35,793 nucleotides of DNA from Pedobacter sp. (lineage in GTDB: Bacteria > Bacteroidota > Bacteroidia > Sphingobacteriales > Sphingobacteriaceae). Below the pieces are notes generated by a model. The model was not told the origin of the DNA and ran no database searches. It worked only from the letters and a program-made list of their open reading frames with translations. Below, in pieces: positions 1 to 35,793 of this stretch. The first letter of the stretch is position 1. Each line of letters starts with the position of its first letter. The stretch is from positions 1-35,793 of the forward strand of contig SEDB01000052.1 of NCBI GenBank assembly GCA_004210715.1. Reading direction: 5' to 3'. The position numbers were made by a program, and so were the translations under genes.

Positions 1-359
1 TCATTAATAATTACTACCGGTGATAAAACACCATCTGCTTTAATGTAAAATCTACCCGAGCCTTTAAAGCCTGAAAAATTTATTCTTGCTGTTTGTTTGA
101 AAGGGCCATAAGTTCCGAAAGATTTAATATTAAGAGATGCATATACAACCTTTTTAGTTTGCGCTTCTATAATTTCAAACAGCACCGGCACCTGACCTGA
201 TTTGCTCACCCAGATTGCAACCTTTGTTCCGTTTATTGGATAACCCAATAAATTTATTCGAATCCAGTTTTGCTCATTTTCTTTTTTTTCATTCGCGGAA
301 CCTGCGAATGAGAAAGTAAATAAAATATAGCAGGAAAGATTAAGTATTCTTTTTAGCAT
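1..359 (-). CDS. Secreted protein, N-terminal fragment; resembles the N-terminal Ig-like domain of GH9 endoglucanases (partial, runs off window)
   Basis: Reverse-strand ATG at 359; MLKRILNLSCYILFTFSFAGSANEKKENEQNWIRINLLGYPINGTKVAIWVSKSGQVPVLFEI... signal peptide followed by the 'RINLLGYP' type start seen in GH9 N-terminal Ig-like domains; open to position 1. Confidence 0.65.
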   Translation of the reverse strand, partial: MLKRILNLSCYILFTFSFAGSANEKKENEQNWIRINLLGYPINGTKVAIWVSKSGQVPVLFEIIEAQTKKVVYASLNIKSFGTYGPFKQTARINFSGFKGSGRFYIKADGVLSPVVIIN

Positions 360-427
360 GATTTTGAGGTTATTGGATTAATAAATTTAAGCTTTTATCA
401 AGATAATGTAAAAGAAGCTAAAATACA

Positions 428-460
428 TTTGGAAATTAATCAAACGATTGATTAATTTTG
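428..460 (+). promoter_or_regulatory. Bacteroidota-type promoter (TTTG-N21-TAATTTTG) overlapped by a 26-bp palindrome (433-458), candidate TetR operator
   Basis: TTTG at 428-431, TAATTTTG at 453-460; AAATTAATCAA-ACGA-TTGATTAATTT perfect 11-bp inverted repeat with 4-nt spacer at 433-458. Confidence 0.75.
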
Positions 461-472
461 TGCCATCAAAAG

Positions 473-1099
473 ATGAAGACAGAAAAAGTAGATAAAAAAC
501 AAGCCATTCTGGATGCAGCTGAAAAACTGTTTTGTGAAACAGGATATGAGGGAACTTCAACCAGGCAGATTTCAAAGGAATCTGGAGCAAACATGGCGAT
601 GATCAATTATTATTTCGGTTCGAAAGAAGGTGTTTTTATTGAGATTATGAATAACCGCATTGCCGGATTCGCTTCTCAGTTAAAAATCATCAATGAGGAT
701 AAAATCTCTTCGATGGAAAAGTTGCACAAAGTAATTGAAGGTTATGCCAATAGAATATTCTCGAATATTGCATTTCACAAAATGATGCATCGGGAGCTTT
801 CGCTAACGCAACGGCCTGAAATGTACGATAAGATTAAAAATGCAATGAACCAGAATATGGCGATTTTGGATAGAATTATCATTGATGGGATTGAAGACGG
901 CAGTTTTAACAATGTAGATGTAAGAATGGTGATTTCAACCATTATGGGTACACTAACCAACGTTGTGATTGCACCACACAAAATTTCTCAGGGAGAGGTT
1001 ATTGATTTAAGCAACCCGAAGGATAACAAACTTATTAAAGAGCGAGCCATCGCTCATTTACAAAACCTTGTAACAGTTTATTTAACAACAAAAAAATGA
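473..1099 (+). CDS. TetR/AcrR family transcriptional regulator
   Basis: N-terminal HTH 'AILDAAEKLFCETGYEGTSTRQISKESGANMAMINYYFGSKEGVF'; ORF-track start (458, TTG) lies inside the -7 box, so ATG at 473 is preferred; stop overlaps next ATG (ATGA). Confidence 0.9.
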   Translation: MKTEKVDKKQAILDAAEKLFCETGYEGTSTRQISKESGANMAMINYYFGSKEGVFIEIMNNRIAGFASQLKIINEDKISSMEKLHKVIEGYANRIFSNIAFHKMMHRELSLTQRPEMYDKIKNAMNQNMAILDRIIIDGIEDGSFNNVDVRMVISTIMGTLTNVVIAPHKISQGEVIDLSNPKDNKLIKERAIAHLQNLVTVYLTTKK

Positions 1100-2415
1100 T
1101 ACCCAAATCAATTAGATTAATGCTTGTGGCATCATTAGTTCCGGCGGCTTTATTTGCACAAAGTACAAAGGAATTAAGTATGAATCAGGCTATTGAACTT
1201 GGCATAGCCAATAGTAAAAACTTAAAACTTTCTCAAAATAAGATAGATCAGGCGGTTGCCCAGCTTGAAGTGGTAAAGGACAATGTTCTCCCAACGGCAA
1301 ATGCAAGCTTTATGTACAACCATGCCGAAATACCAACTACTACATTTACTTTGCCTGGCGGAGGCTCTTCTTTGCAATTGCCTAAAAGAGCAGATGCTTT
1401 TGTAGGTACAGCAGCCGTTCAGGAATTGGTTTATGGTGGCGGAAAATTGAAATACGCAAAAGAATCAACCAAATTATTAGCCGACGTTGCTCGTTTGGAC
1501 GCAGATAAAAGTAAAGAGGAAATTACTTATGCTGTGATCAATACTTATTACGCTTTATACAAAATTGAACAAAGTAAAAAAGTAGTAGGCCAGAATTTAG
1601 AATCAATTGCGGCGCAAATTAAGCAGGCGCAACGTTTCTTCGAACAAGGTATTGTTACTAAAAACGATGTTTTACGTTTCCAATTGCAACAAGCAAATGT
1701 TACGCTTACACAACTGGATATTGAAAGCAATCGTAAGGTGATTAACTACAACCTTGATATCCTTTTGGGATTACCGGAAGATACTGAAGTTAAAATTGTT
1801 GATCCAAGCATTGGTCAAAAAAGCGCAAGCTCCTTAAATGATTATATCGGTTTAGCAATGGCAAATCGCCAGGAGCTAAAACAACTTGATGTGCAAAACA
1901 AAGTTGCTGATTATAATATCAAAACAATAAAAGCCAATACTTTACCAACAGTTGGGGTAGGTGCAAACTTATACTACATTAACCCAAGTGGTAATTTTAT
2001 TCCTCCGGCAAATCAATATTTAATGCCAATCACATTGGGCGCCACGGTAAGCTGGAATATTGGCAGCCTTTGGAGCAATAGAAATAAAGTTCATGAAGCT
2101 AAAATTCAGCAAAGTGAAATCTCCATTCAAAAAGATATTTTATCTGATAACGTAAAAACAGATATCAACAAAAATTATCAAAATTATCAGGTTGCCGTGA
2201 ACAAAATTCAGGTTTTGGAAACCTCGATTGCACAAGCAACTGAAAATGATAAGTTACTGGCATCGAAGTATAAAAACAATGTAGCTTCTGTTACCGATAG
2301 AATTGACGCAGAAACCTTACTATACCAAGCAAAAATAAACTTAGAAATAGCTAAAGCTGACGCGGGTTTGGCTTACTATACATTATTAAAATCAACAGGA
2401 AAAATAACGCAATAA
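1096..2415 (+). CDS. TolC family outer membrane efflux protein
   Basis: 439 aa, signal peptide, repeated coiled-coil TolC architecture; in operon with TetR and EmrAB-like genes. Confidence 0.9.
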   Translation: MIPKSIRLMLVASLVPAALFAQSTKELSMNQAIELGIANSKNLKLSQNKIDQAVAQLEVVKDNVLPTANASFMYNHAEIPTTTFTLPGGGSSLQLPKRADAFVGTAAVQELVYGGGKLKYAKESTKLLADVARLDADKSKEEITYAVINTYYALYKIEQSKKVVGQNLESIAAQIKQAQRFFEQGIVTKNDVLRFQLQQANVTLTQLDIESNRKVINYNLDILLGLPEDTEVKIVDPSIGQKSASSLNDYIGLAMANRQELKQLDVQNKVADYNIKTIKANTLPTVGVGANLYYINPSGNFIPPANQYLMPITLGATVSWNIGSLWSNRNKVHEAKIQQSEISIQKDILSDNVKTDINKNYQNYQVAVNKIQVLETSIAQATENDKLLASKYKNNVASVTDRIDAETLLYQAKINLEIAKADAGLAYYTLLKSTGKITQ

Positions 2416-2423
2416 ATACAGCA

Positions 2424-3331
2424 ATGACAACTGAAAATAAAAAGAAGAGCAAAGTAGTACCCATCATTTTAGGTGTTTTACTAATAATTGGTATCGTTTT
2501 CGGTACAAAATTAAATTAGAGCAAACTCAGGCTGGCCAAAAAGGTGCTAATGCAGGTGTAGGTGTGGCACAATCGCAAATTGTAGCAACACAAGCAAATA
2601 CCAGTACTGCAAAAGCAAATGTAGAATCTGCAAGAGCTAATGTACAGGCTGCAAATGTTAAAGTGAATTTAGCGCAGAAGGATTATGCTCGTTATGCTAA
2701 TCTGGTAAAAGATGGTTCGATTACACAACAGGCTTTCGACCAGTCAAAAGCAAATAAAGAATCTGCAGAAGCAGCAAGGCAGTCTGCACAGGCAGCATTT
2801 CAGGCAGCACAAGACCAATACAATGCTGCGGTTAAACAAGTCGGTACTACACAATCACAATTGGCTGTGAGCAGTAATGTAATTAGCCAACGCCAAAGCG
2901 ATATCGATTTTGCTAAACTTCAATTATCATATACTGATATTAAAGCGCCAGCTACAGGTATTGTTTCTAAAAAGAATGTTCAGAAAGGGCAGTTGGTTCA
3001 AGCGGGGCAATCTTTATTCTCTGTAGTTAATGATGGAAGCATTTATGTAACCGCAAACTTTAAAGAAACTCAACTAGAGAAAATCAAACCAGGTTCGAAA
3101 GTAGAGATTGAGGTTGATGCTTATCCGGAAGAAAAAATTCAGGGAGAGGTTTACAACTTTGCTCCAATTACGGGTGCAAAAGGATCTTTATTGCCTCCAG
3201 ATAATGCTACAGGTAACTTCGTGAAAGTTGTTCAACGTATCCCGGTAAAAATTAAAATTCATCCATCAAAAGAAATGTTAGCTAAACTACGTCCAGGAAT
3301 GAGCGTTAAAGCTTCGGTTTCTACTAACTAA
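2424..3331 (+). pseudogene. emrA: HlyD/EmrA-type membrane fusion protein, disrupted by internal deletion plus frameshift near 2507
   Basis: ATG at 2424 gives MTTENKKKSKVVPIILGVLLIIGIVFGTKLN*, while another frame resumes ...IKLEQTQAGQKGANAGVGVAQSQIV... through PGMSVKASVSTN. The segment normally between the TM anchor and 'KLEQAQA' (first half of the lipoyl domain) is absent. Confidence 0.8.
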
Positions 3332-3338
3332 AATAAAA

Positions 3339-4886
3339 ATGGCCGAAGTAGGTTTAAAAAAGTGGATTATTACTTTTACGGTAATCACAGCTTCGTTATT
3401 GGAGCTGATTGATACAACCATCGTAAACGTGGCAATCCCTCAAATACAGGGAAACCTGGGCGCTACCCTGGAGGATATCGCCTGGTTATCTACTGGATAC
3501 GCCGTTGCGAACGTAATCATCCTGCCAATGTCAGGATGGTTGGGAAGTCGTTTCGGGCGTAAAAATTATTTCTTAACCTCCATCATCGTTTTTACACTCG
3601 TTTCATTTTTATGTGGTAATGCCACTTCATTAAACGAACTGATTTTATTCAGGATTTTACAGGGTGTAGCTGGTGGAGGCTTGATTTCAACCGCTCAGGC
3701 AATCTTAATTGAAACCTGGCCGCGTGAAGATGTGGGTATTGCAACCGCTTTATTTGGTTTGGGTGCCGTTGTTGGTCCAACCGTTGGTCCAACTATTGGT
3801 GGCTATATTTTAGAGGTTGCAGATTGGCCATGGATTTTCTATGTGAATATTCCCGTCGGAATCCTCGCCGCCTATTGTACGTACACCTTTATTCGAGAAA
3901 CGCCTAAGGATGGGCAAGGAAAACCTGTAGATTGGTGGGGAATTGCGCTTCTGGCAATCGCTGTAGGTAGTTTGCAAACCGTATTGGAAAAAGGAGAAAG
4001 TGAAGACTGGTTTTCTACTCCATATATTACCGCATTAGCTGTAGTATCTGTTTTTGGATTATTGTTGTTTATCTGGCGGGAAACAGCTACTGATCACCCA
4101 ATCGTAAACCTCCGCATTATGAAGAAGAGAAGTTTCTCCATCGGAATGTTTACTTCCTTTATTTTAGGATTTGGGTTGTACGGTTCGGTTTTCGTTTTCC
4201 CGGTATTTGCACAAAATCTTTTAGGGTTTACGCCTTTACAAACCGGAAAATTGTTTATTGCTGGCGGAATTTGTACCATTGCCATGATGCCTTTTATCGG
4301 TATCATGCTTAAAAAAGGAGTGCCTGCGCAATTTATGGCTACAGGAGGAATGTTTTTATTCTTCGTTTTCTGTTGGATGCTGAGTAACTCAACATTGGCA
4401 TCTGGAACAGGTGATTTCTTCTGGCCTTTGGTTATTAGAGGGTTTGGAATGGCTTTACTTTTCGTTCCGCTCACAACCCTGGCGATGCAGGATTTATCAG
4501 GAGCAGAAATTGGTCAGGGTTCAGGTTTAAATAACATGAGCAGGCAATTAGGAGGATCTTTCGGAATCGCTGCATTAACAACATTAATTCACATACGTTC
4601 AGGTTTCCACAGAAGCAGTTTGCTTACCAATATTAACGAATATAACCCAGCATTTATTCAAAAATTAAATGCACTAACCAGTGGTTTTATGGCTAAAGGT
4701 GCTTCTTTTATCGATGCCAAACTAATGGCCATGAAAGCAATTGAGGGAAGCGTAATCAAACAAACGATGCTGTTAACCTATAGCGATGCTTATTGGGTTG
4801 CGGGATTAATCATGTTGTTTTCTATCCCATTACTATACCTTCAAAAGTTTAAGAAAAATGCAAACATTGTAACCGATGCGCATTAA
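3339..4886 (+). CDS. emrB: DHA2 family (EmrB/QacA) MFS multidrug transporter
   Basis: 515 aa; 'ELIDTTIVNVAIPQIQGNLGATLEDIAWLSTGYAVANVIILPMSGWLGSRFGRKNYF' is typical EmrB. Confidence 0.92.
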   Translation: MAEVGLKKWIITFTVITASLLELIDTTIVNVAIPQIQGNLGATLEDIAWLSTGYAVANVIILPMSGWLGSRFGRKNYFLTSIIVFTLVSFLCGNATSLNELILFRILQGVAGGGLISTAQAILIETWPREDVGIATALFGLGAVVGPTVGPTIGGYILEVADWPWIFYVNIPVGILAAYCTYTFIRETPKDGQGKPVDWWGIALLAIAVGSLQTVLEKGESEDWFSTPYITALAVVSVFGLLLFIWRETATDHPIVNLRIMKKRSFSIGMFTSFILGFGLYGSVFVFPVFAQNLLGFTPLQTGKLFIAGGICTIAMMPFIGIMLKKGVPAQFMATGGMFLFFVFCWMLSNSTLASGTGDFFWPLVIRGFGMALLFVPLTTLAMQDLSGAEIGQGSGLNNMSRQLGGSFGIAALTTLIHIRSGFHRSSLLTNINEYNPAFIQKLNALTSGFMAKGASFIDAKLMAMKAIEGSVIKQTMLLTYSDAYWVAGLIMLFSIPLLYLQKFKKNANIVTDAH

Positions 4887-4924
4887 AATTGGCAATGAAT
4901 TAGCCTAAAAGGTATCATAAAACA

Positions 4925-4960
4925 AAAACAGCCGGTGTATTTTATTACATCGGCTGTTTT
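4925..4960 (+). terminator. Rho-independent terminator after the efflux operon
   Basis: AAAACAGCCGGTGTA-TTTTAT-TACATCGGCTGTTTT, ~15-bp stem with one G-U pair. Confidence 0.8.
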
Positions 4961-5148
4961 AACCCAAAAAATTAACAATCAATGCAATGCCCTTAAACAT
5001 TGCAAATGTTCTTACTTAGCTAGCTAGTAGCCAAATAAGATTCTAAAATTAAAAATTATTCTATAATTTTCCAAATTGTAAGCCTTAGAATTTTAATACC
5101 TTAAGCATTTTTTGTAGTATTACCATATACAAAACTATTGCTTAAGCT

Positions 5149-7734
5149 ATGCCTAAACTTCGTTTAACAACTCAACGAGAATCTATTTTTAACAATGAGG
5201 TTATCTCAAAATTCGAGCTCTTCAACAGTCTTTTCTTAACCCTTCCTTTTTATAAAATTAAAGATACCGGAACATTGTTGCCGCTATTCTTTAAAAGTTG
5301 TGAGGATGGAATTGCAAACGGACAAAAGCCTGCTCAAATTATTGAAGAGTTTTTTGCCAAGTTTACAAGCTATACAGACAGGAAAGATATTACCGATTTA
5401 CTATTCCGTTTCATTCAATATATAGAGCGCCAAGTTGTGCTTTTTGATGCGGTTGAAGATGCGTCTTTTACCAAGTTAAATACTACAGATGAGCAAAGTA
5501 CGCTTGCTTTCATCCTGAAAAAAAATGCTGACAATAAACCAATGCTCGCCAAAATAGAAAAGCTAATTGATGAGCTTTCTCTTCGCTTGGTTTTAACAGC
5601 ACACCCTACACAGTTTTATCCTGGCAATGTTTTAGCAATCATTACTGATTTAACCAAAGCGATCAGAGACAATGATATCACATCAATGAACTCATTGTTG
5701 CAGCAGTTGGGTAAAACACCTTTCTTTAATAAAAAATCTCCAACACCTGTTGATGAAGCTTTGAACCTTGCCTGGTTTTTAGAGAACACCTTCTATTTCG
5801 CTGCGGCAAATATTCAAGAAGAAATAGACCAAAACCTTGATGAATATAATCTTGAAACGAAGAAGATTCTAGAGCTCGGCTTCTGGCCAGGTGGTGATCG
5901 GGATGGGAATCCAAATATCCATGCAGAAACTACTTTAGAAGTTTCGAAAATGTTGCGCCAAATCTTATTCCGTTGTTACTATCGCGATTTTAGGGTAATT
6001 AAACGCCGCATTACTTTTAGAGGTGTGGAAGAAAATATCACCCACCTGCATGATGTACTTTATAAAAATGCTTTCGATCAATCTTGTGAACTTCATGATA
6101 TTTCTGATGAACTGAGAGAAAATCTTAATCAGATTAAAGAAACATTATTGAAGGAACACGATGGCTTATTTGTGGATTTAGTAAACGATTTAATTCGTAA
6201 AGTTGACTTATATGGCAATTATTTTGCTTCTTTAGACATTCGCCAGGATAGCCGTGTGCTCCGAAGCGTACATGCTTATTGTCGCCAGAACAAGCCAATT
6301 TCTTCTTTATATCCAGAAGATTATGATAAACTATCTGAAGCTGAAAAGCTGAAATTGATTTCCTTTAAAGAAGCAAAGCCTATTTATGTAACAGAAGCTG
6401 ATGCTTTGATTGATGATACGATCCAGACGATTAAAGAAATTAAAGGCATTCAGAAACGCAATGGTGAAAAAGCTTGCCATCGCTTTATTATTAGTAATTG
6501 CCAGCAAGCGAGCGATATTTTGCAGCTTATAGAACTTTTCTTGTGGAATGGTTGGAGCAAGGAAACTTTAACCATTGATTTTGTTCCGCTTTTTGAAACT
6601 GTTAATGATTTAAAAGGTGCTGGGGCAATTATGGATACGCTATACAGCAATCCGTTTTACAAAGCGCATTTGGCCAGTCGTGGCAATAAACAGGATATTA
6701 TGCTTGGTTATTCAGACAGTACCAAAGACGGTGGATATTTAATGGCGAACTGGTCTATCTTCAACGGTAAAACCACCCTTTCGGAGGTTTCTAAAAAGCA
6801 TAATATTCAATTGGCATTTTTCGATGGCCGTGGTGGACCACCGTCTCGTGGTGGCGGTAAAACACATCGTTTTTATGCATCAATGGGTAAAGAAATTGCT
6901 AACAAAAACATTCAGTTAACTGTACAAGGCCAAACGATTAGCTCACAGTATGGCTCGGTAGAAAGTGCCGAATTTAACATTGAACAATTGATTAATGCCG
7001 GTATTTCATCAGGATTAAAGGAAAAACACAATGTTTTGTTAGATCCGGAAAATAAAGCATTACTCGATGCGATGGCCGAGGATGGTTATAAAGCTTTCGT
7101 TGATTTACGCGAGCATCCACTTTTTGTAAGTTATCTGGAAAAACTTTCTCCACTAAAACTATTATCTCAGGCGAATATCAGCAGTCGCCCGGTGAAGCGA
7201 AATGGTGGTGGCAAAATGAAACTAGAGGATTTGAGGGCTATCAGTTTCGTAACTGCCTGGAGTATGTTGAAACAAAATGTTCCTGGTTTTTATGGAATGG
7301 GAACCGCTATGAAAAATCAAGAGAAAGCAGGTAACTGGGCTAAAGTGGTTAAGGTTTACGAAGATTCTGATTATCTAAAAACGATAGTTGATAACTGCAT
7401 GATGAGTATGAGCAAATCAGATTTTGTGATTACGGCTCATTTGGCTAACGATAAAGAGTTTGGTGCATTCTGGACTCAACTTCACGATGAGTTCGAATTA
7501 ACGAAGCAGATGCTTTTAAAACTGTCAGGACAAGAAACTTTGATGGCGAATTATCCTGTAGATAAAAAATCCATCGCTACCCGCGAAAAAATTATTTTAC
7601 CATTGGTTTTAATTCAGCATTTCGCTCTAGAAAAATTGCAGCATGATCAAAATGAAAAAGACCAAACCGCTTTAGAAAAATTGGCGGTTAGAACGGTATT
7701 TGGTATTGTGAATGCTGGTAGAAACTTGGCGTAG
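5149..7734 (+). CDS. ppc: Phosphoenolpyruvate carboxylase
   Basis: 861 aa with 'VLTAHPTQ', 'GFWPGGDRDGNP', 'MLGYSDSTKDGGYLMANWSIF', 'FFDGRGGPPSRGGGKTHRF' and C-terminal 'VNAGRNLA'. Confidence 0.97.
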   Translation: MPKLRLTTQRESIFNNEVISKFELFNSLFLTLPFYKIKDTGTLLPLFFKSCEDGIANGQKPAQIIEEFFAKFTSYTDRKDITDLLFRFIQYIERQVVLFDAVEDASFTKLNTTDEQSTLAFILKKNADNKPMLAKIEKLIDELSLRLVLTAHPTQFYPGNVLAIITDLTKAIRDNDITSMNSLLQQLGKTPFFNKKSPTPVDEALNLAWFLENTFYFAAANIQEEIDQNLDEYNLETKKILELGFWPGGDRDGNPNIHAETTLEVSKMLRQILFRCYYRDFRVIKRRITFRGVEENITHLHDVLYKNAFDQSCELHDISDELRENLNQIKETLLKEHDGLFVDLVNDLIRKVDLYGNYFASLDIRQDSRVLRSVHAYCRQNKPISSLYPEDYDKLSEAEKLKLISFKEAKPIYVTEADALIDDTIQTIKEIKGIQKRNGEKACHRFIISNCQQASDILQLIELFLWNGWSKETLTIDFVPLFETVNDLKGAGAIMDTLYSNPFYKAHLASRGNKQDIMLGYSDSTKDGGYLMANWSIFNGKTTLSEVSKKHNIQLAFFDGRGGPPSRGGGKTHRFYASMGKEIANKNIQLTVQGQTISSQYGSVESAEFNIEQLINAGISSGLKEKHNVLLDPENKALLDAMAEDGYKAFVDLREHPLFVSYLEKLSPLKLLSQANISSRPVKRNGGGKMKLEDLRAISFVTAWSMLKQNVPGFYGMGTAMKNQEKAGNWAKVVKVYEDSDYLKTIVDNCMMSMSKSDFVITAHLANDKEFGAFWTQLHDEFELTKQMLLKLSGQETLMANYPVDKKSIATREKIILPLVLIQHFALEKLQHDQNEKDQTALEKLAVRTVFGIVNAGRNLA

Positions 7735-7833
7735 GTATAGATAGTCCAATTTACCATAAAAGATATTTAAGGAATATAAGTTTTTTGATTACTAAGGTCT
7801 GTGTCTCCACAGGCCTTTTTTTGGGTCTTAGCA

Positions 7834-8060
7834 CGAACGGTCGTCATTTCGAGTGCCTCGCAATGACATGGTGGCTATTTGCTTTGCCAAGCCCAGCAGT
7901 CTTCTGAGACCTTTTTTGCATCTGTCATTCTGAGGAACGAAGAATCTGGAAATGATGAGCAGTGTTTTTGTGTATCCATAACTTCCCTTCAGTGGGTTAG
8001 TGTTGGTTAGTCCGCATCGCTTTCAGATTCTTCACTGCGTTCAGAATGACAGCAACTTGA
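7834..8060. repeat. Intergenic palindromic repeat cluster (GAACGGTCGTCAT / TGTCATTCTGAGGAACGAAGAATCT ... AGATTCTTCACTGCGTTCAGAATGACA)
   Basis: Long imperfect terminal inverted repeats at 7924-7950 and 8024-8052, with the related motif GTCATTTCGAG...CTCGCAATGAC at 7843-7867; no coding. Confidence 0.7.
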
Positions 8061-8103
8061 ACGGTTGTAATTGCAAGGCATGAGACAATTCCTAAAAAAC
8101 AAA

Positions 8104-8131
8104 AACCCCTTTGCATTTCTGCAAAGGGGTT
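8104..8131. terminator. Bidirectional-type intrinsic terminator between ppc and the thioredoxin operon
   Basis: AACCCCTTTGC-ATTTCT-GCAAAGGGGTT, perfect 11-bp stem; minus strand followed by TTTGTTTTT. Confidence 0.85.
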
Positions 8132-8159
8132 ATATTTTAAAGAGCCTGATTAAAGAAAA

Positions 8160-8282
8160 TTATCTATCAATCGAACCCATTACTTTTTGACCAAAAGCGT
8201 TAAGCGCATCTTTTTCTAAAGTTGTCTCCAGTTGAGCAGGAGTGGTATTTTGAAATAATTGTCTTATAACCGGAATCTTCAT
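8160..8282 (-). CDS. DUF6952-like small protein, apparently shortened (40 aa)
   Basis: MKIPVIRQLFQNTTPAQLETTLEKDALNAFGQKVMGSIDR*; resembles the first and last parts of the ~85-90 aa family next to thioredoxin/peroxiredoxin in Bacteroidota. TAATG overlap with the upstream gene. Confidence 0.65.
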   Translation of the reverse strand: MKIPVIRQLFQNTTPAQLETTLEKDALNAFGQKVMGSIDR

Positions 8283-8590
8283 TACTTTATTTTGTTAAAA
8301 AGTTCAATTAAACCTTCCGCTTTGTTGGTTTGAACCTGGTCTACCAAATTACCACCTTCAAAAGCTGCGAAAGTTGGTAAATTATCAACGTTTGCAAATT
8401 TGCGTGAGTTTGGAAGTTTCTCGGCATCAACAATTAGGAAAGCTACATCCTCATTTTCAGCAGCTAGTTTTTTAAACTTCGGTTTCATGATTCTGCAGTT
8501 ACCGCACCAGGATGCAGCATACTGAACCATAACTTTCGAGTTATCAGCTAAATACTGTTGAAGATTATCTTCTGTTAATTCTAAAAACAT
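8282..8590 (-). CDS. Thioredoxin family protein
   Basis: 102 aa; 'VQYAASWCGNCRIMKPKFKKLA' CxxC motif and thioredoxin fold pattern. Confidence 0.92.
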   Translation of the reverse strand: MFLELTEDNLQQYLADNSKVMVQYAASWCGNCRIMKPKFKKLAAENEDVAFLIVDAEKLPNSRKFANVDNLPTFAAFEGGNLVDQVQTNKAEGLIELFNKIK

Positions 8591-8604
8591 GATGTTTTAT
8601 TTAA

Positions 8605-9237
8605 TTAGTTAGCAGCTAAATATTCAGCAACTCCAGTTCTGTTTGCGTTCATTGCTTCTTTTCCTTCTTCCCAGTTTGCAGGACAAACCTCGCCATGTTT
8701 TTGAACGTGAGCATAAGCATCAATTAAACGTAAATATTCTTTAACGTTTCTACCAACCGGCATATCGTTTACACTTTCGTGGAAAACTTTACCAGTTTCA
8801 TCAATTAAATAAGTTGCTCTGAAAGAAACATTTGAACCAGAAAAAGATTCGTTTCCTTCTTCATCGTAGTTAACTTCTTGATCTAAAATATCTAAAATTC
8901 CAGATAATTGCCTGTGTGTATCAGCTAAAATTGGGTAAGTAACACCTTCAATACCACCGTTATCTTTTGGCGTATTTAACCAAGCGAAGTGAACTTCGTT
9001 AGTGTCGCAAGATGCACCAATTACAATTGTATTTCTTTGTTCAAACTCAGGTAAAGCAGCTTGGAAAGCATGTAATTCTGTAGGACAAACGAAAGTAAAA
9101 TCTTTTGGATACCAGAATAAAATAACTTTTTTGTTTTTATTAACAGCTTCTTCAAATACGTTGATTTTCAAGTCATCACCCATGTCTGACATTGCATCAA
9201 TACTAACACTCGGGAATTTTTTACCTACTATTGCCAT
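8605..9237 (-). CDS. Peroxiredoxin (AhpC/Prx1 type 2-Cys)
   Basis: 210 aa; 'FWYPKDFTFVCPTELHAFQ' peroxidatic Cys and 'EVCPANW' resolving Cys. Confidence 0.95.
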   Translation of the reverse strand: MAIVGKKFPSVSIDAMSDMGDDLKINVFEEAVNKNKKVILFWYPKDFTFVCPTELHAFQAALPEFEQRNTIVIGASCDTNEVHFAWLNTPKDNGGIEGVTYPILADTHRQLSGILDILDQEVNYDEEGNESFSGSNVSFRATYLIDETGKVFHESVNDMPVGRNVKEYLRLIDAYAHVQKHGEVCPANWEEGKEAMNANRTGVAEYLAAN

Positions 9238-9263
9238 AATTTTTTGTCTTTAATTTTATACCG

Positions 9264-9294
9264 CAAAGGTACGGCGAAAAGAACTCTCAATCAA
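9264..9294 (-). promoter_or_regulatory. Promoter of the peroxiredoxin operon (TTG-N20-TACCTTTG)
   Basis: Reverse-strand TACCTTTG (9271-9264) with TTG 20 nt upstream; matches the Bacteroidota -33/-7 pattern. Confidence 0.7.
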
Positions 9295-9634
9295 CCCAGA
9301 TTTGTTAATAGTTAATCGTATTTATTGATAACGATATAGTTAAAAACTATAATTATTTTTGGATGTATATTTTTTCACTATTTAATTTTTTTTAAATGAA
9401 TGGATGATGCTTTTGGCAGTCTTCAGCCCCGCCATTCGTTGCAATCTTTTTGGCGTCTTTCTACGCTCCATCATCGTCATTGCGAGGAGGAACGATGTGG
9501 CAAATCCATTTTATTTGTAAAACAAAAAGTATTTTCACTTCTATCGGGTTTATTTAATAGATGTCTGTAATTCTTTGGCTGGTTTTAAACTCGAGTTGCC
9601 CTTTTGGCTAAAGCCAATAATTTAAACTTTTATT

Positions 9635-9742
9635 CCGTTGGTTGAAACCAACGGCAAAGAATTGGACAGCATTGTTCCATAGGTATCTTTACATGATTTA
9701 CCTTTAGGTTTTATTTCATTGCCGTCGTGCTTCAGCCGACGG
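9635..9742. repeat. REPIN-like doublet of hairpins, copy 1
   Basis: CCGTTGGTTGAAACCAACGGCAAAGA ... ATTTCATTGCCGTCGTGCTTCAGCCGACGG; aligns to the reverse complement of 18013-18108. Confidence 0.8.
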
Positions 9743-9747
9743 AAAAA

Positions 9748-12135
9748 TTATTTCTTTAATGTATTCTCATACAATTTAAATATCCGCTTATATTCATCCG
9801 TCCAGCTGCTTGGCTCTACAAAACCATGGTCTTCTACCGGATAAACCGCAAGCTCCCAATTGTTTTTTCCAAGCTCAATGAACCGTTGCGTAATGCGAAC
9901 AATATCCTGAAAATGAACATTTACATCGACCATACCATGAGCCATTAATAAGTTTCCTTTCAGTTTATCAGCAAAGTAAATAGGAGAGCTTTTTTTGTAG
10001 GCAATTGGGTCGTTAAAAGGCTCGTTTAAGATATTTGAAGTATATCCGTGGTTGTAATGTGCCCAATCAGTAACTGACCGCAAAGCAGCGCCGCTAGCAA
10101 AAACATCCGATTCATTAAACATCGCCATCAGCGTAATGAAACCGCCATATGAACCGCCATATAAGCCAACATGTTTTGGGTTTACACCATATTTCTCAAC
10201 TAAAAACTTAACACCATCCACCTGGTCCGTTAAATCTTTTCCGCCCATGTGGCGGTAAATTCCGGTTCTATGGTCGCGACCATAACCAGAACTTGCCGTA
10301 TAGTCAATGTCAATTACTGTATAACCGTTATCAGCCAGTAAATTATTAAACATAAACTCACGGAAGTAAGTGCTCCAGCCAAAGTGAACATTTTGCAAAT
10401 AACCAGCACCATGAACAAAAACTACAGCCGGACGATTTGGATGAGGATTTTCAGATTTGTAAACTCTCGCATAAACATCAGCACCATAACGGTTTTTAAA
10501 TGAAACCATATCAGGCTCACGCCATTTATACGAATTAAATTCAACAGAAGTAGACTCCGTTATTTTCGCAGCCTTCGCTCCAACTTTGTTAGGCTGGATA
10601 TATAGTTCGCCCGGTTTATTTAGGTACGAATAATTGATGGCAATATATTTCTCATCTGGAGAGAGCGTGATGTCATTCAAACCTTTCATTGTGGTAATTT
10701 GAACAGGTTCGCCGCCATTTACACTAATTTTAAAGAAATTGGTAATCCCCGGATGTTCTTTATTGGCTTTAAAATAAAAAGTGCTATTGTCTTTTGATAA
10801 TTGCACAGATTGTACCTCCCATTTGCCTGAAGTTAGTTGTTTTTTATCTCCGGTAGAAACGTTTGCCACGTATAAATGAGAATATCCTGTTGCTTCACTT
10901 TGATAATAAAAGCGGTTATTATCAATCCAGCCAGTGCTGCCTTGGAAAAAGCCGCTAATGCCGGGGCCACCAATCCACGCTTCATCATGTTGGCGGTCGA
11001 TTAAGTCAAATTTCCCCGTTAATGCATCTAATTTTAAAATCCAGCGGTCTTTGTTGTCGGTAGAAGTAGCCACCATAATTCCGGTGCTACCGTTTCCATT
11101 CCAAAGCGGACCGAAAAAATTAACAGGTCTGTCTGCATTTTTCTTTTTTAGTGAATCCAATTGCTTCGGATAATCTTTATGGAAATCCGGAATGTCTTTA
11201 ATGCCAGAAATAGTTGAAGTTTGAATTGCATAAACGGTATCTCTTTGTGTATCAAAGATAAATCCTTGGGAGATATTTTCATTTTCGCCAACTTTCGTTC
11301 TTCCGGGAATATCTTCAGTATATCCAGAGGCGGTAACATAATTTGGTACGATAGTGTTGTGATTGTTTTGAGCCGGAGTGGTTAATTTGTAAGTTACAAA
11401 ACGCCCGTCCGGACTAACTACAACCCCATTAAGAAATTTGTCTTCTGTATAGAGGGATTTTAATGATTTTGTATCAGCAGATGATGAACCAAAACGACCT
11501 CTTCCGCCGCGAGCACCACCACCACGATTTTCTGCATTTCTTTTTTTAATGATATCGAACAGTTCCGTTTGTTGCGCTTTTAACCAACTGTCCTGTTCAT
11601 TTGCCGATTTTGCAGGTGTTCTTCCAGCTGCTTTTCCCTTAACAAAATTGGTTACTTGTTTGGTCTCAGCAGTTTTTAAATCCAGCTGGAAAATATTATC
11701 GCCCAATTGATAAGCGATATCCCCATTGGTTAAAAAGACAGGGTTGCTTTCCCGATCCATCGTATTAGTTAAACGGGTTTCTTTCTTCTCTTTAAAATTC
11801 TGAAGGTAGATATCGCCACTTTTTTCTACTAAACCTAATGATTTATCCCTGTTGTAAATGTAATTTAAGCCTAACAATTTCTCATCTTCTTTCTCAGCAG
11901 CTTTTACAGGTTTTGTTGATGAGTTTGAAATTTTAAACAACTCTTCTTTCGCCTTATTTTCAGGATTCCAGTTGAAGTATAAAGTTTTACTATCTGCCGT
12001 CCAACGGAAGTTTGTTGGCGAAGTTCCCATCCATTTTGGGTCTCGCATTATTTTTTCAACTGTTAACGGGGCTATTTGTTGCGCAAAAGTATATTCTCCT
12101 GTACATAACAGTAGAAAAAGTAAATATTTCTTCAT
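9748..12135 (-). CDS. S9 family (DPP IV-like) peptidase, secreted
   Basis: Start taken at MKKYLLFLLLCTGEYTFAQ (signal peptide; ORF track extends further upstream); catalytic 'GLYGGSYGGFITLMAMF', C-terminal 'VEDHGFVEPSSWTDEYKR'. Confidence 0.92.
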   Translation of the reverse strand: MKKYLLFLLLCTGEYTFAQQIAPLTVEKIMRDPKWMGTSPTNFRWTADSKTLYFNWNPENKAKEELFKISNSSTKPVKAAEKEDEKLLGLNYIYNRDKSLGLVEKSGDIYLQNFKEKKETRLTNTMDRESNPVFLTNGDIAYQLGDNIFQLDLKTAETKQVTNFVKGKAAGRTPAKSANEQDSWLKAQQTELFDIIKKRNAENRGGGARGGRGRFGSSSADTKSLKSLYTEDKFLNGVVVSPDGRFVTYKLTTPAQNNHNTIVPNYVTASGYTEDIPGRTKVGENENISQGFIFDTQRDTVYAIQTSTISGIKDIPDFHKDYPKQLDSLKKKNADRPVNFFGPLWNGNGSTGIMVATSTDNKDRWILKLDALTGKFDLIDRQHDEAWIGGPGISGFFQGSTGWIDNNRFYYQSEATGYSHLYVANVSTGDKKQLTSGKWEVQSVQLSKDNSTFYFKANKEHPGITNFFKISVNGGEPVQITTMKGLNDITLSPDEKYIAINYSYLNKPGELYIQPNKVGAKAAKITESTSVEFNSYKWREPDMVSFKNRYGADVYARVYKSENPHPNRPAVVFVHGAGYLQNVHFGWSTYFREFMFNNLLADNGYTVIDIDYTASSGYGRDHRTGIYRHMGGKDLTDQVDGVKFLVEKYGVNPKHVGLYGGSYGGFITLMAMFNESDVFASGAALRSVTDWAHYNHGYTSNILNEPFNDPIAYKKSSPIYFADKLKGNLLMAHGMVDVNVHFQDIVRITQRFIELGKNNWELAVYPVEDHGFVEPSSWTDEYKRIFKLYENTLKK

Positions 12136-12340
12136 GAATTTAGTTTGGAGGCTGCAATTTAGATAAAGCAGAAGCGAAATCGATAAGGAAATGGAAATGT
12201 TACAAGTGACTCTCGCTATTAAAGGCTTTGGTGTTAGCAAAAGCTATTCCATCGCTCTTCTTGAGGAGAGGGAACAAAGGACAGAAGTAAATTCACCAAT
12301 GCAAATAGGGAGAGGTTTTTTCGTAGTTTGTTTTTAAAAA

Positions 12341-13528
12341 TTATCTTATCACTCTTCCTGTTCTATCCACATTAACCACATCGAAAGGCTTTAAATACTC
12401 ATTGATGATTACAGAAAACTCTCTTCGTGTTAATACCTTTTTCAAATCATATTTTGAAGAAAATTTATAGCTTTTGTTCCACTTTTTCTCAATTTCAGTT
12501 TTTGTGGCATCAACAGCTTTATTTCCTACATAACTAACCATCGAAATGGTATTTTCAAGATTAATTGAAATATTTTGATGGTCGTCGAACCAGATTTGCG
12601 CTTTGTAATAATAATCTTTAATCGGCTGTTTTATTTCATCATAAGTAACCTGTTTTTCCGCATTGAAATAAACTTTTCCGTTGTTGATATCAGCTTTCAA
12701 AATGCCGGTAATACTAACTTTTTGTATAGCTAACCAGTTCGAATCTGCAATTGTTACATCTTCAAAAGGCATTAACGAAAGTTTATAACTCAGTAATTCG
12801 CCTTGTATTCTTTTTAAGTTTGATAAACTCGTTTTAGTTTGAAAAAATGCAGCATAGGCAGCGGTTGCTCCAGCGGCTTGCCCAATTTCCAGGTTATCAG
12901 GTTTTATGTAGAGTATATTTTCCTGGTTTGGGATTATTAAATTGTACAACGATAGAAAATCTGACGTTCCATTTATGCCACCAATTGTAGTACGATATAG
13001 GTTTTCGGAATAATTTAAGTTATTGGTTTCTACAGGGTTTAAACTCTGAATTTTTAAAGCCGGAAGTATTTTTTCGATATTATCAGTTACGATTAAAACC
13101 TTTGCTTTAATGCTTTTTTCTTTTGTAAGTTTTGCTTCCCAACCACTTCCCGAACGTTTTAATTCGTAATAGGGCGTATTGTTAATCACATCCAAAAGTT
13201 TAGAGCTATCCGACCAGTTTTTAATTACAGCATTTAAAATTTGAGGGGTTATCTCGGGCAGCGCAGTACTGTCTGCAATTTTTAAAGATTTTCTCGCTCT
13301 TTTTTCGAATGCTTTGGTTACTCCGGTTTGAGGCAAGTTTTTGAAGTTGTTTAATTTAAATCCATCACTTTGTGTTAAAATTATAGCATTAACGCCCGAT
13401 TCTGAAGCTTGAATACCCGCTGCAAATGCTGCAGTTGAATTGCCTAAAACCAATACATCTGTTTTTATGGTTTGGGCATAAGTAAGCAAAGGAATTAAGT
13501 ATAGGAAAACGAAAAATAATTTTTTCAT
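12341..13528 (-). CDS. Secreted FAD-dependent oxidoreductase-like protein with degenerate nucleotide-binding motif
   Basis: Signal peptide then 'TDVLVLGNSTAAFAAGIQASESGVNAIILTQ' (Rossmann-like start, GxGxxG degenerate) and 'IGQAAGATAAYAA' typical of FAD-dependent oxidoreductases. Confidence 0.65.
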   Translation of the reverse strand: MKKLFFVFLYLIPLLTYAQTIKTDVLVLGNSTAAFAAGIQASESGVNAIILTQSDGFKLNNFKNLPQTGVTKAFEKRARKSLKIADSTALPEITPQILNAVIKNWSDSSKLLDVINNTPYYELKRSGSGWEAKLTKEKSIKAKVLIVTDNIEKILPALKIQSLNPVETNNLNYSENLYRTTIGGINGTSDFLSLYNLIIPNQENILYIKPDNLEIGQAAGATAAYAAFFQTKTSLSNLKRIQGELLSYKLSLMPFEDVTIADSNWLAIQKVSITGILKADINNGKVYFNAEKQVTYDEIKQPIKDYYYKAQIWFDDHQNISINLENTISMVSYVGNKAVDATKTEIEKKWNKSYKFSSKYDLKKVLTRREFSVIINEYLKPFDVVNVDRTGRVIR

Positions 13529-13620
13529 TGCTGATATTTAAAGTTATTTGCAATATGCTTTAAATGGATGAGTTTTTGATGAAATGAATTGATTTTAACT
13601 AAATTTAAATGGGAAATAGT

Positions 13621-13681
13621 GATGTCAGTCTGAGTTTATCGAGGACCTCACATTATCTTTCTATAAGCTCAAAATGACAGA
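13621..13681. repeat. Palindromic intergenic element (GATGTCAGTCTGAGTTTATCGAGGAC...AAGCTCAAAATGACAGAT)
   Basis: Same family as 15121-15185; imperfect terminal inverted repeats. Its right end overlaps the ORF-track start of the downstream gene. Confidence 0.65.
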
Positions 13682-13688
13682 TAATTCA

Positions 13689-15080
13689 ATGGAACAAGAA
13701 ATAAAATCAGTTTTCGATCTCCAACAAAAATACAAATTTGAGTTACGTAAAACGGATGCAAAAACACGGATAGCCAAACTTAAAGAACTTAAACAAGCTT
13801 TGGAAAATGCTGAAGAGGAAATTTATGTTGCCTTGGATAAAGATTTACGCAAAAGTAGATTTGAAACTGCCGTAACCGAATTGTTTTTTACTTATGCTGA
13901 GATAGAGCACGCCATCAAAAAACTCGCCTCTTGGATGAAACCAAAATCAGTTGGTAAAACGATGAGCAATCTTTTTGCCAGCAATAAAATATATTATGAG
14001 CCTAAGGGAGTCTGTTTAATTATCGCTCCGTGGAATTACCCTTTGCAATTAATAATGAGTCCGCTGATTTCGGCAATTGCTGCGGGAAATTGCGCCATTT
14101 TAAAACCATCAGAGTTAAGTAGCTCAACCGCTAATGTTATCCATAAAATTATATCAAATACTTTTGATGAAAAGGAAATTGCTTGTTTTGAGGGCGATGC
14201 CGAAATCTCAACTGCATTGTTGAAACTTCCATTCGACCATATTTTCTTTACCGGAAGTACAGCAATTGGTAAAATCGTAATGGAAGCTGCGGCGAAAAAC
14301 CTTACTTCTGTAACATTGGAATTGGGCGGGAAATCTCCGGCAATCATTGATGATTCTTGTGATTTAAAAAAGGCAGCTGAGAAGATTGCCTGGGGAAAAT
14401 TGGTTAATGCAGGGCAAACCTGTATCGCTCCCGATTATGTTTTAATTGATGAAAAATTAGAAACAGTATTTGTAAAACATTATAAAGCTGCGGTGCAAAA
14501 AATGTTTTTTAGCGGAGGTGAGATAAATGAATCTGTTTATGGGAAAATTATCAATGAAAAGCAGTTTGCAAGATTGAGTGAACTGATTAGAAAAACCATT
14601 AAAGATGGTGCGCAACTAGAATTTGGAGGAGAAACAAACGCCGAATCTTTAACGATTAATCCAACTGTTTTTACATCAATAGGTGCAGAAAGTAACATGA
14701 TGCAAGAGGAAATATTTGGCCCGATTTTACCAATAATCAAATGCCAGAACTTGCAGCAAGCCATCGATTTTGTGAATACAAAAGATAAACCTTTAGCACT
14801 TTATATTTTCTCTGATGATTCAAAAAATCAAGAAAAAATTATCAACGAAACCAGTTCTGGCGGTACTTGTGTGAATGATGTTTTGGTGCATATTAGTAAT
14901 CCAAATCTTCCTTTCGGAGGTGTAAACAGCAGTGGAATGGGAAGTTGCCACGGTATTTTTGGCTTTAAAAACTTTTCTCACGAAAGGGCGGTGGTTTTTC
15001 AGTCTAAGTTTGGCATGACGAAGATGATTTATCCTCCTTATAATATGGCACTGTTAAAATGGTTGAAAAAGCTGATGTAG
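13689..15080 (+). CDS. Aldehyde dehydrogenase family protein
   Basis: 'APWNYPLQLIMSPLISAIAAGNCAILKPSE', 'FTGSTAIGKIVMEAAAKNLTSVTLELGGKSPAII', 'NAGQTCIAPDYVL'. In-frame ATG at 13689 preferred because 13674 falls inside the repeat. Confidence 0.94.
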   Translation: MEQEIKSVFDLQQKYKFELRKTDAKTRIAKLKELKQALENAEEEIYVALDKDLRKSRFETAVTELFFTYAEIEHAIKKLASWMKPKSVGKTMSNLFASNKIYYEPKGVCLIIAPWNYPLQLIMSPLISAIAAGNCAILKPSELSSSTANVIHKIISNTFDEKEIACFEGDAEISTALLKLPFDHIFFTGSTAIGKIVMEAAAKNLTSVTLELGGKSPAIIDDSCDLKKAAEKIAWGKLVNAGQTCIAPDYVLIDEKLETVFVKHYKAAVQKMFFSGGEINESVYGKIINEKQFARLSELIRKTIKDGAQLEFGGETNAESLTINPTVFTSIGAESNMMQEEIFGPILPIIKCQNLQQAIDFVNTKDKPLALYIFSDDSKNQEKIINETSSGGTCVNDVLVHISNPNLPFGGVNSSGMGSCHGIFGFKNFSHERAVVFQSKFGMTKMIYPPYNMALLKWLKKLM

Positions 15081-15120
15081 AACAGGATTTAAGGATTTTT
15101 AGAAAAATTATATTAGCTCC

Positions 15121-15185
15121 ATATGTCAATCTGAGTTTATCGAAGACCGCTTATTAAGTACTTCGACAAGCTCAGTATGACAATT
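15121..15185. repeat. Palindromic intergenic element (ATGTCAATCTGAGTTTATCGAAGAC...GTACTTCGACAAGCTCAGTATGACAATT)
   Basis: Terminal inverted repeats of ~25 nt with few mismatches around a short centre; noncoding. Confidence 0.8.
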
Positions 15186-15210
15186 ATGATAAAATGCCTA
15201 ATTTGCTTAC

Positions 15211-15738
15211 ATGGATTTAGATAAACTTAAATACCCAATCGGGCAATTTGTGATGCCTGAGATTTTTGATGAAAAGCAAACCGCTATCTGGGTTTCAGAG
15301 ATTGAAGCTTTACCAAATCAAATCAAAAAAGCTACTGAAAATTTAAGTGATGAAGAACTAAATCAAACTTATCGACCAGATGGTTGGACATTAAGGCAAG
15401 TCATCCATCATATTCCAGATAGCCACATGAATGCTTACATCCGTTTTAAGCAGGCCGTTACTGAAGATACTCCAATCATCAGACCTTATTTTGAAGAACG
15501 TTGGGCAGAAACTGAAGAAGCAAAAAATGGAGCTATTCAAATGTCGGTAGCGCTATTAACAAGTTTGCATCAACGTTGGGCTGTGTTTCTTAAAACCTTA
15601 AAATTTGAAGATTATCAACGAAAATATATCCATCCCGAACATGGAAAACAATTTACTTTGGCAAATATGCTGGGTACCTACGCATGGCATGGAAAGCATC
15701 ATTTAGCACATATAACAAATACGATTTCTAAAGGCTAA
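15211..15738 (+). CDS. DinB/YfiT family putative metal-dependent hydrolase (bacillithiol transferase-like)
   Basis: 175 aa; 'YRPDGWTLRQVIHHIPDSHMNAYIRFKQAVTED' and 'GTYAWHGKHHLAHI' YfiT signatures. Confidence 0.9.
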   Translation: MDLDKLKYPIGQFVMPEIFDEKQTAIWVSEIEALPNQIKKATENLSDEELNQTYRPDGWTLRQVIHHIPDSHMNAYIRFKQAVTEDTPIIRPYFEERWAETEEAKNGAIQMSVALLTSLHQRWAVFLKTLKFEDYQRKYIHPEHGKQFTLANMLGTYAWHGKHHLAHITNTISKG

Positions 15739-15913
15739 GCTTGTTTTATTTTCATGGGTTTCCTGGAGAACACTATATTCTGAATCAGATATAAATCGGT
15801 TATAACCCAGGTTTAATTCGGTGCTAACTCGGTTCAACAGCCTAATAAAAACCTGAATTAAGATTTTATTAACCTTGTCTGAATGGTAAATAATAGCTAA
15901 GGTTTGTTTTTTG

Positions 15914-16633
15914 CTACATTAAAATTAACATAGCAGCACTCATTGCAATCATAATCGCATCTTCAACAATGGTAACGGTACTCATTGGCAGGTTGAAAAT
16001 AGCACCAAGGCAGGCACATTGAATTTTTTTCTTGTTCAAAACGCTTTCTAAAACGCCTAGAATACTCACCGTCATTACAATTAAGGTAACCCAGTTTACA
16101 AAAATCGGCGATAAATTCAAGGCAAAACTTAATCCGAGGCCAAGCTCAATGAAAGCATAAATGTAGCCCCATGCACTGAATCTTTTTGCAACGATATCGT
16201 ACATCGCGTAGCTTTCCGCAAAAGCTTTCAGATTTAACATTTTGAAAAAAGAGAAGGTTAAGAAAAAACCAGCCATAAAAATACGCATGAAAGTCATGAG
16301 GTTTATGGTGCTATCTTGCCACGAAACCAACAAAGAAATCGCTGTAACATAACCAAAAATCAATAGGATGGGTTTATAAGTTGCGACCCAAGATTTCGTT
16401 TCTTCAGCCAGTTCATTATGGTTGTTAGCCGTTATCTGATATTTACTTTCTGCACCGCCCAAAGCCTGCTGCAAAGTATCTAAACCAATATGTTTATCCA
16501 TACTAATGATTGCAGAACTTGTATCCTTCGAAACTTCAACAGCAGTTACATTAGGCAAAACAAGCAGATTATTTTTTACTTTATTTTCGCAACCACCGCA
16601 AGTCATTCCGGTAAGTTGATAGGTGTGTGTCAT
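15914..16633 (-). CDS. HMA domain fused to MauE/DoxX-type membrane protein
   Basis: N-terminal 'YQLTGMTCGGCENKVKNNLLVLPNV' (CxxC HMA), then multiple TM segments with MauE-like 'CACLG'. Confidence 0.85.
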   Translation of the reverse strand: MTHTYQLTGMTCGGCENKVKNNLLVLPNVTAVEVSKDTSSAIISMDKHIGLDTLQQALGGAESKYQITANNHNELAEETKSWVATYKPILLIFGYVTAISLLVSWQDSTINLMTFMRIFMAGFFLTFSFFKMLNLKAFAESYAMYDIVAKRFSAWGYIYAFIELGLGLSFALNLSPIFVNWVTLIVMTVSILGVLESVLNKKKIQCACLGAIFNLPMSTVTIVEDAIMIAMSAAMLILM

Positions 16634-16757
16634 AACTTAAATTTTAAACAAATTTACCCATCTGGGGGATGAGAACCGTTACAGAATAATCATAAAATGT
16701 TATAGAATTTTTAACGGACGTTGTAACTTTTATGGACTTTGTTTATGCGATATGCAT

Positions 16758-16796
16758 TCCCCTCTCTTAGAGGGGTGCCCACAGGGCGGGGTGTTC
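16758..16796. repeat. Intergenic repeat TCCCCTCTCTTAGAGGGGTGCCCACAGGGCGGGGTGTTC
   Basis: Two consecutive short inverted repeats (CCCCTCT/AGAGGGG, GCCC/GGGC); resembles a frequent Bacteroidota intergenic repeat (memory-based). Confidence 0.5.
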
Positions 16797-17089
16797 ACTT
16801 GTCTTGGCCAGACAGGCTTTTTTCTTTTGACAACAAAAGAAACAAAACCTAGCATTTTGCGAGCTCATTAATACAATAAAAAACAATACGAACTGATTAA
16901 TAATTGCCAGCTGAAAATTTTTGTATTAAAGTCAGTGGTTTGGCTTTGACGGCGTATCCCCAAAAATTTGTTAGGCTGGTTTAAAGTAGAACGGAGAAAT
17001 AGTGCGTTGGCTTAGTTAAGTGTAAACACATATTTGACATCTAACTTTGCGTCCTTTGCGCTCTACTCAACGTTCTTTGCGGTTAAAAC

Positions 17090-17914
17090 CTATCCAACCA
17101 AAACAGAAGTCATGGTTAATGAGCCGCCAACTGCCTTATCATTAAAGAAGGAAACTTCTTCGTTGCTCTTAATCAATCCCAAATTGTAAATTAAAGGCAA
17201 ATAATGCTCTGGAGTTGGGATGGCCAACATCGCTTCAGAACCTAGGTTTCTGTAATTAATCAGCGGCTTGTGGTCGCCGTTGGCAATCAGGTTTTTGAAT
17301 TTATCATTCATTTCATTAGCCCAATCGTAACCGCCGCCATTAATCATTTCCCAGCTAATCATTCGAAGATTGTGTACCATGTTTCCACTTCCAATAACCA
17401 AAACGCCTTTTTTGCGAAGCGCATAAATCTCTTTGGCAATTTCATAATGCTGTTCAGGCGATTTTGTATAATCGATACTTAGTTGGAGAACAGGGATATT
17501 GGCATCGGGGTACATGTGTTTAACAACCGTCCAGGTGCCGTGGTCTAAGCCCCAATCGTGGTCTAAACCCACAGTTGTTGAATGAACTAAACCTGGGATT
17601 TCGGCCGCCAGTTTTGAATCTCCGGGAGCCGGATATTGAGCATCAAAAAGCGCTTGTGGAAAACCACCAAAATCATGAATGGTTGATGGGAAATCCATCG
17701 CCGTAACAAAAGTTCCATGTGTGTACCAATGTGCCGAAACAACCAAAACCGCTTTTGGCACCGGGATATTTTTAGCTAACTCCGCCCAGCTTTGGCTAAA
17801 CTCATTGTTCTCAATGCCATTCATCGGCGAGCCGTGACCAATAAAAATTGTAGGCATCAAATCCGTTTGTGGCAAACGTTGGGTAAAACTTCTGAATTGT
17901 GATAAGCTTGACAT
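17090..17914 (-). CDS. ygiD: 4,5-DOPA dioxygenase extradiol (YgiD/LigB-like)
   Basis: 'MPTIFIGHGSPMNGIENNEFSQSW', 'VVSAHWYTHGTFVTAMDFPSTIHDFGGFPQALF', 'GLDHGTWTVVKHMYP'. Confidence 0.93.
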   Translation of the reverse strand: MSSLSQFRSFTQRLPQTDLMPTIFIGHGSPMNGIENNEFSQSWAELAKNIPVPKAVLVVSAHWYTHGTFVTAMDFPSTIHDFGGFPQALFDAQYPAPGDSKLAAEIPGLVHSTTVGLDHDWGLDHGTWTVVKHMYPDANIPVLQLSIDYTKSPEQHYEIAKEIYALRKKGVLVIGSGNMVHNLRMISWEMINGGGYDWANEMNDKFKNLIANGDHKPLINYRNLGSEAMLAIPTPEHYLPLIYNLGLIKSNEEVSFFNDKAVGGSLTMTSVLVG

Positions 17915-18012
17915 GCTGTTGAATTTTTATGTAAAGGTACAGCATCGACTATTTTGGCAACTTGATTTATGTTAAGAAAAGGCTCGAAATTCAATTTATC
18001 CTGCATTGTTAT

Positions 18013-18108
18013 CCGTCGACTGAAGTCGACGGCAATGAAATGGATAGGGCATAATTGGTAGTTCTCTTTTCTTGCTTGACACTCTTTGCCGTCAGTTTCA
18101 ACTGACGG
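18013..18108. repeat. REPIN-like doublet of hairpins, copy 2 (opposite orientation to 9635-9742)
   Basis: CCGTCGACTGAAGTCGACGGCAATGAAAT ... TCTTTGCCGTCAGTTTCAACTGACGG; hairpin arms differ from copy 1 but keep pairing. Confidence 0.8.
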
Positions 18109-18120
18109 AATGGAATCAAT

Positions 18121-18681
18121 TTAAATCTCATCCAATGCTTTCCTTTTATCAGATGCCTGGTTTTTATAGGCTGATGGTGTTAACCCTGCAACTTTTTTAA
18201 ATTGAGCGGAAAGATGTGCAACACTGCTATAATTGAGTTGATAAGCAATTTCACTCAGTGTTAACTCGCCATAAGTAAGCATTTCTTTTGCTTTTTCAAT
18301 TTTTTGAGCGATAAAATACTTCTCAATGGTTTGATTTTCAACTTCCGAAAATACAGCACTTAATTGAGCGTATTCGAGGTTGATTTGTTCGCTTAGGTAC
18401 GAAGAAAGATTAATTTTAAGCGGTTCTTTGGTATAATGCACGAGGCTGATAATTGCTGTTTTTATTTGTTCGGCAATTTGAGTTTTTCTATCTTCAAGCA
18501 ATTCGAACCCGAAATGATTTAGCTTTTCAGCGATTTTAAGTTTATCATCAAAAGAAATATTTTCAGGTAATAAAACTTCGCCAAGCTCAACCGAAACAGG
18601 ATAAAAGCCAAGCTTTTCCAGCTCGGCCTTTACCACCATTTTGCAACGGTTGCATACCATATTTTTGATATGCAGATTCAT
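18121..18681 (-). CDS. AraC family regulator with N-terminal HMA-like CxxC domain
   Basis: 'MNLHIKNMVCNRCKMVVKAELEKLGF' plus C-terminal AraC HTH 'LTLSEIAYQLNYSSVAHLSAQFKKVAGLTPSAYKNQ'. Confidence 0.88.
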   Translation of the reverse strand: MNLHIKNMVCNRCKMVVKAELEKLGFYPVSVELGEVLLPENISFDDKLKIAEKLNHFGFELLEDRKTQIAEQIKTAIISLVHYTKEPLKINLSSYLSEQINLEYAQLSAVFSEVENQTIEKYFIAQKIEKAKEMLTYGELTLSEIAYQLNYSSVAHLSAQFKKVAGLTPSAYKNQASDKRKALDEI

Positions 18682-19184
18682 TATTTCGATTTTATGGTTT
18701 CGGCCACGTCACCACAATCAAACATCATGCTCCCGTAATACGGATTTTCGATGTTTTCTTTTTCGTTTAACCAGCTTGCTTTCGCCATTGGGCAATGCTG
18801 AACATAAACTGTTGCATTGTTAAATTTGATGTTCCTTACGGTTTTAATCATTGCGTAAGAAATACCTTCGAAAGATTTTCTTTGCGCTTTGATGTCTTTT
18901 CCTGCGGTCAGTTCAGTCGCTTTTGCTTTGATTATTTTGGCTTGCTCCATCCAAAGCGTATGTTGTGTTGCTGGTAAATCTTTGTGGGGAATAGCATCCA
19001 CTTTAGCAGATAGCGTTTTCACTTTCTCTGCCGCTACATTTTTTTTATCAGTTGCTAAAGCATTTTTAACATCGTAATAAGCGCTTAATAATTGATTAAA
19101 AGCTGCATCAGTTTTACTTTGTGCGAAAGTTAATTTTGTAGTTGCAATGGCGATTATAGCCATCATTATCATGATTTTTTTCAT
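18681..19184 (-). CDS. DUF3347 domain-containing protein (copper-related)
   Basis: Signal peptide; 'YYDVKNALATDKKNVAAEKVKTL' and 'VYVQHCPMA...WLNEKENIENPYYGSMMFDCGDV' DUF3347 signature. Confidence 0.85.
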   Translation of the reverse strand: MKKIMIMMAIIAIATTKLTFAQSKTDAAFNQLLSAYYDVKNALATDKKNVAAEKVKTLSAKVDAIPHKDLPATQHTLWMEQAKIIKAKATELTAGKDIKAQRKSFEGISYAMIKTVRNIKFNNATVYVQHCPMAKASWLNEKENIENPYYGSMMFDCGDVAETIKSK

Positions 19185-19262
19185 CTTGTATATATTTAAT
19201 TTATTTGTGATGAAACTTGTGTAAGCTGTAAAATTTGTTGCTTAAACAAGTTTCATTGTATT

Positions 19263-19787
19263 TTATTTTAAAACATTAAAAAAGTTAAATTCTGCTCTTA
19301 GCAGATACATGTTTTTTAAATAGCGATTAGCCATGTTTCCCGTGGCCTGAAACCGATAACCCAAGTCAATCCGGGTTCTGCTGTTTAAAATCACCTGAAC
19401 GGCTGGTGCCAAATCTAAATAAGATTCGCCCGAACCTGGGTCGGTTTTACCTAACAGTTCGAAGTAAAGGTTAAAATTTGGCTCTTTGTAATCCTTATAA
19501 ACAAAAGGCAAAACCAGGTAGCCTGATGAAAGGCTATATGAGAGCATTTTATCTGGCTGAGGCGTATTGAATCTCAAAACTTTATCAGATGGTCCGAAAG
19601 CATCGGCATAACCTAATGTCGCGGAAAGTGCCAGCTTATGCAGCAATTGCGTAAAAATTAATCCGGCTTGCCAGCCACTGTTGTCGCCTTCCAAATTAAT
19701 ATCTCGGCTAAACCCAGGCCTTCTGCTGGTGCTTATTCTGCTATAAGCACCGATTAAAATCAATGCCATTATCCAAATTCTTCTCAT
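19263..19787 (-). CDS. Outer membrane beta-barrel-like protein, probably missing its N-terminal portion
   Basis: MRRIWIMALILIGAY (signal peptide) passes directly into 'SRISTSRRPGFSRDINLEGDNSGWQAGLIFTQLLHKLALSATLGY', then alternating beta strands ending 'RAEFNFFNVLK'. Confidence 0.55.
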   Translation of the reverse strand: MRRIWIMALILIGAYSRISTSRRPGFSRDINLEGDNSGWQAGLIFTQLLHKLALSATLGYADAFGPSDKVLRFNTPQPDKMLSYSLSSGYLVLPFVYKDYKEPNFNLYFELLGKTDPGSGESYLDLAPAVQVILNSRTRIDLGYRFQATGNMANRYLKNMYLLRAEFNFFNVLK

Positions 19788-19788
19788 T

Positions 19789-20325
19789 TTAAGAAAGAAC
19801 TAAGTGATAAACACGAGTTTTCTTTCCGTTTACAACCGCTGTTCCGTTTGCGTATGCATCAGAATTTACAGAAGCCGCTTGTTTTTTAAATGCAGCACCG
19901 GAGATGAAATTTTTATCAATAACTGATGCTTTCACCGTTCCGTTCAAGGTTTTGTTTTTTGCGTTTACAAAGCGAAAAACATTGCCATCTACAACCGCCT
20001 GACCTTTATCATCAACTTTTACCTGGTTGAATGTGAAATCAGCAGTTAAACCACCCACAGAAAAGCCAGCATCCTGAACTTTTTTACGAATTAAATCGAT
20101 GTTAATGTCGGCGCCTTTTTTGAAGGTTAAAACGAAGATGTTTTTGTTCAAATCCGGTTTTACCGAATTAATAAAACCTAAAGTTTCTAATGATTTTTGT
20201 GTCGCGTTTGAACACATTGAGCAAGTTAAACCAGTTACCTGTAAATCGGCAGTTGAGATTTGTTGAGCCGAAACTTTAACGGCAAAAAGAAGCATAATTA
20301 TGCTGAATATTTTTATTGTTTTCAT
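19789..20325 (-). CDS. Secreted heavy-metal-associated (HMA) domain protein
   Basis: 'TADLQVTGLTCSMCSNATQKSLETLGFINSVKPDL' CxxC HMA motif after a signal peptide. Confidence 0.85.
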   Translation of the reverse strand: MKTIKIFSIIMLLFAVKVSAQQISTADLQVTGLTCSMCSNATQKSLETLGFINSVKPDLNKNIFVLTFKKGADINIDLIRKKVQDAGFSVGGLTADFTFNQVKVDDKGQAVVDGNVFRFVNAKNKTLNGTVKASVIDKNFISGAAFKKQAASVNSDAYANGTAVVNGKKTRVYHLVLS

Positions 20326-20349
20326 GATTTTTGAAATAAGAATAAATTT

Positions 20350-20430
20350 TGCGCTATCGTAACTCCTGAATTTATTTCAGCGCCTTAATAGCAAAGAGAT
20401 GCTAAACGAGTTCAGCATGACGGAGTTATT
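20350..20430. repeat. Palindromic intergenic element of the GTCATGCTGAA family
   Basis: GTAACTCCTGAATTTATTTCAG ... CTAAACGAGTTCAGCATGACGGAGTTA. Confidence 0.6.
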
Positions 20431-20435
20431 TAATC

Positions 20436-20840
20436 CTAATTCCTAAAAATACAATTGAAAACATGCAAGGCAACCCGCGTAGAAAGCGGCGGTGCTTTGT
20501 TGCTAATTTTACTGAAAAAAGCTGGGGTAATGTTGGTCAGAAATTCTAAAACCGGCGGATGAAGAAAAAGCTGAATAGAAAACAACTTTGGCATTTGTGT
20601 TTGCGCCTCTGTTTGATGACTATCTTTTACTTTAACCGTTACCTGCGTATTTTTGCAGCAACCATCGTCTTTTATTTTTTCTGCCGGAATATCTTTACAA
20701 AGGTTACAAGCAAGCTCATTGCTGAACAACTTTACATTTGCTAATTTACCACCGCAGAAATGCAAACTTAAAGCCAAACCCATAACACTAACCGCATAAA
20801 ATACGGCCAAAGAAAGTGCTATTTTTTGTTTTAACTTCAT
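20436..20840 (-). CDS. HYC_CC_PP family protein
   Basis: 'LALSLHFCGGKLANVKLF', 'CCKNTQVTVKVKDSHQ', 'NKAPPLST' pattern of the family. Confidence 0.8.
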   Translation of the reverse strand: MKLKQKIALSLAVFYAVSVMGLALSLHFCGGKLANVKLFSNELACNLCKDIPAEKIKDDGCCKNTQVTVKVKDSHQTEAQTQMPKLFSIQLFLHPPVLEFLTNITPAFFSKISNKAPPLSTRVALHVFNCIFRN

Positions 20841-20934
20841 TACGACAAAGTTAAGGTAAAAAAAACCGAATATTAAACCGCTTTATTTATTGAATTTCAT
20901 TTTTTAACCTAATTTAGCCTCAAACACCATTTAA

Positions 20935-21624
20935 ATGAAGAAATTATTATTATTTATCTGCGCTTTCTCGGTAATATCTGCCTTTGCCGCGAAGCCTAAA
21001 AATCAGTATATCCGAATTAAAACGGAATTTGGCGAGTGCATTGTGAAGCTGTATAATGAAACTCCACTTCATCGTGATAACTTTTTAAAACTTGCAAAGC
21101 AGGGCTATTATAACGGCACTTTATTTCACAGGGTGATTAAAGATTTTATGATTCAAGGCGGCGACCCGGATTCAAAAAATGCAAAACCAGACACTTTGTT
21201 AGGTGAAGGTGGACCGAAGTACACCATTCCGGCAGAATTTAGAGATGGCTTATTTCATAAAAAAGGTGTTTTGGCTGCCGCCAGAGATAATAATCCTGAA
21301 AAGGCATCAAGCGGAAGTCAGTTTTATTTAGTGCAAGGAAAGGTTTTTACTGAGGAGCAATTGAATAGTCTTGAAGAAAAACGATTGAAGTTTAAAATAC
21401 CCGAATGGCAAAGACAGGTTTATAAAACCATCGGCGGTACACCCCATTTGGACAGGAATTATACCGTTTATGGAGAAATTATTTCTGGTTTAGAGATGGT
21501 TGATAAAATTGCTGTTTTAGAAACCGATAAAAATAACCGTCCTAAAAGTGATGTTAAAATTGACATCACGATTTTGAAAAGGAGAGAGGCAAAGAAGTTA
21601 GAGAAACAGTTGGCGAAAGGCTAA
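20935..21624 (+). CDS. Peptidylprolyl isomerase, cyclophilin type
   Basis: 'RDNFLKLAKQGYYNGTLFHRVIKDFMIQGGDPDS' and 'SGSQFYLVQGK' cyclophilin motifs; signal peptide. Confidence 0.95.
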   Translation: MKKLLLFICAFSVISAFAAKPKNQYIRIKTEFGECIVKLYNETPLHRDNFLKLAKQGYYNGTLFHRVIKDFMIQGGDPDSKNAKPDTLLGEGGPKYTIPAEFRDGLFHKKGVLAAARDNNPEKASSGSQFYLVQGKVFTEEQLNSLEEKRLKFKIPEWQRQVYKTIGGTPHLDRNYTVYGEIISGLEMVDKIAVLETDKNNRPKSDVKIDITILKRREAKKLEKQLAKG

Positions 21625-21629
21625 TCCAT

Positions 21630-21703
21630 TCGTCATACGGAATTTATTTCAGCATCTTTCTGGCTAGGAAGACCATTAAATGAATCAGAGTGACGACCGT
21701 TCA
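21630..21703. repeat. Palindromic intergenic element ending in TGACGACCGTTCA
   Basis: TTCGTCATACGGAATTTATTTCAGCATCTTTC ... GAATCAGAGTGACGACCGTTCA. Confidence 0.6.
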
Positions 21704-21782
21704 TGAACTAATCAAATTTCAATAGCCAAGCATTTATTCAATTAATTTCTAAATTTACCGCTTCACCTTTTGAAACTTTTTA

Positions 21783-22550
21783 ATGAAAATCATATCCTAT
21801 AACGTTAACGGAATACGGGCGGCAAGCACCAAAAACTTTTTCGGCTGGTTGCAAGCTACAAATGCCGATATGATTTGTCTGCAAGAAGTAAAAGCATTAC
21901 CAGTTCAAATTCCAGAAATTATTGCCTTGGTTGAACAGTTGGGCTATCATCATTATTGGTTTCCGGCAGAAAAGAAAGGCTACAGCGGGGTTGCAATTCT
22001 AACCAAAATAAAACCCAATCACATTGAGTATGGTTGTGGCGAAGAATGGATTGATCAAGAAGGAAGAATTTTAAGAGCGGATTTTGATGATTTCTCGTTG
22101 ATGAGTTTGTACATGCCATCTGGTTCCAGCGGAGATGAACGGCAGTTAAAAAAATATGAATTTATGCGATTCTTCGACCAATACATAGGCGAATTGCGCA
22201 AAGAAATCCCGAACTTGATTGTGAGTGGAGATTATAACATTTGCCATACTTCAATTGATATTCATAATCCAAAATCTAATGCAAATTCATCAGGTTTTTT
22301 ACCCGAGGAACGCGAATGGATGCAATTATTTTTAGAAAATGGTTTTGTAGATGCTTTCCGCCATTTTAACAAAGACCCGCATCATTACACATGGTGGAGT
22401 TATCGGGCAGGTTCGAGAGGTAAAAATCTCGGTTGGCGAATCGATTATCACTTAGTTACAAAACCAATGGAAAGCAAACTGAAAAATGTAAGAATTTTGC
22501 AAGATGCGATTCACTCCGACCATTGCCCGGTTTTGCTGGAGATGGAATGA
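21783..22550 (+). CDS. xth: Exodeoxyribonuclease III
   Basis: 'MKIISYNVNGIRAA', 'DMICLQEVKA', 'VSGDYNICHTSIDIHNPKSN', 'GWRIDYHLVT', 'SDHCPVLLEME'. Confidence 0.95.
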   Translation: MKIISYNVNGIRAASTKNFFGWLQATNADMICLQEVKALPVQIPEIIALVEQLGYHHYWFPAEKKGYSGVAILTKIKPNHIEYGCGEEWIDQEGRILRADFDDFSLMSLYMPSGSSGDERQLKKYEFMRFFDQYIGELRKEIPNLIVSGDYNICHTSIDIHNPKSNANSSGFLPEEREWMQLFLENGFVDAFRHFNKDPHHYTWWSYRAGSRGKNLGWRIDYHLVTKPMESKLKNVRILQDAIHSDHCPVLLEME

Positions 22551-22629
22551 TGTAAATATGAAAACGAATGATTGCATATGCCGTCTTGATACTTGATTCT
22601 CGCTACTTGATACTTAATAAACTAACCAA

Positions 22630-23868
22630 ATGCTAATCACAAATATAAAAGGTCTTGTGGGCTTGCATCCAAAAGATAAGTTGGTTCTTCGGGGAAGTGA
22701 GATGAATAACTTACCCATCTTGGAAAATGCCTGGCTTTTAGTAGAAGAAGATTTGATTAAAGATTTTGGTAAGATGGACGAAATCCCAGCTTCCATTTCA
22801 CATCTCCCTTCTACCAACGTAAGTGGTCGATATGTTTTCCCTTCCTGGTGCGATAGCCATACGCATATTGTTTTTGCCGCTTCGCGGGAAGAAGAATTTG
22901 CTATGAAAATTAAAGGTAAAACTTATGAAGAGATTGCAGCAGCGGGTGGCGGAATTTTAAATTCAGCCAATAAACTTCAACATGCATCAGAAAACGAGTT
23001 GTTTGAAAGTGCATCCATTCGTTTAAAAAACATGGTTTTGCAAGGCACAGGTGCTGTTGAGATTAAAAGTGGTTATGGCTTAACGGTAGAAAGCGAAATT
23101 AAAATGCTGCGGGTAATCCAGCGGTTAAAATCGACTTTTCCGATTCCAATTAAGACTACATTTTTAGCGGCTCACGCTTATCCAAAAGCATTCAAAGATA
23201 GCCATCAAGGTTATATTGACTTGATTATCAATGAAATGCTGCCAAAAATTGCAAATGACAATCTCGCCGATTATATCGATGTTTTCTGCGAAAAAGGATT
23301 TTTCTCTGTTGAAGAAACAGACCAAATTTTAAAAGCAGGTGCGAAATTTGGATTAAAACCAAAAATACACGCCAATCAACTTTCTGTTTCAGGTGCAGTT
23401 GAAGTGGGAATTGAAAATAATGCGGTTTCTGTCGACCATCTTGAAGAAACCAACCAGCAAACCATAAGCAGTTTAAAAACATCAAATACCATTGCAACAC
23501 TTTTGCCTTCTTGTTCGTTTTATTTGGGGATACCTTTTGCCAATGCGAAAAGTTTAATCGCAGAAAATGTTCCGGTTGCGCTGGCCACCGATTATAATCC
23601 GGGCTCAACACCGTCTGGAAATATGAATTTTGTGGTTTCTCTGGCTTGCATAAAGCTTAAAATGCAACCAGAGCAAGCCATCAATGCCGCTACTTTAAAT
23701 GGCGCAGCTGCCATGGAAATCAGCAATAACTTTGGAAGTATTGCCATTGGTAAAAAAGCAAATTTATTTATCACCAAACCGATGCCCTCTGTTGCCTATT
23801 TGCCTTATAGCTTTGGCGAAACACAAGTAGAGACCATCATTTTAAACGGCGAAATTTATAATGGATAG
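22630..23868 (+). CDS. hutI: Imidazolonepropionase
   Basis: 'WCDSHTHIVFAASREEEFAMKIKGKTYEEIAAAGGGILNSANKL', 'VEIKSGYGLTVESEIKML', 'LATDYNPGSTPSGNM'. Confidence 0.95.
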   Translation: MLITNIKGLVGLHPKDKLVLRGSEMNNLPILENAWLLVEEDLIKDFGKMDEIPASISHLPSTNVSGRYVFPSWCDSHTHIVFAASREEEFAMKIKGKTYEEIAAAGGGILNSANKLQHASENELFESASIRLKNMVLQGTGAVEIKSGYGLTVESEIKMLRVIQRLKSTFPIPIKTTFLAAHAYPKAFKDSHQGYIDLIINEMLPKIANDNLADYIDVFCEKGFFSVEETDQILKAGAKFGLKPKIHANQLSVSGAVEVGIENNAVSVDHLEETNQQTISSLKTSNTIATLLPSCSFYLGIPFANAKSLIAENVPVALATDYNPGSTPSGNMNFVVSLACIKLKMQPEQAINAATLNGAAAMEISNNFGSIAIGKKANLFITKPMPSVAYLPYSFGETQVETIILNGEIYNG

Positions 23869-24820
23869 CCTTAAAATATATTCGCAAAGCGATATCAATA
23901 ACCTGATTATTTACCGTGAAGGAGAAACAAAACTTGGAGAAAGGATAAAAATCATATCTTCTTTCAAAGAATTGAATTCATCAGATGCCAAATTTGTGAT
24001 TTTAGGTATTCCGGAAGATATTGGTATCCGGGCAAATTCAGGCATCGCAGGCGCATCAACAACCTGGCGACCAGCATTAATGGCTTTCCTAAACATTCAG
24101 AGCAATCGATTTTTATCTGGCGAAGAAATTTTGGTGCTGGGGCATTTTGAAATTGAGGAACCAGAAGATTCTACGATTGATGGCCTAAGAAAGAAGGTTA
24201 GCGAAATTGATGATTTAGTTTACCGGGTAATTGAAAAAATTGTTGCTGCGGGTAAAATCCCAATCGCAATTGGTGGCGGACATAACAACGCTTATCCAAT
24301 GATTAAAGGAACATCGTTAGCTAAAAAAAATCCGATTGATGTTTTAAATATTGATGCACACGCAGATTTAAGAGAACAGGAGGGAAGGCACAGTGGAAAT
24401 GGATTTACTTATGCTTTAGTCGAAAACTACCTGAATCATTATTTCATGTATGGATTGCATCAAAGCTATAATAATGAGTCAATTTTGACTCAAATAGAAA
24501 CCAACCCTAAGCTAAAGGCAATATTTTTTGATGATCTTTTAAAAAGTGCAGAAGAAGAAAATTTCTTTTCTGCTATTGGTTCCGCCGCAGGCTTGGAAAT
24601 AGATTTAGATTGTATTCAAAACGTACTTGCCAGCGCCGAAACACCCTCAGGATTTTCTGTAAATGATATTAGGAGGTTGATTTTAACAAATAAAAACAGC
24701 TTTTCTTATATGCATATTAGTGAGGGCGCAACAAGATTGTTAGATGGTAGAGTGAGCAAATTAACCTCTAAACTGATTGCTTATTTGGTAAGCGATTTTA
24801 TAAAAGCGCAGAAAGATTAA
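23861..24820 (+). CDS. hutG: Formimidoylglutamase (arginase/agmatinase fold)
   Basis: 'AIGGGHNNAYPMIKG', 'VLNIDAHADLREQEGRHSGNGFTYAL', 'GLEIDLDCIQN'; overlaps the hutI stop. Confidence 0.9.
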   Translation: MDSLKIYSQSDINNLIIYREGETKLGERIKIISSFKELNSSDAKFVILGIPEDIGIRANSGIAGASTTWRPALMAFLNIQSNRFLSGEEILVLGHFEIEEPEDSTIDGLRKKVSEIDDLVYRVIEKIVAAGKIPIAIGGGHNNAYPMIKGTSLAKKNPIDVLNIDAHADLREQEGRHSGNGFTYALVENYLNHYFMYGLHQSYNNESILTQIETNPKLKAIFFDDLLKSAEEENFFSAIGSAAGLEIDLDCIQNVLASAETPSGFSVNDIRRLILTNKNSFSYMHISEGATRLLDGRVSKLTSKLIAYLVSDFIKAQKD

Positions 24821-24822
24821 AT

Positions 24823-24890
24823 CGGTCGTCATGCTGAATTCATTTCAGCATCTTTCCTGCTTGGTGCTTGCTTTTAAGATTCTGAAACAG
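24823..24890. repeat. Palindromic intergenic element beginning CGGTCGTCATGCTGAATTCATTTCAGCATCT
   Basis: Same family as 34661-34743; degenerate right half. Confidence 0.6.
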
Positions 24891-24905
24891 AATGTTCCAG
24901 AAAAT

Positions 24906-25064
24906 TTATAAATGCTCCGCCTCGTATTTCTCCCCAGCCTTTAGCATCAGTTCAATCTGCTTTAAATCATCGGCGGTAAGTTCTTCTTTTTCCTGCAATT
25001 CAAAAACAGCAATCATGTTTTCTTCGTATTGTTTCTCGGTTTTAATAACGATTTCCTGTGGCAT
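24906..25064 (-). CDS. Hypothetical 52-aa protein
   Basis: MPQEIVIKTEKQYEENMIAVFELQEKEELTADDLKQIELMLKAGEKYEAEHL*; charged helical; not in the ORF track; sits just downstream of the 5-FCL start-to-stop unit on the same strand. Confidence 0.45.
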   Translation of the reverse strand: MPQEIVIKTEKQYEENMIAVFELQEKEELTADDLKQIELMLKAGEKYEAEHL

Positions 25065-25074
25065 GATTGTAAGC

Positions 25075-25635
25075 TTAAAATTTAATGGTTTCTGTTGGTG
25101 TAATGCAAAAGTCTAAACGAATGTCGTGTTCATTCACATCATCAATTCTTGCTATTGCAGGCCACAAAGATAAGCCTATTTTTTGAGCATTTATATTTTC
25201 AAGGAAACGGTCGTAAAAGCCCTTTCCATAACCAACTCGATAACCTACTTTATCAAAAGCTAAAAGCGGAACCAAAACCATATCAATTTCTCCATCGTGT
25301 ATGCTTCCCTTTTGTGGTTCCAGAATGTTGTAAAGATTCTTTTGTAAATCGTTTACCCCCAAATATTCATGATTCGTCATTAATGCGGTTTCAAAATCGG
25401 CTTTAGGTACAATGATTTTAATTTGAGGATGATTTTCAGCCAGCCATTCAATTAGTAGAAATGTATTTGGTTCTTTTTTTTCTGTTATCGGCAAGAAAAT
25501 ATGAAGCGTTTTTACTGTGCTAAAATCCAAAGCCGTGAATTGATTTAACAAGCCATTATTTAACGATTCATATTCCATATCGCTAATCGCTAATCTATCT
25601 TTTAAAGCTTGCTTTCTAATTTCCGATTTTAACAT
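25075..25635 (-). CDS. 5-formyltetrahydrofolate cyclo-ligase
   Basis: 186 aa; 'MVLVPLLAFDKVGYRVGYGKGFYDRFL' signature. Confidence 0.93.
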   Translation of the reverse strand: MLKSEIRKQALKDRLAISDMEYESLNNGLLNQFTALDFSTVKTLHIFLPITEKKEPNTFLLIEWLAENHPQIKIIVPKADFETALMTNHEYLGVNDLQKNLYNILEPQKGSIHDGEIDMVLVPLLAFDKVGYRVGYGKGFYDRFLENINAQKIGLSLWPAIARIDDVNEHDIRLDFCITPTETIKF

Positions 25636-25726
25636 AGTACCAATTTAGGTAAATATAAAGATTTAAAATATCGTGTGTTTTAGGCGAAAAGCAAAAATAC
25701 ACGAGTTGAATTAGCGAACGCTTTAA

Positions 25727-25835
25727 GATTCCCACCTGCGTGGGAATGACGGACTGGCAAAGTCGATTGGTAAAATATCATATATGAGAATCATATAGAA
25801 ACACCAACTATGAACGGTCGTCATCCTTAGCTTGA
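25727..25835. repeat. Short palindrome GATTCCCACCTGCGTGGGAATGACGG and nearby GAACGGTCGTCATCC motif
   Basis: ATTCCCAC-CTGC-GTGGGAAT inverted repeat; GAACGGTCGTCAT at 25812-25824 shared with other elements. Confidence 0.5.
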
Positions 25836-25909
25836 CTGGGGATCTTAAAGCAAAAGAAAAACATCCATTCAAAATATTTCACTCCTTTCTTCGATATCTT
25901 TATAAAAAC

Positions 25910-25940
25910 AAAAAAGCCCTTGAAAACAAATCCAAGGGCC
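25910..25940 (-). terminator. Rho-independent terminator of the efp operon
   Basis: Minus strand GGCCCTTG-GATTTGTTTT-CAAGGGCTTTTTT. Confidence 0.8.
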
Positions 25941-25959
25941 TTTCTATTAATTTTACAAT

Positions 25960-26520
25960 CTATTTCACACGCTCTACGTATTCTCCTGTACGTGTATCCA
26001 CTTTAATTTTATCGCCTTGGTTTACAAACATAGGTACTTTAACCTCAACACCATTTTCAAGTGTTGCCGCTTTCAATGCATTAGTAGAGGTATCGCCTTT
26101 AACAGCCGGCTCCGAATAGGTAATTTCAAACTCAGCAAAGTTTGGTAGCTGTCCCATAATTGCTTCATCGCTTTCCATAGAAACGATAACGCTCATGCCT
26201 TCTTTTAAAAATTTGATAGCAGATCCAAATAGTGTTTTTTCAACATTATATTGTTCGTAAGTGTTGTTGTCCATTACCACTAAGTAATCGCCATCTTCAT
26301 AAAGATATTGATAATCACTTGTTTCCACACGGCAAATTTCAACAGCTTCGTCCGTACCCATACGAGCCTCAACAATTCTGCCCGATTTAATGTTACGGAA
26401 TTTGCCAGTGTAAAATGCGCCGCCTTTGCCTGGTGTACGGTGGTTCCACTCGTCAACAGTAACCAGTTCGCCATTTAGGCGAAGGATGTTACCGTTTTTA
26501 ATTTCTGATGCTTTTGCCAT
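25960..26520 (-). CDS. efp: Elongation factor P
   Basis: 186 aa; 'EWNHRTPGKGGAFYTGKFRNIKSG' loop with Lys, C-terminus 'DKIKVDTRTGEYVERVK'. Confidence 0.95.
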   Translation of the reverse strand: MAKASEIKNGNILRLNGELVTVDEWNHRTPGKGGAFYTGKFRNIKSGRIVEARMGTDEAVEICRVETSDYQYLYEDGDYLVVMDNNTYEQYNVEKTLFGSAIKFLKEGMSVIVSMESDEAIMGQLPNFAEFEITYSEPAVKGDTSTNALKAATLENGVEVKVPMFVNQGDKIKVDTRTGEYVERVK

Positions 26521-26542
26521 ATGATATGATCCTATTTGGATT

Positions 26543-27043
26543 TTATATTTCGGTTTTTTGTGACGGCAAAGGTAAAATTATTTTAGTTGCATATTTTTGC
26601 GCACTGGTAGAGGTATCGCCTTTAACAGCAGGCTCTGTGTAGGTAATTTCAAGCTCTACGCTGTTTGGCAATTGCGCAACAATTGGTTCATCGCTCTCGA
26701 AGGCGATGGTTACATTCATGCCTTCTTTAAGAAATTTAATTGAGCTGCCGAAAAGCAATTTTGGGATATTGTATTGTTCGAAGGTGTTATTGTCCATTAC
26801 CACCAAATAATCGCCATCCTCGTATAAATATTGATAATTATTGGTTTCGACGCGGCAAATGGTCACTTCTTCATCGGTACGGAAGCGATATTCAACAATT
26901 TTTCCGGTTTTAACGTTCCGCATACGGGCTTGATAAAACGCCCTTAAATTACCAGGTGTACGATGAATATATTCTTCTACGCTTACCAACTCTCCGTTAA
27001 AACGAAGTACATTTCCGCTTTTTACTTCTGATGCTTTTGCCAT
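26543..27043 (-). pseudogene. Second elongation factor P paralogue, C-terminus lost
   Basis: Highly similar to the downstream efp until 'TEPAVKGDTSTSAQKYAT', then non-homologous 'KIILPLPSQKTEI' encoded by the downstream promoter region. Confidence 0.75.
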
Positions 27044-27172
27044 TTTAATAATGAAATCTTGTTTTGCTAATTTTTGAATATCAAAGTTAAAAAAATGAAT
27101 TTTGATTTGGAAAGCAAAACCCGCATTAATCGGTTATAGCAGTCCCGCTTTTACTTCAATCTTTTTTGTAAA

Positions 27173-27209
27173 ATAAACCTCGTAGGTTTTTAAAGCCTAC
27201 GAGGTTTAT
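27173..27209. repeat. 14-bp-arm palindrome ATAAACCTCGTAGG-N9-CCTACGAGGTTTAT
   Basis: Perfect inverted repeat in noncoding DNA; similar to a common Bacteroidota intergenic hairpin (memory-based). Confidence 0.75.
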
Positions 27210-27357
27210 CAAAAAAGTATTTCCGTGGCAATCGGGTTTAAGTCACTTAAGCCTCTGCAATAAACCAAAGCCTGCTCCCGTAAAGTGTGCTAAACAAAAA
27301 CATCGAATTTGCATTTATTGCTTTTTGGCTTTAGCCAACTGAGGAAAAACCACCGTA

Positions 27358-27524
27358 TAAAAGAAATGCCTTTGGGAACCACTCCAAAGGCATAATCAAC
27401 CTAAACCTCAAACTAAACTATGAAAAAATTTTTCGCTTTTACAGCTGTATATTTTGTTTCCGTTAAACGGAGAATATTAATGTTTTTCCAGAAGAGATAA
27501 ATTAAATATTGTTTCTCTTTTTGG
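27358..27524 (-). ncRNA. Candidate ~165-nt small RNA bounded by a strong promoter and an intrinsic terminator
   Basis: TTTG-N18-TACCTTTG promoter at 27559-27530, no ORF of note, terminator ATGCCTTTGG-AGTGGTTC-CCAAAGGCATTTCTTTT. Confidence 0.55.
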
Positions 27525-27529
27525 TGGTG

Positions 27530-27559
27530 CAAAGGTAAGAACTATTTTTCAGTTACAAA
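27530..27559 (-). promoter_or_regulatory. Orphan Bacteroidota-type promoter TTTG-N18-TACCTTTG
   Basis: Exact match to the -33/-7 pattern on the minus strand, with no CDS directly downstream. Confidence 0.7.
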
Positions 27560-27638
27560 ATATTTTTATAAAAATATTTTTATAATACAAAAGTATGACA
27601 AATTAAGCAATTGAAAAGCGCTAATGAGGTTGATTAAT

Positions 27639-28253
27639 TTATTTAAAATCAGCTATTTGAATCATTTCTTTGCAGAAATCATATTCCTGGATTTGGTTAG
27701 AACCAATTACAGTTAATCTATCTTTAGTAAATTTTTCGATGAGTTCCTTGTACCAATTAATTCCCTGAACGTCTAAATTACTGGTGGGTTCATCTAAAAA
27801 TAATATTGGTGAGTCAGAACAGCATGCCAAAGCAAGTTTGGTTCTTTGTTTCATTCCCGATGAAAAGTACTTGATTTCCTTGTTTGCCGATTTTTCCAAA
27901 CCCAATATAGAAACTAATGAATTTGCATCAACCCCATCGGCAAAGTTTTTGAACTTAAAATGGAAATTAATAATCTCTTTTAAGGTAAATGTTTCTACCA
28001 GTTCCAAATATGGCGCAGCAAGGCTGATGTGTTTATAAATATCTTCAACAGGAATGTCTTGTGTGTCAGAAAAAGAAATTTGCCCTTCCGATGGTGTTAG
28101 GCTACCGGTTAGAACACTCAATAAGGTCGATTTTCCTGAGCCATTTGGTCCTAAAATAGCGTAACTGTTGCCGGAAATGAACTCGGTGCTTAGATTTCTA
28201 AAGATCCATTCCTTGTTAAATCTTCTGCCAATGTTGTTTAAAGCTATCTTCAT
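27639..28253 (-). CDS. ABC transporter ATP-binding protein
   Basis: Walker A 'LGPNGSGKSTLL', signature 'YFSSGMKQR', Walker B 'ILFLDEPTSNLD'. Confidence 0.93.
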   Translation of the reverse strand: MKIALNNIGRRFNKEWIFRNLSTEFISGNSYAILGPNGSGKSTLLSVLTGSLTPSEGQISFSDTQDIPVEDIYKHISLAAPYLELVETFTLKEIINFHFKFKNFADGVDANSLVSILGLEKSANKEIKYFSSGMKQRTKLALACCSDSPILFLDEPTSNLDVQGINWYKELIEKFTKDRLTVIGSNQIQEYDFCKEMIQIADFK

Positions 28254-28284
28254 TCTTTAAGTGTCGAGAATTTAGTATCATATA

Positions 28285-28749
28285 TTAAGCTCTGCTAAGC
28301 AATTTAGCCATGCAAACACTATTGTCGACACCAATATACTGGCCGTAGTTTGGCGTGATGTGATAACCAACCTTTTGGTATAAGGCAATTGCCTCAGGTT
28401 GCTTTTTGCCGGTTTCCAAAACGCATTTAGTAAAGCTAAGTTCTGCAGCCCATTGCTCTAGTTCCGTTAAAATCTTAACTGCTATGCCTTGCTTTCTATA
28501 ATCGGGATGAACAAACATCCTTTTAATTTCTGCTGCAGTTTCTCTGAATGGTTTTATCGCCCCACAAGCTACAGGGGTTTCATCTTGGTAAGCAACCACA
28601 GCTTCTTTAATTGTATCAACTTTGTTAAACTGATCATAAAAAGCATGTTCGTCTCCATCTCTAATCGCTAAATCCTGATCTAGTAAAACAACCAATTGTC
28701 TAAAATCAGGATGATCTGAATTGGTTCTGATTAGCGTTAAATCACTCAT
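28285..28749 (-). CDS. GNAT family N-acetyltransferase
   Basis: '[27 protein letters not shown]' GNAT core. Confidence 0.9.
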
Positions 28750-29348
28750 AAATATATTGCTTTAAGCTTTAGCTTTTCTGCTTTAGGCTTAACTAGTGGC
28801 TCACGTGCAGCTTTAACGTATGGTGGTACATCTTTACGAACCAATGATCCACCGGTTACAAAAGCGTAAGAACCAACTTTTACAAATTGGTGAATAGCGA
28901 CTAAACCAGCTAAAACCACATTGTTACCAATGGTAATGTGGCCAGCCAAGGTAGTGCTGTTTGAGAAAATGCAATTATTACCTACTTCACAATCGTGAGC
29001 AATGTGTGAGTAAGCCTGGATTAGGCAGTTGCTGCCAATTGTTGTTTTCCATTTATCTTTAGTGCCACGATTAATGGTTACACACTCACGAATGGTAGTA
29101 TTGTCGCCAATTTCAGCCGTGGTAACTTCGCCTGCAAATTTTAAATCCTGTGGTTCGCCGGAAATTACTGCTCCAGGAAAAATGCGGCAGTTTTTACCAA
29201 TACGTGCACCATCCATAATGGTTACGTTCGATCCAATCCAGGTTCCCTCGCCAATTACAACATCTTTATGTATTACTACAAAAGGTTCAATCACTACGTT
29301 TTCGGCAATTTTTGCCTGTGGGTGTATGTATGCTAAAGGTTGTATCAT
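28746..29348 (-). CDS. lpxA: UDP-N-acetylglucosamine acyltransferase LpxA, C-terminal domain missing (200 aa)
   Basis: Left-handed beta-helix hexapeptides and '[20 protein letters not shown]', then non-homologous '[15 protein letters not shown]' instead of the C-terminal helices. Confidence 0.85.
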
Positions 29349-30486
29349 TATTGGGCAGGTTCTGGTTGTTTAACTTTTGAAATTTGAGCCATCATTTCGG
29401 CTTCGACAACGATTTTATCGCCAACCATACCTACACCTTTCATTTGAGCAATACCTCTTCTGATGGGTTCTAGTAAGTCGCAGCACGGTGAGGCAAAATT
29501 TCCATAATTTGAACAACGTCATATAATGGCTTAGCGCTTGGATCGTACACTTTTTGGATTTTTTTATTTTTCTCTTTTTTAATCGCAGCCTTAATTTTTT
29601 TAGCAAAGGCTACATTTGCCGCATGTCCAGGACGAGCAGCCATGATATGGCCTTTTAAGTGCATACCTACCAAGGCCAAATCGCCAATCATATCTAACAA
29701 TTTATGGCGGGCAGGCTCGTTTTGATAGCGTAACTCCATGTTGTTCAAAATTCCCTGAGGAGCTACATCAATATCAGCACGGTTAAATAATTTAGCTAAG
29801 TGACTTAATTCGTCTTTTGTAACCTCTTTATCAACGATAACAATGGCGTTATTTAAATCGCCGCCTTTAATTAAGTTGTGAGAAAGTTGATACTCTAATT
29901 CGTGAAGGAAACAAAAAGTACGGCACGAAGCAATTTCTTTTTTGAACTCTGCAATGGTGTTAATACCTGCATGTTGGCTGCCTAAAACCGGAGAGTTATA
30001 ATCAATCATACAGGTAAAGCGGTAGTCATCTAAAGGCATTGCCACAATTTCTACTTTTCTATCTTCTTCTGTATAAGTGATGTTATGGGGAATGGTAAAG
30101 TATTCGCGATCAGCGTTTTGCTCGATTGCTCCTGCTTCTTCCAATAAATCAATAAATTGAATCGAACTACCATCCATAATTGGCGTTTCCGGACCATCAA
30201 GTTTTATTAAAACATTATCTAAGTCCATGCCAATTAACGATGCCATTACATGTTCAACAGTACTTACGCTTGCACCATTTTGTGTAATGGTAGTTCCACG
30301 AGAAGTATCAGTCACATTATCTGCATCCGCATCAACAATAGGCTGTCCTTCTAAATCAATACGCTGAAATTTGAAGCCATGATTTTCAGGCGCAGGGCAA
30401 AATGTAAGGGTAACATTAGCACCGGTGTGTAAACCCACTCCCGAGGCTGATATTTCTTTTTTAATCGTCTTTTGTCTAACGTTCAT
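29348..30486 (-). pseudogene. Bifunctional LpxC/FabZ fusion; LpxC half intact, FabZ half with internal deletion and frameshift near 29484
   Basis: LpxC ORF 30486-29470 ends 'QIMEILPHRAATY*'; another frame resumes '[44 protein letters not shown]', the normal FabZ C-terminus. Confidence 0.85.
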
Positions 30487-31552
30487 TGTGTATTGTGTTC
30501 TTTTCCAATTCGGCGGTTAACCTTTTCAGTTCTTCTTCTAGAGTGTTTATTCTTTTTTCAACTTCTGGTAAATGCTTAAAAATTACCGAGGCCCGCATCC
30601 AGTTGCGCAAAGGTTGTGCTGGGCTGCCATGCCATTGTTTATTTTCTTCAGTAATGTTAAAGTTTATGCCAGCCTGAGCGCCAATTTGAGTGCCTTTAGC
30701 TAAAGTTAAATGACCTGCAATACCAACTTGCCCACCAACAACGCTGTTCGGGCCAATTTTTGTACTGCCAGAAATACCCGATTGAGCAGCTAAAACAGTG
30801 TTTTCGCCAATCTCAACATTATGTGCAATTTGAATCAAATTATCAATTTTTGCGCCTTTTTTCACAATTGTAGATCCCATCGTTGCACGATCTACAGTGG
30901 TATTGGCGCCAATTTCTACATCATCTTCAATGATTACATTTCCAATTTGAGGGATTTTGTTGTATGTACCATCTTTTTGCGGGGCAAAACCGAAACCATC
31001 ACTTCCAATTACCGTATTTGAATGGATGATTACTCTATCTCCGATGACCGAATTGTGATAGATTTTTACGCCTGGAAAAAATGTACTGTGCTCACCAATC
31101 TTAGCGTTAGCACCTACAAATGTTTGTGCATTTAGTTTACAACCATCGCCAATAACTACGTTTTCAGCAACGTAGGCAAAGGCATCAATGAAAACATTTT
31201 TACCAATTTTAGCGCTTGGATGTACAAAAGCAAGTTTATCTATTCCCGATTGAGCAGCCTGAGCATTTACAGCTTCGTTGTATTTATCCAACAGAATAGT
31301 AAAAGAACTATAGGGGTTATCAACACGGATTAATGTGCTGGTGTAAGGTTGTGTTGGTGCGAAATCTTTTGAAACGATAACAACCGAAGCCTGAGTACTA
31401 TACAAAAAGTTTTCATACTTAGGATTTGAAAGAAAAGACAATGAGCCTTCTTTACCATCTTCTATTTTAGAAAGTTCGGTTACGGCTACATCAGGGTTAC
31501 CATCAATGGAACCGTTTAAAAACTCGCTTATCTGCTTTGCAGTAAATTGCAT
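30476..31552 (-). CDS. lpxD: UDP-3-O-acylglucosamine N-acyltransferase
   Basis: Hexapeptide repeats with 'IGSDGFGFAPQKDGTYNKIPQIGNVIIEDDVEIGANTTVDRATMGSTIV'. Confidence 0.96.
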   Translation of the reverse strand: MQFTAKQISEFLNGSIDGNPDVAVTELSKIEDGKEGSLSFLSNPKYENFLYSTQASVVIVSKDFAPTQPYTSTLIRVDNPYSSFTILLDKYNEAVNAQAAQSGIDKLAFVHPSAKIGKNVFIDAFAYVAENVVIGDGCKLNAQTFVGANAKIGEHSTFFPGVKIYHNSVIGDRVIIHSNTVIGSDGFGFAPQKDGTYNKIPQIGNVIIEDDVEIGANTTVDRATMGSTIVKKGAKIDNLIQIAHNVEIGENTVLAAQSGISGSTKIGPNSVVGGQVGIAGHLTLAKGTQIGAQAGINFNITEENKQWHGSPAQPLRNWMRASVIFKHLPEVEKRINTLEEELKRLTAELEKNTIHNER

Positions 31553-31556
31553 CGTA

Positions 31557-31586
31557 CAAAGGTATATGTTAAATTGATATGAACAA
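31557..31586 (-). promoter_or_regulatory. lpxD promoter TTTG-N19-TACCTTTG immediately before the ATG
   Basis: TACCTTTG (31564-31557) lies 4 nt upstream of the start codon at 31552. Confidence 0.7.
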
Positions 31587-31674
31587 AAAAACCTGTAAAG
31601 GTTAAACCGTGTATATTTTACACAATAGTAAGACTTAAAACGGCAGTAAAAGTTAAATATTTTGTTAATTAATC

Positions 31675-32898
31675 TTAAATCCCCCTTGGATAACAGAGAA
31701 TGTATTTCTCAACTGTTTTCTGCAGCGATTCCAAATTGGATAAATCTGAAGCTTTTGCAATATCAACAATATCGTTGTTTTTCATCAAAATCTTAATATT
31801 TCCTACACCAGCATTATAGGCCCTGTTTTGTATAGCATCCGTAAACACAAAATATCGGGCTTCTTCTGGCTTTATACCCAGCAAATTTACTGTGGCGTCT
31901 TTTAAAAACGCAACGCGATCCAGGGGTGCCATTTCGTTGCCCATCTCAACCTTGTACAGGTTTCTTGAGGTAAGCATTTTGCAAAGTGTAGCTAATATTT
32001 TATCAGGATGTTTTACCCAAACTTTAACTGCTGCATAAATGTCCTGATCATCCAAATTTGTAAAATGCTCCAGGTTTTCATGATTGGAAAAGAAATTTTC
32101 TTCACTAATATCATTTTCAAAAAAATATTTTAGCGATGGTGCTGCAAACAAATCTTCGCCTGCGGCAGATAATTCCTTTGCTCTTTCCAGCAATTTAACT
32201 AAAATCATCTCGCCAGCAATTACTGTTTTGTGCAAATAAACCTGCCAGTACATTAAACGACGGGCAATCAGGAATTTTTCGATGGAATAAATTCCTTTTT
32301 CTTCGATGACCAAATCATCATCAAAAACGTTAAACATTTTAATAATCCGATCAAAACTGATTACGCCTTCGCTTACGCCAGTAAAAAAGCTATCCCGATT
32401 CAGGTAATCCATTCTATCCAAATCCAGCTGACCAGATATTAATTGATGCAGAAATCTTTTCGGGTAAGTGCCATTGAACACTTCAATTGCATGGGTTAAT
32501 TTCCCGTCGAAATGTTCATTCAAATCATGCATCAGCTTTGCTGAAATATCCTCGTGTTTAATTCCGGTTACCAACGAGTGCTCTAACGCATGAGAAAATG
32601 GGCCGTGGCCAATATCGTGCAGTAAAATAGCCAGTGTGGCAGCTTCTTCCTCTCCATCGGTAATGGTGTGTCCCTTGCTTCGTAAAACTTCAATTGCCAA
32701 ACTCATTAAATGCATGGCGCCTAAAGCATGATGAAATCGGGTATGTAATGCTCCGGGATATACGAGATGTGTCATCCCAAGCTGCTTAATATAGCGTAGA
32801 CGTTGGAAATACGGATGAGAAATTACATCGTAAACCAATTCTGATGGGAGACTAATGAATCCGTAAACCGGATCGTTTATTATTTTCTTTTTATTCAA
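31675..32898 (-). CDS. HD domain-containing protein (dNTP triphosphohydrolase-like)
   Basis: 'HTRFHHALGAMHL', 'ILLHDIGHGPFSHALEHSL' HD motif; 407 aa. Confidence 0.92.
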   Translation of the reverse strand: MNKKKIINDPVYGFISLPSELVYDVISHPYFQRLRYIKQLGMTHLVYPGALHTRFHHALGAMHLMSLAIEVLRSKGHTITDGEEEAATLAILLHDIGHGPFSHALEHSLVTGIKHEDISAKLMHDLNEHFDGKLTHAIEVFNGTYPKRFLHQLISGQLDLDRMDYLNRDSFFTGVSEGVISFDRIIKMFNVFDDDLVIEEKGIYSIEKFLIARRLMYWQVYLHKTVIAGEMILVKLLERAKELSAAGEDLFAAPSLKYFFENDISEENFFSNHENLEHFTNLDDQDIYAAVKVWVKHPDKILATLCKMLTSRNLYKVEMGNEMAPLDRVAFLKDATVNLLGIKPEEARYFVFTDAIQNRAYNAGVGNIKILMKNNDIVDIAKASDLSNLESLQKTVEKYILCYPRGI

Positions 32899-33009
32899 TC
32901 GTTAAAAATAGTTAAATAGATAGATACGGTACAAAAATTGCTATTTTTATTTATAGATTGATTTACCCGCCGAAATAAAAAGGCAATACATACCTATTTT
33001 TACAAAAAC

Positions 33010-34563
33010 ATGCAAGAAACTAAAATATTGTGGGCCGATGATGAAATCGACTTATTAAAACCTCATATATTATTACTGAATGATAAAGGCTATCATGTAA
33101 CCACATTTACCAATGGAAACGATGCACTTGAAGCATTTGGAAAATCGCATTTCGATCTTGTTTTTTTAGACGAAAATATGCCTGGAATGAGTGGAATTGA
33201 AACCCTTTCGGCCATTAAAAATTTAAATCCTGATGTTCCGGTGGTTTTGATTACCAAAAGCGAGGAAGAGAATTTAATGGAGGATGCGATTGGAAGTAAA
33301 ATTGATGATTATTTAATCAAGCCAGTAAATCCAAAACAGGTATTGCTTACCATCAAGAAATTTGTTGATAATAAGCGTTTGGTTAGTGAAAAAACATCAA
33401 TGGCTTACCAGCAGGATTTTCGTCGCCTTGGAATGACTTTAGGCGATAGACTAAATTATGAAGAGTGGATTGATGTTTACAAAAAAATTGTTTTCTGGGA
33501 GCTTGAATTAGAAAAGCTGGATGATCCGCAGATGCATGAAATTTTGACTATGCAAAAGCAGGAGGCCAATACTCAATTTACCAAATTCATTGAAGAAAAC
33601 TATTTGGATTGGATTAAAAACAAAGATAAAGCGCCATTACTTTCTAATGAATTATTGAAGAAAAAAGCTTTCCCGCATATTAATGATACCACACCGGTAT
33701 TTTTTATTTTAATTGATAATCTGCGTTACGATCAATGGAAAATCATTAACCCGTTAATTTCTGAATATTTCAGAATTGATGAGGAGGATATGTATACCAG
33801 TATTTTACCAACAGCTACACAATATGCCCGTAATGCTATATTTTCTGGTTTAATGCCTTTAGAAATGGAAAAACGTTTTCCTCAACTTTGGCAAAATGAT
33901 GATGATGAGGGTGGAAAAAATATGCATGAGGAAGCTTTTCTGGCTGATAATATCAAACGTAGTTTAAGAAAAGACTGTAAATTCAGCTACAATAAGATTT
34001 TAACTTTTGAGCAAGGAAAGGATTTAGTTGAACAAACGAACAATTTGCTTCAAAATGATTTCAACGCTATTGTTTTCAACTTTGTTGATATGTTAAGCCA
34101 CGCCCGTACAGATATGCAAATGATCCGTGAATTGGCAAATGATGATGCGGCTTATCGCTCATTAACCTTATCATGGTTTGAGCATTCGCCACTTTGGGAT
34201 TTATTGAAGAAAATTTCTCAAAAACAGGTTAAAGTAATTATTACTACCGATCACGGAACCATTCGCGTGAAAAAACCAGTTAAAGTAATTGGCGATAGAG
34301 CAACAAATACCAATTTGAGGTACAAACAGGGAAGGAACTTAAATTTTAATGCGAAAGAGGTGTTTTTAATAAAAAATCCTCATGATGCTTTGCTGCCTAA
34401 AATTAACATCAGCAGCAGTTACATTTTTGCCCGTGAGGATAGCTATTTCGTTTACCCGAATAACTACAATCAGTTTGTAAATTATTACAACGAAACGTTT
34501 CAGCATGGTGGAATTTCATTGGAAGAAATGATTATTCCGGTGGTAACGTATTCCCCGAGATAA
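33010..34563 (+). CDS. porX: PorX-like response regulator with PglZ/alkaline-phosphatase-like domain (type IX secretion regulation)
   Basis: Receiver domain 'ILWADDEIDLLKPHILLLNDKGYHVT...VFLDENMPGMSG', then 'FFILIDNLRYDQWKIINPL' and 'VIITTDHGTIRVKKPVKVIGDR'. Confidence 0.92.
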   Translation: MQETKILWADDEIDLLKPHILLLNDKGYHVTTFTNGNDALEAFGKSHFDLVFLDENMPGMSGIETLSAIKNLNPDVPVVLITKSEEENLMEDAIGSKIDDYLIKPVNPKQVLLTIKKFVDNKRLVSEKTSMAYQQDFRRLGMTLGDRLNYEEWIDVYKKIVFWELELEKLDDPQMHEILTMQKQEANTQFTKFIEENYLDWIKNKDKAPLLSNELLKKKAFPHINDTTPVFFILIDNLRYDQWKIINPLISEYFRIDEEDMYTSILPTATQYARNAIFSGLMPLEMEKRFPQLWQNDDDEGGKNMHEEAFLADNIKRSLRKDCKFSYNKILTFEQGKDLVEQTNNLLQNDFNAIVFNFVDMLSHARTDMQMIRELANDDAAYRSLTLSWFEHSPLWDLLKKISQKQVKVIITTDHGTIRVKKPVKVIGDRATNTNLRYKQGRNLNFNAKEVFLIKNPHDALLPKINISSSYIFAREDSYFVYPNNYNQFVNYYNETFQHGGISLEEMIIPVVTYSPR

Positions 34564-34660
34564 TACTTATTTAGTCGAAATGACGATTAATAAAGAAAAT
34601 TAACTTTGAGATGCTGCCTTTGAAGAAAGGTAGACAATTTTGAAGCACTGAATAAGAACA

Positions 34661-34743
34661 ATCGTCATGCTGAACTTGTTTCAGGATCTTACTAATGCGA
34701 GCATGAAGCATACAGGATGCTGAAATAAGTTCAGCATGACGAT
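34661..34743. repeat. 83-bp palindromic intergenic element, best-preserved family member
   Basis: ATCGTCATGCTGAACTTGTTTCAG ... CTGAAATAAGTTCAGCATGACGAT: 24-bp terminal inverted repeats with one mismatch. Confidence 0.85.
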
Positions 34744-34749
34744 AACTTA

Positions 34750-34797
34750 AAAGGCAAAAGCAATGCAATTATGTATTACTTTTGCCTTTATTTTTTT
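34750..34797 (+). terminator. Terminator-like hairpin directly upstream of the tsaE ATG
   Basis: AAAGGCAAAAG-N18-CTTTTGCCTTT-ATTTTTTT; 11-bp perfect stem plus U-tract ending 3 nt before ATG at 34801. Confidence 0.7.
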
Positions 34798-34800
34798 ACA

Positions 34801-35217
34801 ATGGAATTAGCAGTAAACGATTTATCCGATTTACCTCAAGTTGCAAAACAGCTTTTAGCATTTGCTTCAAACGAAAAGATATTCATTTTTGAAGGCGATA
34901 TGGGCGCTGGAAAAACCACCTTTATAAAAACCTTTTGTAAGGTTTTAGGTGTAGAAGATGTAGTTTCCAGTCCAACTTATTCTATTGTGAATGAGTATGA
35001 AAGTCCAAACGGATCCATATTTCATTTTGATTTTTACCGCATAAAAGATATTCAGGAGGCTTATGATTTGGGCTATGAAGAGTATTTTTATGGGGGAGGT
35101 ACTTGTTTAATTGAGTGGCCGGAAAGAGTGGCCGAATTATTGCCTGATCACTTTGTGAAAGTGGAAATTGCAATCATAGATGAAAACCGAAGGGTATTCA
35201 GCCTGAGTAAGGTATAA
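34801..35217 (+). CDS. tsaE: tRNA threonylcarbamoyladenosine biosynthesis ATPase TsaE
   Basis: 'FEGDMGAGKTTFIKTFCKVLGVEDVVSSPTYSIVNEYE', 'FHFDFYRIKD', 'LIEWPERV'. Start at MELAVND, since the ORF-track start lies within the hairpin. Confidence 0.95.
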   Translation: MELAVNDLSDLPQVAKQLLAFASNEKIFIFEGDMGAGKTTFIKTFCKVLGVEDVVSSPTYSIVNEYESPNGSIFHFDFYRIKDIQEAYDLGYEEYFYGGGTCLIEWPERVAELLPDHFVKVEIAIIDENRRVFSLSKV

Positions 35218-35289
35218 CAATTAGTTTTCAATTAATTAACAGAATTTCCCTATCTTGAACAACCTAAAACTAACACATTTTTAAACATC

Positions 35290-35793
35290 ATGGCTACAGG
35301 ATTACGCGAAGGAATGGCCGAAAAAGGAGGTTTTCGATTCAGATATCCTGGTAAAGATTGCTCCGCCAATGCTGGAAGAAATAGAGTTGATGCATAAGGG
35401 GCAGACCTTGATTTCTTCACTTCAAACGGGTACGTTAAAGCAAGATTACCTGAAGGCACTGATGCAGAAAAAAATTAATGCTTTGTGCTTTGAAAACCTG
35501 CGTGACGAAGGGAATGTGTTAAGCGTGGTTAGGGCAATGAGCGAAATTGTAGGTTCTACATCGATTTTAATTGCGGCAGAATATTTAAGCAACGTTACCG
35601 GTGGAAAAGGTTTAATGTTAGGTGGATTCACCGGTGTACCACCTACGGAAATTGTGATTTTAGGGGCAGGAACAGTAGGAGAGTACGCCGCCAGAACCGC
35701 CTTAGCTTTGGGCGCTGAAGTTAAAGTTTTCGATAGTTCGATTTATCGCTTACGCCGATTACAAAATAACCTGGGCAGCCGTGTTTTTACTTC
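35290..35793 (+). pseudogene. ald: Alanine dehydrogenase, internal deletion plus frameshift near 35321; 3' end beyond window
   Basis: ATG frame MATGLREGMAE then breaks; the +1 frame gives KEVFDSDILVKIAPPMLEEIELMHKGQTLISSLQTG...LGAGTVGEYAARTALALGAEVKVFDSSIYRLRRLQNNLG. Confidence 0.85.

Follow-up and report, generated by a model that had tools for sequence, protein, structure and literature searches.

A conserved FopS-like small RNA of Pedobacter, very probably derived from the efp 3′ UTR, with a predicted affinity for susC start codons

In Bacteroides thetaiotaomicron, the FopS RNAs base-pair at the start codon and thereby repress the translation of SusC (PMC11697453). The same paper describes GibS of Bacteroides, which shares the R1 seed with FopS, carries a second seed, R2, and has other targets. 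The locus considered here lies in a 35,793-nucleotide stretch of Pedobacter sp. DNA (the window), which very probably encodes a conserved, FopS-like sRNA that derives from the 3′ UTR of efp and adheres to susC start codons. We found no literature description of such an RNA in Pedobacter.

Comparison with described RNAs

The likeness to FopS lies in an unpaired seed in which UUUUUCAU faces the start codon, an AGGUU stretch and an intrinsic terminator, all present in both RNAs. In addition, susC-type mRNAs are the predicted targets of the Pedobacter sRNA, its predicted promoter is of the housekeeping type, and the window's genome encodes an RRM-1 protein (108 aa, like RbpB, which binds FopS RNAs; its match to the NCBIfam RNA-binding-regulator model is below cut-off). 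The differences are as follows. FopS has 12–15 paralogues per genome, whereas the window's genome (78% complete) has one strong copy, the next match having E = 0.34. The Pedobacter sRNA has a fixed place beside efp and a probable 3′-UTR origin. Its stand-alone form is longer by a 5′ domain of ~95 nt, which contains hairpins of its own, and the single-stranded seed of that form is internal (about nt 97–131), followed by the terminator, rather than at the 5′ end.

Among the Bacteroidota sRNA families of Rfam, FopS (RF04319; gathering cut-off 56 bits) is the best match for this RNA, at 22.9 bits and E 0.4. When RF04319 was run against 60 whole genomes of relatives, the sRNA locus was among the best matches in many Pedobacter, at about 24 to 33 bits (e.g., G027, G018, G035, G006, G019, G025, and G002), and no match in any of the 60 genomes reached 56 bits. 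By all that is computable, the sRNA is FopS-like; by the FopS threshold or copy number, it is a non-member. True orthology with FopS, as opposed to a convergent resemblance, would refine the explanation proposed below rather than exclude it, and we regard it as possible but on the doubtful side. The order UUUUUCAU-seed-AGGUU-terminator is shared, and genome-wide the model matches exactly at the locus, in the window and in relatives (up to 33 bits). Against this, every score falls short of the cut-off, and since each of the two RNAs is antisense to mRNA starts of the same type, convergence could yield the same letters. Moreover, the available part of PMC11697453 mentions no linkage of FopS to efp, and a class-level search found no clear intermediate in other families.

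GibS acts at translation start regions, as is predicted for the Pedobacter sRNA, and it is absent from the window's weak Rfam matches. 6S and 6S-Flavo are likewise stand-alone RNAs of 100–200 nt in Bacteroidota, but the fold of the Pedobacter sRNA lacks their long closed double-stranded rod. No 6S match was found at the gathering score, nor among the weak matches up to E = 10, and none of the other Rfam families reaches its cut-off. The proposal of the earlier note that the unit is a candidate new small RNA is the right reading, although the note's material could reveal neither the pairing segment nor the likeness to FopS, nor the place of the element in the efp 3′ UTR of relatives. Proteobacteria have 3′-UTR-derived sRNAs, such as CpxQ, that use the terminator of the host mRNA. 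As in these, the RNA can be found in the 3′ UTR of another gene, along with the terminator. What differs is that the relatives of the window's genome show both 3′-UTR and stand-alone forms, including a remnant of a host-ORF deletion.

The explanation that we propose, and consider probable, is a trans-acting sRNA gene with its own promoter, a seed for susC starts, parallel repression of SusC proteins and an origin in the efp 3′ UTR. Transcription would begin at the housekeeping-type promoter and stop at the intrinsic terminator, giving an RNA of ~168 nt, as judged from the promoter and terminator signals. The seed would pair with the susC start region and block ribosome entry, and many SusC/TonB-dependent glycan transporters would be repressed in parallel, as with FopS in B. 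thetaiotaomicron. The RRM-1 RNA-binding protein perhaps helps or opposes the sRNA. The efp 3′-UTR form would be ancestral, with stand-alone genes freed from efp repeatedly. Both the expression of the sRNA and the repression are predicted from sequence.

Signals, conservation and neighbours of the predicted gene

Table 1. Positions of the predicted sRNA, its parts and its neighbours in the window.
Feature	Position	Strand	Evidence
ABC transporter ATPase, 5′-side syntenic neighbour	27639..28253	minus	Pfam; synteny
−33 promoter element TTTG	27556..27559	minus	sequence; position kept in relatives
−7 promoter element TACCTTTG, Bacteroidota housekeeping type	27530..27537	minus	sequence; relatives
Predicted sRNA, ~168 nt, with predicted start site	27357..27524	minus	promoter and terminator positions; Pedobacter conservation; no conserved ORF
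5′-domain hairpin UCCGU-UUA-ACGGA	27459..27471	minus	covariation across species
Seed UUUUUUCAUAGUUUAGUUUGAGGUUUAGGUUGAUU	27394..27428	minus	near-invariant; pairs with susC start regions (computed)
Terminator stem-loop, perfect 10 bp, ATGCCTTTGG/CCAAAGGCAT, loop AGUGGUUC	27366..27393	minus	sequence, comparison
Terminator U-tract TTTCTTTT, directly 3′ of stem-loop	27358..27365	minus	sequence
efp2, C-terminally truncated	26543..27043	minus	Pfam EF-P domains
efp1, intact	25960..26520	minus	Pfam
5-formyltetrahydrofolate cyclo-ligase (FTCL), 3′-side syntenic neighbour	25075..25635	minus	Pfam; synteny

The earlier note had described a leftward TTTG-N18-TACCTTTG promoter and, downstream, a perfect 10-bp hairpin with a T-run behind it, and both are present as described. 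The predicted promoter, with its 18-nt spacing, is conserved in relatives, and the −7 element recurs in 25/25 aligned stand-alone relatives. The terminator stem shows compensatory changes among relatives (C-G to G-C, U-A to C-G), and its loop is retained in 111 of 117 loci. Taken singly, the sequence says little: the fold of the unit is unremarkable (z −1.4), and a loose terminator scan performs at chance level (2 found vs. 2.1 expected). Thus, the case for the unit rests on conservation and comparison. Across Pedobacter, the entire unit can be aligned, from promoter through terminator.

Several self-complementary stretches had been noticed in the interior. One of them, CCGTTTAACGG, is a conserved hairpin of the 5′ domain that covaries among species as UUCCG/CGGAA, UUCUG/CAGAA, and UUCUAC/GUAGAA (cores CCG/CGG, CUG/CAG, and CUAC/GUAG); its mean score is 8.0 vs. 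5.75 for shuffles, and 0/100 shuffles scored as high. The others, AATATTTAA/TTAATATT and ACAGCTGT, show no conservation as such. On the full-length alignment, RNAalifold proposes a long-range AAGAGAA/UUCUUUU pairing, the pairs of which are nearly unvarying and are not relied on here.

The most conserved part of the unit is a core made up of the last 75 nt (27430–27356), i.e., the 35-nt segment UUUUUUCAUAGUUUAGUUUGAGGUUUAGGUUGAUU plus the terminator. The core is nearly invariant in almost all Pedobacter genomes searched and recurs in related genera, while the 5′ part of the sRNA drifts. Conservation of the ~35 nt upstream of the hairpin equals that of the hairpin itself. When 100 relatives were searched by BLAST, the unit turned up in 60 of the 61 Pedobacter genomes (its own included), and in the family search it was present in every genome of the same genus among the matches listed. 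With an exact pattern and one genome per GTDB species, 117 loci were collected; these loci were picked by the seed itself, which inflates the apparent invariance of the seed. All 117 lie beside the ABC, efp or FTCL gene, so the label "orphan" that the unit had been given is misleading.

A second, weaker copy of the core is found in a few relatives. Two such copies, at 39–40 bits, lie downstream of other genes in Pedobacter (L085:1305–1377 and L084:1306–1375); the former follows a gene that, by eye, resembles a small heat-shock protein gene. In a prophage (L083:1185–1330), a copy of the core begins at the last base of a tRNA-Met gene and sits between portal and head-morphogenesis genes. Searches of phage, plasmid and viral-contig collections gave no match to the core. 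Outside the family, the class-level search gave weak matches only, none beside efp. Two loci in another family of the class (L334 and L335, ~1501–1575) have a peroxiredoxin-like gene (AhpC-type, by eye), the 3′ UTR of which carries TTTTTTATAGTTTAGTTTTAATT and a terminator; this is possibly a similar but separate 3′-UTR RNA.

The gap in which the unit sits, between the end of the ABC gene at 27639 and the start of efp2 at 27043, is 595 nt long, close to the ~600 bp given earlier. The unit is not alone in it: a Flavo-1-like element, matching RF01705 at 41.6 bits (cut-off 42), occupies 27137–27243 on the minus strand, upstream of efp2, and has a hairpin, CCTCGTAGG..., inserted in a loop. efp2 belongs to the type of efp gene that, in relatives, bears the element in its 3′ UTR. 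In the window, its C-terminal domain is short of about 33 residues at the end, and the gene runs into the efp1 promoter; the efp2 genes of relatives are intact (186 aa). The truncation may be genuine, through a deletion, or stem from an assembly fault.

Pairing of the seed with susC start regions

When the seed UUUUUUCAUAGUUUAGUUUGAGGUUUAGGUUGAUU is reverse-complemented, it reads like a Bacteroidota gene start (AATCAACCTAAACC...AAACT ATG AAAAAA). It is complementary to the start region of susC-type mRNAs, from about −38 to +10, with its CAU (27422–27420) opposite the target AUG. The exact target context AACCTAAACCT-N-ATGA was found nowhere else in the window's genome; it follows that targets pair imperfectly, and individual seed–susC duplexes contain bulges.

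Pairing energies were computed ignoring the accessibility of both RNAs and with susC start codons assigned simply. In a complete relative, G048, from which an evenly spaced 1.2-Mb sample was taken, the mean pairing energy of the seed with the −45..+15 segment was −17.2 kcal/mol for 17 susC starts vs. −13.3 kcal/mol for 767 other genes (Mann–Whitney p = 1.6e-4), a gap matched by 0/150 dinucleotide-preserving shuffled segments. The effect has its only peak in windows with centres from −20 to 0, and in most of the susC duplexes of this genome CAU faces AUG. Likewise, the 22 susC genes of the window's own genome gave z −4.6 (0/200 shuffles), and the 30 of a 3′-UTR-type species, G035, gave z −5.2 (0/200 shuffles). 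The control at +60 was flat in both of these genomes; that at −120 was flat in G035 and mildly better than shuffles in the window's own genome (z −2.0). When the analysis was slid along the RNA, the susC preference appeared only in windows holding the seed segment. The starts of ordinary genes also pair somewhat better with the seed than with shuffles. Thus, the seed mimics start regions in general, with susC clearly preferred, and its reach may be broad rather than susC-specific.

Gene order and descent from the efp 3′ UTR

In the window's clade, the gene order is ABC-promoter-sRNA-efp2-efp1-FTCL, and the sRNA of the window stands alone, i.e., it is not placed between a stop codon and the terminator of a host mRNA. 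In other Pedobacter, the 75-nt core directly follows the efp stop codon, between efp and FTCL, and in several other genera of the family the core is likewise the efp 3′ UTR. The 117 loci divide into 54 in the efp 3′ UTR and 63 that are stand-alone. On a tree of the ABC protein, obtained by a short search with one 204-aa protein, the distribution of the two forms needs six changes, at least four of which are forced by well-supported branches. The 3′-UTR form, being that of the outgroup genera, is taken as ancestral. Gene order and tree together suggest that stand-alone genes arose several times from the efp 3′ UTR.

One such event has left a trace. In the intergenic segment of P. gandavensis and three relatives, the orthologous efp promoter is followed by "tatataaagagaataaaataaga", which is what remains of the last efp codons, and then by the RNA. 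The presence of the efp promoter and the last-codon remnant ahead of the RNA indicates that the RNA was retained when the efp ORF was deleted. These four genomes have one efp elsewhere; their sisters have two. The event in the window's clade is older, and an efp remnant is not recognisable there; from the gene order, its path is likely to have been a deletion or rearrangement.

These arrangements also bear on a purely cis-acting role, in which the element would serve the efp transcript alone, as a strong conserved terminator or for mRNA stability, and have no function in trans. Its position directly after the efp stop codon in 54 of 117 loci and the strong terminator at its end would fit such a role. 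The role would leave the start-region complementarity unexplained, however, and it is at odds with the equal conservation of the ~35 nt upstream of the hairpin, with stand-alone elements that precede efp or have no efp behind them, and with the retention of the element after deletion of the efp ORF. We judge it improbable. A 5′ leader or attenuator of efp2 was considered since the element lies upstream of efp2 on the same strand in the window, but its terminator is >300 nt before efp2, which has its own upstream TAnnTTTG, and other species have the element downstream of efp or with no efp behind; on the gene order in relatives we reject this reading, leaving it a very slight probability. Slighter still is that of a short protein-coding gene: the window does have short frames (39 aa on the minus strand, with a TTG start, and 26 aa on the plus strand), but the longest in-transcript ORF in 25 relatives is 0–24 aa and unconserved. 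On the antisense strand, the ORFs of 112 loci vary in length between 5 and 87 aa and share no common length; on this ORF comparison we reject coding on either strand.

The trans-acting sRNA remains the preferred explanation. A broader proposal, to which we give an even chance, is that the Sphingobacteriaceae have, at this one locus, a global SusC repressor with a stepwise birth: an efp 3′ UTR with a universal susC-start antisense segment would have become independent several times as the efp ORF in front of it was lost or moved, with pickup by a prophage behind tRNA-Met, and the whole may be an early form of the FopS system. The sRNA is very probably real, new and FopS-like, having started out as the efp 3′ UTR and separated from efp repeatedly. 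In the literature consulted, one gut genus is known to control glycan uptake post-transcriptionally through such RNAs. If the explanation is true, such control would extend to Pedobacter and its relatives, with the RNA encoded at a fixed, easily deleted locus. The family would also offer a rare natural series from a 3′-UTR RNA to a gene of its own, in which a deletion remnant records one of the events, and through which the origin of stand-alone sRNA genes would become directly testable.
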